This document shows positions 1-64,000 of a stretch of 64,000 nt of DNA, piece after piece. Source of the stretch: Candidatus Jordarchaeales archaeon. Its GTDB lineage: Archaea; Asgardarchaeota; Jordiarchaeia; Jordiarchaeales; Freyrarchaeaceae. Within the stretch, counting starts at the first letter, position 1. The number at the start of each line of letters is the position of its first letter. Below the pieces are notes generated by a model that saw only the letters and a list, made by a program, of their open reading frames with translations, searched no databases and had not been told where the DNA came from. Where the stretch lies: the NCBI GenBank assembly GCA_038889235.1, contig JAWAHN010000003.1:381673-445672 (forward strand). Direction: 5' to 3'. A program made the position numbers and the translations under genes.

Positions 1-234
1 TCTGGCAGCCATCTCCGCCGTGGGTTCAGGGTTAACTGCCGGTTCCATCATGAAAGACTCCTCCCCCGGAGCTAGGGCGGGGAGGTTGTGTATGGTTTTA
101 ATCAATCCGCCCAAAACGTTGCAAAGCCCCTTGTTTTGTTCTATGCTTCCTATTCCGAGCTCGTAGCCGTCCACGTATTTCCGCACTTCGAGGAGTTCGC
201 TCAAAGAGTGCTTGGCGGTGGATATAAGCAGCAA
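1..234 (-). CDS. Partial unknown protein, N-terminal 78 codons
   Basis: An open frame runs leftward off the window edge. The chosen start is the TTG at 234-232, because a strong ribosome site (GGAGG, 247-243) lies 8 bases upstream and a stop codon lies in frame further up. A later ATG at 51, also behind a GGGGGAGGAG stretch, is an alternative start. The visible part reads as a normal soluble protein (for example LLISTAKHSLSELLEVRKYV, then GYELGIGSIEQ) with no membrane segment. I do not recognise the family. The text resembles the first strand-helix units of a TIM-barrel enzyme, but that is only an impression. Confidence 0.55.
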   Translation of the reverse strand, partial: MLLISTAKHSLSELLEVRKYVDGYELGIGSIEQNKGLCNVLGGLIKTIHNLPALAPGEESFMMEPAVNPEPTAEMAAR

Positions 235-454
235 CCAGGAAACCTCCAGAAGAGTCCTTTGATGCTACACCGTAGTGGGAAACATTAATTTTTCTAGGTA
301 CCATTGTTGGCTTGCACCTTTCACCATGCCGTTCAGGGGCTTGGAATGTTTTGGTTCCGAGCGAAGCCTTTCTGCAAGGCAAAAACCCTTGGAAATGCCG
401 CTCTTGGAGAGTGGCAGGTATGGTGAACCTGCCGCGTAAACGAGTCAGTGGTGG

Positions 455-1114
455 GTGACATGGTTGGTGGACAAGGGCGATGAACTCATTGCTTGCGTCA
501 AATTGGAGGACGGGAAGGTTAAAATTTACCCTTTGAGTAGGGAGGAAGCGCATGAAGCTGATGTTCCTCACATAGTGGTTAGGGTGCTCGGCTTTAGCAG
601 GGATGGATTGCTGTTGGTTCAGAAGAGGTCTAAGCTTAAAAGGAGTAACCCTGGGAGATATACGGACACTGCTTCCGGGCACGTGGCCCCCAGCGAGGCT
701 GCAAGTGCTGAGGGTTTGTTTCTGGCGGCTGAAAGGGAACTCTTCGAGGAGATGGGGGTTCACGGTAAGCTATCCTTTTTCACTGGGCCGGTTTACGACG
801 AGGGTGATAGCGAGATAAACTACGTGTTTATAGCTCTCGTTGAGGGGGCTCCAGGGTTCAGCGACGAGGTGGATGCTGCGGGAAGCGGGTTTAAAACACC
901 TGAAGAGCTTAGGGCGATGCTCGACACAGAGGACTTCGTCCCATTAGCGAGGGAAATGTGGTCGCAGTTCTTGGAACTTTACCCTACAAGTGAAGACGTC
1001 AAAAAACTGGCGATGAACTTCAAGGATAGGGAAGGACTGGAGAAGCTGGCGGAAAAGCTGGATGAAGGTTTGAGGCTGCTGCTTTCGCGGAAAAAGATTC
1101 CCAGAGGAGTTTAG
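455..1114 (+). CDS. Nudix hydrolase family protein
   Basis: A 219-residue protein that starts at GTG. Residues about 75-105 carry a Nudix-like box: GHVAPSE, then AERELFEEMGV, where the REL-EE-G part supplies the metal-binding glutamates. The spacing between the first glutamate and REL is about five residues longer than the classical box, so the loop is extended. Family members hydrolyse nucleoside diphosphates linked to another group, or act as IPP isomerases. The substrate here cannot be told from sequence. The C-terminal 60 residues are helical and charged. The gene stands alone upstream of iorA, 74 bases away. Confidence 0.8.
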   Translation: MTWLVDKGDELIACVKLEDGKVKIYPLSREEAHEADVPHIVVRVLGFSRDGLLLVQKRSKLKRSNPGRYTDTASGHVAPSEAASAEGLFLAAERELFEEMGVHGKLSFFTGPVYDEGDSEINYVFIALVEGAPGFSDEVDAAGSGFKTPEELRAMLDTEDFVPLAREMWSQFLELYPTSEDVKKLAMNFKDREGLEKLAEKLDEGLRLLLSRKKIPRGV

Positions 1115-1188
1115 GGGGGCTGAGTGCACTAAGTTTAATTAGATATTTCGGGTAATTTTTTCTTGAACTCCTCGAGGGAGGTAACGTA

Positions 1189-3141
1189 TTGGTTAGTGAT
1201 GTCGCCCTTAATGCTCCCGGGAAGCGCGTTCTGCTTTTGGGGAACGAAGCGGTTGCTAGAGGTGCCTTGGAGGCTGGCGTCGGATTTGCTTCCGGATACC
1301 CTGGAACCCCTGCTTCCGAAGTTCTAGACACCCTCGTCGAGGTCGCGAAAGAGTTTCCCGGGCTCGTCTCCCAGTACTCCGTCAACGAGTACGTTGCCTT
1401 GGAGACCGCGATAGGCGCCAGCTGGAGCGGTGTGCGGGCGATTTGCGCCATGAAAATGGTTGGAATGAACGTGGCCTCAGACCCACTTTTCACGTTCTGC
1501 TACTGCGGCGTCGGTCCTGGAGGCGGGCTGGTGATAGTTAACGGAGGAGACCCCAGCTGCATTTCAAGCACAAACGAGCAGGACAACCGCTACTACGGTT
1601 TACATGCTCACATGCCCGTGGTTGAGCCCTCAAACCCGCAGGAGTGCAAGGACTTTACGGTCACTTCTTTCGACATCTCTGAGAAGTTCGATGTCCCAGT
1701 TATGCTCAACCTGACAGCCAGAACAAGCCACTCTCTAGGGCCCGTGGTTTTAGGGGAGTTGAAGGCCCCGAAAGAAGAGGGGTACTTTGTGAAGAACTGG
1801 GGTAAGTACTTCAGCGCCCTGGTGATTGCCGTTGCAAACAAGCAAAAGCTTCTCAGGAACATGGCTAAGCTAGCGGAAGACTACGCTTACAAGACGCCGC
1901 TCAACAGGGTACTTGAGGGGAGCAGGAAGATCGGAATAGTGACTTCTGGCGTATCCTACAACTACACGCTGGAAGCCTTAGACATTTTGAAGCTCTACGA
2001 CGTGCCCATACTCAAACTGGGCCTAGTATACCCCTTATCGAAGAAGTTGGTTGCCGAGTTCGCCGAAAACCTCGACATGATCGTTGTAATGGAGGAGCTT
2101 GAAGGGTTCATCGAGGACGAGCTCAAGAAGATAGCTTATGATGAAGGGTTAAGCGTGAAAATAGTTGGAAAAGAGTACTTCTCCCCAGCCGGCGAGCTGA
2201 GCGTCGACGACGCGCTCACAGCATATAGCAAGATTTTCGGCGTTGAGTCGCCCATTAACCCGCAAGAGCTCGCCCTGAAAACGTTTAGCTTCAGCAGTCT
2301 CCTAATAATGAGGACGCCTGGCTTCTGCCCCGGGTGCTCGCATAGAGCAACACTCTACGCGATAAAGAAGGCCATTGAAGGAAAGAACTACGACATAGTC
2401 TGGGGAGGAGACATAGGCTGCTATGCTAACGCTTCCCTTCCGCCCTTCAACATGAGTGACTTCATGGTGTGCATGTCTGCCGGGGTAAGCATAGCTTCGG
2501 GGATCAGTTTCAAGAGCAAGAAACAGAAGGTTGTAGCGTTCATAGGTGACTCGACGTTCTTCCACACGGGAATGCCGGCGGTGCTCAACGCTGTTTGGAA
2601 CAATGCAGACATACTCATAGTGGTAATGGACAACGGTTGGACGGCGATGACTGGGCACCAGCCTCACCCTGGAACTGGGATTTCGGCTGCCGGTAAGTCT
2701 AAGGCCGTAGACATCGCTGAAGTCTGCAGGGCGCTGGGCGTGGACTACGTTAGGGTTGTCGACCCATTCAACTTGAAGCATGCGATATCCGTGTTCGACG
2801 AGGCGTTCAAGCAAAAAGGTGTTAGGGTCGTTGTTTCGAGGCGGGAGTGCGTTCTGCAGACCATGAGAAAAATGAGAGAGATTGAAGCCGAGAAGAAGAG
2901 GAAGGGGATTGAGGAATTCTACGAGGTGGCGGAGCACATATGCATATTCTGCGAGGAGTGCTTGAAAGCCTTCGGCTGCCCAGCGATCGTGGTGGGAGAG
3001 TTTGAGGGCAAAAAGGTTTCGAAGATAGACCTTGGAAGGTGCGTCAACTGCTCTGTCTGCAAACAGCTCTGCAAAGGCTGTGCGATAACACACACGAAAG
3101 TGTGGAAGAACGCGTCGATAGTGGAGGAGGCGAAGGCATGA
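1189..3141 (+). CDS. iorA: Indolepyruvate ferredoxin oxidoreductase, alpha subunit
   Basis: The 650-residue catalytic subunit oxidises aryl 2-oxo acids from aromatic amino acid transamination to aryl-CoA, CO2 and reduced ferredoxin. The N-terminal half holds the pyrimidine-binding domain (GYPGTPASEVLDTL near residue 35). The second half holds the thiamine-pyrophosphate site (GGDIGCY, then GDSTFFHTG). The last 70 residues carry cysteine motifs for two [4Fe-4S] clusters (CIFCEEC and CVNCSVCKQLC). The start is TTG at 1189 because GGGAGGT sits just upstream. It overlaps iorB by four bases (ATGA), so the two are translationally coupled. Length and domain order match archaeal IorA. Confidence 0.95.
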   Translation: MVSDVALNAPGKRVLLLGNEAVARGALEAGVGFASGYPGTPASEVLDTLVEVAKEFPGLVSQYSVNEYVALETAIGASWSGVRAICAMKMVGMNVASDPLFTFCYCGVGPGGGLVIVNGGDPSCISSTNEQDNRYYGLHAHMPVVEPSNPQECKDFTVTSFDISEKFDVPVMLNLTARTSHSLGPVVLGELKAPKEEGYFVKNWGKYFSALVIAVANKQKLLRNMAKLAEDYAYKTPLNRVLEGSRKIGIVTSGVSYNYTLEALDILKLYDVPILKLGLVYPLSKKLVAEFAENLDMIVVMEELEGFIEDELKKIAYDEGLSVKIVGKEYFSPAGELSVDDALTAYSKIFGVESPINPQELALKTFSFSSLLIMRTPGFCPGCSHRATLYAIKKAIEGKNYDIVWGGDIGCYANASLPPFNMSDFMVCMSAGVSIASGISFKSKKQKVVAFIGDSTFFHTGMPAVLNAVWNNADILIVVMDNGWTAMTGHQPHPGTGISAAGKSKAVDIAEVCRALGVDYVRVVDPFNLKHAISVFDEAFKQKGVRVVVSRRECVLQTMRKMREIEAEKKRKGIEEFYEVAEHICIFCEECLKAFGCPAIVVGEFEGKKVSKIDLGRCVNCSVCKQLCKGCAITHTKVWKNASIVEEAKA

Positions 3142-3779
3142 AAAAGGTCAACATAGTGATAGCCGGAGTCGGCGGGCAGGGAGTGACCACCATAGGAATG
3201 CTCCTAAAGTACGCTGCAGTAAAAGCGGGGATTATGGTAAGCGGAAGCGAGACTAGGGGGGCTTCACAGAGAGAAGGGTCTGTCAACAGCCACGTTAGGT
3301 TCGGAGTGCTCGAGCCCGGGGAAGAGTATGACGAGAGGCGCGGGATACACTCCTCTCTTGTTCCATCAGGGACGGCCGACTTGCTCATCGGTTTTGAGCC
3401 CATGGAGACCCTCAGGAATGCCAGGTATGTTTCAAGCAATGGCATCGTGATAATGAACACGTACGAAATATGGCCTATACCCGTGAGAGTGGGCGAGGTC
3501 TCGTATCCGCCCATAGAGAAGTTCGTTGAGGCATTGAAGGCCTTCACCCCGCATGTCTACACAGTTAATGCCAATAAGATGGCGGACGAGAGGTACGGTG
3601 GGTACACCATGGCTGGAACCATACTACTTGGCATAGCTTACGCCACAGGCAGGATACCTCTCAAAACCCACCACATAGAGGAAACCATAAGGGAACGACT
3701 GGACAACCCTGAGGAGAACATAGACGCATTCCGCTTCGGATACGAAGAAGGCAAAAAGCTGTTCAACGTTAAAGTGTAA
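3138..3779 (+). CDS. iorB: Indolepyruvate ferredoxin oxidoreductase, beta subunit
   Basis: A 213-residue partner of IorA in the 2-oxoacid:ferredoxin oxidoreductase gamma-domain family. It begins with a glycine-rich strand (VNIVIAGVGGQGVTTIG) followed by SETRGASQREGSVNSHVRFG, the typical signature of this domain. The ATG at 3138 is chosen because it overlaps the iorA stop codon and the protein opens directly into the conserved strand. The longer frame upstream reads the end of iorA out of phase. The subunit completes the enzyme that feeds reduced ferredoxin into the cell pool, which Hdr-type and aldehyde oxidoreductase enzymes encoded nearby also use. Confidence 0.94.
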   Translation: MKKVNIVIAGVGGQGVTTIGMLLKYAAVKAGIMVSGSETRGASQREGSVNSHVRFGVLEPGEEYDERRGIHSSLVPSGTADLLIGFEPMETLRNARYVSSNGIVIMNTYEIWPIPVRVGEVSYPPIEKFVEALKAFTPHVYTVNANKMADERYGGYTMAGTILLGIAYATGRIPLKTHHIEETIRERLDNPEENIDAFRFGYEEGKKLFNVKV

Positions 3780-3850
3780 ACTTGGAGTGAGTGGATCCAG
3801 CCCGAGTGTTCAGCGGAGTGAGCGTTCACAAGTGGAGGATTTTAGAGCAC

Positions 3851-4630
3851 TTAGAAGACCGCGCCTTTCAATATCCTCGGGTTGACTAGGAGTCCTATCT
3901 CTTCCATCTGAATCTTCATGGAGAGACCTTTTTCTTTCATTTCGTTGATTGTTTTTTCTATTTTCGACTCGAGTTCGTCCTTGAACTTTAGTGTTGAAGC
4001 GAAGAGTATCAGGAGGTTTGCAAGCGTTTTGTCCTCGGCGACCTCGTCTGAAAGCCTAACTTCAACTTTCCCCCCGATGTTCAGCAGCTTGGAATCCACT
4101 TTTCCAACTTTTTTCTCTTCAGCCCCGTAGAGCACGTCAAAGTCTGCTCCGAGCGAGACCCTCTTCCCCACAAGCTTCACAGTGTGGAGAGCGCCACTTT
4201 CCTCGTTTATTGACGTAAGCACATAGGTTTCAGTTCTAACAGGTCCGCGGTAGATCTTCTCAAAGTAGTGTATGATCCTGTCGTCAGCCAGCACGGCGGC
4301 GAAGACGGGCAGAGGCTGACCAACACCGATAGACCGGGCGATGCTTCTACTCACAAGCTCTTCGATGCTTCCAATCCAGGAAATCGATGACGAGAAAAAC
4401 TTCACAACCAATCTTTTCTCCCCTAGGCTAACCTCCTCCGAGTCCCAGATGCCACTCCTATAGCCTACGTATCCGATTAAATCAGATCCAAGCTTAACCG
4501 AGCCGTAGAGGTCCATATCCCTAGTAAACTGCCTGGACTTAGACATCAAAACCTCTTTTTGCCTAATCCCTACCTCCACCCCGTGAATATCGGTCGTCCA
4601 GAAATCCACGGTGTATACTTTCTCCCCCAT
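3851..4630 (-). CDS. Hypothetical protein, possibly LURP-one/scramblase-like beta-barrel
   Basis: A 259-residue soluble protein. The start ATG at 4630 is chosen because the upstream frame overlaps the next gene, and the protein opens with a beta-rich segment (MGEKVYTVDFWTTDIHG). Near residues 165-225 the pattern of strands followed by a hydrophobic helix (DFDVLYGAEEKKVGKVDSK, then ANLLILFASTL) recalls LURP-one-related and scramblase-like folds. That assignment is only a resemblance by eye. The C-terminus is helical and lysine/glutamate-rich. It lies downstream of a membrane-protein gene read in the same direction and may be coexpressed with it. Confidence 0.6.
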   Translation of the reverse strand: MGEKVYTVDFWTTDIHGVEVGIRQKEVLMSKSRQFTRDMDLYGSVKLGSDLIGYVGYRSGIWDSEEVSLGEKRLVVKFFSSSISWIGSIEELVSRSIARSIGVGQPLPVFAAVLADDRIIHYFEKIYRGPVRTETYVLTSINEESGALHTVKLVGKRVSLGADFDVLYGAEEKKVGKVDSKLLNIGGKVEVRLSDEVAEDKTLANLLILFASTLKFKDELESKIEKTINEMKEKGLSMKIQMEEIGLLVNPRILKGAVF

Positions 4631-4713
4631 AACAACCACCCTTGTACTAAGAAAGTGTCGCGGCACGGCAATATAAGAGCAGCGGTCGAGCAGTTCAAGT
4701 GAGAGTTGCTTCT

Positions 4714-5286
4714 TCAACGCGTAAAGGCTTTTCTGAGCCTGTGAATGTAGGATAGCATCCTGTAAGTTCCTAGAAGCCCGTAAAGTGCAAGAGCTAGAAG
4801 TACCGGGAAAGCTAGCGTGTAGGTATCCCACGTGGAGAGCTGTATGGATGGGGTTAAAGCTATCACCCATGCTAGCGTAACTGCGGGCACCGTGTAGAGC
4901 GCCAGGTGCGCTGCCTCGCTCACCACTATCTCCCGCCACTTCGCCTTGCTAGCCGCCTTAACTATCATTTCGAAGTATTTTTCCTCTCCAACCCCCTTCA
5001 CGAACCATGCCCCTTGAACATTTCCCGCCGCGAGGAACAGTGAGAAGAAGAAAACGAGAAGAGAGACGAAGACGTGGAGAGACGCCAGCACAATGATGGG
5101 AATTTGCAGCATAACCGCCCCCTTCCAGCCGAGCCTCCCCACAACTCTACTAGTTTCAAGTTTTAACCGTGGAGTCACATACAATGTTGAAGCTAGATCT
5201 AAAGCCCTACCGACTCCGGCGATGAAAGCGTTAACCACCAGCGGAAACCAATCCTGGATCACAGGCAAAACCCACCCGGAAATCAT
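4714..5286 (-). CDS. Predicted membrane protein with four or five helices (DUF5658-like)
   Basis: A 190-residue hydrophobic protein. Likely membrane segments lie near residues 10-35, 55-90, 120-145 and 155-175. An early motif with conserved-looking charged residues (GVGRALDLASTLYVTPRL) resembles the start of the DUF5658 family of small membrane proteins, whose function is unknown. The ATG at 5286 is the first methionine and no strong ribosome site precedes it. It is followed in the same direction by the hypothetical gene at 3851-4630, so the two may form a unit. I assign no function. Confidence 0.65.
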   Translation of the reverse strand: MISGWVLPVIQDWFPLVVNAFIAGVGRALDLASTLYVTPRLKLETSRVVGRLGWKGAVMLQIPIIVLASLHVFVSLLVFFFSLFLAAGNVQGAWFVKGVGEEKYFEMIVKAASKAKWREIVVSEAAHLALYTVPAVTLAWVIALTPSIQLSTWDTYTLAFPVLLALALYGLLGTYRMLSYIHRLRKAFTR

Positions 5287-5312
5287 TTTTCACGGAAACC
5301 TTTAACCAGCGG

Positions 5313-5711
5313 CTAGGTTTTTATCTTGCTGAGCCACCTCGACCTTTTCACGACCTCGGGGCTCACCTCGACCACTTTTCCTTCAGCTACCACGAGATGA
5401 GTCACCGGTATCTTCGCCCCAGAAATTCTAAGCGCTTCTTGGACGGCATAGTGTAACTGGACGCAGTGCGGCGAGCCGTCCACCGTCAACACGGTCACCG
5501 ACAGCGGCGGATTACTTAGCTTGAACATGTACGCCAACTTATAGACAAGCATGTTAACATGTTCAGCCTCCAAGCAGGCGGAGAGGGCCGTGCGCCCCCT
5601 CGAAACCTCCCCGAACACGTCAGGGTACTCGACTTGAATACAAGAGCTGTAAATGAGAACGTCTTTCCCTTGAACGGTACGGCTTCCAGCATTTGTCTCG
5701 GAAAGCCTCAT
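5313..5711 (-). CDS. Conserved-looking hypothetical protein with three cysteines
   Basis: A 132-residue soluble protein. Three cysteines sit in distinct motifs: YSSCIQVEYP (about residue 24), LSACLEAEH (about residue 46) and GSPHCVQLHYAVQEA (about residue 82). The rest is alternating strand and helix. The last motif looks like a redox or small-ligand site, but I cannot name the family. It is transcribed in the same direction as the membrane protein at 4714-5286, 26 bases away, so they may be in one operon. Confidence 0.65.
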   Translation of the reverse strand: MRLSETNAGSRTVQGKDVLIYSSCIQVEYPDVFGEVSRGRTALSACLEAEHVNMLVYKLAYMFKLSNPPLSVTVLTVDGSPHCVQLHYAVQEALRISGAKIPVTHLVVAEGKVVEVSPEVVKRSRWLSKIKT

Positions 5712-5786
5712 AACGAACCCCTCTAAAAACTTATTAGACGCAAAACGCCTTTAACTATCTTTCAGGTAGTACGAGAAGGGGTTTGA

Positions 5787-6035
5787 ATGCCGGAGGAGAT
5801 AGTAGTCAGGTGCCTAGTTAAGGGGGAGGCGTGTAGCGCTGTTAGGGTATCCTCGGAGAGCGGGGAGGTAACCATCGACCCACGAGTCTGTCTAAGGTGC
5901 GAGCTACTGAGAGGAGAAAGACTGACACTTCCAATATTCGCAATACAGCCGCTGCGCCCCCTAGCCTCCACCAGACTGTTACCAGAAATCCAACCAGCGA
6001 GGCCGCCACTAAGCATAACCAAGAGCAGACCTTAA
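5787..6035 (+). CDS. Small cysteine-containing protein, doubtful
   Basis: An 82-codon frame after AAGGGG. The first half reads like a real small protein with cysteines in a CLVKGEAC and CLRC arrangement, which could bind zinc. The second half (LPIFAIQPLRPLASTRLLP and onward) looks less like natural protein, so a frameshift near 5925 or a chance frame is possible. It lies between divergent and convergent neighbours with no partner. Confidence 0.35.
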   Translation: MPEEIVVRCLVKGEACSAVRVSSESGEVTIDPRVCLRCELLRGERLTLPIFAIQPLRPLASTRLLPEIQPARPPLSITKSRP

Positions 6036-6093
6036 AACAAAACTACAAAGAGGCAAAAATAAAAATATAGAAGATAAGGGGAGCGAGGTTACC

Positions 6094-6564
6094 TCACTTC
6101 TTTGTTATGTTGTACGTTATGACGCCGCCGATGAGGGCGAGCAGTGCACCCACGTTGAAGAGCAGTAGGAAGCCTATTAGGCCGAAGACTATGCAGACTA
6201 TGCTCCCAGCTTTCATTCCCCTCATGTTCATTAAGCCACCTATGATCGCCAGTAGTCCAATGATTATTAGGCTAATTCCGTAGAGGTATACCCCGCTACC
6301 CAGGCTTCCGAGAATGTTGGGCAGGAAGCCTAGCACTGCAGAAATGCTCTTCAGAATTAGGTCTAGCAGCGGAATGGCTGCGACAATGGGAGCAAAGAGC
6401 TCTGGGTTAATCATGTACACAAGAAGCGTTGACATGATGGAGTTGGCTACTGCTGATGGAATTGGGAGGACTAGCACACCTACGCCTATGGCGTATATGC
6501 CGCCAATCACTGAGAGAGTGGACCACGCTGAGATTATGCTCTTTTGGGTAACGGCTTCAGACAT
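6094..6564 (-). CDS. Small membrane protein with four helices
   Basis: A 156-residue very hydrophobic protein. Likely membrane helices are at about residues 12-35, 55-80, 90-115 and 120-150, with glycine-rich turns (GLLAIIGGLMNMRGMKAGS). The pattern resembles DUF4064-type proteins, but no functional residue stands out. It is divergent from the metal-dependent regulator gene at 6761. The roughly 190 bases between them carry promoters for both. Its ATG follows GGAGTGGAGTG on the minus strand, a reasonable ribosome site. Confidence 0.65.
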   Translation of the reverse strand: MSEAVTQKSIISAWSTLSVIGGIYAIGVGVLVLPIPSAVANSIMSTLLVYMINPELFAPIVAAIPLLDLILKSISAVLGFLPNILGSLGSGVYLYGISLIIIGLLAIIGGLMNMRGMKAGSIVCIVFGLIGFLLLFNVGALLALIGGVITYNITKK

Positions 6565-6717
6565 TCACTCCACTCCTCCAACCCTTCTTGTAGTATTTTT
6601 CCCTAATTTTGCTATAAAAGCTTTTTCTACACTTGGATCGTGGGGTGTGGGTTTAACTGCTTTCTTTTTGTACCCTCTTGGCTGCCATGGTGCGGCTTAG
6701 GACTTTTTATGGGGGAA

Positions 6718-6748
6718 ACATTTATATGTATTTTTAGGTTAGCCTAAA
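6718..6748 (+). promoter_or_regulatory. TATA box and DtxR-type operator of the dtxR-feoB operon
   Basis: A BRE-like GAAAC and a TATA box (TTTATATG, about 6720-6727) precede a 16-base inverted repeat at 6733-6748, TTTAGG-TTAG-CCTAAA. The 14 bases TTAGGTTAGCCTAA match the left part of the well-known DtxR/IdeR operator consensus. The operator covers the expected transcription start near 6750. Binding of the metal-loaded regulator would therefore block RNA polymerase, giving iron-dependent autoregulation. Confidence 0.75.
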
Positions 6749-6760
6749 TTGGTGTCCCCG

Positions 6761-7465
6761 ATGACCACTGAAAGTGAGAAACTTTCAGAGGCCGAAGAAG
6801 AGTACATAGAAGCACTCTACCACATGCATGAAGAGGGGAAAACCAATGTAAAGACCAGTGAGCTAGCTAGGAGGCTGCGTGTATCCCCAGCGTCAGTGAC
6901 CGAGATGCTCAGAGACTCGCTCGCAAAAAAAGACTTGGTTAAATATGTTCCGTACAAGGGAGCTAGTTTAACCCCTAAGGGACGTGAGGTGGCAGCTAAG
7001 ATTGTAAGGAAGCACAGGATAGCTGAGCGGCTGCTCACAGACATAGTGGGGGTCGACTGGGACGAGTGTCATGAGGAGGCATGCAAGCTAGAACATGCCC
7101 TGAGCGACAGCGTGGTCGACAAGCTGGCAGCATCACTTAAAAACCCCGACACGTGCCCTCACGGCAACATTATCCCCCCGCCTACTGGGGAGATAAAGGT
7201 TGAGGGGAGGCCGCTAGCCTTCTTCAACCCGCCGGCGAAGGTTAAGGTTGTCAGGATAAGTAGGGAGGGGCGCGACACTCTGAGGAGGCTGGCATCACTT
7301 GGCATAATGCCAGGGGTCGAGCTTAAACTTGTTAGGAAATCCCCGGCCGGCGGCCCGCTGATAGTGGATTCAGGCTGCCTCCAGGTGGCAGTAGGGCGCG
7401 ATCTCGCAGAAGTAATAATGGTTGTCCCGGTGGATGGGGAAGATGAGCGGAAGGGGCACAGCTGA
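6761..7465 (+). CDS. DtxR-family metal-dependent repressor with C-terminal FeoA domain
   Basis: A protein of 234 residues. Residues 1-70 form the winged helix (EEYIEALYHMHEEG, then TSELARRLRVSPASVTEMLR). Residues 70-130 form the metal-binding dimerisation domain (ERLLTDIVGVDWDECHEEAC, then CPHGNIIPPP). Residues 145-225 form a FeoA/SH3-like domain (RLASLGIMPGVELKLV). It should sense Fe(II) or Mn(II) and repress its own operon. The transcript is probably leaderless or nearly so: the TATA box places transcription start near 6750. The ATG at 6761 is chosen, with TTG at 6749 as the alternative. The feoB reading frame overlaps its 3' end by 23 bases. Confidence 0.88.
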   Translation: MTTESEKLSEAEEEYIEALYHMHEEGKTNVKTSELARRLRVSPASVTEMLRDSLAKKDLVKYVPYKGASLTPKGREVAAKIVRKHRIAERLLTDIVGVDWDECHEEACKLEHALSDSVVDKLAASLKNPDTCPHGNIIPPPTGEIKVEGRPLAFFNPPAKVKVVRISREGRDTLRRLASLGIMPGVELKLVRKSPAGGPLIVDSGCLQVAVGRDLAEVIMVVPVDGEDERKGHS

Positions 7466-9680
7466 CGAGAGTGTGCCGAGAGTATTCCTTGTTGGAGCGC
7501 CAAATGTCGGTAAAAGTGTGTTCTTCAACAGGCTGGCGGGAGTTAACGCTATAGTTTCAAACTATCCTGGGACAACGGTTGAGGTTCTTAAGGGATTAGC
7601 CAGCATCGACGGCTTTAGGATTGAGGTAGTAGACCTCCCGGGAACGTACAGCTTAGGTAGCCTTTCAGAGGAGCAGGAGGTGACGTTGAGGGCTATACTG
7701 GAGGAAGAGCCGGACGTTATAGTCAATGTGGTTGACGCGAGCAGGCTGGAGCAGAGCCTTGTCCTCACGCTTCAACTGCTAGAGTTTAACGTCCCGCTTG
7801 TGATCGCACTAAACCAAGTGGACTTCGCCAAGAAGAGGGGGATCAACATAGACCACGAAAAACTCTCAGAGTTACTGGGCGTCCCCGTCATACCAACTGT
7901 GGCAACTAAAGGGATAAACGTCAGAAAAGTGCTGGAAACCGCCGTCGAAATGATAGCTGGAGAAGAGGAGGGTGGCAGGCATTTTCCCAAGCACAGATAC
8001 AGGGTTAGGAGGAGATTCAGATATGGGCAGCCGAAAGACGCTACTTGGCTCCAGGCTGGTGGTAGGCGTAAGAGAGTTGAGTACTCGCCTTTGGTGGAAA
8101 AGTGTATCCGGAGGCTTGAACGAGCCTTCTCATCGTTTGGCGGGCGTAGAGTGGTAACCGCGAGGAGCTTAGCGGAGTGGGCTTTGGAGGGGGACCTTAG
8201 GGCTGTGGAGGCGGCTCTCGGAACAAAGTTGCCAGAGTGGCTGGCTGCCGAGGTAGAAGACGCGATGCGCGAGCTGGTGGGCTTTGTCGGCGAAGACGCT
8301 CCGGTGGTTATAGCCAAAGAGAGGTTTGCCCTGGCTGGTTGGATAGCTAGGCAGGTTACGCGCAAGGGGGGAGTTGAGGCGTCATCGCAAGAGAAGCTGG
8401 ACGACGTATTACTTTCCTATTCAGCGGGGCTCCCCATTCTTATCCTCATCTTAGTAGGGTTATTTGCATTAGTGTTTTTTGGCGGGAGCACGCTTGAAAA
8501 AATTATTGCGGGCTTCTTCGAGGAGTACATGTACCCCTTTGCGGAGTGGGTTACCGGTTACACTTGGGTTGAGACAGCTATGGAGGTAATTGGCGGCTAC
8601 GTAGAAGAAGTGTACGGCGGTGGAGCAGCAAAGCTTATTGGGCTTGTGGCAAGCCAGCTTTTCCCCTTCCAGACTCTTGCAAAGTACTTTTTGTTGGACG
8701 GATTACTGACAGGGGTTGAAGCGGCTTTATCGGTCGCGCTGCCTTACGTGGTCACATTCTACCTCGCCCTAGCGCTTCTGGAGGATACAGGTTACCTGTC
8801 ACGCATAGCGTACCTGACAGACTTGTTTCTCCACAAGTTTGGGCTTCACGGGAAATCGGTTATACCTCTGATTTCAGCTTTAGGTTGTAATGTTCCAGCG
8901 GTGATGGCGACGAGGATACTTGAAAGCAGGAAGCAGAGGGTGGTCGTCACTTTCCTGATAGCACTCTTACCTTGCTCCGCGAGAACAGCGGTCATACTTG
9001 GGGCTGCCGGCTACTACGGAGGATTCCAGTACGCGCTTGCAATATATTTGGTGGTCGTAGGGGTTGCTGCTTTGCTCTCGGTGGTGCTAAGCAGAGTGAT
9101 CCCTGGAGAGTCCCCGAGTATGCTTATGGAGATGCCGCCTTACAGAGTGCCGACGCTGTCGTCCATGCTTTCCAAAACTTGGATTAGGACGCGGGAGTTC
9201 TTCAAAATAGCCTTTCCATTCGTAGTGGTTGGCAGCCTCCTGCTTGCACTTTTTGAAGTCTTCAACCTTACGTCGCCACTCCTGTATGCTTCAACAAGCT
9301 TCATGAGCAACGTCCTTGGCCTCCCGTCGATCACAAGCATCACACTAGTGTATGGGCTTCTCCGCAAGGAAATGGCCATCGAAACCCTTCTAGTTATCTC
9401 GAAGCTTAAGCTAGGGGTAAGTGACCTATCCCTCTTCATGACCCCAATGCAGATATTCATCTACGCACTAGTTGTGGCCCTGTACTTCCCATGCGTCGCA
9501 ACTTTCGTAGTAATAGCTAGAGAGTTTGGCCTGAAAACAGCGCTAATGGTGAGCGCAACAACGATAACCACAGCCCTTCTGATAGGAGGAGTCGTCTACC
9601 ACGCCTATCTAGCCGTAAACCCATTAGCCATAGAGCCACTCTTAACGCTCCTAGTTAACTGGTGGACGCTCACATCCTAA
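7443..9680 (+). CDS. feoB: Ferrous iron transport protein B
   Basis: A 745-residue membrane GTPase for Fe(II) uptake. The N-terminal G domain has GAPNVGKS (G1), DLPGTYSLG (G3) and NQVD (G4). It is followed by a helical and charged region (residues 180-310), then about eight membrane helices. The first FeoB gate half includes SALGCNVPAVMATR with the conserved cysteine, and the second includes PCVATFVV. Several starts are possible (TTG 7422, ATG 7434, ATG 7443). I use 7443, the one closest to the G1 motif. Overlap with the regulator-FeoA gene indicates cotranscription under the iron operator. Length is normal for FeoB. Confidence 0.93.
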   Translation: MSGRGTADESVPRVFLVGAPNVGKSVFFNRLAGVNAIVSNYPGTTVEVLKGLASIDGFRIEVVDLPGTYSLGSLSEEQEVTLRAILEEEPDVIVNVVDASRLEQSLVLTLQLLEFNVPLVIALNQVDFAKKRGINIDHEKLSELLGVPVIPTVATKGINVRKVLETAVEMIAGEEEGGRHFPKHRYRVRRRFRYGQPKDATWLQAGGRRKRVEYSPLVEKCIRRLERAFSSFGGRRVVTARSLAEWALEGDLRAVEAALGTKLPEWLAAEVEDAMRELVGFVGEDAPVVIAKERFALAGWIARQVTRKGGVEASSQEKLDDVLLSYSAGLPILILILVGLFALVFFGGSTLEKIIAGFFEEYMYPFAEWVTGYTWVETAMEVIGGYVEEVYGGGAAKLIGLVASQLFPFQTLAKYFLLDGLLTGVEAALSVALPYVVTFYLALALLEDTGYLSRIAYLTDLFLHKFGLHGKSVIPLISALGCNVPAVMATRILESRKQRVVVTFLIALLPCSARTAVILGAAGYYGGFQYALAIYLVVVGVAALLSVVLSRVIPGESPSMLMEMPPYRVPTLSSMLSKTWIRTREFFKIAFPFVVVGSLLLALFEVFNLTSPLLYASTSFMSNVLGLPSITSITLVYGLLRKEMAIETLLVISKLKLGVSDLSLFMTPMQIFIYALVVALYFPCVATFVVIAREFGLKTALMVSATTITTALLIGGVVYHAYLAVNPLAIEPLLTLLVNWWTLTS

Positions 9681-9912
9681 GAGCATCGGACGGGCAGCGA
9701 GCACCCACCAACTCATCTTCCACCTTTCAGTCTTAGGATTTTATGGTCAGCGGGAGAGCTGCGGTGAAAACAACCTTGTGACTTGGATTACTTTTAAGTA
9801 TGTTTAGAGGCGCACACTGGAAATTCAGCACAGGCTTCCTGCACTCGCCCGGTCACCTGGGAAGCATGCATAAAGAGTTAGTCGTTCAAAGTTATCGAGT
9901 GACAAACCGCCT

Positions 9913-10329
9913 TCACCCTACTTTTTCTACGACAAACAATTGCTGTTCATCTGCTTCTAGCAGGCCTATAGCTTCTTTCTCCAACTCACTTTTTTCCGCC
10001 GGCATCTTTGAGAGAAGGCTTTCAACGAGCTTTCTCGGAAGCGAGACTTCGACGGCACTTTTATCTGAGCGAAACGTTATTTTCACTTCGAGTTTATCGC
10101 TGGAGGGGGTCACGGTCAGCTTTCCGTTTCCCACGGTGCACCCCGAAGCAGCCTGGATTCCGTCTATTACGCAGCTTAAGGGTGGTTTAGGGAAAACGCG
10201 GACCTCTACGGCTGAAGGCGTACCTATTAACCTCCTAGCGATGAGGCTGGCGCGTAATCCTAGAACGAGGAATGGGCCGAGGTGTCCGTGAAGTCTAACA
10301 GCGAAGCTTAAAAAATCTTCATTTCCCAT
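9913..10329 (-). CDS. FmdE-domain protein
   Basis: A 138-residue protein. It has the hallmarks of the FmdE domain first named from formylmethanofuran dehydrogenase operons: HGHLGPFLVLGLRAS at residues 13-27 and CVIDGIQAASGCTVGNGKL at residues 51-69. The histidines, aspartate and cysteine of these motifs are thought to bind a metal. There is no C-terminal zinc ribbon, so this is the short form. The biochemical role of stand-alone FmdE proteins is not established, but they are common beside methanogenesis and molybdenum/tungsten enzyme genes. It stands alone between non-coding stretches. Confidence 0.8.
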   Translation of the reverse strand: MGNEDFLSFAVRLHGHLGPFLVLGLRASLIARRLIGTPSAVEVRVFPKPPLSCVIDGIQAASGCTVGNGKLTVTPSSDKLEVKITFRSDKSAVEVSLPRKLVESLLSKMPAEKSELEKEAIGLLEADEQQLFVVEKVG

Positions 10330-10440
10330 TCTTTAATCCCCCGTGTGCCTTACACGTTACATTTAGCCATACCTGAACCGTATATGCATTCGCTGCAGTT
10401 TGAAGAGTTAATCGTTAGCAGCTTATATCGTTGCCGTCGA

Positions 10441-10814
10441 TCAACCAACATCTAAGCGTGAAGTAGGAGTGCAGCTTTCACGCCACAGAATAGCCTTCGG
10501 TAGTGCACTTATCCCCTCTAAGTCCAGCATAACTCTTTCTTCTCCATATTTCTTGCTGTTCTTGCTTACGTCCCAGAAGAAGTGTGCCCTAAACAGCTTG
10601 TCATGCTTGTTTACATATAAGTTAATGGTTGTGGAGTTATTCTTGGCACTCGAAGACTTTACCGTCTCATCGCACTACTACAACATTTCTTTCACTACGA
10701 GGGGCAAAGTTCTAGCATTAGCCTTTGAATGGCGTCGACGGAAGGTCTATTTCTAAGCTGCATTCCCCTTGCAACCCGTTCAGCACCCCTGAAGGTCTCA
10801 TTGACGATTTCCAT
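10441..10814 (-). pseudogene. Decayed gene in several frames, possibly a transposase remnant
   Basis: Read leftward, three protein-like pieces follow each other in different frames. From ATG 10814 comes MEIVNETFRGAERVARGMQ and on to LELCPS, then a stop. A short middle piece ends VVKEML. The last piece contains CDETVKSSSAKNN, VNKHDKLFRAHFFWDVSKNS and VMLDLEGISALPKA, ending at TGA 10441. The helix-turn-helix-like start followed by a DET motif recalls DDE transposases, but this is a guess. Frame changes and stops mean it is not functional. The surrounding 10330-11099 otherwise holds nothing I can recognise. Confidence 0.4.
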
Positions 10815-11099
10815 TAGTTTAAAGGTCTACCTTTGCCTCTCGAGAGAGGGTGTTTTAGCTTGACCTCCCTTGTGTCCCTAGCCTTTACGCTTCACTTAGA
10901 GGCTCAACTTGTGATCCCGCTAGGCTTCTGACATGGTTTAATAGCACGAAGGAACGGTAATTGCCAGATAAGGAGCCACTCAAATGGAACAAGGGGGGAA
11001 GCGCGTGTTAAGTAGGGGCACGGGTAACCTGCCAGAATAAGTGAGGTTTAGTTTTCCAGCGGCAAGCCTCGCCTTAAGGTTCAAGGTTTCCTTGTGCTT

Positions 11100-11378
11100 T
11101 CATCCGCCAGCTATTGGTGGGAAAACGGAGACCACGTCTCCATCTTTGAACTTTATTGGCTCCTTCATCGTTTTAACGTTGATCCCGTTTAGAAGGAAGA
11201 GTACGCTGTCTTTGACTGTGTTTTTCTTTTCGTCAAACAAGTCGCGCTTTGCGCCCTTGACCTTGGAATCAAGGGAATCCATGAAGCTTTCTAGCCCCCC
11301 GTCGCAGTCGACCTCAACCTCCTTAACCTTATATTTGTCCCTGAAAGAGGCATAAAACCTAACTTTAACTTTGACCAT
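11100..11378 (-). CDS. MoaD/ThiS-like sulfur carrier protein
   Basis: A 92-residue ubiquitin-fold protein (VKVKVRFYASFRDKYKVKEV at the N-terminus). It ends in the diagnostic Gly-Gly tail (VSVFPPIAGG) that is adenylated and thiocarboxylated. ATG 11378 is chosen because the upstream frame runs back into the aldehyde oxidoreductase gene. The gene follows the aor gene by 50 bases on the same strand. A MoaD-like protein next to a tungsten oxidoreductase suggests it supplies the dithiolene sulfur of the tungstopterin cofactor, or serves a closely related carrier role. That link is inferred from the neighbourhood. Confidence 0.85.
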   Translation of the reverse strand: MVKVKVRFYASFRDKYKVKEVEVDCDGGLESFMDSLDSKVKGAKRDLFDEKKNTVKDSVLFLLNGINVKTMKEPIKFKDGDVVSVFPPIAGG

Positions 11379-11428
11379 AACGAACACCCATGAACTAAAA
11401 GAAAGAAGAGGGTTAAAAAAAGGGATTT

Positions 11429-13252
11429 CTAGGTTGATAGCCCTAACTCTTTCAACTTCTCCTCTTTCGGTACACCTTTTTCCCATCCTCGCAACTCGTA
11501 GTACTCTGGCAACATATCGGCGAGCTTGCTCACATGGCCTTTTGCGGGTCCTTCACGTATCTTCTCATTTAACAGCCTTGGTGGGAGTGTATCATCCTTT
11601 CCGTCTATGCCAAGCATGTTCATCAACCGTCTCTCGACGTTGTATATTCTCTCGCCGGTTTTAATCAATTCGTCCTCTGTTAAATCCCAACCTGTTATGG
11701 CTGAAAGCAACGAAGCGAAGTCGGATGGACCAAGGGCGAAAGTCACAAACAAACAGACACATGCCGAGTTGACAACACAAGTGAAGTCTTGCAATGTCTT
11801 AACTAGTTGAGCTTTCCCCTCTGTCGTGAACCTGTCAACCGGCTGTGGGGCCAGAACCTCGGATGCGATAGCGTAACCAGAAACGTGGCATCCTCCACGG
11901 TTAGCCGTAGCATAGTTTAGTGTCATTCCCTGAACACCACGCGGGTCATATGCTGGTAACTCAAGCCCTTTCACACTCATGCTTAACTCTGGCGCACCGT
12001 ATTTTTCTGCCAGTCTCTTTGACCCTTCAGCTAGCTCTGCTCCTATCCCCACTTTGTACGCTGTTCTCCAAACAGCTTCAACCATCGCTGCTGCGTTTCC
12101 GAACTCAAGCTTCAGACCTTGGAGCCGTTCAGGCTTGATTTTCTTCCGTTGCACGAGCTCCATGGCGCACGCTATAGTAGCGCCCATGCTTATCGTATCC
12201 AAGCCTAATTCGTCACACAAGTGGTTTGCCTTGATTATGGCTTCTAAATCGCTGACACCGCAGTCGGCTCCAAGTGCCCAGACGCTCTCGTACTCCGGTC
12301 CCTCGGTGTACTCTACGGCAAATGGGCCGGAAGGAACCCTGGTCACTCTGCCACAGCCTATTGGGCAACCCCAGCAGGCCCTCCTCTTCGTAAGATATTT
12401 CTCCGCTAGTGTTTCACCACTAATTTTCTCGGCTTCGGGGAAAACGCTTGCCTGGAAGTTTCTGGTCGGGAAAATGCCATGAGCATTTATTATGTTGACT
12501 AGGATTGCTGTTCCGTAAGCTGGGAGGCCTTGACCGGTAATGCTGTTCTCTTTAACCTTTTTGAGTGCTTCTTTTTGCTTTCGTTTGAAGTCTTCCGGCT
12601 TTGCCAGAGCAACCTCCCGACCTCCTCCTACCACTATTGCTTTCAGCCGCTTGCTCCCCATAACAGCGCCTACACCCGTCCTCCCCGCTGCCCTATGCTC
12701 GTCATTTATTATGTTCGCGAAGCGCACGAGATTTTCTCCAGCGGGTCCTATGCAGGCGACGCTAACGTCTTTCCCGTACACTTCCTTGAGTGAGCTAGTC
12801 GTATCAAAAGTGTTCATGCCCCACAAGTGGCTTGCGTCTTCCAGCTCCGCCTTGCCATCAATTATAGAGAGGTACATGGGTTTCTCGGCAGCTCCCTTAA
12901 CTATCACGCCATCATATCCTGCAAACTTGAGGTATGGCCCCCACTCTCCCCCAGAATTGGCGCTTGCAACAGATCCTGTAAGAGGAGACTTTAAAGCCAT
13001 TACGTGGTATCTGCCGCTCGACGGGAAACCTGTCCCAGTAGCTGGTCCCGTGGCAAAAACCAGCATATTATCTGGGCTGAAGGGGTCTAAATTTGCTAGG
13101 TTAACTCCCTTATTAGCTAAGCTATTGGCTTGTTCCATTAAGAAGTAAAGCGCCAGTCCCTTGCCTCCAAGAAACATACGCAGCACGTTTTCTTTAAGTG
13201 TGCGATCACTCAGCTTACCTTCGCTGAGGTCAACCTCCAAAAACCTGCCCAT
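11429..13252 (-). CDS. aor: Tungsten-containing aldehyde ferredoxin oxidoreductase
   Basis: A 607-residue AOR-family enzyme that oxidises aldehydes to carboxylic acids with ferredoxin as acceptor. Recognisable parts are the N-terminal bis-tungstopterin domain (GGKGLALYFL, then FATGPATGTGFPSSGRYH), the cluster motif CWGCPIGC near residue 290, and VEYTEGPEYESVWALG. A clear ribosome site (GGAGG then CTAT then ATG) fixes the start. An AT-rich TATA stretch at about 13288-13302 gives the promoter. It heads a two-gene unit with the MoaD-like carrier. Substrate class (AOR, FOR or GAPOR) cannot be settled by eye. IorAB elsewhere in the window makes an aldehyde-detoxifying AOR role reasonable. Confidence 0.93.
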   Translation of the reverse strand: MGRFLEVDLSEGKLSDRTLKENVLRMFLGGKGLALYFLMEQANSLANKGVNLANLDPFSPDNMLVFATGPATGTGFPSSGRYHVMALKSPLTGSVASANSGGEWGPYLKFAGYDGVIVKGAAEKPMYLSIIDGKAELEDASHLWGMNTFDTTSSLKEVYGKDVSVACIGPAGENLVRFANIINDEHRAAGRTGVGAVMGSKRLKAIVVGGGREVALAKPEDFKRKQKEALKKVKENSITGQGLPAYGTAILVNIINAHGIFPTRNFQASVFPEAEKISGETLAEKYLTKRRACWGCPIGCGRVTRVPSGPFAVEYTEGPEYESVWALGADCGVSDLEAIIKANHLCDELGLDTISMGATIACAMELVQRKKIKPERLQGLKLEFGNAAAMVEAVWRTAYKVGIGAELAEGSKRLAEKYGAPELSMSVKGLELPAYDPRGVQGMTLNYATANRGGCHVSGYAIASEVLAPQPVDRFTTEGKAQLVKTLQDFTCVVNSACVCLFVTFALGPSDFASLLSAITGWDLTEDELIKTGERIYNVERRLMNMLGIDGKDDTLPPRLLNEKIREGPAKGHVSKLADMLPEYYELRGWEKGVPKEEKLKELGLST

Positions 13253-13360
13253 ATAGCCTCCAGGAATGTTTTCTCCCCCGAACTTTATAATTAAAAATTA
13301 AGTTCTTCTTTTAAATAATCTTTTCGCTTTTAATTTTTTGAGCGAGTGTCTTTAGCATTC

Positions 13361-14497
13361 CTAGCACGCTTTTTCACTTCTTCCCAGTATGACTTTCGCG
13401 GCCTCAAAATAGATTTTCTTCGCTTGAATTATTGATTTAACTTCAACACACTCATCTATTCCATGAATGTTCTTTCCCACGGGTCCGATTTCTATGACGT
13501 TTCTTACCCCTTCCTCCACGAAAAATCGGCCGTCCGACGTACCTCCTCCAGCATCATGGACCGGTGTTAATCCAAGCTTCGCGTAGACGCCTTCTAGTAT
13601 CCTTGTGAGGGAGGAGTCTCTTACTAGGTACGGCTTAGCCGCCTCCCTCACTTCAAGCTCGTAGTTGAAGTTCCCATATTTTTTCTTCAGAAATTCTAGT
13701 TCTCTTACAAGAAGCCTTTCCACGTCTGCCGGCGTCACTTTCGGCGTGTTTCTTATGTCTATGTAGAGGTGGGCCGTTCTCGGTATCACGTTCTCTTTGA
13801 CGCCTGCCTCAAATATCGTAACAACGAAGGTTGTCCGTGGCATCACGTCTTCTGCGTCTCCAGGGTCGAGTCTCCTAACTAGAAGTGTGAGCTCAGAGCA
13901 TACCTCGATGGAGCTAACGTAGTTCAGGTAGACTTTGGAGGAGTGCATCTCGTCGCCGTGCACCTTGAGCCTCGCCTGGATTATCCCACGCCTTCCGACT
14001 TTCAGCATTAAATCCGTTGATTCGCCCACTATCACATAGTCTGGCCTCAGCCCTGTCTTCGAAAGCACGTATCTTGTTCCTCTGAGTCCACCTCTCTCCT
14101 CGTCACCTACAGCCATGAGGACAAGTCTTCCCTCGAGACCCTCCAGAAACGCCACATCTTCAAAGGCAGATATTAAGGCGGCTAGGCCTCCTTTCATGTC
14201 TGCTGAACCCCTGCCATACAGCCAGCCGTCGCGTATAACAGGGTTTAGGGGGTGCTCGGTCCACGCCTCAGGACTCCATGGAACCGTGTCCCAGTGCCCG
14301 TTGAAGACGAGGACGGGGCCTCCCCTGGAGAACACGAGCTCGGCGACAACATTCCGCACACCATCCTTCTCGTAAACTTTCACGTTGGAGAAAGGTTTAA
14401 GATGGTCTGCTATGAAGTCCGCGCATTCCCGCTGATTCCCCGGAGGGTTGGAGGAGTCAAACATTATCAGTTTTTGAGCAAGAGAGACAACGTCCAT
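13361..14497 (-). CDS. M20-family metallopeptidase (ArgE/DapE type)
   Basis: A 378-residue dinuclear zinc hydrolase. Visible active-site residues are NGHWDTVPW (metal histidine and acid) near 66, GDEERGG (catalytic and ligand glutamates) near 118, GESTD near 150, and the final histidine in GKNIHGIDECV. The lid/dimer domain lies in residues 165-275. ATG 14497 is chosen because GGTGG lies just upstream and the protein then opens with the usual helix (MDVVSLAQKLIMFDSSNPPG). The family deacylates acetylornithine, acetyl-lysine, succinyl-diaminopimelate or dipeptides. No biosynthesis genes lie adjacent to say which. Confidence 0.88.
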   Translation of the reverse strand: MDVVSLAQKLIMFDSSNPPGNQRECADFIADHLKPFSNVKVYEKDGVRNVVAELVFSRGGPVLVFNGHWDTVPWSPEAWTEHPLNPVIRDGWLYGRGSADMKGGLAALISAFEDVAFLEGLEGRLVLMAVGDEERGGLRGTRYVLSKTGLRPDYVIVGESTDLMLKVGRRGIIQARLKVHGDEMHSSKVYLNYVSSIEVCSELTLLVRRLDPGDAEDVMPRTTFVVTIFEAGVKENVIPRTAHLYIDIRNTPKVTPADVERLLVRELEFLKKKYGNFNYELEVREAAKPYLVRDSSLTRILEGVYAKLGLTPVHDAGGGTSDGRFFVEEGVRNVIEIGPVGKNIHGIDECVEVKSIIQAKKIYFEAAKVILGRSEKAC

Positions 14498-14678
14498 GCA
14501 AAAAACCACCTTCTTCCCGAGAAATTTAGAAAAGTGTGAACAAAAGGGAGAACGATGAAAGAGACTTGAAAAAGAAAAATCCCCTGTCACGTTGAAAAAC
14601 TGGGAAACCGAGAGACTGTTGGAGGCAAGAGCACACGGCGACCCTGACTTGCTCTGGGAGGAGGAACCTTGCCAACAG

Positions 14679-15449
14679 TTAGAAGCCCGCGAATTTTTCC
14701 GCGTCCTCTCTCTTTTGTATCAATATGTTTCCTTTTTCGTCTACTATCCCGATCTGTCTCGCCGGAATGCCTGCCCACACGGTTCTGGGAGGAATCTTAG
14801 CGTCCTTTGGAACAAGGGACATAGCGCCGATCACTGCTTCGTCACCTATTTCCGCTCCCGGGAACACTATGGTATAGCCTCCTATCATCACGTTTCGCCC
14901 TATCTTCACTCTTTTGAGCCACAGTTTCTTTCCGTCCATCACGTGGCCTGCAATTATAGCACCCCAGCCAGCGTATGAGCCATCGCCCATCTCGATAAGT
15001 GGTGGATCAGTTATTAGGCTGGCCGCGGCACCCCTCCCCAGCTTCGCCCCCAAGGTTTTCATCATGTAGTGTGCAAGGCCTGCCTGCCCTAACGGGAACA
15101 TTCCCCAGAAGCTGATCACTAACGTTAAGAGACTTGTGTTTACAAGCCAATTTCTGAAGTTGGCGTTGTCGAAACTCATTTCATGCACTCCTTCCTCCAT
15201 TGGCTTTATGAGGGACTTGACCACCCTTAGCAGTACTAGGTTAAATGACCATTTCGCAACGACGTAGAAGAAAGGCGACAGCGCAATCCAGAGGAATATT
15301 GGAAGATTGGGGAGCATCAGATATAGCAGGTAGCAGAGGAAGACGACTACTGGGAATGCAGCTATAGCTGAGCACATGACTACGCCTGTAATGATGGCTG
15401 GAACGTTAGGAGGCTTCACTTCAGGTTTACTACTAAAATTTTCACTCAT
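14679..15449 (-). CDS. Membrane-anchored hexapeptide-repeat acyltransferase
   Basis: A 256-residue protein. Two membrane helices lie at about residues 17-45 and 50-75, with a further hydrophobic stretch at 105-125. A left-handed beta-helix follows (LGAKLGRGAAASLITDPPLI, then GDGSYAGWGAIIAGH, then VKIGRNVMIGGYTIVFPGAE), ending with the VWAGIPARQIG motif usual for such transferases. Proteins like this acylate sugars or lipids at the membrane. It is clearly related to the protein at 43386-44279, which shares layout and the GDG-GH and IGTYSMVPKGAK-type motifs. The acceptor is unknown. Confidence 0.8.
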   Translation of the reverse strand: MSENFSSKPEVKPPNVPAIITGVVMCSAIAAFPVVVFLCYLLYLMLPNLPIFLWIALSPFFYVVAKWSFNLVLLRVVKSLIKPMEEGVHEMSFDNANFRNWLVNTSLLTLVISFWGMFPLGQAGLAHYMMKTLGAKLGRGAAASLITDPPLIEMGDGSYAGWGAIIAGHVMDGKKLWLKRVKIGRNVMIGGYTIVFPGAEIGDEAVIGAMSLVPKDAKIPPRTVWAGIPARQIGIVDEKGNILIQKREDAEKFAGF

Positions 15450-15816
15450 CCATCATCCCCCACCAAAAACACTCAAAACGAGTAAGCCCTCACTTTAAGC
15501 TTGTTTAGCCATATAATTATATTCCTATCGTTTTTCTCGCTATTCCTCCACGTTCTTGCTCCGGGGGGTCACCCGCCTAGAAGGCTTTTCAAGCTCAAAT
15601 GTAAGCTGCCGGAGTTACTTGGTGGCATCTTCACGACTACGAAGGGAGCGGTGCTAGGTGTGCTGAGTGGTGGTGTGCCTTTCGGTGATGCTGAAATGTT
15701 ACTTCATCCCCTTTCAGAGGGCTGTCACGCCAACAAATTATAAGAAAAAATTATAGAAAACATAATCTTTTTATATAGAATGGTTCGATGTCTACTTAAA
15801 AGCAGAGGAGATTTAC
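15450..15816 (+). other. Intergenic region with promoter of the dsrE-tusA genes
   Basis: A TATA box (TTTTTATATAG, about 15771-15781) places transcription start near 15803, followed by GAGGAG before the ATG at 15817. A rightward frame at about 15590-15743 (ending SEGCHANKL) reads a little like protein but has no convincing start. I see no RNA gene here. Confidence 0.5.
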
Positions 15817-16173
15817 ATGAACAAAGACAAAGTGATCACTGTTATTCTCGGAAATGGGCCTTATAGTTTTGAGAGACCCTACACTGCCTTACGTTTTGTA
15901 TTAACGTGCGCCGTTGAGGGTATAAAAGTGAACCTCTTCCTTATAGAGGACGGAATATATGTTGCCAAGAAAGGGCAAGCCCCCAAGGAGTATGCCAACG
16001 TTCAGGAGTTGCTTGTGAGAGCGCTTAATGAGGGAGTTAAGGTGAAGTTGTGCTCTGTGTGCGCTAATGCTAGAGGCATGAAGCAGGAGGAGGTCATAGA
16101 CGGGGTTGAAATGGCCACGATGAGCGACTTGGTTGCATGGGTACTCGAAAGTGACCAAACAATTTTCTTCTAG
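15817..16173 (+). CDS. DsrE/DsrF-like family protein
   Basis: A 118-residue protein of the DsrE fold. It opens with a strand-loop (KVITVILGNGPYSFERPYTA), has a middle FLIEDGIYVAKKG, and then the family cysteine region VKLCSVCANARGM near residues 86-98, where the cysteine can carry persulfide sulfur. It is followed 14 bases later by a TusA-like gene. The pair matches the known DsrE-TusA modules that relay sulfane sulfur. Close partners in other organisms act with Hdr-like or sulfurtransferase systems. In this organism sulfur delivery for cofactor or Fe-S synthesis is the cautious reading. Confidence 0.87.
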   Translation: MNKDKVITVILGNGPYSFERPYTALRFVLTCAVEGIKVNLFLIEDGIYVAKKGQAPKEYANVQELLVRALNEGVKVKLCSVCANARGMKQEEVIDGVEMATMSDLVAWVLESDQTIFF

Positions 16174-16187
16174 GAGGCGTGTGAAAT

Positions 16188-16436
16188 ATGGTGAAGGAAG
16201 AGGGCGAAGTTGTTGCTCGAAGACTTGACGTGAGGGGCGAAGTTTGCCCCATTCCATTAATCAAGGTGAGGGATTCGTTGAAGGATATGGCTCCCGGAGA
16301 AGTTTTGGAGGTTATCTGCGACTCTCCCCCATCAAAGAAGAACCTGCAAAGGTTTGTTGAAAAAGAGGGGCACGAGATAGTGAAGCTCGTAGAGGAAGGC
16401 GCCGTTTTCAGGATGTACATTAGGAAGAAGGTTTAA
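16188..16436 (+). CDS. TusA/SirA-like sulfur carrier
   Basis: An 82-residue protein with the classical TusA motif: DVRGEVCPIPLIKVRDSL near residues 14-31. The CPxP cysteine carries the sulfur. Two helices and four strands fit the length of the family. The gene follows the DsrE-like gene with a GGAGG ribosome site and is surely cotranscribed. TusA proteins pass persulfide to partners, for example for thiolated tRNA, molybdopterin or sulfur metabolism. Confidence 0.92.
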   Translation: MVKEEGEVVARRLDVRGEVCPIPLIKVRDSLKDMAPGEVLEVICDSPPSKKNLQRFVEKEGHEIVKLVEEGAVFRMYIRKKV

Positions 16437-16562
16437 TGGAAGTTGAACTTGAACGCAGGTTGTTCTTCTATTTTTCGCAATGGGCGAAAAGGTAGATTTA
16501 TTACGAGGGGACGAAAATAAAGTTTCCGGCAGAGAGGGGTTTAAAAAGAGAGTGTGATTCTA

Positions 16563-17399
16563 ATGAAAAATACCCTCCAAGCTCTATCTTTTAGGATCCT
16601 TTGTCCGGAATGTGGTGAAGATTACAGTTATAGAGTCTTCGTAGACACAGAAATACGTGATTCTACCCAGAGACGGGACACGAATTTTTCCCTGTTCTTT
16701 GACCACGGAGATCATTGGTTAGAAGTTTCACTTAACGGTGAGGGGAAAGTAGTTGGCGTCAGAGCAGTCCCCTACGCTCAAGCCCGGGGAGAGGTATTTG
16801 TCTGGAGACGTGAAAACCCATACTTCCCAGTTTTCAACTCATCGTTAGATGTGCTCTTCGCCGATAGGAATAAGCGGACTTATTGTGACCTAAACTGGCG
16901 GGACGATGCTCTAAGTTTTCTCCCCCTGGTTGAGGGAGGGCGAACATCCAAGTATGTCGTGAATGGAAGGGAATACTGGATTCTAGCACACGAAAGCAAC
17001 GTAGTCGTCGTGAAACGGTGCGAGTCGTGGGGTGACGACGTCTTCAATCGCCTGGCTGCACTTGTGAGGGAGTTTAGAAATGGAAGCGTGTCCACAGACT
17101 CGGTCTTCCAGAGAATTTTTATTTCTGTCTTAGAGGCGGTCGCCGACGACCCCTATATAACATCAGACGCAGTCAGATTGATAAACGACCTAGGGAAAAC
17201 GATTTCGATAAACTTGGACCTTATAATGTTGTCACCCGTCCCCTTTGGAGGAGACCTTGTTGAGCTTTTGGCGTCTGTTGGACACGAAACCATAGTCGAT
17301 TTTCTAGTTCTCTCCGCGAGCGGAGTTAAGGAGTTGGTGAAGCTCATAAAAACGTACAGGCTCTTCAAAAACCTAAACCTAGTGAAAGTAGTCGAGTGA
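16563..17399 (+). CDS. Hypothetical protein with N-terminal CPxCG zinc-knuckle half
   Basis: A 278-residue soluble protein of unknown family. It begins with a half zinc ribbon (RILCPECGEDYSYRVF, residues 12-27) but no second CxxC is evident nearby. The middle is beta-rich (residues 30-150). The C-terminal 110 residues are helical (FNRLAALVREFRNG and onward). The ATG at 16563 is used, and GTG at 16554 is the alternative. It stands alone between the sulfur-carrier genes and the 5-FCL gene. I see no motif that gives a function. Confidence 0.65.
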   Translation: MKNTLQALSFRILCPECGEDYSYRVFVDTEIRDSTQRRDTNFSLFFDHGDHWLEVSLNGEGKVVGVRAVPYAQARGEVFVWRRENPYFPVFNSSLDVLFADRNKRTYCDLNWRDDALSFLPLVEGGRTSKYVVNGREYWILAHESNVVVVKRCESWGDDVFNRLAALVREFRNGSVSTDSVFQRIFISVLEAVADDPYITSDAVRLINDLGKTISINLDLIMLSPVPFGGDLVELLASVGHETIVDFLVLSASGVKELVKLIKTYRLFKNLNLVKVVE

Positions 17400-17578
17400 A
17401 AGGAAAAAGAACAATGTAGTCTAGCTCCCTTCACAATAAGCTTTGCTTCCATAGGTCCTGTAAGCCTGTAGGTGGCTGATCTCCGGCTTTACGTTACCGT
17501 TGAGCGGCTGGAAAGATAGTGTTCTTCGCTAAATAAGCGGGGTACTCGTATTATCAATTGGCGGGGGTATCACTTCGT

Positions 17579-18205
17579 ATGAAAAGTAAGAGTGAGCTAC
17601 GCCGCTACGTATGGGACCTCATGATGAACAGCGGGATTGCAGTTTTCCCGCTGCCTCCCCACGGCAGGATTCCAAACTTTAAGGGAGCTTCCTCGGCTGC
17701 TCGTAACGTGAGAAAGCTCGAGGAGTATCGTGAAGCTAAGTGTGTCTTTACTGGGCCGGACGCCGTACTCAAGCCTTTGAGAAGCATGATACTCGCTGAC
17801 GGTAAGAGCCTGGCATATGCCACACCGCACATGAAGGAGTTCAAGATCCTCGACGCGGGAAGCGACCCGCACAAGGTCTCAATAGGACATCTGATCTCCC
17901 TTGGGCGCTCACTAGACCGCCCTGTTGAGGTGGCGGTGATCGGCAGTGTAGCTGTAGACTTAAAGGGGAACCGCGTGGGGAAGGGCTCAGGATACGGTGA
18001 CAGAGAAATAGCGTACCTCAAAAAGCTTAACCCTAACATCTTAGTCGGAACGCTCGTTCACTCTGTTCAAGTCTTCGAAGACCTTTCCCACCTCATGGAG
18101 CCACACGACACGCCAGTAGATTTTATAGCGACGGAAAAAGAGCTCATAAAAATAGACGAGAAACACCGCTCTAAGCGTAGATCGGGTGCCATTTCACCCT
18201 CGTAA
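17579..18205 (+). CDS. 5-formyltetrahydrofolate cyclo-ligase family protein
   Basis: A 208-residue protein from the ATG at 17579, which has GGGGGT ten bases upstream. An upstream TTG at 17558 has no ribosome site. The family signature is GKGSGYGDREIAYL near residue 143, the phosphate/ATP-binding loop of 5-formyl-THF cyclo-ligases. RYVWDLMMNSGIAVFPLPP at the N-terminus fits the archaeal branch. The classical enzyme makes 5,10-methenyl-THF from 5-formyl-THF with ATP. In an organism that may use methanopterin C1 carriers the real substrate may differ. No neighbour clarifies this. Confidence 0.85.
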   Translation: MKSKSELRRYVWDLMMNSGIAVFPLPPHGRIPNFKGASSAARNVRKLEEYREAKCVFTGPDAVLKPLRSMILADGKSLAYATPHMKEFKILDAGSDPHKVSIGHLISLGRSLDRPVEVAVIGSVAVDLKGNRVGKGSGYGDREIAYLKKLNPNILVGTLVHSVQVFEDLSHLMEPHDTPVDFIATEKELIKIDEKHRSKRRSGAISPS

Positions 18206-18266
18206 CTTCATCAAAAAAAGAGAGTTAAGGTTTGGGGCCACCGTTCCAGTATAGTGGTTTCGCGGG

Positions 18267-18920
18267 TCATGTCACTTTCTTGTAGCACATCCACCAGTCC
18301 AGGCACTTTATCTCTCCGGCTTTCTCTTGCTCCCTTCTCTTCTGTATCATTTCCACAGTGTTCGCTGGCGGGACTATCACGTTATCGCCAATTATCTCGT
18401 TATTTGGCCAGTTAGCCGGTATAGCATAACCCTTGTCGGCTATCTGGAGCCCCTTTACCATTCGGAGTATTTCATCCATGTTTCTGCCGAGCTCCATGGG
18501 GTAGTAGAGTATCGCCCTAATGATGCCTTTGGGATCAACTATGAACACAGCTCTTACTGTCTGTGTGCCTCCAGCCTGCTTGTGACGCATGCCCAGTTTC
18601 GCTGAAATTTCTCCAGTATTATCTGCAATTATCGGGAACTCTATTTCTACGCCAAGCTTCTCCTTAATCCACTCCTCCCACTTCAAGTGCGCGAACACTT
18701 GGTCTATGCTTAGACCTATCAGTTCACAATTCAATTTCCTGAACTCATTATACCTCTTCTGAAACGCAACGAACTCCGTCGTGCAGACCGGCGTAAAATC
18801 TGCAGGGTGGCTGAAGAGAATAAACCATTTTCCACTGTAGTGGTCGGGAAGCTTGATGACTCCCCTAGTTGTCCTGACTTCCATTTGCGGGAAACTGTCG
18901 CCTATAAGTGGCATTTCCAT
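18267..18920 (-). CDS. Peroxiredoxin, archaeal Prx6-like form with C-terminal extension
   Basis: A 217-residue thiol peroxidase. The peroxidatic cysteine is in [12 protein letters not shown] (about residue 46), with the conserved arginine in [15 protein letters not shown]. The C-terminal arm carries two more cysteines ([11 protein letters not shown]) that could resolve the sulfenic acid, as in archaeal decameric peroxiredoxins. GGTGGT precedes the ATG at 18920, and a TATA-like stretch lies near 18955-18966. The peroxidatic residue is cysteine, not an in-frame TGA. It stands alone. Confidence 0.94.
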
Positions 18921-19316
18921 AAATGACCACCACTTAATTTCTTAGAAATTTTGATAAATATAAGGATTATGTTCGAATTTCGAACTTAGGACGATTTTAT
19001 AATTTTACTTTTAATTAAAGAGTTATTTTGAACTTAAACTATTAATTGGATCACTCAATTTTCGTGGAACTAAAACTAGAGGAGAGTAGGTAGGATTTCG
19101 AGTGTGATTGCCGCGATCTCCTATTCTTGTTAGGGGGTAATCATTGAAACAAGGCATTCTCACTTAGATACGGGGATAACTGACGTCCCTAACAGTTCCC
19201 GAAGCTTCTGGGCGGCATGAAATGTAGTGGGCGACTGTGTAATAAGCTAGGGTTATCTATGTTTGGGAGGTGCGTTCTCATCGCCGAGTAAAAATAGTGT
19301 TTTAAAGGTGAAAGTT
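18921..19316 (-). other. Intergenic region, promoter of the peroxiredoxin gene
   Basis: The first 100 bases are AT-rich and hold the leftward promoter of the peroxiredoxin gene (TATATTTATC on the minus strand). The remaining 300 bases show no open frame, tRNA or repeat that I can support. Confidence 0.4.
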
Positions 19317-21089
19317 TTAGGAGGCTTTGCCTGATTTCAGTGCTTCTAGTTCTCTGAGTTTTCTCCTGAAGAGTTTTCCTACGGGGGTGCGTGGGAGTTG
19401 ATTTACGAATTCAACTATTCTCGGCCACTTGTATCCTGCCATGTTCTTCTTAGCCCATTCTATGATGTCCTTTTCGCTGATCTTTCCTTTGTACTCTGGC
19501 TTTAGTACTATGAACGCTTTTATCGTCTCACCGACTTGTGGGTCAGGTACGCCGATTACTGCGCATTCGAGTACGGCTGGGTGCTTGTAGAGCTCCTTTT
19601 CTACGTCTTCTGGCATCACCTTGTAGCCTTTGTATTTTATCATGTCCTTGGTTCTGCCTGCTATGTAGAAGTAGCCGTTTTCGTCCATTCGAGCGAGATC
19701 ACCGGTTCTAAGCCAGCCGTCCTCTAGCAGGACTTCTCTGGTTTTTTCGGGTTGCTTCCAGTAACCCTTCATAACTTGTGGGCCCTTGATGACGAGTTCG
19801 CCTACTTTTCCTGGTGGTAGCTCCTCGCCTGTGTCTGGGTCCACTATTTTGGCGTCTGTGTCGATTACGGGTATTCCTATGCTTTCGCTTATCTTTGGCA
19901 GCCATACGGGCTGGCTGTGAGTGACTGGGCTTGCTTCTGAGAGCCCGTAGCCTTGGCCTACGCGTTCCCCGGTTTTCTCTTTCCACTTCTCTGAGAGGTG
20001 TGGTGGCAGTGCATCTGCTCCCGAAACTGAAAGTGTCAAGGAGGAAAGGTCATACTTGCCGAAACTTGGATGGTTTATGAGTAAGTGATACATTAGGGGT
20101 ATTCCTATGAATGTTGTGCACTTGTATTGTTCTATGTGTTTCATGACTAGTTCAGGGTCGAAGCCGCGGTACATGATCATCATGCTTTTAGAAAATATGT
20201 ATCCTTGAACCATGGTGAAGCCGAAAACATGGCACATTGGTAGGACGGCGGCTATGACCCCTCTGCCGAACGCTTCCGGGGTGCGATTACCCATGTTTGT
20301 GATATATGACTGGATGACGTTTACAACCACGTTATAGTGAGTTAGCATGACACCTTTCGGGAGCCCTGTGGTTCCCCCGGTGTACATTAGGGCACATAAG
20401 TCTTCTTTTGGTTTTATCTCGACATCCGGCGGCTTAGGTGGATATTTCTCAACGAACTCCTTGTATTTTGTCGCCCCCGGCATGGCTTCGCCCACCACGA
20501 TTACTTCGTCGATCCCCACTTCGTCTCTCGCTTTCTCGACCTCTGGATATATTTCAGAGGTGCAAAAGACGGCTTTTAATATGCCACTGTCCTTAGCTAT
20601 GTGAACTATGTCCGGGGCCTTTAGCAAGGGGTTTATTGGGATTACCGCCGCCCCTGTTTGCGTTATGCCGTACAGGGAGAACACGAACTCGGGGCAGTTC
20701 GCCATGTAGACTCCAACGGCGTCACCCTTGCCTATACCGATGTCGCTTAGCCCGGCGGCGATCTTGTCGCTCCAGTACATCAACTCACGGTAAGTGTACT
20801 TTCGCTCTTCAGGAACGTAGTATATGGCAACATTGTTTGGAAAGTTCTCGGCGGCTTCGCGGCCGAAGAAGTGTACGGGGATTTCCGGGTACTCTATTGT
20901 TTTGGGGATGCTTACTATTTCGCCTTCAGGTCTGCCGTACCACTTTATGCGGTACTCTTTACCATACCATTTACTCCACGGGCGATCTGGCCTAACCCAT
21001 GGACTCTCCCTATCGTAGAAGAGCTTGATTTCGTAAAACTTGTTATTTATTCTAACTTCAGACAACCCACTCACTCCAACCCCACCCAT
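19317..21089 (-). CDS. AMP-forming acyl-CoA synthetase
   Basis: A 590-residue adenylate-forming enzyme that activates a carboxylic acid with ATP and CoA. Motifs in order: the AMP-binding loop MYTGGTTGLPKGVMLTH near residue 235, GQGYGLSEASPVTH near 375, WLRTGDLARMDENGYFYIAG near 455, and the hinge YKGYKVMPEDVEKEL. The catalytic lysine is in TPVGKLFRRKLRE close to the end. Length and the long N-terminal part fit medium/long-chain fatty acid or aryl acid CoA ligases. No ribosome site precedes ATG 21089. A TTG downstream after GGAGTGAGTGGG is an alternative start. The CoA-transferase pair nearby suggests acyl-CoA metabolism. Confidence 0.92.
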   Translation of the reverse strand: MGGVGVSGLSEVRINNKFYEIKLFYDRESPWVRPDRPWSKWYGKEYRIKWYGRPEGEIVSIPKTIEYPEIPVHFFGREAAENFPNNVAIYYVPEERKYTYRELMYWSDKIAAGLSDIGIGKGDAVGVYMANCPEFVFSLYGITQTGAAVIPINPLLKAPDIVHIAKDSGILKAVFCTSEIYPEVEKARDEVGIDEVIVVGEAMPGATKYKEFVEKYPPKPPDVEIKPKEDLCALMYTGGTTGLPKGVMLTHYNVVVNVIQSYITNMGNRTPEAFGRGVIAAVLPMCHVFGFTMVQGYIFSKSMMIMYRGFDPELVMKHIEQYKCTTFIGIPLMYHLLINHPSFGKYDLSSLTLSVSGADALPPHLSEKWKEKTGERVGQGYGLSEASPVTHSQPVWLPKISESIGIPVIDTDAKIVDPDTGEELPPGKVGELVIKGPQVMKGYWKQPEKTREVLLEDGWLRTGDLARMDENGYFYIAGRTKDMIKYKGYKVMPEDVEKELYKHPAVLECAVIGVPDPQVGETIKAFIVLKPEYKGKISEKDIIEWAKKNMAGYKWPRIVEFVNQLPRTPVGKLFRRKLRELEALKSGKAS

Positions 21090-21282
21090 CTATAGATTAC
21101 AGCTTTTTGCAAAGGAATATTATAGGAGGGGAGGACGATATTAATATATTGGTTTTAGGCTTCGAAGAATCCTAAAACTTAGGTTTTCTCCTGTATTGTC
21201 TTTTCGATAGGCGTGCGGGAGATCACCGGTTACTATGCGACTGCCTACTAGGGTTCCCCCTTGCAGATTCGAGGAAGCGAAA

Positions 21283-21594
21283 TTAAGCGTTTTTAATGGG
21301 TACCGTTATTGTGCGCCCTCCCTTTCCAACTACAGTGCATGTTGCTGCTTTCAGTCCTTTAAGTTCTATAACGTGTTCGAAAGGAGTTATGACTGAAGCT
21401 GCAACGGAGTGTTTACTTACTCTGCCAACTATCTTGATTACCACCTTTCTACCTGAAAACTCTAGTTCTTCGTGGTCAAACTTCCAAGCCGGAGTCGGCC
21501 ACGCCCCTCGAATTTTTACCCTAACTACTCCTGCTGAGGGTGATTTGACTTCAACGTGGTCGACGAAGCATAAGTCGTAAACATACTCATCCAA
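21283..21594 (-). CDS. Hypothetical beta-rich protein
   Basis: A 103-residue protein that starts at TTG 21594 after GGTGGCTGCCC. It is predicted to be almost entirely beta-strand (VEVKSPSAGVVRVKIRGAW, then KVVIKIVGRVSKH), like a small beta-sandwich. It has no signal peptide or membrane helix. It is divergent from the CoA-transferase genes. I do not recognise the family. Confidence 0.55.
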   Translation of the reverse strand: MDEYVYDLCFVDHVEVKSPSAGVVRVKIRGAWPTPAWKFDHEELEFSGRKVVIKIVGRVSKHSVAASVITPFEHVIELKGLKAATCTVVGKGGRTITVPIKNA

Positions 21595-21715
21595 TGGGCA
21601 GCCACCACATTTAACTTCAGTGAATCTTCACTCAAGAAGAAGTGTTAAGATTTTAATACTTTTAACTTCTTATTCTAATTTTTGCCGCCAAGGAGGTTTT
21701 GAGGCTGGGTTTTGG

Positions 21716-22759
21716 ATGGTTGAAGGGGAGGTTTATGACAAGGTTATGGATGCACGTGAAGCAGTTAAGCGCTTTGTTCGTGACGGACAGGACTTAGCTT
21801 CAGGGAACTTTCTCCACGCGATACCTTATGCTCTTATACATGAAATTATTAGGCAGAGAAAGCGCGATTTAACGTTTTGGCTTCTATCTGCTATAGACGA
21901 AGTAGACCTGCTCTTGGCGGGAGGGTGCGTTAGGCGTGTTGTGACGAGCTACGCCCACAGAGCTTTTGGTCTCCCAACGGAGCTCGACAGAGCGTTGAAA
22001 GAAGGCAGGGTCGAGCTGGAGGATTACACCAACTTCACTCTTTTGGCGAGGTTTAAGGCTGGAGCTATGGGCTACCCTTTCATGCCTGTTTTGTACGGTG
22101 TTAAGTATACTGACATTTACAGGGTGCGCTCGTTTCTTGGTGAGAAAAAGTTTGGGGAGGTTGAGTGTCCCTTCACTGGGAAGAAAGTTCTTGTTGTTCC
22201 CCCCGTAAACCCGGATGTAGCTATAGTTCACGTTCAAAGAGTGGATGAGCAGGGTAATGCCCAGCTTTGGGGGTCTGCGGCTTGTGCTAAGTGGGTTTGT
22301 TTTGCTGCTAGGAAAGTTATTGTTTCTGCTGAGGAGATAGTTGATGTGCAGACGATTAAAAGGACACCTAATTACACCGTTATTCCGGGGTTTAAGGTAG
22401 ACGCTGTTGTTGAGGAGCCGTGGGGAGCGCATCCAAACGCCGTTCTCGGATATTATGGGGAAGATGAAACGTTCAGGGGAATGTTTTACATTTCAAATGC
22501 AAACAGTGAGTTGTTAAGGAGGTTTATGGAGGAGTGGGTTTACGGTGTTGATTCGAGACAGGAGTACATGAAGAGGTATGTTGAGAGGTTCGGTTTTAGG
22601 GCGCTTCAAAGGCTTAAGGCGAAAACTCGCATGAGCGACTCGGTTAACTTTGGGGTTCCATCTGAGGGGTACTGGAGCAACGGTTACTGTAGCATACTTG
22701 ACGTTAAGTGGGACGAGTTTGAAGACCTGTTGAAAGAGTTGGGGATGGTGGTTAAATGA
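21716..22759 (+). CDS. CoA-transferase, subunit A (glutaconate CoA-transferase type)
   Basis: A 347-residue alpha subunit of a family I CoA-transferase. Typical features are an N-terminal AVKRFVRDGQDLASGNF segment, LLAGGCVRRVVTSY near residue 60, and NPDVAIVHVQRVDEQGNAQL near residue 165. The ATG at 21716 is used because the preceding in-frame sequence (back to about 21620) is not conserved-looking. A GGAGG lies 19 bases upstream. It overlaps the subunit B gene by four bases. The pair would move CoA between acyl-CoA and a free acid. Similar pairs occur in amino-acid and aromatic-acid degradation. Confidence 0.9.
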   Translation: MVEGEVYDKVMDAREAVKRFVRDGQDLASGNFLHAIPYALIHEIIRQRKRDLTFWLLSAIDEVDLLLAGGCVRRVVTSYAHRAFGLPTELDRALKEGRVELEDYTNFTLLARFKAGAMGYPFMPVLYGVKYTDIYRVRSFLGEKKFGEVECPFTGKKVLVVPPVNPDVAIVHVQRVDEQGNAQLWGSAACAKWVCFAARKVIVSAEEIVDVQTIKRTPNYTVIPGFKVDAVVEEPWGAHPNAVLGYYGEDETFRGMFYISNANSELLRRFMEEWVYGVDSRQEYMKRYVERFGFRALQRLKAKTRMSDSVNFGVPSEGYWSNGYCSILDVKWDEFEDLLKELGMVVK

Positions 22760-23565
22760 GTGGAGTTTACACCTACCATGAGCTGATGATGGTGTGCGTC
22801 GCGAAGGAGGTGAGGGACAGAGAAGTAGTTGTGATGGGGCAAGGGTTGCCTATGATTGCATGCCTAGTTGCTAAGCTGACCCACGCGCCGAACAGCATTC
22901 TGCTAACCGAGGCGGGCATTGTAGACATTGTTCCGACAAAGGCGCTTTTCAGCGTCGGAGACCCGACGGCGGTGAAAGGTTTCAGCTACTTCTGCGACCT
23001 CTTTGACGTCAACACCATCATACTTAACAAGGGGCTAGTTGACTTGGCCGTTCTTGGAGCGGCACAAGTGGACAAGTATGGCAACGTGAATTCTACGATT
23101 GTCAAAAACCAGGGTGAAGTTATGAGGATCACCGGATGCGGCGGAGCCCCGGAGTTTGCAGCATACGCGAAAAGAACGGTGATAACGCTTGTTGGAGGAC
23201 GCTTCGTGGAGAAGCTCGACTACTTTAGCACTCCTGGATACTTTGACGGAGGCGACTCCCGGTATAGGGCTGGCTTCCCTCCAAGGTCTGGACCCTCAGC
23301 TGTGGTGACGCTTAAAGGCATTTTCAGGTTTGACGAGAAAACTAAAGAGCTCTACCTCGATGCAATATATCCCGGAGTGACCGTCGAGGAGGTTAGGAAA
23401 GACATACCGTGGGAGCTAAAAGTGTCCCCTAAGCTTAAAGTCGTAGAGCCTCCTTCAAAGGAGTACTTGGAAGCTGTGAGAAAGCTTGCTCCAGAATACA
23501 GCCTCCCGACGAAGAGTAGGCTTAGCAGGCGTGTGCAGGCAGCAACAAAGCAAATATTTACCTAG
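22756..23565 (+). CDS. CoA-transferase, subunit B
   Basis: A 269-residue beta subunit. It begins with the helix-strand typical of the family (VREVVVMGQGLPMIACLVA-like pattern, residues 20-38). The active-site glutamate region is probably LTEAGIVDI, the counterpart of the ENG/EAG loop. The glycine-rich GCGGAPEFAAYAKRTV follows. Start and stop overlap as ATGA with subunit A, so the two proteins are made together. It fits the glutaconate/3-oxoacid CoA-transferase group better than the acetate-specific group, but the substrate is unproven. Confidence 0.9.
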   Translation: MSGVYTYHELMMVCVAKEVRDREVVVMGQGLPMIACLVAKLTHAPNSILLTEAGIVDIVPTKALFSVGDPTAVKGFSYFCDLFDVNTIILNKGLVDLAVLGAAQVDKYGNVNSTIVKNQGEVMRITGCGGAPEFAAYAKRTVITLVGGRFVEKLDYFSTPGYFDGGDSRYRAGFPPRSGPSAVVTLKGIFRFDEKTKELYLDAIYPGVTVEEVRKDIPWELKVSPKLKVVEPPSKEYLEAVRKLAPEYSLPTKSRLSRRVQAATKQIFT

Positions 23566-23746
23566 AGTAGTAGTATCGTCACACATGCTCTAAATATTAA
23601 TGCCATCACAGGAAATGTTTATATGCAGGTAGAGGAGAGGAGAACTAAAGAAGAGCGGCTTCTTTTCGCATAACCCAAAATTAACATCTTAAGATAGGAG
23701 TGCTCTTTCAGTTGCGTTATGCTTCAAGGTTGGTGGTTGCTAACAG

Positions 23747-24721
23747 TTGGTGGTTAAATTGGAGTACGAGGTTAGGTTGATTTCCCCAGACGAAGAAGAT
23801 GAGATATTAGAGAGACTTGAGAAGGCTAGGAGGCTGAAGTATAAGAGGAAGGCTAAAATTTACGGTACTGTAATTAAGCTCGTTACAGATGTCAGAGAGG
23901 TTGTCGACATCTTCGAGCGCAACTTTTTCATGAGCGATGAAGACGTTAGGAGCCACGGGAGGGTCTTCTACTTCTTTGACCCGGCGTACCCTAAGGACAC
24001 CATACTTTACCAGCCTCAGGGTAGGACTTGTTTCATGTTCAACGTGGACTACTATGGTAAGCTGAAGAGCACCGTGCTTAGCGTAGCTGGAGACATACTC
24101 GAAGACGTGCACGCTGTCTACAGTGTTCATGGAGCAGCTCTTAGTATGAGCAAGTGGGGGAAGGGAGTGGGCATAGTGGCACCCAGTGGTACGGGTAAGA
24201 CCACGCACACGTTTGGTCTGATGAAGGTTGATGGAGCTAGGCTTGTGAGCGACGACTGGTTTTTCGTGAGGTTCTACGAGCACGACGCGGTTGCTTATGC
24301 CAGTGAGAAGGAGATCTACGTGAGAAATGATATAGTGAACATATTTCCTGAGATCAAGGAGCTGATAGAAGAAGAGAAACTGGATGCCTATGGGAGAGCC
24401 GTGGTGAACCTCAGGTGGTTCATGGGTGAGCATAGATTCTACCCTATGACAACGCTGGATGTGATGATCTTGCTGAAAAGAGATCCAGGGGACCCGCAGG
24501 TGGTTAGAGAGCTTACACCTGAGGAGGGGCTGGAGTACATGGTTAAGCACGATTACTTGAATCCACACCTACTCCAAAAAGATGAAAGGAAAACTAAGGT
24601 TAGAAACAGGTTCTTCTTGGAACTCTTCAGGAGGACGAAAACCTACATGGTGAATACGACTCCCCCGCCGCACGAAACGCAAAGGATAATACGGGAAACT
24701 ATAAGAAAAGCGCCCACTTAG
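23747..24721 (+). CDS. HPr-kinase/PEPCK-like P-loop protein
   Basis: A 324-residue protein. A P-loop (GIVAPSGTGKTTHTFGL, residues 143-159) is followed by LVSDDWFFVRF, whose paired aspartates match the metal-binding site of HPr kinase and PEP carboxykinase-like enzymes. Residues 1-120 are a beta-rich domain with EVVDIFERNFF. It starts at TTG after GGTGGTT. There is no HPr or PTS gene nearby, so it is unlikely to be a true HPr kinase. A small-molecule or protein kinase is more likely. A roadblock-domain gene converges on its end at 24728. Confidence 0.75.
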   Translation: MVVKLEYEVRLISPDEEDEILERLEKARRLKYKRKAKIYGTVIKLVTDVREVVDIFERNFFMSDEDVRSHGRVFYFFDPAYPKDTILYQPQGRTCFMFNVDYYGKLKSTVLSVAGDILEDVHAVYSVHGAALSMSKWGKGVGIVAPSGTGKTTHTFGLMKVDGARLVSDDWFFVRFYEHDAVAYASEKEIYVRNDIVNIFPEIKELIEEEKLDAYGRAVVNLRWFMGEHRFYPMTTLDVMILLKRDPGDPQVVRELTPEEGLEYMVKHDYLNPHLLQKDERKTKVRNRFFLELFRRTKTYMVNTTPPPHETQRIIRETIRKAPT

Positions 24722-24727
24722 AGAAGT

Positions 24728-25108
24728 CTACATGGATTTAAGGACCGCCTCTATTTTCTCTCTCGCCCTCGCCATTTCGACGAGCAGTAGTCCTATGTTT
24801 GCCCCCGGCCTCGTTATGGCTGACAACACCGCTCCTTTTCCGACTCCTATTATTGTTATGTCTCCTTTGTTTCCGCTGACGATTATTTTTTCTAGTTCTC
24901 CTTTTGCTAGTTCGCTTAGTGCTCTTGAGCCTATGTTTAGTATTGCTGCGCTCATCGCCGCTATTAGACCTTCGTCTGCACTCTTCGGTAGGGCTGAAGC
25001 CATAACGAGCCCATCAGTCCTAACAATAGCCGAAGCCTCAACATCCGGGTCACTCGCCTCCATCTCCTTAAGGATTTTCTCCAACTCCTCACGCCACCTC
25101 TTAGACAA
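24728..25108 (-). CDS. Roadblock/LC7 domain protein
   Basis: A 126-residue protein of the roadblock fold: an N-terminal helix (EELEKILKEMEASDPDVEAS), a strand ASAIVRTDGLVMASALP, a middle helix AMSAAILNIGSRALSELAKG and paired strands IIVSGNKGDITIIGVG. Roadblock proteins usually regulate small Ras-like GTPases or act as dimeric scaffolds. No GTPase gene lies beside it. The window has a second member at 60302-60715. It converges with the HPrK-like gene with only six bases between stop codons. Confidence 0.88.
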   Translation of the reverse strand: MSKRWREELEKILKEMEASDPDVEASAIVRTDGLVMASALPKSADEGLIAAMSAAILNIGSRALSELAKGELEKIIVSGNKGDITIIGVGKGAVLSAITRPGANIGLLLVEMARAREKIEAVLKSM

Positions 25109-25181
25109 AACACTCCACCTCTTAAATTCGTCACCCTTAAGAACAATTAAGGAGGATGTTGGTATTAAATTTTTGCTGAGA

Positions 25182-25841
25182 CTATTTGAATGGTGGATCT
25201 ATTAGGTTCAACAGTTTGGGGAGTTCCCGGGCGCTTTCAAGTATAGCATCCGGCTTCACCAGTTCGAGCACTTCTCGTTTAACCCCACCGCTTAGCACAG
25301 CTACTGTGAAGGCGCCAACTTTCTTTCCCGCTTCTACATCGGCTAGGTAGTCTCCGACTACTATGCACTCATTCGGTTTTACGCCGATTTCACCAAGGAC
25401 TCTGAGTAACTCCTCCTCCTTGGAGTAGTAATCTTTAACGTTTTGGTTTTTTGCGCAAACTACGTCGATGTACTTTGCTAAACCGTGCTTTTCAAGCTCG
25501 CTCCACACGCTTTGAGAACTGCACACTCTGCCAGTAACTACGCACACAAGCAAGCCTTTTTCCCTGAGTTCTTTGAGCGTCTCCTCGATCCCAGGTATGG
25601 GAGCGTCGCTATTCGAGCTAGTCTCCCCATAACGCACAAGGAAGTGCCTCCAGAAAGTTTTTCTTAAATTCTCAGGGATCACGTCGTCGAGGGCTGCTTT
25701 AGAGTAAAGCTCTTCAAACGTTTTCCGGGTTATCTGTGGGAGAGAGAAGGATTCTAGCGTTTCGTTGAACAGCCGGAAAAAACGCTCCCTCGTGTCGATT
25801 AGCGTCCCATCGAGGTCGAATATTACTGCTTTCACTTTCAA
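25182..25841 (-). CDS. HAD-family phosphatase (phosphoglycolate phosphatase-like)
   Basis: A 219-residue hydrolase with all four HAD motifs: I VIFDLDGTLIDT (residues 5-16), II VCVVTGR, III a lysine in VCAKNQNVKDYYSK, and IV CIVVGDYLADVEAGKK. A helical cap lies at residues 20-90. TTG 25841 is used, with GTG 25835 possible. The longer upstream frame would overlap the divergent gltX start. Members dephosphorylate phosphoglycolate or other small metabolites. Substrate is not determined. Only about 100 bases separate it from gltX on the opposite strand. Confidence 0.85.
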   Translation of the reverse strand: MKVKAVIFDLDGTLIDTRERFFRLFNETLESFSLPQITRKTFEELYSKAALDDVIPENLRKTFWRHFLVRYGETSSNSDAPIPGIEETLKELREKGLLVCVVTGRVCSSQSVWSELEKHGLAKYIDVVCAKNQNVKDYYSKEEELLRVLGEIGVKPNECIVVGDYLADVEAGKKVGAFTVAVLSGGVKREVLELVKPDAILESARELPKLLNLIDPPFK

Positions 25842-25943
25842 GAGCTCAGCCCCATGCCCCCATTTGGAGGGAGGAATTTTTAAGTTTGCTTTCAGCTTTA
25901 TTCTTGAAAGCAGAACTAGGCTCCTCAAAGGAGGTTCTCGTTC

Positions 25944-27680
25944 TTGGAGGAAGAGCTTAGGAGGAAGCTCCTGAAGCACGTCCTCAGCAACGCTGTCAAG
26001 TATGGTGGTAAAGCGGACCCGAAAGCCGTCATGGGGAAGGTCTTGTCGGAAATGCCCGAACTAAAGCAGAGAGCAAGGGAGATACTTAAGCTCGTCGAAG
26101 AACTCGTCAAGGAAGTTAACGCCATGACCTTGGATGAACAAAGAAGGAAACTAGAGCAGATATCCCCAGAGGAAGTGAAAGAGAAGAAAGTCGAGGAGAG
26201 AAAGGAGCTTCCTCCTCTCCCAAACGTCGAAAAGTATGGGAAAGTTGTTATGAGGCTTGCCCCATATCCCTCAGGGCCCCTTCACATAGGAAATGCTAGA
26301 ATGGCAATTTTGAACGACGAATACGTCAAGCGGTACCGTGGGGAGCTACTTCTAGTGTTTGATGACACGATAGGTGGAGGGGGTAAACGTGTGCTGCCAG
26401 AGGCCTATGACCTCATAAGGGAGGGGTTGCAATGGCTTGGAGTGAAATGGAGCAAGGAGTACTACAAGTCTGATAGGCTCCCGATATTCTACGAATACTG
26501 TGCAGATTTGATCGAGAAAGGGCACGCCTATGTCTGCACGTGTAAGCAGGAGGTGTGGAGGGAGGAGTTCAAGAAAAAGATGAGGGCGTGCCCTCACAGG
26601 GATACACCTATCGAGGATAACCTTGAAAAGTGGGAGCGCATGCTGGAGGGGGGATACGGCGAGGGAGAGGCTGTAGTGAGACTTAAAACAGGCATGGATC
26701 TACCAGACCCAGCCTTAAGAGATCACGTCATAATGAGGATTTCCGAGAGAGAGCACCCTCGTGTTGGTTCAAAATACCGCGTGTGGCCACTCCTTGAGTT
26801 CTCGTGGGCTATAGATGACCACCTCTTGGGCATAACTCACATTTTGAGGGGTAAAGACCTTGTTAAGGAAGATGCCATCGAGAAGTTCGTGTGGAGAATA
26901 TACGGGTGGCCTGGAGCCGAGTTCATACACTACGGCATGCTCACCTTTAGAGGGGTGAAGCTTAGCAAGACTGAGGCACGCCTAAACATAGAGAGAGGGG
27001 TATACCTGGGTTGGAGTGACCCGCGGACGTGGAGTTTACAGTCCCTTCAGAGGAGGGGGATAAAGCCGGAGGCGCTGAGGGAGTCCATATTAAGTCTTGG
27101 GCTAAGCTTGATTGACGTGGAATACAGCCCAGAGAACCTTTACGCGGTTAACAGAAGGATGATAGACCCGGAGGCCGACAGGTACTTCTTTGTAGAAAAA
27201 CCAGTCGAGTTGATTGTTAGGAGAGTTCCTTCAGATAAGCTTGTGGCGCGCCCACCAGTGCACCCGGACTTTCCGGAGAGAGGGACAAGGATCATCGAGG
27301 TCGATGTTAAAGACGGGTGTGCCAGGCTTTACATAGACGAGAGGGACGCGTCTAAGATGAGCGAGGGAAGTGTTTTCAGGCTTAAGGACCTGATGAACTT
27401 CAAAGTGGAGGAGAGGAGCGGCGAGAGAGTTGTTGGAGAATTTCACAGCATGAGCATTGAAGAAGCTAGGACGCTTAAGGCGCCGATCATACACTGGGTT
27501 CCCTCTGAGGGATGGGTGAAAATCAAAGTAGTGAAGCCGGATGGGGAGGTTGTCGAGGGACTAGGTGAACCTTACTGCAGGAAACTGACTCCTAACAAGA
27601 TAGTCCAGTTTGAAAGGTATGGCTTCTGTAAGGTGGACTCCGTGGAACCAGAGATAACCCTTTTCTTTACCCATAGTTAG
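25944..27680 (+). CDS. gltX: Glutamyl-tRNA synthetase, archaeal type
   Basis: A 578-residue class I synthetase with the archaeal/eukaryal layout. An N-terminal helical extension of about 95 residues precedes the catalytic core. Signature 1 is APYPSGPLHIGNARMA (HIGN form) and signature 2 is VKLSKTEARL (KLSK form). A beta-barrel anticodon-binding domain, not the bacterial helical one, forms the C-terminus. TTG 25944 follows GGAGGT by eight bases, which fixes the start. In archaea the enzyme usually charges both tRNA-Glu and tRNA-Gln with glutamate, the latter then being amidated. Confidence 0.94.
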   Translation: MEEELRRKLLKHVLSNAVKYGGKADPKAVMGKVLSEMPELKQRAREILKLVEELVKEVNAMTLDEQRRKLEQISPEEVKEKKVEERKELPPLPNVEKYGKVVMRLAPYPSGPLHIGNARMAILNDEYVKRYRGELLLVFDDTIGGGGKRVLPEAYDLIREGLQWLGVKWSKEYYKSDRLPIFYEYCADLIEKGHAYVCTCKQEVWREEFKKKMRACPHRDTPIEDNLEKWERMLEGGYGEGEAVVRLKTGMDLPDPALRDHVIMRISEREHPRVGSKYRVWPLLEFSWAIDDHLLGITHILRGKDLVKEDAIEKFVWRIYGWPGAEFIHYGMLTFRGVKLSKTEARLNIERGVYLGWSDPRTWSLQSLQRRGIKPEALRESILSLGLSLIDVEYSPENLYAVNRRMIDPEADRYFFVEKPVELIVRRVPSDKLVARPPVHPDFPERGTRIIEVDVKDGCARLYIDERDASKMSEGSVFRLKDLMNFKVEERSGERVVGEFHSMSIEEARTLKAPIIHWVPSEGWVKIKVVKPDGEVVEGLGEPYCRKLTPNKIVQFERYGFCKVDSVEPEITLFFTHS

Positions 27681-27689
27681 AAGAAAGGG

Positions 27690-28235
27690 GTGACAGCTAC
27701 GGGTGTTGAGCCCGTTCAGCTAACTTCGTTCGTTACAGCTCTTCTAGCCCTTACATTGGCATCTTACTTTGACCTAAAGGAGAGGAGGGTGCCGAACAGA
27801 CTGTGGGTTCCCCCTTTGCTGGGGGGAATACCGTCAGCGCTCATACTTGTAGAGCGCGGGATTCTGGTAGTTGAGGAGGTAGCTGTCAGCGTAGCTTCAG
27901 CTGTGTTAATCGCGCAGGCGTTACACAGGTTGAAAATTTTGGGCGGAGCGGACTGTAAAGCAATCATAGTATCCTGTCTCTTAGTCCCGGTAGGGTGCAA
28001 CCGTCTACCGGTACACTTTTTCCCCTTGGCATTGACGACAAACTTGTTCATCATACTTGGAGCTTTGACGGTAGCCGCAGCAGCAGTGAACACGCTTACA
28101 GGGAAATGGTTCAAGGAAGAGAAGAGGGGGTTCTCCTGGAGAACATTTTCTCCCCCGATAATGCCACTTATGGCCTTAAGTTTGGTAGCCTCCTTCTTTT
28201 TCGGCAACCTCGCTCTCATTTCTCTTTCTCGCTAG
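27690..28235 (+). CDS. A24-family prepilin/preflagellin peptidase-like protein
   Basis: A 181-residue membrane protein with five or six helices. Two aspartates sit where the A24 aspartic proteases have theirs: SYFDLKERRVPNRLW (residue about 28) and LGGADCKAIIV (residue about 92, GGxD form). Such enzymes cut class III signal peptides of archaeal pilins and archaellins at the membrane. The GTG start follows directly after gltX, nine bases on. No pilin gene is visible in the window, so its substrates are elsewhere. Confidence 0.85.
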   Translation: MTATGVEPVQLTSFVTALLALTLASYFDLKERRVPNRLWVPPLLGGIPSALILVERGILVVEEVAVSVASAVLIAQALHRLKILGGADCKAIIVSCLLVPVGCNRLPVHFFPLALTTNLFIILGALTVAAAAVNTLTGKWFKEEKRGFSWRTFSPPIMPLMALSLVASFFFGNLALISLSR

Positions 28236-28283
28236 TAGAGCGGCGAGTGGCTCCGAGAAACACCTTAAATACCCTTTGCCTTA

Positions 28284-29369
28284 GTGGAGTTCTACGGGGT
28301 GGACGACGTGAAGGAGATACTGAAAAAACTTGTCGAAGCATGCGCGCCTTCAGGCTATGAAGAGAACGTGAGAAAGATAATGAAAGAGGAGCTCAAAGAT
28401 TACGTGGACGAGGTCAAAGAGGATAGGCTCGGCAACTTGATATGCGTCAAGAAGGGGGGTAGAGGCGGAGCTAAGGTTATGGTTGCAGCACACATGGACG
28501 AGATAGGCATGCTAGTGAAGTACATAGAGAAAGAGGGCTTCATAAGGTTCTCCTATCTTGGGGGCTTCCTAGACCAAACCGTTCTGAACCAGCGCGTCCT
28601 CGTGCACACCGAGAAAGAGGTCATACCGGGAGTCATAGGCTCAACGCCACCCCACCTTCTCCCCGAAGAGAAGCGCAAAAAAGTCGTGGAGAGAGACGAC
28701 ATGTTCATAGACATAGGGGCCACAAGCAAGGAGGAAGCTGAGTCATGGGGGGTTAAAATAGGGTGCCCGATAACATGGGTGGGAGACTTCCTAGAGTTGA
28801 AAAACGGCTTCGTATGCGGGAAAGCCTTTGACGACAGAATAGGTTGCCTCGTACTCATAGAGGTCATGAAGAACGTGGACCCAGAAGTGACAGTCTACGG
28901 CGTTGCGTCAGTCATGGAGGAGGTTGGGCTTAGAGGCGCGCGCACCTCGGCTTTCACCGTGGAACCAGACATGGGAATAGCAGTCGACGTTGCGGCCGCA
29001 GGAGACTATCCAGGAGTCGACGAGAGAAAGTCGCCCGTGAAGCTGGGGAAAGGACCGGCGATCACCATAGCGGATGGTAGGAGGGAAAGCCTCGGCGGTG
29101 GGCTCATATCCCATCCACTCCCCAGAAAACTGCTCATTGAGACCGCAGAGAGGAACGGCATACCATACCAATTAGACGTGTTTGAAGGGGGCACGACCGA
29201 CGCGACCGAGATTGCTCTTGCCCGCGGAGGCGTACCCGCAGCAGTCCTCTCGATACCGACGCGCTACATTCACACACCGGTAGAGGTGTTAAACCTTAAA
29301 GACGTCGAAAACGCCATAAAGCTGCTAAAGCTTTCGCTTGAAAGAGCCCACGAGGTACTAGCAGTGTGA
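28284..29369 (+). CDS. M42-family metalloaminopeptidase
   Basis: A 361-residue dinuclear metallopeptidase of the TET/endoglucanase family. Metal and catalytic residues are seen in AAHMDEIGMLV (residue 73), FDDRIGC (residue 182), MEEVGLRGAR (catalytic and ligand glutamates) and VDVAAAGDYPG, with the final histidine in RYIHTPVEV. These proteins form dodecamers in archaea and trim peptides. The GTG at 28284 is taken as the start, with in-frame GTGs at 28299 and 28308 as alternatives. It is followed after 12 bases by the Mmp4/MtxX gene on the same strand. Confidence 0.92.
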   Translation: MEFYGVDDVKEILKKLVEACAPSGYEENVRKIMKEELKDYVDEVKEDRLGNLICVKKGGRGGAKVMVAAHMDEIGMLVKYIEKEGFIRFSYLGGFLDQTVLNQRVLVHTEKEVIPGVIGSTPPHLLPEEKRKKVVERDDMFIDIGATSKEEAESWGVKIGCPITWVGDFLELKNGFVCGKAFDDRIGCLVLIEVMKNVDPEVTVYGVASVMEEVGLRGARTSAFTVEPDMGIAVDVAAAGDYPGVDERKSPVKLGKGPAITIADGRRESLGGGLISHPLPRKLLIETAERNGIPYQLDVFEGGTTDATEIALARGGVPAAVLSIPTRYIHTPVEVLNLKDVENAIKLLKLSLERAHEVLAV

Positions 29370-29381
29370 GGGTGTGTTTCA

Positions 29382-30206
29382 TTGATATACGATTCTATAG
29401 TTCGAGCAGCGTCAAGGAGACGGGTGAAAGTAGGCGTAGGAGTAGGCGACTGGAAGGGCGCGGTCAGAGTTGTGTCAGGGGTTAAGCAGGCATCAGAAAT
29501 CGTTGACGTAGTGCTTGTCGGGGCCCCCGAGCTGGAAGGTAGGGTTAGCTACGAGCCGTTCTATCAGTCGAGGGAGCCTGAGAGAAAGCTGCTAGAACTC
29601 CTCGTCTCGGGGGAAGTCGACGGGGTTGTTCGAGGCGGGCTCAGCGCTTCAACTTTTCTGAAACATGTGAAGCAAACGTTTAAAGTTGAAAAAATTTTGA
29701 GGATCGCACTGTTGGAGGACGCCGCCGGCCACCAGTTCATGTTCTCCCCCGTTGGAGTAGACGAAGGGGAGAGCGTCGAGGAGAAGATTTCTCTCGCAGC
29801 TGGGGCAGCGGACTTTCTTAGGAAGATAAGTGTGGCACCTAAAATAGCGGTTCTCTCTGGTGGGCGCTTAGGCGACATTGGTAGGAGCCCAAGAGTTGAT
29901 AAGACGATAAGGGAGGCTGAGGAGGCCGCTAGGATTCTCAGGGAGAGAGGGTACGACGCCGAGCACTACCAGATACTGATAGAGGACGCTATAGCGGATG
30001 AAAGGAACGTGGTAGTGGCGCCCGACGGGATTTCAGGAAACCTGATTTACAGAACACTCATACACCTCGGCTTAGGAAAGTCTTACGGAGCGATATACCT
30101 TAACTTGCCGAAATCCGTAGTGGACACGTCGAGAGCGGCTCCCCCCAACGAGTACACCGGAGCTGTTATTATGGCTGCTGCAACAGTGAACCTTCAAGAG
30201 CGTTAA
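29382..30206 (+). CDS. mtxX: Methanogenesis marker protein 4 / MtxX family
   Basis: A 274-residue protein related in fold to phosphate acyltransferases. Characteristic stretches are VGVGVGDWKGAVRVV near residue 17, GEVDGVVRGGLSASTFLKH near 77, LEDAAGHQFMFSPVGVDEG near 115, and APDGISGNLIYRTLIHLG near 210. These recall the family annotated as methanogen marker 4 or MtxX, which is mostly restricted to methanogens and relatives. Its biochemical role is unproven. It follows the M42 peptidase gene closely. Together with comA and comB it supports a methanogen-type ancestry. Assignment is from memory of the family, without a search. Confidence 0.75.
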   Translation: MIYDSIVRAASRRRVKVGVGVGDWKGAVRVVSGVKQASEIVDVVLVGAPELEGRVSYEPFYQSREPERKLLELLVSGEVDGVVRGGLSASTFLKHVKQTFKVEKILRIALLEDAAGHQFMFSPVGVDEGESVEEKISLAAGAADFLRKISVAPKIAVLSGGRLGDIGRSPRVDKTIREAEEAARILRERGYDAEHYQILIEDAIADERNVVVAPDGISGNLIYRTLIHLGLGKSYGAIYLNLPKSVVDTSRAAPPNEYTGAVIMAAATVNLQER

Positions 30207-30219
30207 CCGGCGGGTTATG

Positions 30220-31209
30220 CTAGGTGCTTTCTAACAGCTCCGTAGGGAAGTACTCCTCCTTTCTCTCCATAGCTGCAATTCTGAAGTAGTCTGTGAAGGT
30301 TATGTCACTAGACGTTATGGACGTCGGGGTCAAACCAGCATCCTCGAGTCCGCTGAGCAAAAGGTTTAGAGGGTCCTCCACCCTCTTGACAAATATCTTG
30401 AGAGTCTTCCTCCCCGTCCTTAGAACATTAACGACAATCCTCAAGTCCTTTATTTTTGAAACATCTTTTTCCGTCAGTTTCTTGAAGGATACCTCGAAAG
30501 CGTAGCCTGCTCGTATGCTGTCAACAAACTTTTTAGGGTCACCGAAGAGAACCACGCGACCCCTGTCAAGGATAACCACGCGGTCGCAGAAGTCGGTGGT
30601 CTCGAGGTCGTGACTCACTATTCCCATGGTCACATTGTACTGCTTGTTTATGTTCCGCAGGTAGTTCAGCACATCCACTCTTAGGTGGGCGTCGAGGCCT
30701 GTTGTTGGTTCGTCCAGCAAGAGCACTTGCGGCTCGTGTATTAGCCCAATACAAATTGAAACTCGCTTCCTTTCGCCGCCCGAGAGCTTGCCAACAGGCT
30801 TCTCCATGAGCTCTCTGTCTTTGAAACCAAGAACCTCCAAGATTTCTATCGCTCTACGCTTAGCCTCCCTCTCAGGTACGCCGTACATTCGGGCGAAGAG
30901 GCAAGCGTTTTTTAGCGCTGAGAACTCGTAGTAAAGCCCGACCTCGTCAAGCTGGGGGACGTAGCCTAAGACGTGCTTTAGCTTCTCTTTCTCCTTTACG
31001 ACGTTTATTCCGGCAACGTGTACCTCTCCCTTAGCGGGGTGAAGCTGTCCAGTTAGAACCCTGAGGCAGGTGGTTTTGCCAGCGCCGCTTCCACCTATAA
31101 CCGCTATCAGTTCTCCTTTCTCAGCGTAGAAGCTTACATTCTCTAATACAGTTTTCCCGCCGAGGCGCACGTACACGCCCTCGAGCTCTATGAACTTTTC
31201 CCCGGACAA
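30220..31209 (-). CDS. ABC transporter ATP-binding protein
   Basis: A 329-residue ATPase: Walker A GGSGAGKTTCLRVL (residue 36), Q-loop GYVPQLDEVG, signature KLSGGERKRVSI, Walker B VLLLDEPTTGLD and H-loop GIVSHDLETTD. The 100-residue C-terminal extension has strands and ends in a FTDYFRIAA motif. The ATPase at 32382 ends in a matching FEDYFRYVAG motif, so the two ATPases share this tail. TTG 31209 follows GGTGGTG. It is the last gene of a three-gene leftward unit with a single permease. Confidence 0.92.
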   Translation of the reverse strand: MSGEKFIELEGVYVRLGGKTVLENVSFYAEKGELIAVIGGSGAGKTTCLRVLTGQLHPAKGEVHVAGINVVKEKEKLKHVLGYVPQLDEVGLYYEFSALKNACLFARMYGVPEREAKRRAIEILEVLGFKDRELMEKPVGKLSGGERKRVSICIGLIHEPQVLLLDEPTTGLDAHLRVDVLNYLRNINKQYNVTMGIVSHDLETTDFCDRVVILDRGRVVLFGDPKKFVDSIRAGYAFEVSFKKLTEKDVSKIKDLRIVVNVLRTGRKTLKIFVKRVEDPLNLLLSGLEDAGLTPTSITSSDITFTDYFRIAAMERKEEYFPTELLEST

Positions 31210-31215
31210 GTCGTT

Positions 31216-32385
31216 TCACACCACCGACTTCTTCAGTGAGAAAGCTATCAGTGAGAGAGCGAGGAAGAACAGGCTGTAGATTAGTAGGCCAAGCATTGGG
31301 GGATAGGCGTAGTAGAGTGGCAGCCCCCTCGACGCTATGTTCGTAATAGCTTCCCTAGCCATGTGCAGTGGGCTGGCGTTTTTAACGTCCGCTACTGGGA
31401 CCGCTAGTTCTATCACTACTAACGTTAGAAAGGCGAATATGAAGTACTGGTTGGCTTGGAGGCGGGAATTGCTCATGACGGATATGAAAACGCCGAGCGT
31501 TATTCCGAAGAGCGAGCTGCAGAGGAAGCTGAGAATCAGGTTGACGTAGGAGCCCATGGGCTGGTAGCTGTATGCTAAGCTGAGGATCCCTATTATTATC
31601 ATCATCTGAATGATACTCGTTATGAGGTACGCTAAAACCTTCGCTAGAATTGCTTCAGACTTACTTGCAGGTGTGAGCAGTAGCCTCCTTAAGGGAACGT
31701 CGCCGACAACGCACTGAGAGGTCAGTATCATTATGCCCCCTATCAGGAGCAAGGGGACTATTAGGGGGACTGTTACTCTCAAGTCGAATCCCTGCTCTTC
31801 ACTCGGCCCCATGACGGCGGTTATTGCGGGGATTACCTCGTCCTTTGTGAAGTTGAAGCGTATCTTGAAGTTAGCTATGGCGCCCGTCACGCAGTCTAAT
31901 ACTTTCTTTTGGCTCTCGAAGTCCGTGCCATCAAGGGTTAAGTTTATGTAGGCCGGAACGGGGAATGGCGCCTCCGGGTCCCTATTGCTAGCCAGGTGGC
32001 TATTAAATCCGAACGGTATTATTATCACGGCTTCTATGTCGCCGCGCCACAGCAAGAAGTTGGCGACGTTCTCGTCGTTTAAGGGGAAGACTATGCATGT
32101 GCTTTTATTAGCGTTGGCAACTAGCTCCCAGAAGAATTCATCCGCAAAATCGTAGTTTGGGTCCCCTATGCTGGTGTCCTGGTTTATAACAGCTATCTTA
32201 GCGTAGTCGGCAAGTGTGAGCACCCTAAACTGGTAAGCACCAAGGCTGAAGGTGATTATCACGGGAAGGAGGATTAAAACCACTAGAGCCATCCTGTCCT
32301 TAATTATCCCCTCGAGCTCCTTTCTCACCAGGGCAGATATTCGAATCAGGCTTCCGGCAAGCCTAGATAGTGCACGTGACATCAT
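31216..32385 (-). CDS. ABC-2 type transporter permease
   Basis: A 389-residue membrane protein. One helix at about residues 25-48 is followed by an extracellular domain of roughly 140 residues. Five more helices come after residue 205 (IVPLLLIGGIMILTSQCVV and onward), the usual ABC-2 exporter plan. PLRRLLLTPASKSEAILAKV is the coupling helix typical of this family. The gene overlaps the upstream ATPase gene by four bases and is six bases from the next, so the three are one operon. Cargo is unknown; drugs, lipids or polysaccharides are possible. Confidence 0.9.
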   Translation of the reverse strand: MMSRALSRLAGSLIRISALVRKELEGIIKDRMALVVLILLPVIITFSLGAYQFRVLTLADYAKIAVINQDTSIGDPNYDFADEFFWELVANANKSTCIVFPLNDENVANFLLWRGDIEAVIIIPFGFNSHLASNRDPEAPFPVPAYINLTLDGTDFESQKKVLDCVTGAIANFKIRFNFTKDEVIPAITAVMGPSEEQGFDLRVTVPLIVPLLLIGGIMILTSQCVVGDVPLRRLLLTPASKSEAILAKVLAYLITSIIQMMIIIGILSLAYSYQPMGSYVNLILSFLCSSLFGITLGVFISVMSNSRLQANQYFIFAFLTLVVIELAVPVADVKNASPLHMAREAITNIASRGLPLYYAYPPMLGLLIYSLFFLALSLIAFSLKKSVV

Positions 32386-34199
32386 CCGGCCCCCGCCACG
32401 TATCTGAAGTAGTCTTCAAATGTAAGCTCAATCCTTGGCTCAACCTTGTAAACCTTGAACCCCTCCGACTCCAAGCGGCTTAAAATCCTGTTCAAAACCA
32501 CCCTATTATCCTTTCCTTCAACAAGTATCTTGTAGTATGGTCCAACTCTGAAAACGTGAGCGACACCTTCAACGCTCTTTATTACGTCTTCCGCCCTTGG
32601 ATCGTCCTCCTCCAGCACGAGGCCTATAGCGTAACCGTTTCCAGGCAGCTTAGAAACGAGCTCCTTCGGTGTCCCAAAGTCCATGAGCCCCTTCCCCCTT
32701 ACGAAAACAGCAACTTTGTCGCAGTACTCCGCTTCGGAGGGGTAATGTGTTATTACAACGAGCGTTGTACCATATGTCTCGTTGATCTTCTCCAGGTAAC
32801 TCCAGAGCTCGTGTCTTCTAACAAGGTCCAAGCCGCTTGTCGGCTCATCAAGGAAGAGGATTTTCGGGTAGTGGACGAGAGCTATTGCTATGCTAACCCT
32901 TCTTTTTTCCCCACCGCTTAGCTCCTCTACTTTCATGTTTCCCTTGTGGAATATGTCTAGCTCTTTCAGGATTCGTTTTCCCCTTTTCACCAGCTCGTCT
33001 TCTGGAATCCCGTACTGTCTCCCGAAGTAGACTATGTTCTCCATCGGAGTGAAGTTCTCATACATCCTGCTTAGGTCTTGTGGAACGTAGCCTATTAGTG
33101 GGGCGACAAACTCCTTCCTAGACGGGGGAAAACCATATATGAGGATTTCCCCAGAGTCTGGTGTTATCTCGCCTATCAGCGCCTTCATACAGGTGCTTTT
33201 CCCACTCCCAGACTCACCAACTATCCCTAGGATTTCTCCTTCCCTCAAGGAGAAAGATACGTCCCTTAAAACAGTTTTCCCGCTATATGAAACTGTGAGA
33301 CCCCGCACCTTTAAAGCATACTCATTGGAGGGGACCATTTCATGTCTCGGTGTTAGGACTACCTTGCTGGCGGCGACATCAACTATTCTCGAGCTCTCAG
33401 ATACCCTTAAAAGCACGGTTATTGTTTGCTCCACAATCTCCCTTACTTTTCTCCGCACCCTGGCTGCAGCCGCGCTACTCGTGACAACGCTTAGCCCGCA
33501 GCGGCTTAGCAGCAGGCGGACGTTTTCCAGCATTCTCCTAAAGTAGAAGTTAACGAGGAGTATGAGAACTTTTCTCGCCAGAAACTCAAGCTGGTATCTC
33601 AGTGACGGACGTCCAACCGACACTAAGACACCCTTTAGCTCGCGCCCCCCTATTACGCCTTTGTTCACGGACATTACGAAGAACTTTTTTAGAGGATTGT
33701 CCTCAACCACTAGAATTTCGCCTTCACCCGTGAAGTCGGTGTTGCTGTGAAGCCACACACCTTCCACAGTGCAGTGAACTTTCATCAGTGGGGTAACTTT
33801 CCGAAGCCACTTGACAGCGTGGCTGAGCTCGCTGCCGTCAAAGAACTTAAGCTGAGAGGTGGACTTCTTCAGCCTGTTCCTGAAAACGATGTTAGCCGCC
33901 TGAACGTCGCACTTAGAGCGCGGCCCACCGACGGTGATGACGACGCCTTTCTCGATGCGCTTACTTCCACGCACACCGTGGTCTAACATCACTACAAAAA
34001 ACTTCCTGAAGGGGCGCGAGTAAACTTTCAATACGCGGCCCGTGCCCCTAAACGATTCACCGCTCTTCCGCCAGACGCCATTAAGTACGACGTCTATGAT
34101 GTTTCCTTCCCTCTCCTGGCACCATTTAACGGCACGGGCAATCATCCTCCCAGTGAAGAAGGCTTCCTCGGAGAAGCCCTTAGACGACATGTCAACCAC
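32382..34199 (-). CDS. ABC transporter ATPase with tandem-duplicated N-terminal domain
   Basis: A 605-residue protein about twice the length of a normal ABC subunit. Residues 14-93 and 119-198 are two copies of an 80-residue alpha/beta module, about one third identical by eye. Shared positions include FF-G, AVKW, GVW, F-G-G, P--KFFV, GV-G and KGV-V-VG-P. A basic linker (residues 200-290) precedes an ATPase core with GESGSGKST, VEELSGGEKRRV and ILFLDEPTSGLD. The C-terminus carries the FEDYFRY tail. The module is not one I know. It heads the operon and probably pairs with the shorter ATPase. Confidence 0.85.
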   Translation of the reverse strand: MVDMSSKGFSEEAFFTGRMIARAVKWCQEREGNIIDVVLNGVWRKSGESFRGTGRVLKVYSRPFRKFFVVMLDHGVRGSKRIEKGVVITVGGPRSKCDVQAANIVFRNRLKKSTSQLKFFDGSELSHAVKWLRKVTPLMKVHCTVEGVWLHSNTDFTGEGEILVVEDNPLKKFFVMSVNKGVIGGRELKGVLVSVGRPSLRYQLEFLARKVLILLVNFYFRRMLENVRLLLSRCGLSVVTSSAAAARVRRKVREIVEQTITVLLRVSESSRIVDVAASKVVLTPRHEMVPSNEYALKVRGLTVSYSGKTVLRDVSFSLREGEILGIVGESGSGKSTCMKALIGEITPDSGEILIYGFPPSRKEFVAPLIGYVPQDLSRMYENFTPMENIVYFGRQYGIPEDELVKRGKRILKELDIFHKGNMKVEELSGGEKRRVSIAIALVHYPKILFLDEPTSGLDLVRRHELWSYLEKINETYGTTLVVITHYPSEAEYCDKVAVFVRGKGLMDFGTPKELVSKLPGNGYAIGLVLEEDDPRAEDVIKSVEGVAHVFRVGPYYKILVEGKDNRVVLNRILSRLESEGFKVYKVEPRIELTFEDYFRYVAGAG

Positions 34200-34279
34200 A
34201 CGCCTTCAAGAACTAAACCACGACAAGCAATTAACAGAAGAGAAGAGGAGGAAGAAAAATGTTCGGTGCAAGTTGCCCA

Positions 34280-35164
34280 TTACTGTTGCATTTTCAGCTG
34301 GGTGAATTTCCGAGCAACATAGAGAAGTAAAGCCAAAGTGATTACCGTTATCACTGCCTCGACTGTCAGGATATCTAGTACGTTTAATTGGTATAATACT
34401 GCGAACAAGTCGACCAGTATGTGCAAGCCAACCGCTGCGAGGTAGAATTTCGCTGTTTGGTTTTTGGCGAGACCCCAGCCGACGATGCCAGTCAGTGAGC
34501 CGTGAAGCAGTACAACAACAGCCCTCTCGTAAACAGCTAAAGCAGGGAGCGAGAAGATTTGAGGAGTAAAGCAGAGCCCCACCAGGCTATAAGTGATTAA
34601 AAGTATCTTGAGGTCGACGAGCTGCAATAGGAGCTCTGGGGCTGTAAACTGCGCTATGAGCATTAACATCAACTCCTCCTGAGTCTCGGCGAAGAACAAT
34701 GCTATGAACGAGGCTTCTTGTACAGCTTTCTGGATGAACGGCCTTGCATACCACAGAAGTGGGACAGTATATGTTAGAGTGGAAATCGAGAGAGAGGTGC
34801 CTGCGAGCACGAGTAAGGCTTCTCCCGACCCAAAACCTAACCCAGCCGATAGACCATAGAAGGCTCCGTTACTTGGTGTTATAGAAGCTCTCACCAGTGG
34901 GATTAGTAGCACTAGAAGTTTGGCTGCTTCTTCTATGAAGCCCGTTGCTAACAGGTCTACGCCGTAGAGTGCCAATCCTCCGAGGAAGAGGACGTACAGC
35001 TTGCGTAGGTAGGCGACATAGAACATCACCGCTGCTACTATGAATGCCACTAATACTGGTTTAAGAGACTCACCGGAGAACCTCCACCTTCGGAGTAGGA
35101 GCACCACCACTAGCGGATATAGGATACTGAAGAGCACAGCGAACGCCATGCTTAAACCATCCAT
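34280..35164 (-). CDS. YhfC/PrsW-like intramembrane protease
   Basis: A 294-residue membrane protein with about eight helices. Motifs in membrane context are TGFIEEAAKLLVLLIPL near residue 80 (paired glutamates), LGFGSGEALLVLAG near 112, VVVLLHGSLTGIVGWGL near 220 and LHILVDLFAVLYQL near 250. Glutamates plus two histidines are the pattern of YhfC-type and CPBP/PrsW-type intramembrane metalloproteases. ATG 35164 is used because GGAGGGGTGAAG precedes it. The longer upstream frame lacks support. Substrate unknown. Confidence 0.75.
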   Translation of the reverse strand: MDGLSMAFAVLFSILYPLVVVLLLRRWRFSGESLKPVLVAFIVAAVMFYVAYLRKLYVLFLGGLALYGVDLLATGFIEEAAKLLVLLIPLVRASITPSNGAFYGLSAGLGFGSGEALLVLAGTSLSISTLTYTVPLLWYARPFIQKAVQEASFIALFFAETQEELMLMLIAQFTAPELLLQLVDLKILLITYSLVGLCFTPQIFSLPALAVYERAVVVLLHGSLTGIVGWGLAKNQTAKFYLAAVGLHILVDLFAVLYQLNVLDILTVEAVITVITLALLLYVARKFTQLKMQQ

Positions 35165-35315
35165 GCACACTTCACCCCTCCCACATGTAGGGACAATAAA
35201 TATTATTAATAATTTTGGTTTGAGACTGTGCGGCCGTATAGTGAACTGATTACCAAAAAGTATATGATTGAGGGATTCCATGTTTGGAAGATGTCCGCTT
35301 GAAGGGGGAGAAGTT

Positions 35316-36416
35316 ATGGCGAAGATCACCGTGTCCATAATAAAGGCGGACATAGGTTCGCTTGCAGGACACCATGTGGTTTACGATGAGTGCATCGAAG
35401 TGGCGAAGGATTGCTTGCAGAAAGGTGTAGACGAAGGTATAATTCTAGATTACTATGTGACTAACTGCGGCGACGACTTGGAGTTAATAATGAGCCACAG
35501 GAGGGGTGAGTCAAACCCTGAAGTGCACAGGCTGGCTTGGGACACCTTCCTGAAGGCAGCTGAGGTTGCGCGTAAGTTTAAGCTGTACGCCGCCGGGCAG
35601 GATTTGCTAAAGGACACATTTTCAGGGAACGTTAAGGGTATGGGTCCCGGTGTGGCGGAGCTCGAATTTGAGGAGAGGAGGTCGGATCCAGTAATATGCT
35701 TCATGGCGGACAAGACAGAGCCGGGAGCCTTTAACCTCCCGATGTACAAGATCTTCGCCGACCCGTTTAACACGGCTGGACTAGTGATAGACCCATCCAT
35801 GCATGATGGCTTCGTTTTCGAGGTCTACGACGTCATAGACCACCAGTACGTGAGGCTTTCGTGCCCCGAGGAACTCTATGACCTGCTCGCGATAATAGGG
35901 ACGCCTGGAAGGTATGTTGTGAGGAAGGTTTACAAAAAGGATGGAACACCTGCAGCGGCCGTATCGACGACGAGGCTTAGTCTCATAGCCGGCAAATACG
36001 TAGGTAAGGATGACCCGTGCGCAATAGTAAGAGCACAACACGGGCTACCTGCAGTAGGAGAAGTTCTTGAGCCGTTTGCCCTCCCGTACCTCGTCGCCGG
36101 CTGGATGAGAGGAAGCCACCATGGGCCACTAATGCCCGTCTCGCAAAAGGATGCCAAGTGCACACGGTTCGACGGCCCACCGAGGATAGTTGCGCTAGGG
36201 TTCCAGGTTAGCGACGGTAAGCTTATAGGGCCAGCCGACCTCTTCGACGACCCAGCCTTCGACGAGGCGAGGAGAATGGCAAACCAGATAGCAGACTACA
36301 TGAGAAGACATGGACCGTTCATGCCACACAGGCTTGGACCAGAAGAGATAGAATATACTACTCTGCCACAAGTTATCGAGAAGCTGAAAGACAAATTTGT
36401 AAAAGAAGAAGATTAG
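35316..36416 (+). CDS. fbp: Fructose-1,6-bisphosphate aldolase/phosphatase, archaeal bifunctional
   Basis: A 366-residue enzyme that condenses triose phosphates and removes the 1-phosphate, making gluconeogenesis one-way. The opening MAKITVSIIKADIGSLAGHH and the downstream DTFSGNVKGMGPGVAELEF, CFMADKTEPGAFN and SQKDAKCTRFDGPPRI are signatures of the FBPA/P family, including the aspartates that bind magnesium and the Schiff-base lysine region. ATG 35316 is chosen because GGGGGAG lies upstream and the protein then begins exactly as the family does. With archaeal PEP carboxylase in the window it supports an autotrophic or gluconeogenic lifestyle. Confidence 0.96.
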   Translation: MAKITVSIIKADIGSLAGHHVVYDECIEVAKDCLQKGVDEGIILDYYVTNCGDDLELIMSHRRGESNPEVHRLAWDTFLKAAEVARKFKLYAAGQDLLKDTFSGNVKGMGPGVAELEFEERRSDPVICFMADKTEPGAFNLPMYKIFADPFNTAGLVIDPSMHDGFVFEVYDVIDHQYVRLSCPEELYDLLAIIGTPGRYVVRKVYKKDGTPAAAVSTTRLSLIAGKYVGKDDPCAIVRAQHGLPAVGEVLEPFALPYLVAGWMRGSHHGPLMPVSQKDAKCTRFDGPPRIVALGFQVSDGKLIGPADLFDDPAFDEARRMANQIADYMRRHGPFMPHRLGPEEIEYTTLPQVIEKLKDKFVKEED

Positions 36417-37399
36417 CCCTTTTTCACCTGGACTCAGCATCCAAGAAGCAGAGAAATAAACACGCTACATACATTCCCTTTTTCTAGTTTTTATTAAAGG
36501 ATCCAGTTAGTTTTATAAGTGCACGGATTCATTAAGACCCGCTCAGGAAGCGACACGTTGACAAGAGCGTACACGTCCACGACCACGCTCCGGTAAGCTC
36601 AATTCCAAAACAATAATGTAATAAAGATAAAAGCAAGAAGAGTGCTAAGGCCGTTATAACAGCTATATGGAGAATTAATTACTGCTTTACTAACTATCTG
36701 ACCTCCTTCCCGCCCTAAAGGGCGAAGCTTTCGGATGTGTAAAAAATGGGCGCTTTATTGAGATTAAAGGAGACCTAAATTTCGTCTAATTTTCACAAAC
36801 CTTCTCTTTAGGCAGACTTTGCAAGATTTTCAACTCTATTTTTCTACGCAAAGCTACGTGTGGCTTCCAATCTTCCTCCTGTCATGAGCAAATGTTCGTA
36901 GGCCTATGCGATTGAAGCAACCTATCTTATGACGGTTTCGCATTCCATAGTGAGGCTTGGAGATGGGTCTGAGTTAAGTGGGTATGTTTAGTGGGTTGTT
37001 TTCGTTCCTATAACCTTTCCCTCTCGATTAACCCTTTGAGGGCTCCTTTGGGGGGGCCAACTCCCCGCGTCTGAAGGCTCAAAACAGCTGCAACCGTCCT
37101 ACCATTGCTAGTCCGCACTCTCCGTGCTTCATCATCCTGACCGGGATATGAAGCCCCAGAGCAGACTGGGTTTTAGATGACTTAGCCGGGCTACTAGACG
37201 CCCACCAAGAACAAAGCAGTCAACCCACACTTAAACCCATATGCCCCAAAACCACTAACTACGGCGTTGTGAAGCGGTTCGTGCGACTAGATTTCCCTTT
37301 TTCGTTGTCGTGTCTCAAACTATTCACTTGTTTCTGTGTTGTGTTAGTATCACAAATTTTAAATAACCATGTTGTAAAAGTCGTTGAGGGTTTTACGGG
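36417..37399. other. Long intergenic region with decayed sequence
   Basis: About 980 bases without an intact gene. It holds the IS605-like end at 36697-36730. A leftward fragment of about 31 codons beside it (QEEDWKPHVALRRKIELKI and onward) may be a degraded frame. Scattered protein-like pieces on the minus strand lie around 37000-37250. The carA promoter (TTTTAAATAACC at about 37357-37368) closes the region. I see no tRNA or intact gene. Confidence 0.45.
36697..36730 (-). mobile_element. Possible right end of an IS200/IS605-family element, decayed
   Basis: Read leftward, GAAGCTTCGCCC is followed by TTTAGGGCGGGAAGGAGGTC and AGA. The perfect hairpin CGCCCT-AA-AGGGCG (36711-36724) followed by GGAGGTCAGA is the arrangement found at the right ends of many archaeal IS200/IS605 (tnpB) elements. 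No tnpB frame survives next to it, so this would be a relic or a small non-autonomous copy. Confidence 0.45.
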
Positions 37400-38542
37400 T
37401 TGAAACCGACGGCTCGGCAGGTCAAGAACGCCGCCTTAGTCTTGGAAGACGGCACTTTCTTTCTCGGTTATGGTTTCGGTGCTGTTGGCCGTGTTTCCGG
37501 CGAGGTTGTGTTTAACACTGGTATGGTTGGATATGTGGAGAGTTTAACTGACCCGTCTTATCACGGGCAGATACTCACCCTGACTTACCCCCTTGTCGGC
37601 AACTACGGTGTTCCCTCGTTCAAAGTTGTTGACAAATGGGGGCTACCGGTCTACTTCGAGTCTGATGGTATTAAGGTTCAGGGGTTGGTGGTTCATGAGT
37701 GCTGCAAGACGCCAAGCCACTGGAACTCAGCTGAGAGTCTCGATGAGTGGCTTAGAAGAGAAGGAGTTCCGGGGATAGAAGGCATAGACACGAGGATGCT
37801 CACTAAGAAGTTGAGGATTAAGGGGGTCATGTTGGGGATACTGGAAGTGTGTGAAAAGGGTGTCGAGCCGGACGTAGACGAGCTTCTCAGAGAGGTCAAG
37901 AAGGTGAGAGACCCAAACGAAAGGAAGCTTGCGTCCGAGGTTTCGTGCAGAGAGCCGGTTGTCTATGGAAATGGTGGGAGGAAACGCGTTGTCTTGATAG
38001 ACTGCGGGGTTAAACTGAGCATCCTACGCCAACTACTCAAGAAGGGGCTAGAGGTGGTTAGGGTACCTTACGGGGTTACAGTTGACGAGGTACTGGATTA
38101 CAGGCCTGACGGGGTTGTCGTAAGCAACGGCCCCGGGGATCCGAGGCGGGCTAACGAGGTCATTGAAACTGTTAGAGGTCTTCTAGCCGAGGAGGTGCCG
38201 GTTTTCGGTATATGTTTAGGCAACCAGATACTGGCGTTGGCCTGCGGGGGGGACACCTATAAGCTTAAGTATGGTCACAGGTCGCAGAATCAGCCATGCG
38301 TGGACGTTAGCACAGGTAGGTGTTATATCACCAGCCAGAACCACGGCTATGCTGTGAGCGAGGAATCGCTGGCTGGAACGGGGCTCGAAGTATCCTTCAT
38401 CAACGCTAACGATAGGACTGTTGAGGGTGTTAGACACGGGAAGCTGCCAGCTTTTTCCGTTCAGTTCCACCCCGAGCACTCGCCGGGGCCTGTGGACACC
38501 GAGTGGCTTTTCGACGCCTTTGCAAAAATGATGGGAGGTTAA
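37400..38542 (+). CDS. carA: Carbamoyl-phosphate synthase, small (glutaminase) subunit
   Basis: A 380-residue subunit that releases ammonia from glutamine for carbamoyl phosphate used in pyrimidine and arginine synthesis. The N-terminal domain has LEDGTFFLGYGFGA and FNTGMVGYVESLTDPSYHGQ. The class I amidotransferase domain has the nucleophile in VFGICLGNQILALACGG and the histidine-glutamate pair in VQFHPEHSPGP. The TTG start follows a TATA box at about 37357-37366 and a short leader. The carB ATG lies three bases after its stop, so the two form an operon. Confidence 0.96.
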   Translation: MKPTARQVKNAALVLEDGTFFLGYGFGAVGRVSGEVVFNTGMVGYVESLTDPSYHGQILTLTYPLVGNYGVPSFKVVDKWGLPVYFESDGIKVQGLVVHECCKTPSHWNSAESLDEWLRREGVPGIEGIDTRMLTKKLRIKGVMLGILEVCEKGVEPDVDELLREVKKVRDPNERKLASEVSCREPVVYGNGGRKRVVLIDCGVKLSILRQLLKKGLEVVRVPYGVTVDEVLDYRPDGVVVSNGPGDPRRANEVIETVRGLLAEEVPVFGICLGNQILALACGGDTYKLKYGHRSQNQPCVDVSTGRCYITSQNHGYAVSEESLAGTGLEVSFINANDRTVEGVRHGKLPAFSVQFHPEHSPGPVDTEWLFDAFAKMMGG

Positions 38543-38545
38543 GTG

Positions 38546-41500
38546 ATGCCGCGCTTCGAGTGGATTAAAAAAGTCCTGATCCTCGGAAGTGGGGCCATAA
38601 GAATTGGGCAGGCGGGCGAGTTCGACTATTCCGGTAGCCAGGCGCTGAAGGCATTAAAGGAGGAAGGGATACAGACCGTACTAATCAACCCGAATGTGGC
38701 AACCATCCAGACGGATCTTAGAATGGCTGATAAGGTCTACCTATTACCCGTGACAGTTGACTTCGTTAGGGAGGTTATTGAGCGAGAGAGGCCCGACGGA
38801 ATACTACTAGGCTTCGGCGGGCAGACCGCCCTGAACTGCGGAGTCGAGCTAGCTGATAAGGGGATCTTGGAGAAGTATGGCGTTGAGGTTCTCGGAACCC
38901 CTATAGAATCGATAAAAGCTACCGAGGACAGGGAGCTGTTCAGGAGGGCGATGATAGAAGCCAAAGTACCCGTACTCGAGAGCGCGCCTGCAACGTCTGT
39001 TGAGGAGGCTCTTGAAGTAGCTGAGAGAATAGGGTACCCTGTAATAGTGAGGGTTGCATACACCCTTGGTGGGAAAGGTTCAGGCGTAGCACGCAACCCC
39101 AATGAGCTAACTGAGATAGCCAGCAGAGGACTTGCACAGAGCATGATTAGGCAGATTCTAATCGAGAAATATGTTGGAAAGTGGAAGGAGATCGAGTACG
39201 AGGTGGTCAGGGACTACGAAGACAACTGTATTACAGTGTGTAACATGGAGAACATCGACCCAATGGGTGTCCACACAGGGGACTCGATAGTCGTCGCTCC
39301 AAGCCAGACCCTCACGAACAGAGAGTACCACCTTTTAAGGGAGGCGGCAATAAAGGCGGTGAGATATCTGCGCATAGTCGGGGAGTGCAACATACAATTC
39401 GCCCTCCACCCCAAGAGCGAGGAGTTCTACGCGATAGAGATAAACGCCAGGCTGTCGCGCTCATCAGCCCTAGCTTCAAAGGCAACCGGATATCCCTTGG
39501 CGTACATAGCCGCCAAGCTAGCGATAGGTTACACGCTGCCCGAACTAATGAACAAGGTTACCATGATAACCACCGCATGCTTTGAGCCAGCCTTAGACTA
39601 TGTAATTGTGAAGTTCCCCCGCTGGGATCTGCAGAAGTTCATCAATGTTAGCCGCAGCATAGGCCCGCAGATGAAGAGCGTCGGGGAGGTCATGGCTATA
39701 GGGCGCTGCTTCGAGGAAGCTATACAGAAAGCTGTCAGGATGCTCGATATAGGGAAGGTCGGCGTCGTAGGAAACGTCGACGAGGAAAAGCCGGAGCCTA
39801 TAGAACACATAGAGTACATACTTGCTAACCCAACAGATGAACGCTTCTTCAAGATAGTCAAGGCGTTAAAGTACGGTTTGAGCGTGGAGAGAATTTACGA
39901 GCTTAGCGGAATAGACCCATGGTTCATCCACAAGATAAAGAACATAGTGGACATGGAAAAGGAGCTTAAGGAAGCGGGGAGGAGGGGTATCGACAGGCTC
40001 AGTGAAGAGGAGCTGAGGGATTTAGTCTCGAGGGCGAAGAGGCTCGGCTTCTCAGACAAGCAGATTGCAAGCTACTTCGGTATGGATGAGCTTGAGGTTA
40101 GGAGACTGAGGAAGAGACTGGGAGTAATACCGGTAGTTAAGCAAATTGACACGCTGGCGGCGGAGTGGCCTGCAAAGACAAACTATCTCTACTTAACTTA
40201 CGGTGGTAGCGAAGACGACGTATCGTTCGAAGGCGAGGACAAGGTTATTGTTCTTGGCGCTGGGACGTACAGGATAGGAAGCTCTGTAGAGTTTGACTGG
40301 TGTTGCGTCAACACGGTTTTCGCCCTAAAGAAGAACGGCGTGAAAGAAGTTATAATCGTGAACTACAACCCTGAAACTGTATCAACAGACTACGACATAA
40401 GCGACAAACTATACTTTGAGGAGCTGACTTTTGAGAGGGTCCTCGACATATACGAGAAAGAGAACCCAAGAGGAGTAATAGTGTCAGTTGGAGGGCAGAT
40501 CCCGAACAACATAGCCCACAAGCTCGCCAGGGCGGGGGTCAGAATATTCGGGACGGCGGGCGAGGACGTTGATAGGGCGGAAGACAGGGCTAAGTTTAGC
40601 GCTCTCTTAGAGAGCCTCGGCATACCGCAACCGCCGTGGAGCAAGCTAACATCACTTGAGGAAGCAAAGGAGTTCGCGAGAAAAGTTGGGTACCCCGTCC
40701 TCGTGCGTCCCAGCTACGTCCTGTCTGGCGCCGCTATGAGAGTAGCCTATACTGAGGAGCAACTCGAGGACTTCCTCGTTTTAGCCTCATCTGTCTCGCG
40801 CGAGCACCCTGTAGTGATATCGAAGTTCATAGAAGGAGCGAGAGAGGTTGAAGTTGACGGGGTAAGCGATGGAGAGGATACACTCATAGGAGCCATAATA
40901 GAGCACGTGGAGGACGCGGGCGTGCACTCCGGGGACGCCACAATGATCATACCGCCCTTCAGCCTCACAGAGGAAGTAATCAAGATGATAGAGGAATACA
41001 CATGCAAGATAGCTTCCGCTCTTAGGATAAAGGGCCCGTTCAACATACAATACCTTGTCAAGGACGGGAAAGTGTACGTCATAGAGTGCAACCTGAGGGC
41101 GTCCCGCTCCATGCCCTATGTCAGCAAGACGATAGGAGTCAACCTCATGGAAGTGGCCGTCCCAGTCATGCTTGGAAAGAAGCTGAGGGAGCTGAACGTT
41201 AAAGTCCCCCGCCGTCTTCCACACTACGGCGTAAAGGTACCGCAGTTCTCGTTCATGAGGCTTGACGGAGCGGACCCAGTGCTCGGCGTCGAAATGATGT
41301 CAACGGGTGAAGTGGCCTGCTTGGGCGACACACTAGAAGAAGCGTTCCTTAAAGCCCTCTTAGCAGCAGAGTTCGAGGTCCCATTGAACAGTGGCAGAAT
41401 ACTGGTGACGGTTGGTGGTAAAGCGCTTAAACAGGAGATGATCCCCATAGCTAGGAAGCTTGCCGAGATGGGGTACGAGATATATGCCACCGAGCACACT

Positions 41501-41866
41501 GCTGAGGCGCTCATTAATGCGGGGATAAAGGACGTGAAAGTGGTCTACAAGATAAGTGAGCCGCAGAGGAAGCCCAACATAAGGGACTTGATCCTCGAAA
41601 GGAAGATAGACTTGGTCATCAACATCCCGAGAACTGGGACGCTTGAAAAGTACGCTGACATGATGAAGGACGAGTATATGATAAGGAGGAAGGCGACTGA
41701 GTACAATATACCGGTCATCACGAACATAAAGATGGCTAAGAGTCTCGTCGCGGCACTTGAAAACTTGAGGAAGAGCGGAAGGAAGCTCTCGGCAAAATCC
41801 CTTAACGAGTACCTTGAAGCCCTGAAGCTTACCGAGAAAAAGCTCGCTGTCTGTGATGGTGGATAG
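38546..41866 (+). CDS. carB: Carbamoyl-phosphate synthase, large subunit
   Basis: A 1106-residue synthetase with two ATP-grasp halves. The first half opens KVLILGSGAIRIGQAGEFDY and the second KVIVLGAGTYRIGSSVEFDW. Each has the family EIN/ECN metal-ligand motifs (AIEINARLSRSSALASKATG and VIECNLRASRSMPYVSKTIG). A middle oligomerisation domain and a C-terminal methylglyoxal-synthase-like allosteric domain (from about residue 945) complete the usual plan. ATG 38546 follows GGGAGGTTAAGTG, and GTG 38543 is an alternative. Both halves look intact. Confidence 0.97.
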   Translation: MPRFEWIKKVLILGSGAIRIGQAGEFDYSGSQALKALKEEGIQTVLINPNVATIQTDLRMADKVYLLPVTVDFVREVIERERPDGILLGFGGQTALNCGVELADKGILEKYGVEVLGTPIESIKATEDRELFRRAMIEAKVPVLESAPATSVEEALEVAERIGYPVIVRVAYTLGGKGSGVARNPNELTEIASRGLAQSMIRQILIEKYVGKWKEIEYEVVRDYEDNCITVCNMENIDPMGVHTGDSIVVAPSQTLTNREYHLLREAAIKAVRYLRIVGECNIQFALHPKSEEFYAIEINARLSRSSALASKATGYPLAYIAAKLAIGYTLPELMNKVTMITTACFEPALDYVIVKFPRWDLQKFINVSRSIGPQMKSVGEVMAIGRCFEEAIQKAVRMLDIGKVGVVGNVDEEKPEPIEHIEYILANPTDERFFKIVKALKYGLSVERIYELSGIDPWFIHKIKNIVDMEKELKEAGRRGIDRLSEEELRDLVSRAKRLGFSDKQIASYFGMDELEVRRLRKRLGVIPVVKQIDTLAAEWPAKTNYLYLTYGGSEDDVSFEGEDKVIVLGAGTYRIGSSVEFDWCCVNTVFALKKNGVKEVIIVNYNPETVSTDYDISDKLYFEELTFERVLDIYEKENPRGVIVSVGGQIPNNIAHKLARAGVRIFGTAGEDVDRAEDRAKFSALLESLGIPQPPWSKLTSLEEAKEFARKVGYPVLVRPSYVLSGAAMRVAYTEEQLEDFLVLASSVSREHPVVISKFIEGAREVEVDGVSDGEDTLIGAIIEHVEDAGVHSGDATMIIPPFSLTEEVIKMIEEYTCKIASALRIKGPFNIQYLVKDGKVYVIECNLRASRSMPYVSKTIGVNLMEVAVPVMLGKKLRELNVKVPRRLPHYGVKVPQFSFMRLDGADPVLGVEMMSTGEVACLGDTLEEAFLKALLAAEFEVPLNSGRILVTVGGKALKQEMIPIARKLAEMGYEIYATEHTAEALINAGIKDVKVVYKISEPQRKPNIRDLILERKIDLVINIPRTGTLEKYADMMKDEYMIRRKATEYNIPVITNIKMAKSLVAALENLRKSGRKLSAKSLNEYLEALKLTEKKLAVCDGG

Positions 41867-41878
41867 AGGTGATACCTT

Positions 41879-43279
41879 TTGAGCAGGGGTTATGGTAAGG
41901 TTGACGAGGAAGTGCTTAGCAGGCTGGTCGATGCTTTAGGCGAAAGGAACGTTAAAACAGACGTTGTCGAAAGGTACGCTTACTCAACTGATGCGTCACT
42001 TTTCAGCTCGCTTCCAGACGTTGTGGTGACGCCGGAGAGCTGCAGCCAAGTTGTGGAAGTAGTAAAGATAGCCTCGGAAAAACGTATCCCGGTGACGCCT
42101 AGAGGCGGCGGGACAGGGCTGTGTGGTGGAGCGGTCCCCGTTTACGGTGGGATAGTCGTCGACATGAGCAAGATGAACAGGATACTGGAGGTGGACCTTG
42201 AAAACTTCTGTGTCGTCACCGAAGCCGGGGTTACCCCTGAAAATCTCAATAAGGAGCTTGCGAAACATGGCTTCTTCTTCCCTCCTTCTCCTGGAAGCAA
42301 GAGGATGTGCACAATAGGAGGCATGATCGCAACCAACGCTGGCGGAATGCACGCGGTGAAATACGGTGTCACAAGGAACTTCGTACTCGGACTAAAGCTG
42401 GTTATCCCTCCAGGAGAAGTCTTAAACTTAGGCGGCAAGGTTCTCAAGAGGTGTCTGGGCTATGATCTGATTCAGCTTGTCGTCGGCTCTGAGGGGACCC
42501 TTGGCATAATCACCGAGGCGACGCTCAGGATACTGCCGTTGCCCGAGGAGTCAGCGGTCGTTGTCGCCTTCTTCGACGACATTTCTACCGCAGCTAAAGT
42601 GGTTAATGCCGTGCTCAGGAGGGTTGTACCCTCGGCGATAGAAATCCTGGATAGTAGATCGATAGAGGCTGTGAACCGCTATATGCCGTCACTCAACTTG
42701 CCACAGGCGGGGGCAGCCCTGTACTTCGAGGTTGAAGGAAGCAGGCCGGAGGTTGAAAGGCAGGTGCAAGTGATAGTGGAGGCGTGTAAGGCGCATGGTG
42801 GGAGAATTGAGTGGACCACCGATCCGAAGGAGAAGGAAAAGCTCTTGGCTGGAAGGGAAGTTGTCGGAGGAGCAATAATGAACGTAGATCAGAGGAGGGT
42901 GAGGGTTTACGAAGCCGAAGACGTCTGCGTCCCCATAGCTCAGCTCCCCCGCTTCGTTGAGGAGGCACACCGCATCTCGGAAAAGTACGGGGTTCCCGTC
43001 TGCATATATGGACACGCTGGGGATGGCAACTGTCACTCCGGCATAATGATAGACCCAACTAACAGGGAGGAGTGGGTGAAGATGCGGGCGATGGCGAAGG
43101 AGATTTACGAACTAGCTGTGAGGCTTGGTGGGAACATAAGTGGGGAGCACGGAATAGGGCTGCTGAGGGCAGGGTACATGGAGAGCATAAATGAGAGAGC
43201 ACTGCAGTTGATGAGAAAAGTGAAAGAGGCGTTTGACCCCCAGGGAATTCTCAACCCGGGGAAGATGGGGCTCGACTGA
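41879..43279 (+). CDS. FAD-linked oxidase, GlcD/D-lactate dehydrogenase type
   Basis: A 466-residue flavoprotein. The PCMH-type FAD domain shows PVTPRGGGTGLCGGAVPVYG (residues 64-83), PGSKRMCTIGGMIATNAGG and YDLIQLVVGSEGTLGIITEA. The C-terminal cap has YGHAGDGNCHSGIM and GGNISGEHGIGLLRAGYM. It should oxidise a 2-hydroxy acid such as lactate or glycolate. In archaea the partner that takes the electrons is often an HdrD-like CCG protein, and one is encoded at 55329-56609. It starts at TTG after AGAGGTGAT, 12 bases behind carB. Confidence 0.92.
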   Translation: MSRGYGKVDEEVLSRLVDALGERNVKTDVVERYAYSTDASLFSSLPDVVVTPESCSQVVEVVKIASEKRIPVTPRGGGTGLCGGAVPVYGGIVVDMSKMNRILEVDLENFCVVTEAGVTPENLNKELAKHGFFFPPSPGSKRMCTIGGMIATNAGGMHAVKYGVTRNFVLGLKLVIPPGEVLNLGGKVLKRCLGYDLIQLVVGSEGTLGIITEATLRILPLPEESAVVVAFFDDISTAAKVVNAVLRRVVPSAIEILDSRSIEAVNRYMPSLNLPQAGAALYFEVEGSRPEVERQVQVIVEACKAHGGRIEWTTDPKEKEKLLAGREVVGGAIMNVDQRRVRVYEAEDVCVPIAQLPRFVEEAHRISEKYGVPVCIYGHAGDGNCHSGIMIDPTNREEWVKMRAMAKEIYELAVRLGGNISGEHGIGLLRAGYMESINERALQLMRKVKEAFDPQGILNPGKMGLD

Positions 43280-43385
43280 TTCTAAAAACGAGTTGAGTGA
43301 ACTGACCCTCCATAAGAGGACTGTAGGTCGTGATGGTGAAATCCTTTTAAGAAGGATGTGTGAAGAGAAGAGGGGGTGTGATTTC

Positions 43386-44279
43386 TTGAGCGGTGAACGA
43401 GTCGAGGGGGAAGCTAAGCTGTTAACGGGTGAGGAGTTAAAGAGGGAGGTCAGAGCTCTCAGGAGGGCGAGCGTCTGGTTTGCTGTCAGACACAACCTTT
43501 TCCTGCTGGCGCCTGCAGTACTAACCTTCATCACCGTAGCACTCCTGATATTCGCTTCACTTAAGGCGGTTCAATGGATGCTGGACTCGTTCTACATAGG
43601 CAACCCCAGTCTCTGGTGGCTTCTCGGAGCCCCAACGCTGACTTTGACGGGCTTAAGCGTACCATTGACCCCGGCGTCACTTGCTCTAGCCCTCGCAGCG
43701 ATACCAGTGATACACGTAGTAGCCAAGTTCGTGTACTTCCTCTACCTGCTCGTCTTCGCCAAAATCCTTGTCAAGCCGATACCCGAAGGCTACTACCCCT
43801 ACACGCCTGCAAATCCCATCGTGAGGCAGTTCTTACTGAACGCCACGATAACTGGAACATTCCTGAGCTTCTTCGGTGAAGGACCATGGGCCCGAGCCGA
43901 GCTTAGCAGGTTAATGTACAAGGCTTTGGGGGCGAAGCTTGGGAAGGGAGTGTTCCCCGCGACTATATTGGACCCGTGGATGGTTGAAGTGGGAGATGGA
44001 ACCATTATGGGGGCCTACAGCTGTATAGCGGGACACGCGATAGAAGGGGACAAGATAATGTTCGCCCGCGCTAAGGTGGGGAAAAACTGCGTGCTTGGCT
44101 TCCGCTCCCTCGTGTGGCCTGGAGCTGAGCTCGGCGACAACGTAATCATAGGGACTTACTCCATGGTTCCGAAGGGGGCTAAGCTTCCAAGCAACACCGT
44201 GTGGGTTGGAATACCGGTGAAGCTTGTCAAGAAAATAGGGGGAAGCGAGACACGCGAGGGTGATGCCGCCGGGAGCTGA
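43386..44279 (+). CDS. Membrane-anchored hexapeptide-repeat acyltransferase
   Basis: A 297-residue relative of the protein at 14679-15449. Three hydrophobic segments (about residues 40-65, 85-110 and 115-140) precede a left-handed beta-helix (LGAKLGKGVFPATILDPWMV, then VGDGTIMGAYSCIAGHAIEG, then VWPGAELGDNVIIGTYSMVP), ending VWVGIPVKLVKK. TTG 43386 is used because GGGGGTGTG lies ten bases upstream and a TATA-like CTTTTAA is well placed. The 5' part of the longer frame overlaps the glcD-like gene out of phase. Likely acyl transfer onto a lipid or surface sugar. A clear terminator follows. Confidence 0.8.
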   Translation: MSGERVEGEAKLLTGEELKREVRALRRASVWFAVRHNLFLLAPAVLTFITVALLIFASLKAVQWMLDSFYIGNPSLWWLLGAPTLTLTGLSVPLTPASLALALAAIPVIHVVAKFVYFLYLLVFAKILVKPIPEGYYPYTPANPIVRQFLLNATITGTFLSFFGEGPWARAELSRLMYKALGAKLGKGVFPATILDPWMVEVGDGTIMGAYSCIAGHAIEGDKIMFARAKVGKNCVLGFRSLVWPGAELGDNVIIGTYSMVPKGAKLPSNTVWVGIPVKLVKKIGGSETREGDAAGS

Positions 44280-44285
44280 AGGGTG

Positions 44286-44320
44286 CCCCTTTCCCAGGGG
44301 TTCCTCTTTTTTCTGTTTTT
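44286..44320 (+). terminator. Hairpin plus T-rich terminator
   Basis: CCCCT-ttccc-AGGGG (44286-44300) is followed by TTCCTCTTTTTTCTGTTTTT, just after the acyltransferase stop codon. Stem followed by a T tract fits an intrinsic archaeal terminator. Confidence 0.6.
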
Positions 44321-44383
44321 AAGGCCTCCGGCTTCCCAGCTCACTTTTGCAGGTCCCTTTTTCTAGGGGGAAAACCTTTATTT

Positions 44384-44395
44384 GAAAATGTTTTC
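44384..44395 (+). promoter_or_regulatory. Inverted repeat upstream of the CARF-like regulator gene
   Basis: GAAAA-TG-TTTTC lies just downstream of a TATA-like CTTTATTTG (about 44375-44383) and about 60 bases before the start codon. It is a plausible operator for the adjacent winged-helix protein, by position only. Confidence 0.35.
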
Positions 44396-44455
44396 ATGTG
44401 AATTTTCTGGTCAAGCGTTAATCACACTGAAAGACTCTGATTGTGGTGTCTCCCA

Positions 44456-45136
44456 TTGAGTGATGCTGTCACCCTTATTGCGCGTGCCGTTGGAGGAGTT
44501 GAAGCCCGCCTCATAATACTTAGAGAGCTTTTAAGTGGGCCGAAGACCGGGGTGGAGTTGAGGTATGCCCTCGCCAGGAGACTGGGTGTCCCCCCTAGGG
44601 CGATCTCGGATGCGAAGATATACTTCAACCTTCAGGCCTTAGAGAACAGCGGAATCATAGTACGCTATAGGGATTGGAAGAACAAGTACGCTGAAATAAA
44701 CCCGAAAATGCTTCAAGCCGTGAGGAAGTATTTGAACATCACTGCTCCTGTTATGTGCCTCGCAGCCCTAGACTCTGAGCCCCTCCTTACAAAAGAGATA
44801 GGGTGGCGTTTAAGGGAGCAAGAAGGAATATCGCCTAGCAGGTACATTTTCATAGCGGAGGACAAAATGAGGGGGAAAATCGGGGGGTTGACGGGGGAAG
44901 CGGAAGTGCTGTGGGTTGACGACGAGACGCTCCACGACTACGAGAGGGTTTACGAAATCGCCGAGGAAGCCCTCAAGAAAGCTATCTCTAAATATGAACC
45001 CATAATCGATGTGACGGACGGGACGAGGGTGACGGTCGCAGCCTTCCAGCAGCTCGCGTGGGAGTATGGGCTCCGCGTCTTCTACCTCAAGGGGAAGCCT
45101 TACGAGAAGAGAAGGGTGGTCTGGATTAGGGGCTAG
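44456..45136 (+). CDS. Winged-helix protein with CARF-like ligand domain
   Basis: A 226-residue protein. Residues 1-90 form a winged-helix domain (ELRYALARRLGVPPRAISDA, then LQALENSGIIVRYRD). Residues 95-226 look like a Rossmann-type CARF domain: an early strand APVMCLAALDSEP and the late motif IIDVTDGTRVTVAAFQQLAW. That late motif matches the DxTGGT-type loop that binds cyclic oligoadenylates in CRISPR-linked CARF proteins, with D in place of the first G. No CRISPR array or cas gene is present in the window. TTG 44456 is used. Its stop codon shares the bases CTAG with the convergent comB gene. Confidence 0.65.
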   Translation: MSDAVTLIARAVGGVEARLIILRELLSGPKTGVELRYALARRLGVPPRAISDAKIYFNLQALENSGIIVRYRDWKNKYAEINPKMLQAVRKYLNITAPVMCLAALDSEPLLTKEIGWRLREQEGISPSRYIFIAEDKMRGKIGGLTGEAEVLWVDDETLHDYERVYEIAEEALKKAISKYEPIIDVTDGTRVTVAAFQQLAWEYGLRVFYLKGKPYEKRRVVWIRG

Positions 45137-45816
45137 TACTCGACGAACATGCCGCCTTTAATCACAGGCACCACGCTGCTCGCGTTTAGCTGGGAGCAGT
45201 ACTCGACATCCCTCCAGAGTCCTATGGAGGCGAGTTCTTTGGCGCTCGGCGAGTTCAAGACGCACTCTTTGTAGTCCGGTGGCTCCCTTCCTTCGACAAA
45301 GCACTTTATAACGCACGCCGTCACATAGTCCTCCGGGCTAAACTCCCCTCTCCTCCCGACGTGGACCACAGTGAGCTTCCTCCCAGTCTTAGTAGCCTCA
45401 CTTCCAGCTGCTTCAGCCACAGCAGAAGCGTTCCTCAGGCAGCCTGCAAATACGGCTGGAGCCCCCATCGCCTGGCAGACCGCTTGCGTGAAGTTAGTGG
45501 TGGTCAAGACTACTATCTTTCCCTCAACGACGTCACGGGTAAACTCCAATGGGGAGTTGCCGAAATCGAAGCCGGGGATCTTCAGCCCTCGCCTCTCGCC
45601 CGCCAGCAGGACGCCAACCCCTCGAGTCCTCAAAAGCTCCCTCGCCTTTCCTACAGCTTCTTCAATAGTGAGCGCTGGGACGACGCCCACGCCTCCATTT
45701 TCTAGTATTGTTGTAACTGTGGTACTGGCTCTCAGCGTGTCCACTACAACCAATATGTGCCCCTTCAATGCGGCTCTTAGAGCGCCTTCGGCGCCGAATG
45801 CCAACCTAACTATCAT
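45133..45816 (-). CDS. comB: 2-phosphosulfolactate phosphatase
   Basis: A 227-residue magnesium-dependent phosphatase that converts 2-phosphosulfolactate to sulfolactate, the second step of coenzyme M synthesis from PEP and sulfite. Family motifs: VVVDTLRASTTVTTILENG near residue 24, LLAGERRGLKIPGFDFGNSP near 70, and LTTTNFTQAV near 104. The gene overlaps comA by four bases. Its presence behind comA is strong support for coenzyme M synthesis, although ComB proteins also occur in some bacteria. Confidence 0.93.
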   Translation of the reverse strand: MIVRLAFGAEGALRAALKGHILVVVDTLRASTTVTTILENGGVGVVPALTIEEAVGKARELLRTRGVGVLLAGERRGLKIPGFDFGNSPLEFTRDVVEGKIVVLTTTNFTQAVCQAMGAPAVFAGCLRNASAVAEAAGSEATKTGRKLTVVHVGRRGEFSPEDYVTACVIKCFVEGREPPDYKECVLNSPSAKELASIGLWRDVEYCSQLNASSVVPVIKGGMFVEY

Positions 45817-46610
45817 TTCAACCCCTTTAAGAGGAGGTCTGGCATCGTATCCCCTCTGAGCCCGAGACGCAACGTTTCGAGCGACACCACGTCCTCCGGG
45901 TGAATGTTACCAAGGTTAACGTCTGGACCAAACCTCTTAATCAGCCACACTTGTTGAGACCTTAGTGGAGCCTCCCATATGATCTTCTCGTGTGGAACGG
46001 CTTGCACGATTGACTCGACAAAGTCCTTCTTCACGTCCCCCTTCGCGTCATAGGGCCCTATTCCGATGCCGCTCTCCCTTGCTTCGACAACAACGTAGTC
46101 AGCCCCGGCTTCGAGTTCACGCTTCATCAGCTCAACTCTTTCCGTGAGGGGGATGGATGCGTCCTCCTCTGGCTTCTTCTTTCCAACCTCGGTGATCACA
46201 GGGTTAAAGCCAAACCTTTTAGCCAGCCTTAGCAGTCCAAGCTTTTCTTCAACATTCATTCTAACAATTCCGTTCGAGATTTCAAGCGAGGAAAAACCTA
46301 ACTCGCGCAGGAAAGAAAGAAACTCCTCAACCTTATCTCTGGCGTAGGCAGCCTCCACGCTCGATCCGCCTGGGAGCGCCATCACCCCAAACTCCTCACA
46401 AAGCTTAATCTTCTCCTTCACAACATTCAGGGGCATGATGAGCCAAGTGCACCAGCCAAACTTCCAAAGGTCAACGTACTCGCCCGCAGCCTCCAAAACA
46501 CTACGCATTTCCGACACACCAATACCACGGTCGATTACCAAAGTTAAACCGCGCGACCTAGGTTTTGAGCACCGCTTCACGAGGGAGAGCTCAAACAACT
46601 GGGGACACAT
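45813..46610 (-). CDS. comA: Phosphosulfolactate synthase
   Basis: A 265-residue TIM-barrel enzyme that adds sulfite to PEP to form phosphosulfolactate, the first step of coenzyme M synthesis. Typical segments are KPRSRGLTLVIDRGIGVSEM at residues 16-35, DLWKFGWCTWLIMP near 50, GVMALPGGSSVEAAYARDK near 75, and VEARESGIGIGPYDAKGDVK near 175. It lies 146 bases behind the small hydrogenase peptide gene on the same strand and overlaps comB. Hydrogenase and CoM synthesis may therefore share a transcript. Confidence 0.94.
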   Translation of the reverse strand: MCPQLFELSLVKRCSKPRSRGLTLVIDRGIGVSEMRSVLEAAGEYVDLWKFGWCTWLIMPLNVVKEKIKLCEEFGVMALPGGSSVEAAYARDKVEEFLSFLRELGFSSLEISNGIVRMNVEEKLGLLRLAKRFGFNPVITEVGKKKPEEDASIPLTERVELMKRELEAGADYVVVEARESGIGIGPYDAKGDVKKDFVESIVQAVPHEKIIWEAPLRSQQVWLIKRFGPDVNLGNIHPEDVVSLETLRLGLRGDTMPDLLLKGLK

Positions 46611-46663
46611 AGCACCACCCGACCCATACTACCAAAAAAATCGCCATTAAAATCTAGCGCGAA

Positions 46664-46756
46664 AGAAGGAAGGGAAAGGGCATCCCCCTGCTAGGGGGCG
46701 GTCCCCACCCCCGCTGGACCTTTCAGGGGATGAGTCATCCCCAGCCCGGGAACCCT
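46664..46756 (-). other. GC-rich structured 3' region behind the hydrogenase peptide gene, SECIS candidate region
   Basis: Directly after the stop of the small gene the leftward transcript carries several perfect stems: GGGGAT-GACTC-ATCCCC, GGGGG-n9-CCCCC and CCCCC-TAGCA-GGGGG, plus AAAGGG at one end and CCCTTT at the other. A UGAAA lies between stems. Archaeal SECIS elements sit in 3' UTRs and have a GAA/A internal loop near a short GC stem. I cannot place that motif convincingly by eye, so the SECIS role is only a candidate. A terminator or comA leader function is also possible. Confidence 0.4.
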
Positions 46757-46906
46757 TTAAGACTCGCTCAGCTCAATAGTCTTCTCAGCGATTTTCTCGC
46801 CCTTGTGGTTGACGACAACCAGGTGGGCGGCACAACCAAGTCAGCAGTCGTAAGCCCGCATGATAACCTCAATCAAGTTTAAGAGTTTAGGATCCAACTC
46901 CACCAT
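46757..46906 (-). CDS. vhuU: VhuU-like hydrogenase peptide with probable selenocysteine (in-frame TGA)
   Basis: A 49-codon gene. It starts at ATG 46906 after GGGAGG and ends at TAA, with one in-frame TGA at codon 22. It reads MVELDPKLLNLIEVIMRAYD, then C, TGA, LGCAAH, then a 21-residue tail. [NiFe]-hydrogenase large subunits end in DPCxxCxxH, which binds the Ni-Fe site. Here D-C-TGA-L-G-C-A-A-H puts TGA at the first cysteine. MvhA, 19 bases upstream, lacks this motif. In Methanococcus the same part is a separate selenocysteine peptide, VhuU. The cysteine in place of proline before the TGA is unusual. The tail would be removed by a maturation protease. Selenocysteine decoding itself is inferred. 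Confidence 0.85.
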
Positions 46907-46925
46907 AAGGTTCAAACCTCCCTAA

Positions 46926-48248
46926 CTACTTAAACCAAGGCTCCGGGAACTTAAGCTTCTCGTGAATTCTTTCCTCCAGAACCTGCTTAGCTGCGACCAA
47001 CATCGACTTTTCAACCGCGGCGATGTTGTTGTTAGTCGCCACGATAAGGTTCGCCTTCCTTATTACACCTTCATCGTCAGTCCAATAGTTGTATATCAAT
47101 GTTCCACGTGGCGCCTCGACGATAGCTACACCGTTACCCTCCCTTGGACGCACGTCGGCACGCTTAACATCGGAGCTAACTATCTCAGGGTCTTCTAGGA
47201 GCTTCCTGGCTTTCTCTATGGCTTCCATTAGCTCGACTATCCTAGCCCAGTTGTAAGCCAGCGTTGCGTGGCATGGCCTCCCAACAGCGTCCCTGAACTC
47301 CTTAAGCAGCTCCTGAGCTCTGGGAGTCTCCATCTTGTCAGCTACGTTGAGCCTAGCTAGTGGGCCGGCTCGCCATATACCTTCGGGGTACCCTGCAGGC
47401 TTGAAGAATATGTGTGTCGCGTAGGAGTGAGGAGCAACGTGCTCGCCAACATACTGCAAGTAGTCTTTCTTCGGGAAGTCTGCCACAATCTTACCTTCAG
47501 GGTCCATAACCCTGACGGTTGCTTTCCTGTCGTAAATTGTGTGAACACCGTTAACATTCAGCCCAACATAGTAGGTTGGAACTACGCCAAGCTTCGTGAT
47601 CACGTCCAAGTAGCCTTCAACAACTTTCCTCGCAACTTCAATAGTGAAGTCCATAAGTCCCTCTGCTTCGTCGATGAGCTTTAGCAGCCTGTCCCGCTCC
47701 TCCTCAGTAAGCCTTTTCGCTTGACCGCCCGGAACACCAGTCACCGGGTGAACTGAGCGGCCTCCGATGGTCTTAACAATCTCTTGGCCAATCCTCATCA
47801 GAGCGATGGCTTTCTTGACAGCGTCGGGCATATGCTTGAAAACACCTACAAGGTTTCTAATCGACGGGTCGGCGAACGGTCCAGCGAGGAAGTCCGGGGC
47901 GGCTAGAGCGTAGAAGTGTAGAGCGTGACTTGAAATCTGCTTACCTTGCATCATCAGGTCTCTAAGCTTCACGGCAGCGCTGGGCGGTTCAACATCCCAT
48001 GCTGCTTCAACAGCCTCAACCGAGCAGACGTGGTGGGGCACGGGGCATATGCCGCAGATACGTGGCGTCAGTATTGGTGCTTCTTCAGCAAGCCTGCCCT
48101 CAAGGAACTTTTCGAACATACGTGTCAGCGTAACACAGAACTTAAGGTCCTTTACTCCGCCTTTCTCGTCCAGCTCGATTACCACATTCGCGTGTCCTTC
48201 AAGCCTTGTCGCAGGCTCGATAACAACAGTCTTTTCCTTCTTGCTCAT
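46926..48248 (-). CDS. mvhA: F420-non-reducing hydrogenase, large subunit lacking the C-terminal motif
   Basis: A 440-residue group 3c [NiFe] large subunit. The N-terminal nickel motif is present (TPRICGICPVPHHVCSVEA, residues 61-79), as are GVPGGQAKRLTEEE and HATLAYNWARIVELMEAIE. The protein ends at KLKFPEPWFK and has no DPCxxCxxH, so alone it could not build the active site. The missing piece is encoded by the next gene. This is VhuA/VhuU-type splitting, not truncation by damage, because the reading frame ends cleanly and a new ribosome site follows. MvhA feeds electrons from H2 to MvhG, MvhD and HdrA. Confidence 0.95.
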   Translation of the reverse strand: MSKKEKTVVIEPATRLEGHANVVIELDEKGGVKDLKFCVTLTRMFEKFLEGRLAEEAPILTPRICGICPVPHHVCSVEAVEAAWDVEPPSAAVKLRDLMMQGKQISSHALHFYALAAPDFLAGPFADPSIRNLVGVFKHMPDAVKKAIALMRIGQEIVKTIGGRSVHPVTGVPGGQAKRLTEEERDRLLKLIDEAEGLMDFTIEVARKVVEGYLDVITKLGVVPTYYVGLNVNGVHTIYDRKATVRVMDPEGKIVADFPKKDYLQYVGEHVAPHSYATHIFFKPAGYPEGIWRAGPLARLNVADKMETPRAQELLKEFRDAVGRPCHATLAYNWARIVELMEAIEKARKLLEDPEIVSSDVKRADVRPREGNGVAIVEAPRGTLIYNYWTDDEGVIRKANLIVATNNNIAAVEKSMLVAAKQVLEERIHEKLKFPEPWFK

Positions 48249-48262
48249 CTACCAACACCCAC

Positions 48263-49174
48263 CTACTTCTTTTTAGACACGGCTTTCGGTATTATCGAGG
48301 ACGGTAAGGTAAACTTTGAGAACGTACCCACAACGTCTTTGACTGATTGAACAAGCTCCTCTGGGCTAACCGACTCGTAGTCCACTATGCTCGCTAAGGC
48401 GCTGAGCATCTTTGCTCCCTGGTCTAAAACGTTTGGTCCGGGGCCCATGCAGCCTCTGCACGGCACCCCCGCCCTCGTGCAAACGGCTCCACACCCCTCC
48501 CTGGTCGCTGGCCCCATGCATATGTAGCCCTGCTCTAAGAGGCATTTTTCGGGGTCAGGTATGCCTTCAAACGCCCTCTTAACCTTCTTTATGGTTATGA
48601 CTTCCGATTTGACGCGTGGGCATTCGTCACAAAGCGTCCTTTCCTTGAGCTTTGGCATTTCTCCTCTTAGTAAGCTGGTGACCACTTCAGCTATCAGGGG
48701 CGGCTCGGGCGGGCATCCCGGAAGGAAGAGGTCGTATTTAACGTACTCGCGGTTTGGCTTAACGTACTCGAGCATCTTGGGGACATGCATGTCCGGGATT
48801 TTCTTGTCGACAACGCTTTCGGCTTCCATGAACTTCCGCTTTAAGCCTTCATCTATCTGGTAGAGGTTTAGCAGCGCTGGGCTTCCGCCGTAAGTCGAAC
48901 AGGTGCCGTATGATACGAGCAGCTTGCACTTCTGCCTTGCAAGTTTCAACAAGTATAAGTCTTCTTCCGTCCTACAGAAGCCCTCGGTGAACCCTACGTC
49001 GACCGAGCCGTCGGGGAGCTTTTCAACGTCATGCAACTTGTAGTCTACTACGGTGTGCCAGTATACTATTTCAAGTTGAGGTAGGACGTCGGCGAGGGTT
49101 TCATGTAAGTCTACGAGACTCTGGTGGCACCCCCAACAAGAGGCGAGTTGTACAAACATAACCTTTACAGGCAT
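48263..49174 (-). CDS. mvhG: F420-non-reducing hydrogenase, small subunit
   Basis: A 303-residue electron-transfer subunit of the Mvh hydrogenase. The proximal cluster ligands include ASCWGCHQSLVDLHE (residues 11-25) and VSYGTCSTYGGSPAL (near 95), with LFLPGCPPEPPLIAEVV near 152. The C-terminal part has further cysteines (CLLEQGYICMGPATREGCG, then CTRAGVPCRGCMGPGP) for the medial and distal clusters. It lies between mvhD and mvhA with 11-14 base gaps. The absence of a signal peptide fits a cytoplasmic group 3 enzyme. Confidence 0.95.
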   Translation of the reverse strand: MPVKVMFVQLASCWGCHQSLVDLHETLADVLPQLEIVYWHTVVDYKLHDVEKLPDGSVDVGFTEGFCRTEEDLYLLKLARQKCKLLVSYGTCSTYGGSPALLNLYQIDEGLKRKFMEAESVVDKKIPDMHVPKMLEYVKPNREYVKYDLFLPGCPPEPPLIAEVVTSLLRGEMPKLKERTLCDECPRVKSEVITIKKVKRAFEGIPDPEKCLLEQGYICMGPATREGCGAVCTRAGVPCRGCMGPGPNVLDQGAKMLSALASIVDYESVSPEELVQSVKDVVGTFSKFTLPSSIIPKAVSKKK

Positions 49175-49185
49175 ACGTCGCCCTC

Positions 49186-49605
49186 CTACTTAGCTTTTCG
49201 GAGCGGGCTTGGTCCGAGCTCCTTTAAAATGTTAACGAACTCCTCAACGGTTTTCACAAGCTCTGCGCCCTCACTAGCTGAAATCCACCTTAACATAAGT
49301 CTTTCCGGCTCAATCCCTAACTGTTTAAGCATCTCCCTTAGCAACGCTATTCTACGCTCAGCCCTGTAATTTCCTTTCACGTAGTGGCAGTCTCCGGGGT
49401 GGCAGCCCGCAACTAGGACGCCGTCAGCACCCAGCTCGAAAGCCTTGAGCACGAATTGAGGGTCAACCCTACCGCTGCAGAGCACTCTAATAATTCTCAC
49501 GTTTGGGGGGTACTGCATTCTACTAGTCCCAGCCATGTCGGCGCCAGCGTACGAGCACCAATTGCAAAATATGCCTAGTATTTTGGGTTCAAAGTCGTCT
49601 GACAA
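49186..49605 (-). CDS. mvhD: Mvh hydrogenase delta subunit, iron-sulfur link to HdrA
   Basis: A 139-residue [2Fe-2S] protein that carries electrons from the hydrogenase to HdrA. The cysteine pattern is typical: [20 protein letters not shown] (residues 9-28), [14 protein letters not shown], and [15 protein letters not shown]. In Methanococcus VhuD and some relatives one of these cysteines can be selenocysteine. Here all are encoded as cysteine. It is the first gene of the leftward operon and reads from the region shared with hdrA. Confidence 0.94.
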
Positions 49606-49796
49606 TTTTTCATCTCCCTACTTTTTCGAGGGCGCTGAACTAAAATTTCGTATTCACGAAGAGCCTTTTAATATTTTAAGCTTTTGGGAGAATTCAACTT
49701 CCAGTTTTTACTCAAAGAGCTCAGGCTGGAAACAAAAAGATATTTATTTTTGACGATATGTTTGATTGGCTGATATAGCTTCGGGAAGGGGTTTCC
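49606..49796. promoter_or_regulatory. Divergent promoter region between mvhDGA and hdrA
   Basis: A leftward TATA-like box (CTTAAAATATTAAAAGG on the minus strand, about 49670-49686) serves mvhD. A rightward one (GATATTTATTTTTG, about 49737-49750) serves hdrA, followed by GGGAAGGGG before the ATG. Back-to-back promoters would let one regulator control hydrogenase and heterodisulfide reductase together. I see no clear inverted repeat between them. Confidence 0.6.
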
Positions 49797-51758
49797 ATGA
49801 GTGATAAGAAAGGCGCCGAGAACGTCCGCATAGGAGTTTTCGTGTGCCATTGTGGTACCAATATTGCTGGGGTCATAAACGTCGAGGAGCTCGTCAAATA
49901 CGCTTCCAAGCTTCCGGGGGTTGTTGTCGCTAAGGATTACCGTTTCATGTGTTCCGACCCGGGCCAGAACATGATTAAGGAGGCCATAAGAGACTATAAG
50001 CTTAACAGGGTTGTGGTCGCAGCCTGCAGCCCGAGGCTTCACGAGGAAACCTTTAGGAAAGCCGTGGAGGCTGCTGGTTTAAACCCGTTCCTATTCGAGA
50101 TGGCGAACATTAGAGAGCACTCAAGCTGGGTTCACATGAGGAGGCCTAAGGAAGCGCTAGAAAAGGCTAAAGACTTGATTAGAATGGCTGTCGCGAAAGT
50201 TAGGGTCTCAGAGCCGTTGGAAGTTAAAATGGTGCCTGTCAAGGGAACGTGCGTCATTATAGGTGGCGGCGTTGCCGGAATTTCGGCTGCACTCGACTTA
50301 GCTGACGCGGGCTTCAAAGTACATCTTGTTGAGTCGTCACCTTCAATCGGTGGGCGGATGGCACAGCTGGACAAGACTTTTCCAACCATGGACTGCTCCG
50401 CCTGCATACTGACACCGTTAATGGTGATGGTTGCCCGCCATCCGAACATTACGCTTCACGCTTACAGTGAGGTCGTGAGTGTTGACGGGTACGTGGGGAA
50501 CTTCAAGGTAAAGATAAGAGAGAAGTCGAGGTACGTGAAGAAGGAAGCGTGCACAGGGTGCGGTCTCTGTACTGACGTCTGCCCAGTACATGTGCCAAAC
50601 GAGTTCGAGCTGGGGCTCGGCGTGAGAAAAGCAATATACGTTCCCTTCCCCCAGGCGGTCCCCAACACTTACACTATAGATAGGGATAAGTGCATAGAGT
50701 GCGAGTTGTGCACCAAGGTCTGCGAGGCCAAAGCAATAGACTTCAACATGCAGGACAAGGAGATCGAGATTGAAGCCGGAACGATAATAGTGGCGACTGG
50801 ATATGACATCTTCCAGCCCTACGAAATGTACCAGTACGGCTATGGCAGGTACGAGAACGTGATAACTTCTCTCCACATGGAGAGGCTCCTCAGCGCATCT
50901 GGGCCAACTGGAGGAAAGGTGATTGTCCCGTCGAGTGGTGAGAAGCCCAAGCGCGTAGCTTTCGTTCAGTGTGTGGGCTCAAGGGACGAGCACTACTTCC
51001 CCTACTGCTCGAGGGTTTGTTGCATGTACAGCTTGAAACACGCGAGACAGATAAAGGAGAAGTACCCTGACACCGAAGTGTACATCTTCTTCATAGACGT
51101 GAGAGCTTTCGGCAAGGGTTACGAGGAGTTCTACGAGATGGCTGCCAGAGAGTACGATGTGAAGATAGTAAGGGGCAAAGTGGCTGAGATATACGAGGAC
51201 CCGAAGACCAAGAAATTACTCGTTAGGGCTGAAGACAGCCTTGTAGGCGAGCCCATAGAAATGGAGTTCGACATGGTTGTTCTCGCCACAGCAGTCAAGC
51301 CAAGTGCGGGAGCTGAAAAGATACAGCAGATACTGAAGCTCTCTAGAAGCGCGGACGGATTCTTCCTAGAAGCCCACCCCAAGCTGAGACCAGTAGACAC
51401 GTTCACTGACGGAGTATTTGTGGCAGGTATGGCCCAAGGTCCGAAGGATATACCGGACACCGTGGCGCAGGCTAAGGGTGCGGCTGCGAGGGCTGCAGCT
51501 CTCATGGGCAAGGGAGAGGTCGCGATAGAGCCGTACTACGCCGTGGTCAACGAGGAAATATGCTCCGGGTGCAAGACGTGCTCCGGGATCTGCCCATACG
51601 GGGCAATAAGCTACAACGAGGACGGCAGAGCAGTAATAAACAGCGCTCTATGCAAGGGCTGCGGTGCATGCGCGGCAGCATGCCCATCAAACGCGATAGA
51701 GCCAAACCACTTCAAGTTCCGCCAGATCATGGAACAGATACTGGCGGCGTTCGAGTAA
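49797..51758 (+). CDS. hdrA: Heterodisulfide reductase subunit A
   Basis: A 653-residue flavin-bifurcating subunit. Order of parts: VFVCHCGTNIAGVINVEELV (N-terminal cluster domain), YRFMCSDPGQNMIKEA, the FAD site VIIGGGVAGISAALDLADAG (residues 153-172), LDKTFPTMDCSACILTPLM, ferredoxin motifs CTGCGLCTDVCP and CIECELCTKVCE, a second flavin segment, and two further clusters CSGCKTCSGICP and CKGCGACAAACP at the C-terminus. All positions where HdrA selenoproteins use selenocysteine are cysteine here. It couples H2 oxidation by Mvh to reduction of ferredoxin and the CoM-CoB heterodisulfide or a related disulfide. Confidence 0.97.
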   Translation: MSDKKGAENVRIGVFVCHCGTNIAGVINVEELVKYASKLPGVVVAKDYRFMCSDPGQNMIKEAIRDYKLNRVVVAACSPRLHEETFRKAVEAAGLNPFLFEMANIREHSSWVHMRRPKEALEKAKDLIRMAVAKVRVSEPLEVKMVPVKGTCVIIGGGVAGISAALDLADAGFKVHLVESSPSIGGRMAQLDKTFPTMDCSACILTPLMVMVARHPNITLHAYSEVVSVDGYVGNFKVKIREKSRYVKKEACTGCGLCTDVCPVHVPNEFELGLGVRKAIYVPFPQAVPNTYTIDRDKCIECELCTKVCEAKAIDFNMQDKEIEIEAGTIIVATGYDIFQPYEMYQYGYGRYENVITSLHMERLLSASGPTGGKVIVPSSGEKPKRVAFVQCVGSRDEHYFPYCSRVCCMYSLKHARQIKEKYPDTEVYIFFIDVRAFGKGYEEFYEMAAREYDVKIVRGKVAEIYEDPKTKKLLVRAEDSLVGEPIEMEFDMVVLATAVKPSAGAEKIQQILKLSRSADGFFLEAHPKLRPVDTFTDGVFVAGMAQGPKDIPDTVAQAKGAAARAAALMGKGEVAIEPYYAVVNEEICSGCKTCSGICPYGAISYNEDGRAVINSALCKGCGACAAACPSNAIEPNHFKFRQIMEQILAAFE

Positions 51759-51935
51759 CGCGAACACCCAACTGCACCTCTTATACCTCCCTTTCTTTTC
51801 TCTGCTCGAGCCGCACACTTCTTCGACACGTTTCTTCCTTAAGTTGCTGACCCTGTGATCGCCACGTTTTTCGCCTAATCAAACCTGTAACGTTTTAACA
51901 AAGCCCTAGACAAATAGAGGAAACTTTTTTATAGA

Positions 51936-52541
51936 ATGCGCTCGAAGGTAGAGGTGAATGCTGACCAAGCGCTTAAGGTGATTGATTTGTCAACTACACA
52001 GCTCATCAAAAAGTTTGACACCGACTTCACGCAAGAAGTCATAGAGTATGCTTCCAAGTTCTTCGAAAACGTGGAAAACGTGAAGAGCTGCATTCAATGC
52101 GCAACATGCACCGGGTCTTGCCCCAGCGGACGCGAAACCGCCTGGCGAGTGAGAAAACTGATAAGGCAGATCCAGCTTGGACTTAAAAACGCAGCAATAA
52201 GAAACGACGTTTTATGGGATTGCACTACATGCTACACCTGCCAGGAGAGGTGTCCCAGGCTTATCCCGATAACGGATATCGTTCGAGCCGTGAGAAACAT
52301 TGCTGTCCGTAACGGGTTCATGCTACCCAGACACGTCCAGGTAGCTGGCCTCATGATCAAGCACGGCCATGCTGTTCCGATCAATGATGAGGTGAAGGCG
52401 GTGAGGAAGGAGATAGGGTTAAGCGAGCTTCCACCCACCGTCCACTCATACCCCGACGCGCTGGGGGAGGTTAAAAAGCTGCTTGACGAGACTGGATTCA
52501 CTAAGTTAGTGGAGGAAGCGTCTAAGGGGGTTCAGAAATGA
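51936..52541 (+). CDS. hdrC: Heterodisulfide reductase subunit C
   Basis: A 201-residue ferredoxin-like subunit with two [4Fe-4S] motifs: CIQCATCTGSCPSG (residues 50-63) and CTTCYTCQERCPRL (residues 91-104). It passes electrons from HdrA to HdrB. The ATG at 51936 sits only a few bases behind a strong TATA box (CTTTTTTATAG, about 51924-51934). Transcription should start near 51955, so the in-frame GTG at 51954 may be the real leaderless start, six codons shorter. It overlaps hdrB by four bases. A 177-base gap with its own promoter separates it from hdrA. Confidence 0.94.
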   Translation: MRSKVEVNADQALKVIDLSTTQLIKKFDTDFTQEVIEYASKFFENVENVKSCIQCATCTGSCPSGRETAWRVRKLIRQIQLGLKNAAIRNDVLWDCTTCYTCQERCPRLIPITDIVRAVRNIAVRNGFMLPRHVQVAGLMIKHGHAVPINDEVKAVRKEIGLSELPPTVHSYPDALGEVKKLLDETGFTKLVEEASKGVQK

Positions 52542-53428
52542 GCAAGTACGCTTATTTCTTAGGTTGTTTAACCCCAAACAGGTATCCGGGTATTGAGGCG
52601 GCGACTATTGATCTTTTGAGGATGTTTGACATCGAACTTGACTACATGAAGGGTACTTCTTGCTGTCCTGCTCCGGGGGTTTTCGGTAGCTTCGACCTTG
52701 AAACTTGGCTCACTGTGGCGGCTAGGAACATTTCGATTGCCGAGGAAATGGGGAGGGATATCACGCTGACTTGTAACGGTTGCTTTGCCACTCTCCAAGA
52801 AGCAGACCACATGCTTAAGGGTAACAGGGAGCTTGTGAAGCTTATTAACAACCACCTGTCGAAGGTTGGTAGGCAGTATAAGGGGACGGTCAACGTAGTC
52901 CACGTGATAGAAATACTCTACAACGAAATAGGGCCGGAGAAGATAAGGGATAGGGTTGTCCAGCCGCTTGACGGAATCAAAGTTGCCTGTCATTACGGCT
53001 GCCACTTCCTTAAGCCGAGCTCTGTGAGGCAGAAGGGCAACCCGGAGAACCCGACTATGCTTGAGGAGCTCGTTGAAGCCGTAGGTGCAACACCAGTAGA
53101 ATACAAGGATAAGAAGATGTGCTGCGGGGCAGGAGGAGGGGTCAGAGCTGGGAAGATAGATGTAGCATTAGAGATGACGCGGAAGAAGCTCGACGCCATG
53201 ATCGAGGCGGGAGCAGACTGCATAACTACTCCATGCGTTTTCTGCCAGTTCCAGTTTGACCAGGGTCAGACAGAGATCAACAACAAGCTTGGGGTTGAGA
53301 AGTACAAGGTGCCAGTTGTCTTCATAACGCAACTTATTGGGTTAGCGCTGGGCATATCGCCGAGAAGGATGGGACTACACCGCCACAGAATACCAGTCAA
53401 ACCCGTGCTTGATAAGATTTTCCACTAG
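52538..53428 (+). CDS. hdrB: Heterodisulfide reductase subunit B
   Basis: A 296-residue catalytic subunit with two CCG domains that hold the noncubane [4Fe-4S] clusters. First set: AYFLGCLTPNRYPG, GTSCCPAPGVFG and LTCNGCFATL. Second set: KVACHYGCHFLKPS, KMCCGAGGGVRAG and TTPCVFCQFQFDQGQ. It reduces the CoM-S-S-CoB heterodisulfide in methanogens. Both motif sets are complete, so an active enzyme is likely. It is the last gene of the rightward hdr unit. A shorter, divergent paralogue pair is at 60912-62269. Confidence 0.96.
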   Translation: MSKYAYFLGCLTPNRYPGIEAATIDLLRMFDIELDYMKGTSCCPAPGVFGSFDLETWLTVAARNISIAEEMGRDITLTCNGCFATLQEADHMLKGNRELVKLINNHLSKVGRQYKGTVNVVHVIEILYNEIGPEKIRDRVVQPLDGIKVACHYGCHFLKPSSVRQKGNPENPTMLEELVEAVGATPVEYKDKKMCCGAGGGVRAGKIDVALEMTRKKLDAMIEAGADCITTPCVFCQFQFDQGQTEINNKLGVEKYKVPVVFITQLIGLALGISPRRMGLHRHRIPVKPVLDKIFH

Positions 53429-53725
53429 CAGCCTCTTTCAGGCCACTCTTTTTCTCCTTCAAAAAATCCTCAACTTGAGAGCTTTTTGAAAAATGCGCGC
53501 ACGCAGGTTTAGCGTTCACTTCTTCTTGTAGTCCCTTGTACACTTTATTCTTCCACGCCATATGTTTTCCAGCTTGAAGTTTTACCTGCCGCATTTTGAT
53601 GCGGCTTCCATCATTCTTCGTTTTAGCTTAATGGGATTGGTGGCTCAGCGCTTTAGCCTCATGTCGCTGATTCGGCAGCCGGGTTCCCAACTGTTGAACG
53701 ACGAAAAATGTTGTGTAGGGAGGCT

Positions 53726-53751
53726 TTTATTAGAACACGTGTTCTAATAAA
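53726..53751. repeat. Perfect 26-base palindrome
   Basis: The half TTTATTAGAACAC is followed immediately by its exact reverse complement, centred on CACGTG. There is no spacer. It could be the binding site of a dimeric regulator, a strong transcript end for the remnant to its right, or the trace of an inserted element. Confidence 0.7.
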
Positions 53752-53773
53752 GAGTCAACCGTTTACGAAGCCA

Positions 53774-53917
53774 TCACTTCTCCACTATTTTCAAGGTTGG
53801 ACCGTTGAAGTTTACTTTGGTGGTCTTGCAGTTGACGGCTGCGTGATAACCAACTCTCTGGATTTGTAGAGTTACGTGACCTTGCCTGTGTACATGATTT
53901 GGGTGCCTCTGGGGGGC
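53774..53917 (-). pseudogene. Short protein-like remnant
   Basis: A leftward 47-codon stretch without start codon (RHPNHVHRQGHVTLQIQRVG, then HAAVNCKTTKVNFNG) ends at TGA 53774. The strand-like composition suggests the tail of a lost gene. The 26-base palindrome lies 22 bases behind its stop. Could be chance. Confidence 0.25.
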
Positions 53918-54083
53918 TTAGTTTTACTTAACTATGGCTGTGAAAAACTGGGGCAGTGGTCCTTGGTAAGTTAAAAGGAGGGAGTGGTTTTGGTTTTGTT
54001 TGACGTTCTCTTTTTGGCAAATTTTGTCGGTATTTTGGTGATTTTTGTTTTTCGCGCCTTTAACTTTTCCCTTCGTGGGGGTT

Positions 54084-55208
54084 TTACTTTAGGCTTTCTA
54101 TTTTTCTGGCGATGGCGTCTCCGACTTCGCTTGTCTTGCTTGGCTTGACGTTGGCGTATCTTCCCTTGCAGAGGTCTGCTGTCCTCACTTTTCCTTCTGC
54201 AAGTACTTCTGCCACCCCGCGCTCTATTAGTTGTGCCGCTCTCCTGCAGGATTCATCGCTGTGTCTTTGGGCAAGCCAGTCGAGCATCATTTTCGCCGAC
54301 AGTATCGAGCCTATGGGGTTTGCCATGTTTTTTCCCGCTATGTCTGGGGCTGTCCCGTGTACTGGTTCGAACATGGCGTGCCTGTCTCCTATGTTCCCGC
54401 TTGGAGCCATCCCCATGCCTCCTATGAGCACGGATGAGAGGTCTGAAAGAATGTCGCCGAACATGTTCGTGGTCACTATAACATCGTAGTGTTCCGGTGC
54501 CCTTATCATCCACTGAGTCATCGCATCCACGTACACGTACTCGCGTTCAACCCCCGGGTACCTAGCGGCAACCTCATCGAAAATCTTCCTGAAGAATTTG
54601 CACCCGTCAAGCACGTTGCTCTTGTCCACGCAAGTCACCCTGCGCCTTCCATCAACTGGAGCCCCGTTCCTCGACAAACAAAGCTTGAAAGCGTAGTCTA
54701 TGATCCTCTCGCACCCTTTCCTTGTCAGGATTCTCACGTCTACGGCTGCCTCCTCAACTTCACCCCTGCTAAGGAATCCCTTAATCTGGGCGTAAAGGTC
54801 CTCGGTGTTCTCACGCACTATCACGAAGTCCACCTTGTCTTTTCCAGGGGCGAGAGGCTCAACACCACTGTAAAGGCGGGCGGGCCTAACGTTTGCATAA
54901 AGATCTAAGCCGAACCTTATGTCGAGGAGTATCCTTATCCCTGCAAGCTGACCGTTCGGGAGAACGGCTTCGGGCCATCCGACCGCGCCGAAGAGTATGG
55001 CGTCAGCCTTCTTGCAAATGTCGAAAGCGTCTTCAGGCCACTCTCGTCCGGTTTCCAAGTAGTACATTCCACCGCACGGGACCTCTACGTAGTCAAGGTC
55101 GAAGCCACCGGCAACGCTTGCAGCAGTGTCCAAAACCTTGACTGCTTCGGGGACAACCTCCCGGCCGACACCGTCCCCTGGAAGGACAGCAATCTCGTAG
55201 CGCCTCAA
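54084..55208 (-). CDS. Isocitrate/isopropylmalate dehydrogenase family protein
   Basis: A 374-residue NAD(P)-linked oxidative decarboxylase of the beta-hydroxyacid family. Motifs: AVLPGDGVGREVVPEAVKVL at the N-terminus, RPARLYSG and RENTEDLYAQIKG for substrate binding, VDAMTQWMIRAPEHYDVIVT with the catalytic aspartate, NMFGDILSDLSSVLIGGMGM, and the cofactor region FEPVHGTAPDIAGK. Candidates are 3-isopropylmalate dehydrogenase, tartrate dehydrogenase, or homoisocitrate dehydrogenase (AksF) of coenzyme B synthesis. The nearby Hdr and Com genes make AksF worth testing, but the sequence alone does not decide. Confidence 0.88.
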   Translation of the reverse strand: MRRYEIAVLPGDGVGREVVPEAVKVLDTAASVAGGFDLDYVEVPCGGMYYLETGREWPEDAFDICKKADAILFGAVGWPEAVLPNGQLAGIRILLDIRFGLDLYANVRPARLYSGVEPLAPGKDKVDFVIVRENTEDLYAQIKGFLSRGEVEEAAVDVRILTRKGCERIIDYAFKLCLSRNGAPVDGRRRVTCVDKSNVLDGCKFFRKIFDEVAARYPGVEREYVYVDAMTQWMIRAPEHYDVIVTTNMFGDILSDLSSVLIGGMGMAPSGNIGDRHAMFEPVHGTAPDIAGKNMANPIGSILSAKMMLDWLAQRHSDESCRRAAQLIERGVAEVLAEGKVRTADLCKGRYANVKPSKTSEVGDAIARKIESLK

Positions 55209-55328
55209 CCATAAACACCTCTAAGGCGATCCTAAGACCAAGAAACGAGAAACGCCAACTTAAAAGGTTCGCGCGAGAAAAAGCCGAAAGAACGATGAGA
55301 AGATAAAAGAGATGGAAATGTTGAGAGA

Positions 55329-56609
55329 TTAAACCAGCTGGTTGAGCAACTCTAGTAGTTCTACTACTTCGATTTTTGACCCGCTAGCGTTGACGGCGTC
55401 TCTCAGGTTCCTGACGCAGAACGGGCAGGAAGTCACTATGGCTTGGGCGCCTGTAGCCTCTGCTTCTTTAACTCTCTCTATGCCAGTCCACAGCGCGAGG
55501 TCGGGGAACTGGGTCTTAACTCCACCACCCGCTCCACAGCACCATGCGTCTTCCTTTATTCTGTACATTTCGACTAGTTGTAGGCCAGGTATTGCCTTGA
55601 GTATTTTCCTCGGAATCTCATACCACTCTTCTTTCTTCCTCTTGATCTCCCTCTCGTCGAGGAACCAGTTCGTGGACTTGGCTAGCTCCTCGCGTTCAAG
55701 ATCGAGGGCTATGTGTCTCATGAGGTGGCATGGGTCGTGCCAGGTTACCTTCTTGTTGTAGCTTCCCTTGAACTTTATCTTGCCCTGACCTATCAGGTCT
55801 GCTACCAGCTCGATAGTGTGCTTCGGAGTGAACGGCAGCTTGGATTTACTGTACTTGGGGTAGTCTACCTTGAATGTCCTGTAGCACCCGGCGCAGCTGA
55901 ACACGAGCGTATCATAGTCCTTGAACGTCTTAAGGTTCTCGTTCATAACTCTCTTAGCCTCACTCCGCTGCCCCGTTCTGAAGAGCGGGGAGCCGCAGCA
56001 GACCTCGTCTTCGAGCACCGCGAACTCTATTCCAAGCTTGTTCAAAAGTTCAGCGGTCGCCTTAGCGACCTGCTTCTCTCTGTATGAAGCGGTGCAACCG
56101 ACGAAGTATGCGACTTTGGCATCCTTCTTGGGCTTGACCTTTGTTCCTTCAAGCCACTTAGTTCTATCCTCGTGTTTTTCAGCGTACGGGTTGTTAACCT
56201 GACTTATGTTCTTGCCTAGAGCAGCGGTCTTGGGCAGTAATGGGATGCCCGCCTCGACACAGGCCGCCCTCGCAGCCTCAATAAGCTCGACGGTGGGCAG
56301 CTTGTTCTCGCACTGCGCCTGGCAGTTGCCGCATGTAGTGCAGGGGTAAATTAGGTCTCTCACACTTTCACTTGGTACAAGGCTTCCTTCAAGCATCGAC
56401 CTGATAATCCACATTCTTCCACTGTTTAGGTAGCCTTCCCAAAGCTTGTAGTAAGATCCAGAGGGGCACCCTTCTATCATTCCTTCGTAAAGCGTGCCTT
56501 TGTACTCTCCGATGCCCTCCCTGTCTGGTTCTCCTGAGTAGGAGAACATGCATGCTTTGCAGTGTATGCACCTGAACAGTTCCTTCTTTAATGCTAGTAG
56601 GTCTTCCAT
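55329..56609 (-). CDS. HdrD-like CCG-domain iron-sulfur oxidoreductase
   Basis: A 426-residue fusion of a ferredoxin-like domain with two CCG domains, the HdrC-HdrB order. Cluster motifs: FRCIHCKACMFSYSG (residues 11-25, irregular because the usual fourth cysteine is displaced) and CTTCGNCQAQC near 90. CCG sets: VGCTASYREKQ, EVCCGSPLFRTGQ and CAGCYRTF; then WHDPCHLMRH, WCCGAGGGVKTQFP and SCPFCVRNL. Such proteins act as disulfide reductases or as electron partners of FAD oxidases (GlcD-type). ATG 56609 is used; ATG 56630 is possible. Confidence 0.9.
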   Translation of the reverse strand: MEDLLALKKELFRCIHCKACMFSYSGEPDREGIGEYKGTLYEGMIEGCPSGSYYKLWEGYLNSGRMWIIRSMLEGSLVPSESVRDLIYPCTTCGNCQAQCENKLPTVELIEAARAACVEAGIPLLPKTAALGKNISQVNNPYAEKHEDRTKWLEGTKVKPKKDAKVAYFVGCTASYREKQVAKATAELLNKLGIEFAVLEDEVCCGSPLFRTGQRSEAKRVMNENLKTFKDYDTLVFSCAGCYRTFKVDYPKYSKSKLPFTPKHTIELVADLIGQGKIKFKGSYNKKVTWHDPCHLMRHIALDLEREELAKSTNWFLDEREIKRKKEEWYEIPRKILKAIPGLQLVEMYRIKEDAWCCGAGGGVKTQFPDLALWTGIERVKEAEATGAQAIVTSCPFCVRNLRDAVNASGSKIEVVELLELLNQLV

Positions 56610-56983
56610 TTCGCCATCCCCACGATACATTAATTTAGTTTATTTTTTAAACTTTTTGTTCCGCACAGAGGGGGTTTTCGTCTCTCCATCGAAGAGTACT
56701 GGATATAAATTTTGTGTCGCAACCCCCTTGCAGGCAGCTTCTTCGAACATATTAACCCTAAAAACGTGGACACTACTCCACTCTAACCCAGCCCTCTTTA
56801 AGAACCACCTGCTGGTTTTTCACCCAGTCGCTTCGCGTCAGCCGTTGAGGGCGCTGCCGTTTGCCGCTCCCGCCGCCACATGTTTTTCTCTACAAGTTCT
56901 CCGTTTTAGCCTGCATCGACTTGAAAAAGCGCAGCCCTAACTTGCCTCTGCGACACTATACTATGCGGGGCTTGTGTATCTCG
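56610..56983 (-). other. Intergenic region with promoter of the HdrD-like gene
   Basis: The stretch at 56630-56665 is very AT-rich on the minus strand (AAAAAATAAACTAAATTAAT) and should hold the leftward promoter. The remaining 300 bases show no convincing gene, RNA or repeat. Confidence 0.4.
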
Positions 56984-58585
56984 TCATCCTAGGCACTTTC
57001 TTATTTTTGCCGCTTCGTAGAGGTATCTTCGCGCTTCCCCGTTGTTTTCTTCCAGGTAGGATATGAGGAAGTTGTTTATGGTGTTCGCGTGCTTTCTCTG
57101 GGTGAGGCTCCTAGGCCCCACTTTTACTTGCAGGTAGTTTTGGGCTACTTCTATGTCTTCGAGTATCTTTGTTATGGCGAGGGCTAGCTTTTCCTCTTGT
57201 GCCCCGACTTTTCTAGCTATTTTCGAGCATGCCCCGCTGATGGCGTTTATGTTTTCGTATGATAGGTGTTCCGCGGCTGTTTGTACATCGTGTTTAAGGT
57301 TGACGTAGTACATGTTTAGCGTGTCCCATTCTTCCTCGTTCAGGTTTTCCAGCGCCCTTAACCCTATGAGTTCGGGAGGTATTCCTAGCGTGTAGAGTGC
57401 TGCCGCGAAAGGTATGGCTCTTGGTAACGTAACGCCGCCTAAGCTTCTACTGTAGCCGAAAAGCCCTATGTGAAGTTTTCTAGACCTTCTCTTTGGGACA
57501 AGAGATGCAACGTCGTTTATGAGTGATGCTAAGTTTGTTACAACCTCCTGGTAGCTTGCCTTGAGTTTTTGTATCACGCTAATCAAAATTTCTTCTTCGT
57601 GTGGTTCTATGACCTGCTGCTTGCCGTAAGGTAGTAGGGTGTTGAGCGATTTCACGGTTTTCTTGACCTCTTCCAACGGGTGGTCGTATTTTAGCGCCGA
57701 CTGTATTGTTACGGTGCAGACCCCCTTATACTCTTCGAGAAAGTTTTTGATGTTGTTAGGCGAGAGGTGCCCCCTGAAAGGCAGTGTTCCAACGCCTATT
57801 ATGGGGTATATCGGTGTCCCCGTCTCCTCCTCCACTCTCGCAAGCATTGAAAGAGCTATCTTGGAGAGAAGGACTGCTGGTATGATGCCATAGTTCAAGG
57901 CTGGATCGGACCTTGCGAGGAACGTTCTGAGGTAAGGCGGGTGAACCACGTTGATGTATTCGGCAACTATCTTGTCGGCTCTCAGGAGGCTTTCCATGTC
58001 CTCTATTAAGGGGATAACCTCTATGGTCGGGGGTTTGAAGCATCCAAGCCAGTCCACCACCTTCACTGAGTCGTCGAGTTCTATTTCCTGTATTCCGGCG
58101 ACTGCTCTTCTATAGTAGTTGTAGAGCCAGAGTAGTTCTCTACCATTCGTGGTGAAGGGAAGTATGACCTCGAATATCGGTGTTACCTCCACGTTGTAGA
58201 ATTTTGATGAGACATCGAAATTTACGGGTATGCTCGCAAGGCTCTCAACTATGATCTTCTTTTCGGCTTCTTCGACCCTCGGGTTTGGAAGCCTGTAGGT
58301 AAGGAAGATGTCCCTTCCGATCACGTTTTCCCTGAAGTACTCTCCGTAGTTGAGGAGGAGTTTTCTCATCACATGGGTGTCGACGTCCTTTCCCTCAGCG
58401 TCCCACATGACCTCCTGGCATCCAAGCTCGCTGAAGGCGAAGAAGGCTTCGTAGACTTCGTCCTCTCCCTCGAGCACCTCGCCTTTACACCACTGGGGGA
58501 CAGTAGCATTGTCCGGGTGCTGGGTTGACATTGTACGAGGTATAACTCTCAACTTGACAAACACCAACTTAACTTTTACCTTCAC
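56984..58585 (-). CDS. ppcA: Phosphoenolpyruvate carboxylase, archaeal type
   Basis: A 533-residue archaeal PEPC, much shorter than the bacterial enzyme, which forms oxaloacetate from PEP and bicarbonate. The opening TMSTQHPDNATVPQWCKGE and the following FSELGCQEVMWDAEGKDVDT are diagnostic. HIGLFGYSRSLGGVTLPRAI holds catalytic residues. A TATA box (AGGTTTATATTG on the minus strand, about 58598-58609) puts transcription start close to the GTG at 58585, so the message may be leaderless. It supplies C4 acids and works alongside gluconeogenesis by FBPA/P. Confidence 0.96.
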   Translation of the reverse strand: MKVKVKLVFVKLRVIPRTMSTQHPDNATVPQWCKGEVLEGEDEVYEAFFAFSELGCQEVMWDAEGKDVDTHVMRKLLLNYGEYFRENVIGRDIFLTYRLPNPRVEEAEKKIIVESLASIPVNFDVSSKFYNVEVTPIFEVILPFTTNGRELLWLYNYYRRAVAGIQEIELDDSVKVVDWLGCFKPPTIEVIPLIEDMESLLRADKIVAEYINVVHPPYLRTFLARSDPALNYGIIPAVLLSKIALSMLARVEEETGTPIYPIIGVGTLPFRGHLSPNNIKNFLEEYKGVCTVTIQSALKYDHPLEEVKKTVKSLNTLLPYGKQQVIEPHEEEILISVIQKLKASYQEVVTNLASLINDVASLVPKRRSRKLHIGLFGYSRSLGGVTLPRAIPFAAALYTLGIPPELIGLRALENLNEEEWDTLNMYYVNLKHDVQTAAEHLSYENINAISGACSKIARKVGAQEEKLALAITKILEDIEVAQNYLQVKVGPRSLTQRKHANTINNFLISYLEENNGEARRYLYEAAKIRKCLG

Positions 58586-58688
58586 TGAAAAATTGGGGCA
58601 ATATAAACCTTATTATGTAAAATGATTGTTGGGCAAAAACAACATAAAATTTTACAAATGTAAATATTCAGCTGCAACCTGCCGAGTA

Positions 58689-60008
58689 CTACCGCGCAGT
58701 CTTTCTTAGAAGCTCGACCGCCTCGCTGAGGGGTATTTGTTCGTAGCGCTTTTTTTCATCCCTCAGGTAGACTGTCACGGTTCCAGTTGACTCCTCTTTC
58801 TCCCCGACGAATACCAGGGCGCGTATCCCCTTCTTCTCCGAGTACTCAAGCTGCTTCTTGTGGCTTCTCCTCATAAGGTCCACTTGAGTCTTCAATCCCT
58901 CCTTTCGCATCTCTTCAGCAACTTTGCGAGCGTAGCCTTTACACTTCTCATCCAAAGATATGACGAAAACCTGTGTACACGTTTTCTTTTCGAGGCTGAA
59001 AAGCCCCAACTCCAGCCCGGCGTCTATGATCCTCTCAAGCCCTATGCTCACACCCGTCGAGGGAGTCTTAGGACCGCCGTAGCGCTCTATGAGGTCATCG
59101 TATCTTCCTCCTCCCGCCAGTGCGCCTATCCTAGGCTCGTCCACGTAGACTTCAAGTATTGGCCCGGTGTAATAATCTAGCCCCCTCACCATGCTTAGGT
59201 CGAGCACTATGTTGTTCTTGTGACTAGAAAGGTCCATTAGTTCACGCAAGTGTCCGACCGCTGTCCTAACGTTGGCGTTACGCCCAAATTTGTCCTCCAG
59301 CTCGTCGAGCGACTTTTCCGGGTTTCCCGAAACCCCCACGGTCTCCATTATCTTTTCGACCTCAGCTTCCCCCAGCCCTGCCTTGAGTAGCTCGCCTCTC
59401 ACCCCACTCTCCCCTATCTTCTCGAGCTTGTCTATAGCTCTGAACACCTCTAAGACTTTCCCTTCACCATAGCGGGAAATGTTGAACTCCTCCTCGAATA
59501 TACCTTTCAAGAGGCGTCTGTCGTTCAGTCTTACTCTGAACTCCTTGTAGCCGAGTGATTCCATCACGTCACACACGACATCGACTATCTCAGCGTCAGC
59601 TTCAGGGTAGGGTGATCCGACTATGTCCGCATCACACTGCCAGAACTCCCTGTAGCGCCCCTTCTGGGGCCTTTCATGTCTCCAGACGCGGCCAATGTGG
59701 TACCTTTTGAATGGCAGCGTTGGAGGGTTGCTGGCGACAAACCTGGCAAGGGGCACTGTGAGGTCGTATCTGAGGGCAAGCCACTCGCCGCTCCACGGGT
59801 CCTGGAAGCGGTAGAGAAGCTTGGATTCAACCTCCTCCCCATACTTGCCCTTCAACGTCTCCCAGTACTCTATTGCGGGTGTCTCCAAAGGGTCGAACCC
59901 GTAGCGTTCAAAGACGTCCTCGATCACACTTATAACTCTCTTCCTTAAGAGGAGGACTTCTGGGGGGAAGTCTCTGAAGCCGCGGGGAATACTATACCTG
60001 GTCGACAC
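58689..60008 (-). CDS. hisS: Histidyl-tRNA synthetase
   Basis: A 439-residue class II synthetase. It begins SIPRGFRDFPPEVLLLRKRV. Motif 2 is LLYRFQDPWSGEWLALRYDL. The histidine-specific regions are YREFWQCDADIVG and LDLSMVRGLDYYTGPI, and motif 3 is PSTGVSIGLERIID. The C-terminal anticodon domain starts near residue 340. GTG 60008 is the start because GGAGGT lies three bases upstream and the longer frame runs back through the tRNA gene. The gene lies 70 bases behind tRNA-His on the same strand, so the synthetase and its own tRNA probably share a transcript. Confidence 0.95.
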   Translation of the reverse strand: MSTRYSIPRGFRDFPPEVLLLRKRVISVIEDVFERYGFDPLETPAIEYWETLKGKYGEEVESKLLYRFQDPWSGEWLALRYDLTVPLARFVASNPPTLPFKRYHIGRVWRHERPQKGRYREFWQCDADIVGSPYPEADAEIVDVVCDVMESLGYKEFRVRLNDRRLLKGIFEEEFNISRYGEGKVLEVFRAIDKLEKIGESGVRGELLKAGLGEAEVEKIMETVGVSGNPEKSLDELEDKFGRNANVRTAVGHLRELMDLSSHKNNIVLDLSMVRGLDYYTGPILEVYVDEPRIGALAGGGRYDDLIERYGGPKTPSTGVSIGLERIIDAGLELGLFSLEKKTCTQVFVISLDEKCKGYARKVAEEMRKEGLKTQVDLMRRSHKKQLEYSEKKGIRALVFVGEKEESTGTVTVYLRDEKKRYEQIPLSEAVELLRKTAR

Positions 60009-60078
60009 GGACACCTCCGCACTGACCAGCAGTTTACCGCCTGGAGAACGAGGCGGACTAGTGGAAGTGAAGTATGAG

Positions 60079-60227
60079 GGTGCCGGGCGGGATTCTCGTG
60101 GATTGTATCCAAGTCGAACCCGCGACCTCGGGACTGCATGCACACGTGCTTTGCTGCCCCGACCTGGGTCCACAGTCCCGCGCTGGTGGGGCTTCCTACA
60201 GCTCTCCCAGGCTGAGCTACCGGCACC
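60079..60227 (-). tRNA. tRNA-His (GTG) with three introns
   Basis: Read leftward, a full cloverleaf can be drawn. G-1 and GTGCCGG pair with CCGGCAC and C73, the eighth base pair that marks histidine tRNA. The D-stem is GCTC/GAGC, the anticodon stem CGGGA/TCCCG with CT-GTG in the loop, and the T-stem GCGGG/CCCGC. Three inserts interrupt it: 19 bases between D-arm and anticodon stem (within 60200-60181), 35 bases in the anticodon loop (within 60170-60134), and 20 bases in the T-loop (60113-60094). Removing them leaves exactly 75 bases. No CCA is encoded. Confidence 0.9.
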
Positions 60228-60301
60228 TCAACAAAGAGATAGTCACTTAGTTTTTAAAGGTTTTCTGCTCTTCGGCGGCTCTGAGAATGGTCCTGGGAAG
60301 C

Positions 60302-60715
60302 TTACGTCCCGTTTTCACGCTTTTCTTTTGAGTTGCCTAGTATGCTCCTAACTTTCTTGACTGTCCCCCTAAGCTTCTGGAGCATTAGCCCAAGCTGGTG
60401 TTCGGGTATCCCTGCGGCGACCAGTATCACTTGACCAGCTTCCATGGCGATGATGAAGCCCTTGGTCCCGTGTACTATACACTCTGTCACATCACCCTGG
60501 ATGAACGCTTTAGAAATAAGGTTGCATGCGGAAAAAAGGCTGAAAGCGCTCTCTAGGGCCTTCTCCGGGTCAGAGTACTTGAGCCTTTCAACTACCATGT
60601 TCCCCGAGAGGTCCAACACTAGGATGTCGACATTTCCTGGGTAGTTCTCGTTCTTCAGGAGAGTATTCAATTTCTCTGCAATCTCCCTACTTATGGGACT
60701 AGCGCGCTCTATCAA
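60302..60715 (-). CDS. Roadblock/LC7 domain protein
   Basis: A 137-residue roadblock-fold protein: helix REIAEKLNTLLKNEN, strand VDILVLDLSGNMVVERL, helix ALESAFSLFSACNLISKAF, and strands ECIVHGTKGFIIAMEAGQVI. The TTG at 60715 is used because GAGGAAACC precedes it. The longer frame has a low-complexity start. It ends 75 bases before the tRNA-His gene. It is distantly similar to the protein at 24728-25108. Likely a dimeric partner of a small GTPase or a scaffold, unproven. Confidence 0.8.
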   Translation of the reverse strand: MIERASPISREIAEKLNTLLKNENYPGNVDILVLDLSGNMVVERLKYSDPEKALESAFSLFSACNLISKAFIQGDVTECIVHGTKGFIIAMEAGQVILVAAGIPEHQLGLMLQKLRGTVKKVRSILGNSKEKRENGT

Positions 60716-60911
60716 GGTTTCCTCGCCTCGGAAAAAGAAGGGGCTACAAGAACACCACACACTGAGAAGCGGTGAAATATAAAGATTCTAGTTAAGACAT
60801 ACATTTCTTCAGCTTTGGAGCCCAAGGGGGTTCCATGCTTCTTCACGGAGGAGGAAAAAGAAATATTGAGGATAGCGCGATGTATCAGCAAGAGGCACGG
60901 AGGAGAGCGAT

Positions 60912-61400
60912 TTGGGTGCATTCGCTCCCGGTGGTCTCGAAAGCGCGGCAACGCTTCCGAAAAATATCTTGAAATACTGCATGCAGTGCTCGCTGTGCTC
61001 GAGCGTCTGCCCCACAGCCCGCCTCGTCAAAGAGTTTAACCCTAGACGCATAGTTTGGGGAGCGATCCTGGGTCTCGAGGATGACGCTGTGGAAAACGGC
61101 AGCGTGTGGTTCTGCCTTAGTTGCCACCTCTGCTCCGAGGTATGCCCCATGAAGGTGAAGGTTTCAAGCCTGATGACGTTCTTCAAAAACCTGCTCGCTG
61201 AAAGGGGGAAAATCCCAGAGGGGGTCCTACAGGAGGCGAGCATGATTTTCAAGACTGGGAGAGGGGTGCCATACTCGCCCGCCGTCGAGAAGAGGAGGGC
61301 TTCTCTATCGCTTCCCCCACTTCCACCCGTTGACATCGAGGAGATTAAAAAGCTGCTGGGCAGGCTGAAGCTACCGATCGAGGGAGGAGAGGGGAAATGA
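60912..61400 (+). CDS. HdrC-like ferredoxin protein, second copy
   Basis: A 162-residue protein with two [4Fe-4S] motifs, CMQCSLCSSVCPTA (residues 23-36) and CLSCHLCSEVCPMK (residues 68-81), in the HdrC arrangement. TTG 60912 follows GGAGGAGAG by a normal distance. It overlaps the next gene by four bases. Compared with HdrC at 51936 it is about 40 residues shorter, and there is no adjacent HdrA. The pair may work with the same HdrA, or in another thiol-disulfide complex. Confidence 0.9.
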   Translation: MGAFAPGGLESAATLPKNILKYCMQCSLCSSVCPTARLVKEFNPRRIVWGAILGLEDDAVENGSVWFCLSCHLCSEVCPMKVKVSSLMTFFKNLLAERGKIPEGVLQEASMIFKTGRGVPYSPAVEKRRASLSLPPLPPVDIEEIKKLLGRLKLPIEGGEGK

Positions 61401-62269
61401 CGGATTATTCGCTCTTCTTGGGGTGCATTATCCCCTTACGGTTCCCCTTCCTTGAAGCGTCCTCGAGGAAAGTGCTTGACCTTCTGGGCGTGAGGTGTGA
61501 AACGCTTAAGGGTGCAAGTTGCTGCCCCGACCCTGTTGGCGTCCAGTCTGTTAGCTTCAAGGCGTGGCTTTACATTGCTGCTAGGAACCTAGCGCTCGCC
61601 GAGGAGGAGGGGAGGGACGTTTTGACTCTTTGCAGCGGGTGCTTTGAGACCCTTAAGACCGCCAGGGAGATTCTGCTGCAGAGCCCCGAGCTCATGGAGG
61701 AGGTGAACGAGGCCCTAAAGAGCATAGATAGGGAGTTTAAGGGGGAGGTAGACGTCGTGCACCTAGTCGAAGCTATATACAGAGTTGGGCCCGGAAAGGT
61801 GAGAAACATGGTTGTGAGGGAGCTAGACGCCGGGGTGGCGGTTCACTACGGGTGCCACTTGTTGAGGCCAAGCGAGCACCTTAGGTTCGACGACCCGGAG
61901 AACCCGAGGAAGCTGGATGAGCTCGTCGAGGCGCTCGGTGCCCGGAGCGTTGAGTACGAGTACAAGCACCTGTGCTGCGGGGCGACTGTGGGCAACGTCA
62001 AGAGGGATTTAGCCCACGAGTACGTTAAGTGGAAGCTTAAGTTTATCGCTAGATCGGGGGCGGAGTGCATGGTTGTAGCCTGCCCCTTCTGCTTTGCGCA
62101 GTACGACCTTGGACAGGTAGAGCTCAGTAGGAGGGGGGAGAGGTTCAACCTGCCAGTCTTCTACTACCCTGAAATGCTCGGCCTAGCTTTAGGTTGCAGC
62201 TATAGGGAGCTTGGGCTACACATGCACAGGACGAGCGTGGAGCCCTTCCTGAGAAAACACATACTTTAA
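61397..62269 (+). CDS. HdrB-like CCG protein, second copy
   Basis: A 290-residue paralogue of HdrB at 52538, alike over its whole length (for example LGLALGCSYRELGLHMHR against LGLALGISPRRMGLHRHR). CCG sets: LFLGCIIPLRFP, GASCCPDPVGVQ and LCSGCFETL; then VHYGCHLLRPS, HLCCGATVGNVKRD and CPFCFAQYDLGQ. The CCGAGGG of the first copy is CCGATVGN here, and the cysteine of HdrB's VACHYG is missing (VAVHYG), though the CHLL cysteine remains. The altered second site suggests a changed substrate or cluster. Confidence 0.9.
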   Translation: MTDYSLFLGCIIPLRFPFLEASSRKVLDLLGVRCETLKGASCCPDPVGVQSVSFKAWLYIAARNLALAEEEGRDVLTLCSGCFETLKTAREILLQSPELMEEVNEALKSIDREFKGEVDVVHLVEAIYRVGPGKVRNMVVRELDAGVAVHYGCHLLRPSEHLRFDDPENPRKLDELVEALGARSVEYEYKHLCCGATVGNVKRDLAHEYVKWKLKFIARSGAECMVVACPFCFAQYDLGQVELSRRGERFNLPVFYYPEMLGLALGCSYRELGLHMHRTSVEPFLRKHIL

Positions 62270-62276
62270 CTCGTTC

Positions 62277-62468
62277 TCAGTAGCTTTCGCCCATCTCCCG
62301 CAGAGTTTTCTTGAGCTGGCTGATCGTTCTAGCCAAGTTGTTCAGTATGATAAGGTCGTCCCGCGTTTTGTGCTCTTTCCCCCTAAGATACTCCCTGTAA
62401 ACTCTTTGAAGCTCCTCGAGGAACGCTTTCACGTCCTCCTTGCTCATCTTCACGTGAAACTCTAACAC
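62277..62468 (-). CDS. Small helical hypothetical protein
   Basis: A 63-residue charged protein, almost wholly helical and probably coiled-coil (EDVKAFLEELQRVYREYLRG, then ILNNLARTISQLKKTLREMG). GTG 62468 or the ATG seven codons later can start it. It converges with the second hdrB-like gene, seven bases from its stop. The even pattern of hydrophobic residues argues for a real gene. Function unknown. Confidence 0.5.
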   Translation of the reverse strand: MLEFHVKMSKEDVKAFLEELQRVYREYLRGKEHKTRDDLIILNNLARTISQLKKTLREMGESY

Positions 62469-62609
62469 CCAGGAGCCCTCCGCAGACGAGATGAAGAGTC
62501 TAGTTGAGGGAGACTAGAAGGGAAAAATAAAGACGCGTAATAGTGAGAAAATACCGAGGCGGCATCCAGGCGCCGGGACTAAAAAGTAGCTTTCCAGCTC
62601 CAAGACTTG

Positions 62610-63197
62610 TTAGAACGCGAGCTGCAACACGTTGTAGTACACTACGTCCCCTTGCCTGTTTACTAAAGCCATCGTGAGCTGCTTCCTCGTGCTAACTGCG
62701 AGCTTGGTGACGCGGTCGAGCTCCTTAAGGTCTATGGGGGTTCCCTCGGTAACAATGTATATGAGGTTCTTCGCCACTTCCTCTCCAGCCTTGCAACCCC
62801 TCGGGTATAACCTGAAGTCTATTCCGCCGCCGAAGCCCTGCTTGACAACATACCCTCTGCTCCTCAAGTCCCTGTAGACGAGGTACCGCACCCAGACTTT
62901 TGGATCCCTTTTACTGAAGTGCTTCACAAGGTCGCGGAACGCGTACTCCCTCCCTTCTTCGTCCTTAACTATGAGTCTTCCACGCTCCACAAGTAGCAGG
63001 GCTTCAACCGGTGTTAGGTGGAGCTTGCCGTCGCCTTCAAACTCGCCGTAGCTACCTTTCTCGTATATCTTTCTGCCCTCCTCTTCGCTTACGACAACCT
63101 CGTCGTCTCTCAGCAGGCCGGAGAAGACCTCTAGTTCTTCCTCTCCTTCCTCTTTGAAGAATAACCCCTCTTGCTGCTCTTCCCTTTCTTCCTCCAT
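62610..63197 (-). CDS. endA: tRNA-splicing endonuclease subunit-like protein (EndA family)
   Basis: A 195-residue protein. After an acidic N-terminus (residues 1-30) comes the EndA N-domain (LTPVEALLLVERGRL) and the nuclease domain: VRYLVYRDLRSRGYVVKQGF, then GIDFRLYPRG with the catalytic tyrosine, and TKLAVSTRKQLTMALV with the catalytic lysine. The usual histidine (in an HSxYLV-type strand) is not seen: the matching stretch reads GEEVAKNLIYIV. So this may be the structural subunit of an alpha2-beta2 enzyme, or a variant active site. It fits the three-intron tRNA-His close by. Confidence 0.85.
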   Translation of the reverse strand: MEEEREEQQEGLFFKEEGEEELEVFSGLLRDDEVVVSEEEGRKIYEKGSYGEFEGDGKLHLTPVEALLLVERGRLIVKDEEGREYAFRDLVKHFSKRDPKVWVRYLVYRDLRSRGYVVKQGFGGGIDFRLYPRGCKAGEEVAKNLIYIVTEGTPIDLKELDRVTKLAVSTRKQLTMALVNRQGDVVYYNVLQLAF

Positions 63198-63276
63198 TTA
63201 ACGCCACCAGAACTTTGTTATATGGGGAAGTGTTTTAAAGTTTCCCTGCACCGAAGGGAGAAGTGGTGACCTGAAG

Positions 63277-63792
63277 TTGCTTGCCGGCAAACTGAGGGAG
63301 TTGCTTAAGGGGGCACGTAGGGTCGCAGTGATAGGCGTGGGGAGCAGGTTTAGGGGGGATGACGCGCTAGGTCTGGAAGTAGCCAGGAGGCTTAAAGGAG
63401 CCGGGCTGAGGGGCGTGCTGGTGGTGGAGGCTGAAACCGTGCCTGAGAACTTCACAGGCGAGCTTAGAAGGTTCCACCCAAGCCACGTCTTGCTCGTGGA
63501 CGCAGCGCACTTTGGAGGTAAACCGGGGGATGTCGTCGTAGCGTCCGGCTCCTCATCCATGCGCGGAGTTTCTTTCTCGACGCACCACATGCCGCTTTCC
63601 ATGTTCGCAAGATTCGTTGAGGCATCAATAGGCTCAACGGTCGTCCTGGTTGGGGTCCAGCCGGGTAGCCTCCACGGGGAGGGGCTCTCACCCGAGGTGG
63701 AAGACGCGGTGTCAATTCTCACAAAGATTTTAAGCGAAGTCCTTTCAGAATTACCGGGCTTAGAGGCGGTGTCCGAAATTGGAGAGAATTAG
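63277..63792 (+). CDS. Hydrogenase maturation protease, HycI/HyaD type
   Basis: A 171-residue endopeptidase that trims the C-terminus of [NiFe] large subunits after nickel insertion. Motifs: AVIGVGSRFRGDDALGLEVA (residues 16-35, the acidic nickel-sensing site), VLLVDAAHFGGKPGDVV (residues 70-86), and THHMPLSMFARF (the histidine site). TTG 63277 is used. Its likely substrate is the small peptide at 46757-46906, which carries a 21-residue tail after the CxxH motif. No other [NiFe] large subunit gene is seen in the window. Confidence 0.88.
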   Translation: MLAGKLRELLKGARRVAVIGVGSRFRGDDALGLEVARRLKGAGLRGVLVVEAETVPENFTGELRRFHPSHVLLVDAAHFGGKPGDVVVASGSSSMRGVSFSTHHMPLSMFARFVEASIGSTVVLVGVQPGSLHGEGLSPEVEDAVSILTKILSEVLSELPGLEAVSEIGEN

Positions 63793-64000
63793 GGCTTTCA
63801 TAGCGGTGGACGTCCAGGATCCGGGCGTTCTCGAAATGGTTAGGCGGATACAAGAAGATCTTTCGCGCCACGTGAAAGCTAAGTTCGTCGAGCTTGAGAA
63901 CATCCACTTCACATTGAAGTTTCTGGGGGAGATAAGCGAGGAAGCAGTGGAGGAAGTTCACGGGGTCATGAAGGAGCTGAAGTTTGAGCCATTCGAGCTG
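63779..64000 (+). CDS. thpR: RNA 2',3'-cyclic phosphodiesterase / 2'-5' RNA ligase, partial
   Basis: The first 74 codons run off the right edge. TTG 63779 overlaps the protease gene by 14 bases. It opens RIRAFIAVDVQDPGVLEMV and contains NIHFTLKFLGEI, the first HxTxKFLG motif of the 2H phosphoesterase family. The second motif lies beyond the window. Such proteins handle 2',3'-cyclic ends, as produced by tRNA splicing, which fits the endonuclease gene nearby. Physiological role is not settled. Confidence 0.88.
   Translation, partial: MERIRAFIAVDVQDPGVLEMVRRIQEDLSRHVKAKFVELENIHFTLKFLGEISEEAVEEVHGVMKELKFEPFEL

Follow-up and report, generated by a model that had tools for sequence, protein, structure and literature searches.

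The Sec insertion elements described in Asgard archaea are eSECIS-like (Huang et al. 2024): a core of the form AUGA_[G/A]A carries an upper stem and an A-rich loop, to which frhA adds a short lower stem, UGG_CC[A/G] (PMC11227280). The model asks for an upper stem of 7–15 bp with at most 2 mismatches and an apical loop of 8–20 nt, and its type I is described as following Mariotti et al. 2016 (PMC11227280). The same study reports GAA_A-like structures, judged non-functional, for 3.4% of Asgard selenoprotein genes, and states that hdrA and frhD share one SECIS (PMC11227280). The lokiarchaeal SECIS has just one apical loop according to a 2022 review (PMC9499178) and is non-functional in Methanococcus (PMC11881835); in methanogens, a SECIS trimmed to a minimal single stem-loop without flanks is fully functional (PMC9622424). 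SBP2 is not known from any archaeon, and the SelB of archaea has been reported not to bind its own SECIS (PMC9499178, PMC11881835).

Here we analyse a 64,000-nt stretch of Jordarchaeum DNA (the window), in which positions 46664–46756, read on the minus strand, very probably hold the 3′-UTR Sec insertion element of vhuU. By sequence comparison, this element combines an eSECIS-like type I stem-loop, P2, with a second hairpin, P3, the two being enclosed in most lineages by a further helix, P1.

A Sec-encoding vhuU and its genome

The gene in front of the element, picked out in the preliminary description for its TGA, is vhuU (46757–46906, minus strand), which encodes 49 aa when TGA is translated as U (MVELDPKLLNLIEVIMRAYDCULGCAAHLVVVNHKGEKIAEKTIELSES). 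VhuU is the Sec-containing C-terminal peptide of the large subunit of F420-non-reducing [NiFeSe] hydrogenase, encoded as a separate small ORF beside vhuA. Its UGA (Sec) codon, codon 22 (46841–46843, minus strand; codon context GACTGCTGACTT), falls in the motif RAYDCULGCAAH (DCUxxCxxH), where it takes the place of the first Cys in the nickel-binding motif at the C terminus. The first gene upstream, vhuA (46926–48248, minus strand), encodes the hydrogenase large subunit; its product matches NCBIfam VhuA at 513.9 bits, under the curated cut-off of 800, as well as Pfam PF00374, is without a C-terminal DCUxxCxxH motif, like split [NiFeSe] hydrogenases, and has its closest named relatives in Candidatus Jordarchaeum MAGs, at 83–90% identity. 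With vhuG (48263–49174, minus strand) ahead of vhuA, the gene order is vhuG, vhuA, vhuU, UTR, comA/comB. The vhu genes are followed directly by comA and comB (45133–46610, minus strand), which encode the phosphosulfolactate synthase and phosphatase of the coenzyme M pathway. A phylum-wide search matched 195 of 227 Asgard genomes, with about 130 split vhuU that carry an internal TGA and a few in which Cys stands instead.

As would a Sec-utilising archaeon, the vhuU-bearing genome encodes SelB, SepSecS (497.6 bits), PSTK (192 bits, under its model's cut-off) and SelD, together with a tRNA-Sec candidate. The control for SelB profile PF21208 was silent, and SelB was identified instead in the ORF adjoining SepSecS: selB lies directly upstream of sepsecS, near C1:351–353k, and matches TIGR00475 at 307.7 bits, above the cut-off, and aSelB_III. 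The selD gene has a TGA, as do hdrA and frhD. The tRNA-Sec candidate (L226; G000:C1:336000–336136, minus strand) scores below the Rfam cut-off and has a CUUCAAA anticodon loop, a 9-bp acceptor stem and two inserts, of 12 nt after the anticodon and 18 nt after the T arm, which are possibly introns. Another tRNA-Sec match, at C2:40794, was rejected as a tRNA-Leu; its anticodon-stem sequence reads CUUAAGAUC.

These observations bear on the simplest alternative, in which translation simply stops at the TGA of a decayed vhuU and the hairpins behind it are GC-rich noise. The organism is known from metagenome assemblies only, and the folding energy of the stretch equals that of shuffled sequences, as such noise would have it, but almost every split vhuU in the phylum retains the TGA along with the frame downstream of it (about 130 genes), the Sec machinery of the genome is complete, and relatives show covariation in the UTR helices. 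We give decay practically no weight. The proposal of a lineage-specific, non-canonical SECIS made in the preliminary description was largely right, with the Sec of vhuU in a DCUxxC motif and the Sec machinery present.

An eSECIS-like stem-loop followed by a second hairpin

The stretch had been singled out as GC-rich and dense in hairpins, and it is both: its G+C content is 67%, against 51% in the window, and stems of 6–8 bp can be drawn at 46726–46733/46735–46742, 46681–46687/46726–46732, 46684–46689/46693–46698 and 46675–46680/46753–46758. The 93-mer folds at −45.2 kcal/mol, against a mean of −45.3 kcal/mol in dinucleotide shuffles (z = 0.02); its stability is at chance level, and the stems are therefore what GC-richness would give. 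Folding of 46611–46760 (minus strand) likewise gave z = −0.16, and an Rfam scan returned no SECIS-like match and no matching model. Because folding of the window by itself is uninformative, the evidence for an element is comparative.

Comparison of 4 Jordarchaeum genomes places the element at about 46678–46747 in a UTR that starts at 46756; the coordinates originally proposed are accurate. Read on the minus strand, it has AUGA (46735–46738), the 5′ side of a kink-turn-like quartet, invariant in the 4 genomes; the 5′ strand of P2, CUCAUCCCC (46726–46734); an apical loop, UGAAAGGUCCAGC (46713–46725); the 3′ strand of P2, GGGGGUGGG (46704–46712); and GA (46702–46703), the 3′ side of the quartet, which is AA in the 3 congeners. 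Both strands of P2 were assigned by RNAalifold of the genus. P2 is the known part of the element and fits the published eSECIS-like type I model. Its AUGA and GA agree with GA_[G/A]A preceded by AU (PMC11227280), its upper stem has 9 bp with no mismatch and two G-U pairs, and its 13-nt loop starts with unpaired adenines, an AAA that is invariant in the genus and in 87 of 87 vhuU elements. Below the quartet, GG (46741–46742) pairs with CC (46700–46701) in a lower stem like the [U/C]GG_C[C/U][A/G] of frhA genes (PMC11227280).

P3 comes next as CCCCC-UAGCA-GGGGG (46684–46698), with GC in its loop and a stem identical in the 4 genomes. The strands of P1, GGGC (46744–46747) and GCCC (46678–46681), were proposed by RNAalifold of the genus and are weakly supported within it; AAAGGG (46753–46758) with CCCUUU (46675–46680) is an alternative P1. 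RNAalifold proposes P1, the lower stem, P2 and P3 from the genus alone, and P1, P2 and P3 from Thorarchaeia alone. The several stems first noted thus include the SECIS stem-loop, the second hairpin and a short closing stem, but GGGGAUGA/UCAUCCCC, among the most conspicuous of them, is not kept in relatives and is a competing local fold.

The other 3 Jordarchaeum genomes each have AUGA, a 9-bp stem, AAA and [G/A]A, followed by CCCCC-(U)AGCA-GGGGG. In the genus alignment (n = 4), the conserved pairs are all standard (64 of 64 cells), and two-sided changes occur at 2 of the 9 P2 pairs, a result equalled by 28 of 500 shuffles because just four sequences exist. P3 is invariant in the genus and so gains no covariation support from Jordarchaeum alone, and in a swap test within Jordarchaeum alone the short P1 was indistinguishable from between-family swaps. 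The main weakness of the proposed structure is that the energy model, applied to the element as it stands in the window, prefers a different fold by 8 kcal/mol: constrained to P2 and P3 the sequence reaches −38.6 kcal/mol, whereas its best fold, with a local GGGGAUG/CAUCCCC hairpin, reaches −47.0 kcal/mol. In the relatives L005 and L006, the proposed fold is at or near the energy optimum.

The invariant positions also speak to whether this could be a canonical archaeal SECIS of the methanogen type, with a GAA_A internal loop, which the preliminary description could not place with certainty. The apical part does contain a GAA trinucleotide (CCCCUGAAAGG), and in Freyarchaeia relatives P2 is topped by UGAAACCC..GGGAAGA. 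Jordarchaeum does not conserve its GAA, however: 2 of the 4 genomes (L005 and L006) read CAAAA at that site, and what is invariant is AUGA, AAA and [G/A]A. The non-functional verdict on Asgard GAA_A-like structures (PMC11227280) and the failure of the lokiarchaeal SECIS in Methanococcus (PMC11881835) count against the canonical type as well. We consider it very improbable and rejected it for the vhuU element.

Conservation and covariation across Asgard archaea

The vhuU comparison covered 92 distinct 3′ regions, with element counts taken from 87 vhuU elements; the lineage labels of its Lokiarchaeia-like (f3) and Thorarchaeia-like (f4) groups are inferred from published apical-loop motifs and genome features. 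The same layout of P2 and P3 lies behind vhuU in congeners and, with different sequence, across Asgard archaea, and by this recurrence, unlike by its folding energy, it goes beyond chance. Loss of structure in relatives that keep the TGA had been named as an observation that would count against a SECIS; relatives keeping the TGA also keep the structure.

The base preceding the UGA of the quartet is A in 76 of 87 elements, and in 78 of 87 that UGA is the vhuU stop codon itself. Since stop codon and quartet coincide in most lineages, the final sense codons supply one arm of P1 and the sequence after P3 the other, as GUGACUGGCG/CGCUGGUCGC in Thorarchaeia and GUUGGUU/AACCAAC in Lokiarchaeia; the Jordarchaeum element is shifted about 20 nt into the UTR. 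By enclosing P2 and P3 in most Asgard lineages, P1 would create a three-way junction. The P3 loop contains GC in 86 of 87 vhuU elements, against 18% expected, and P2 and P3 are 2–8 nt apart in vhuU and about 2–10 nt apart over all selenoprotein families.

In Thorarchaeia vhuU (n = 35), 92.1%, 90.2% and 96.4% of cells are paired in P1, P2 and P3, respectively. Two-sided changes occur there at 14 of 21 pairs, in 85 cells compared with 26.6 in shuffles and 11–19 with the partner slid; P1 alone accounts for 24 such cells (7.5 in shuffles, 2–7 slid) and P3 alone for 11 (4.1 in shuffles), all from a single pair. The corresponding paired fractions in Lokiarchaeia vhuU (n = 29) are 93.6%, 98.7% and 96.6%, with 37 two-sided cells against 11.3 in shuffles and 0–6 slid, 13 of them in P1 (5.2 in shuffles, 0–2 slid). 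One Lokiarchaeia P1 position coincides with the third position of a Gly codon, GGU being matched by A and GGC by G across the helix (UA 15, CG 9); here the UTR follows a synonymous change in the coding sequence. Judged from these alignments, the predicted helices P1, P2 and P3 all covary in Thorarchaeia and Lokiarchaeia vhuU. Native P1 arms of vhuU, moreover, pair at −18.5 kcal/mol, compared with −12.2 kcal/mol for arms deranged between families (0.05% overlap).

A vhuU paralogue with Cys, L033, has neither SECIS nor P3. Another, L084 (G188), has no SECIS and carries a strong hairpin with a GC-less loop, CUCCCCC-AUCA-GGGGGAG, behind its stop, which may be a P3 remnant or a coincidence. Separately, two Lokiarchaeia-like vhuU (L022 and L122) have TAA or TAG before the usual UGA stop and keep the SECIS further downstream.

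A descriptor of P2 plus P3 matched once in the 64-kb window (both strands), at the vhuU element, and 12 Markov-simulated windows gave 2 matches in total. Run on 1.47 Mb of strands, it gave 87 matches at 99 vhuU loci, 28 at 49 selD loci and 52 others, many of these being hdrA/frhD elements or more copies of vhuU and selD elements. Its thresholds were set after the elements had been seen and tuned on the same data, so these counts gauge rarity and are not independent proof.

Elements at selD, hdrA and frhD

P3 follows the stem-loop in each selenoprotein gene family examined, namely vhuU, selD, hdrA and frhD, and the genome of the window has P2 and P3 behind selD, hdrA and frhD as well. The selD elements at 46 Asgard loci have the same P1, P2 and P3, with GC in the P3 loop in 39 of 46. 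Their P1 changes from GAGACCG/CGGUCUC to GAGGCCG/CGGCCUC (L250) and GAAACCG/CGGUUUC (L260), and native selD P1 arms pair at −12.7 kcal/mol versus −9.0 kcal/mol when deranged. In some Thorarchaeia-like genomes (L237–L242), a selD without TGA occurs in open frames of 530–780 aa, apparently fused to another domain, beside or in place of the Sec form.

The hdrA and frhD genes of Jordarchaeum (L203:2201 and L203:2803; G000:C1, about 748.7k and 749.3k) have their own P2 and P3 each, one element lying between both genes and one after frhD. HdrA (CKUG, CAIU) and FrhD (WKUG, VGUH) apparently have two Sec codons apiece. At a second frhD (L202:2637; G000:C1, about 441.6k), P2 lies in the last codons and P3 spans the stop, an arrangement repeated in L204, L206 and L208.

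The distribution of P3 bears on a narrower reading, in which P2 alone is the SECIS, P3 marks the mRNA 3′ end, stabilises the mRNA or terminates transcription, and the pairing in P1 is fortuitous. Such a division would suit the published model, which comprises only core, upper stem, apical loop and short lower stem (PMC11227280), and the full activity of minimal flankless SECIS in methanogens (PMC9622424); moreover, P3 in most genes stands shortly ahead of the presumed transcript end and is followed by pyrimidine-rich sequence. Several observations argue against it. First, the Jordarchaeum P3 inside the hdrA–frhD pair and the one across the stop of the second frhD are at poor sites for a terminator. 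Second, the loop GC is kept in vhuU and selD and the spacing from P2 in vhuU is narrow; P3 does not behave as an intrinsic-terminator-like hairpin, confined to operon ends and free in loop sequence. Third, P1 covaries, including at synonymous third positions of vhuU that the UTR tracks. Fourth, of the Cys-encoding vhuU, L033 is without both hairpins, and L084 is without the SECIS and has a hairpin whose loop lacks GC. We regard P2 alone as unlikely.

A possible role for the second hairpin

To our knowledge, no SBP2 has been reported from Asgard archaea. In the composite that we favour for the vhuU UTR, the G·A quartet would form a kink-turn, and P1 and P3 would either hold it in a fixed orientation or bind a recognition factor; the element is presumably recognised by a protein. 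The composite could recruit SelB and Sec-tRNA-Sec, directly or through an Asgard SECIS-binding factor. By analogy with known pathways, SelB would then deliver Sec-tRNA-Sec and the ribosome would read UGA 22 as Sec, which would stand in for the Cys that normally coordinates nickel in this split VhuA/VhuU hydrogenase. We suggest tentatively, and at somewhat less than even odds, that the Asgard SECIS is a composite three-way-junction RNA in which P3 is the docking site for the missing archaeal recognition factor or for SelB.

P3 and P1 offer a concrete RNA target in the search for the factor that recognises archaeal SECIS. P3 and a closing helix recur across four families of selenoprotein genes in the closest known relatives of eukaryotes, and reporter constructs with the stem-loop only may miss part of the element. 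If the construct used in Methanococcus lacked P3 and P1, this could be one reason for the failure of the lokiarchaeal SECIS there. If the docking proposal is true, the eukaryotic SECIS would be a descendant of P2 that had lost P3 and P1 when SBP2 took over.

Comparison with known SECIS types

The closest described element is the Asgard eSECIS-like type I (PMC11227280), with which the elements here share the core, the upper stem, the AAA at the loop start, the frhA-type lower stem and the position in the 3′-UTR of vhuU. They differ in having P3 and an enclosing P1, neither of which is in the published text, and in that hdrA and frhD each have their own SECIS rather than one shared between them. 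P3 and P1 are absent from the recent descriptions of Asgard and archaeal SECIS compared here, which give a single stem-loop only. What is probably new is the conserved second hairpin P3 with its usually enclosing P1, an earlier description in the founding work of Mariotti et al. 2016 being possible.

The methanogen GAA_A SECIS (PMC9622424, PMC11881835) is likewise a 3′-UTR element for Sec at UGA, served by the archaeal SelB/SepSecS/PSTK pathway, but it can be trimmed to a single stem-loop, and its conserved GAA_A bulge with S-S pairs has no counterpart here. With the eukaryotic SECIS of type I, the Asgard element shares the AUGA...GA non-Watson-Crick quartet and the unpaired adenines of the apical loop; unlike it, the Asgard element has an adjacent second hairpin, and in most Asgard lineages its quartet and the stop codon overlap, with a helix extending into the coding region.

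Follow-up and report, generated by a model that had tools for sequence, protein, structure and literature searches.

We have identified, in a 64,000-nucleotide stretch of a Candidatus Jordarchaeales genome (the whole of which is called the window here), a small gene that almost certainly encodes a VhuU-type selenoprotein, that is, the C-terminus of an Mvh/Vhu [NiFe] hydrogenase large subunit, encoded as a gene of its own. Its in-frame UGA would be read as selenocysteine (Sec) through PSTK, SepSecS and SelD together with SelB and a 3' hairpin, and the peptide would supply nickel ligands in a complex with MvhGD and HdrABC. In methanogens, VhuU completes the nickel site of the large subunit. The original prediction placed the gene correctly but gave no strand, which is minus:

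46757..46906, minus strand: vhuU-like gene, 49 amino acids, one TGA (codon 22) predicted to be read as selenocysteine, stop TAA
46841..46843, minus strand: in-frame TGA (putative Sec codon) of the vhuU-like gene, within Y-D-C-U-L-G-C-A-A-H, kept in all relatives examined

A 49-codon gene with a ribosome site, 19 bases behind mvhA, had been claimed, as had an in-frame TGA at the first cysteine of the nickel motif (D-C-TGA-L-G-C-A-A-H) with codons continuing to TAA, and the coordinates bear out both. The frame opens with ATG at 46906, 19 bases downstream of the mvhA stop and 10 bases after a ribosome-site-like GGGAGG, and closes with TAA at 46759-46757, giving 49 sense codons within the 150 bases. 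The only in-frame TGA is codon 22, at 46843-46841, and it occupies the first Ni-ligand position of UxxCxxH. The 49-residue product (MVELDPKLLNLIEVIMRAYDCULGCAAHLVVVNHKGEKIAEKTIELSES) carries a 21-residue tail after His28. Its top family is NF041786 VhuU (E=9.3e-16), with 57.4 bits when Cys stands for Sec in the scored sequence, which lies below the curated cut-off of 70 bits; the peptide is filed here as an Asgard VhuU-type protein and not as an NF041786 equivalog.

Upstream of this gene, and on both strands beyond, lie the genes of the presumptive complex:

46926..48248, minus strand: mvhA/vhuA, [NiFe] hydrogenase large subunit without the C-terminal nickel motif, best PDB match 9sfi_g (474 bits)
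48263..49174, minus strand: mvhG/vhuG, hydrogenase small subunit (PF01058)
49186..49605, minus strand: mvhD/vhuD, all-Cys copy (PF02662 FlpD)
49797..51758, plus strand: hdrA-like flavin/iron-sulfur protein, Cys form, putative electron-confurcation partner
51936..52541, plus strand: hdrC-like protein, named from sequence reading
52538..53428, plus strand: hdrB-like protein, named from sequence reading

The N-terminal RICGICPVPH motif is present in MvhA, which ends in FPEPWFK, and no DxCxxCxxH motif was found at its C-terminus. Another intact mvhA with its own C-terminal motif had been named as something that would speak against the prediction; a PF00374 search of the genome found no second hydrogenase large subunit. 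As mvhA is without the motif, no other large subunit was found and the genome holds Sec machinery and a SECIS element (both described below), the small peptide is best read as a VhuU-type [NiFeSe] subunit. The presence of MvhGD and HdrABC around it points to an electron-bifurcating or confurcating complex. Two genes for coenzyme M biosynthesis, comA (PF02679) and comB (PF04029), also adjoin the hydrogenase operon (window 45133-46610, minus strand).

The TGA is conserved. Relatives of mvhA with 69-90% identity, confirmed by tblastn, occur in Jordarchaeum and Freyarchaeota MAGs (Asgard archaea), and in five of five separately assembled Jordarchaeia relatives the same TGC-TGA stands in a 49-codon frame behind mvhA. 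Between the window and the three closest relatives, synonymous codon changes outnumber non-synonymous ones both before and after the TGA, as expected if translation runs through it. Of 228 Asgard genomes, 197 have a match to a profile built from six peptides (that of the window and those of the five relatives), and exactly one TGA is present in about 130 of the listed matches. The original prediction had proposed asking whether relatives carry TGC or TGA at this codon, and had named a sequencing error as a possible refutation; the relatives examined keep TGA, and since the TGA and the frame downstream of it are kept in five assemblies and some 130 Asgard matches, both chance and sequencing error can be set aside as explanations. 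Could the TGA nevertheless simply be a stop, or could it be an error of assembly in a gene that has decayed, so that only a 21-residue peptide is made? TGA does serve as a normal stop in this genome: of the 46 long ORFs in the window, 13 end in TGA, which is thus not globally reassigned. The same assembly also has a frameshift in selD (near 553471 in G000:C1:553189-554101, loci L015 and L017), itself either an assembly error or real. However, an ordinary stop or error would have to recur with the downstream frame in five assemblies and across the phylum, and a stop would leave MvhA without C-terminal nickel ligands in a genome where no other large subunit was found, so that we consider this explanation very improbable.

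Asgard genomes also contain Cys paralogues of VhuU that read DCCLSCSAF (L094 in G005, L095 in G166 and L096 in G187), in which the Sec position has TGT and Phe replaces the His where the peptide would be cut. Two of these three are not directly behind mvhA, the copies away from mvhA being those in G005 and G166.

The genes for Sec synthesis and insertion that the original prediction said should be sought (selB, selD, pstK, sepSecS and tRNA-Sec) were all found in the genome, PSTK as a homologue. SelB (TIGR00475, 270 bits) also matches the archaeal SelB domain III (PF21440), and SepSecS (TIGR03531, 498 bits) is encoded directly behind it; the PSTK homologue scores 192 bits (E=8e-57), below the equivalog cut-off. 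SelD has an in-frame TGA of its own, at HG-U-ACK. In addition, two MvhD copies elsewhere in the genome have two TGAs each, and an HdrA adjoining one of these Sec-MvhD genes has one, in NDCAI-U-ILGP. The tRNA-Sec gene is as follows:

G000:C1:335996-336140, minus strand: tRNA-Sec gene (loci L164-L167), three predicted introns

Intron-like insertions interrupt its D, anticodon and T loops. Without them, a 90-nt RNA remains that folds at -59.8 kcal/mol, its acceptor having 9 bp, the D stem 7 bp, the anticodon stem and the variable arm 6 bp each and the T stem 4 bp, with anticodon UCA in the loop CUUCAAA; the exact splice sites are predicted. The exons are conserved in G001, G003 and G007 and the insertions are variable, that of the anticodon loop being absent from G007. 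Searches of whole genomes with ARAGORN and the Rfam tRNA-Sec model did not reveal the gene, which scores only 27.8 bits with RF01852, under the cut-off; it escaped both because of the insertions in the D, anticodon and T loops. The first candidate in this genome (L003) and another from the same genus (L031) were both tRNA-Leu. In the genus, an initial anticodon/T-loop pattern picked up only chance matches, and a looser one found the intron-containing gene. Introns are reported in 92-95% of the tRNA genes of Freyarchaeia and Atabeyarchaeia, often several to a gene (PMC11291895).

Behind the vhuU-like stop lies a putative SECIS element:

46690..46746, minus strand: eSECIS-like type I hairpin, conserved and covarying across Asgard archaea

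Downstream of the stop the order is GCUGGGG-AUGA-CUCAUCCCC-UGAAAGGUCCAGC-GGGGGUGGG-GA-CCGCCCCCUAGC. The lower stem is GCUGGGG/CCCCCUAGC, the core comprises AUGA (46738-46735) and GA (46703-46702), and the 9-bp upper stem CUCAUCCCC/GGGGGUGGG is capped by the apical loop UGAAAGGUCCAGC. With its AUGA_GA core, long upper stem and unpaired apical A run, the hairpin belongs to type I; an eSECIS-like type I model with this core and A run has been described for Asgard genes (PMC11227280). Among 62 distinct 3' regions of Asgard vhuU genes, an average of 7.6 of the nine upper-stem positions are paired; exchanging arms between sequences lowers this to 4.5, and shuffling the downstream sequence to 4.3. 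These figures are support and not a probability, because close relatives are not independent. Individual pairs vary among GC, CG, AU and UA. No Rfam family matching the 3'UTR was found, and a plain minimum-free-energy fold of the whole 3'UTR is uninformative (z -0.78) and prefers another structure. Similar elements lie behind SelD and one Sec-MvhD in the genome. The vhuU stop is TGA in 56 of 69 Asgard genes, mostly within the SECIS AUGA, whereas the genus of the window has TAA and a displaced SECIS, its core starting about 20 bases after the stop. Where the terminal UGA doubles as the SECIS-core UGA (for example in L065, L077, L090 and L105), one mRNA carries two UGAs of opposite meaning; such an overlap was already noted for Lokiarchaeia (PMC11227280). 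The Sec machinery and the hairpin also bear on the possibility that readthrough of the UGA inserts an ordinary residue such as Cys or Trp. The TGT of the Asgard Cys paralogues does indicate that Cys is tolerated in sequence at the Sec position, but such readthrough is highly unlikely in view of a complete Sec machinery, a tRNA-Sec with anticodon UCA, the eSECIS-like hairpin and the TGAs that several further genes carry at known Sec positions.

Decoding of the TGA as Sec in a VhuU-like subunit, as originally predicted, is thus supported by the Sec machinery, the conserved TGA and the want of any other large subunit with a C-terminal motif, all of it evidence from sequence. Codon 22 would receive Sec from a Sec-tRNA made by the PSTK/SepSecS/SelD route, with SelB guided by the hairpin about 105 bases downstream of the UGA. 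Sec22 and Cys25 would then provide two of the four nickel ligands, those missing from MvhA, as known [NiFe] hydrogenases and homology to 9sfi suggest. The best PDB match of MvhA is the large subunit of that complex, which also holds a separate VhuU-like chain of 27 residues, named F420 non-reducing hydrogenase subunit and reading ...RAYDP-X-YSCAAHM, that aligns with our peptide. That the Sec peptide is made yet leaves MvhA incomplete, acting as a free redox peptide through its Cys-Sec pair, we regard as the least probable reading of all, for although the DCCLSCSAF look-alikes away from mvhA (G005, G166) indicate that such a peptide can exist outside the operon, the Sec form stands directly behind an mvhA that is without exactly that motif and 9sfi holds an analogous separate chain. 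The VhuU-type subunit proposed here would probably be cut after His28, which is plausible given the two HycI-type proteases in the genome, one on C2 and the other in the window:

63379..63729, plus strand: HycI-type hydrogenase maturation endopeptidase (PF01750; G000:C3:445051-445401), candidate for trimming after His28

The mature subunit may then work alongside MvhGD and HdrABC in electron bifurcation or confurcation linked to H2. The annotation is corrected accordingly by a catalytic C-terminus, for the only large subunit found in the genome, that standard gene callers miss.

The original prediction also drew attention to the change from Pro to Cys that creates a Cys-Sec pair. The pair is present but is not peculiar to this gene: of 63 distinct Asgard loci, 58 read D-C-U, the remainder being D-P-U (two), D-N-U, D-F-U and H-C-U (one each). 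The last three, which depart at the Asp or at the residue preceding Sec, are rare variants from L098 (G089), L111 (G168) and L119 (G192). D-P-C is retained in the three all-Cys fused large subunits that were inspected. A search of titles and abstracts, incomplete in coverage, found no discussion of a Cys-Sec pair in hydrogenases, and this pair is the only part of the finding that may be new. A more speculative reading, which we hold less likely than not, is that Asgard [NiFeSe] hydrogenases carry a clade-wide vicinal Cys-Sec pair instead of Pro-Sec, in which the extra Cys might bond reversibly with the nickel-ligating Sec as a selenenyl-sulfide and so switch or protect the active site. If true, we found no description of such a design in other hydrogenases, and in any case the pair raises a question about [NiFeSe] active sites that is simple and can be tested.

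Compared with methanogen VhuU (NF041786; 9sfi_M), the Asgard peptide is likewise a separate small UxxCxxH subunit for a large subunit without that motif, and the two share a homologous N-terminal helix (LNLIEIVLRAYD). They differ in that the solved methanogen chain has DP-X at the Sec position where ours has DC-U, in the 21-residue tail of our peptide, and in the 3' element, which is of the GAA_A type in methanogens (PMC11227280) and eSECIS-like here. Among Asgard archaea, FrhA, MvhA and VhuU selenoproteins have been reported widely (PMC11227280), and VhuU selenoproteins of about 50 amino acids in Freyarchaeia and Atabeyarchaeia, Freyarchaeia being the same as Jordarchaeia (PMC11291895). With these we found no essential difference: the archaeal class, size, Sec, machinery and eSECIS-like structures are the same. 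Jordarchaeia MAGs were previously reported to contain Sec machinery, tRNA-Sec and HdrA, MvhD and Prx selenoproteins, and H2 evolution was proposed for them (PMC9723677); in the main text of that study, VhuU is absent from the selenoproteins listed and nothing is said of tRNA-Sec introns. In summary, the finding is right and its kind is already known in this lineage, which is close to eukaryotes and in which, judging from its genes, H2 metabolism may be selenium-dependent.
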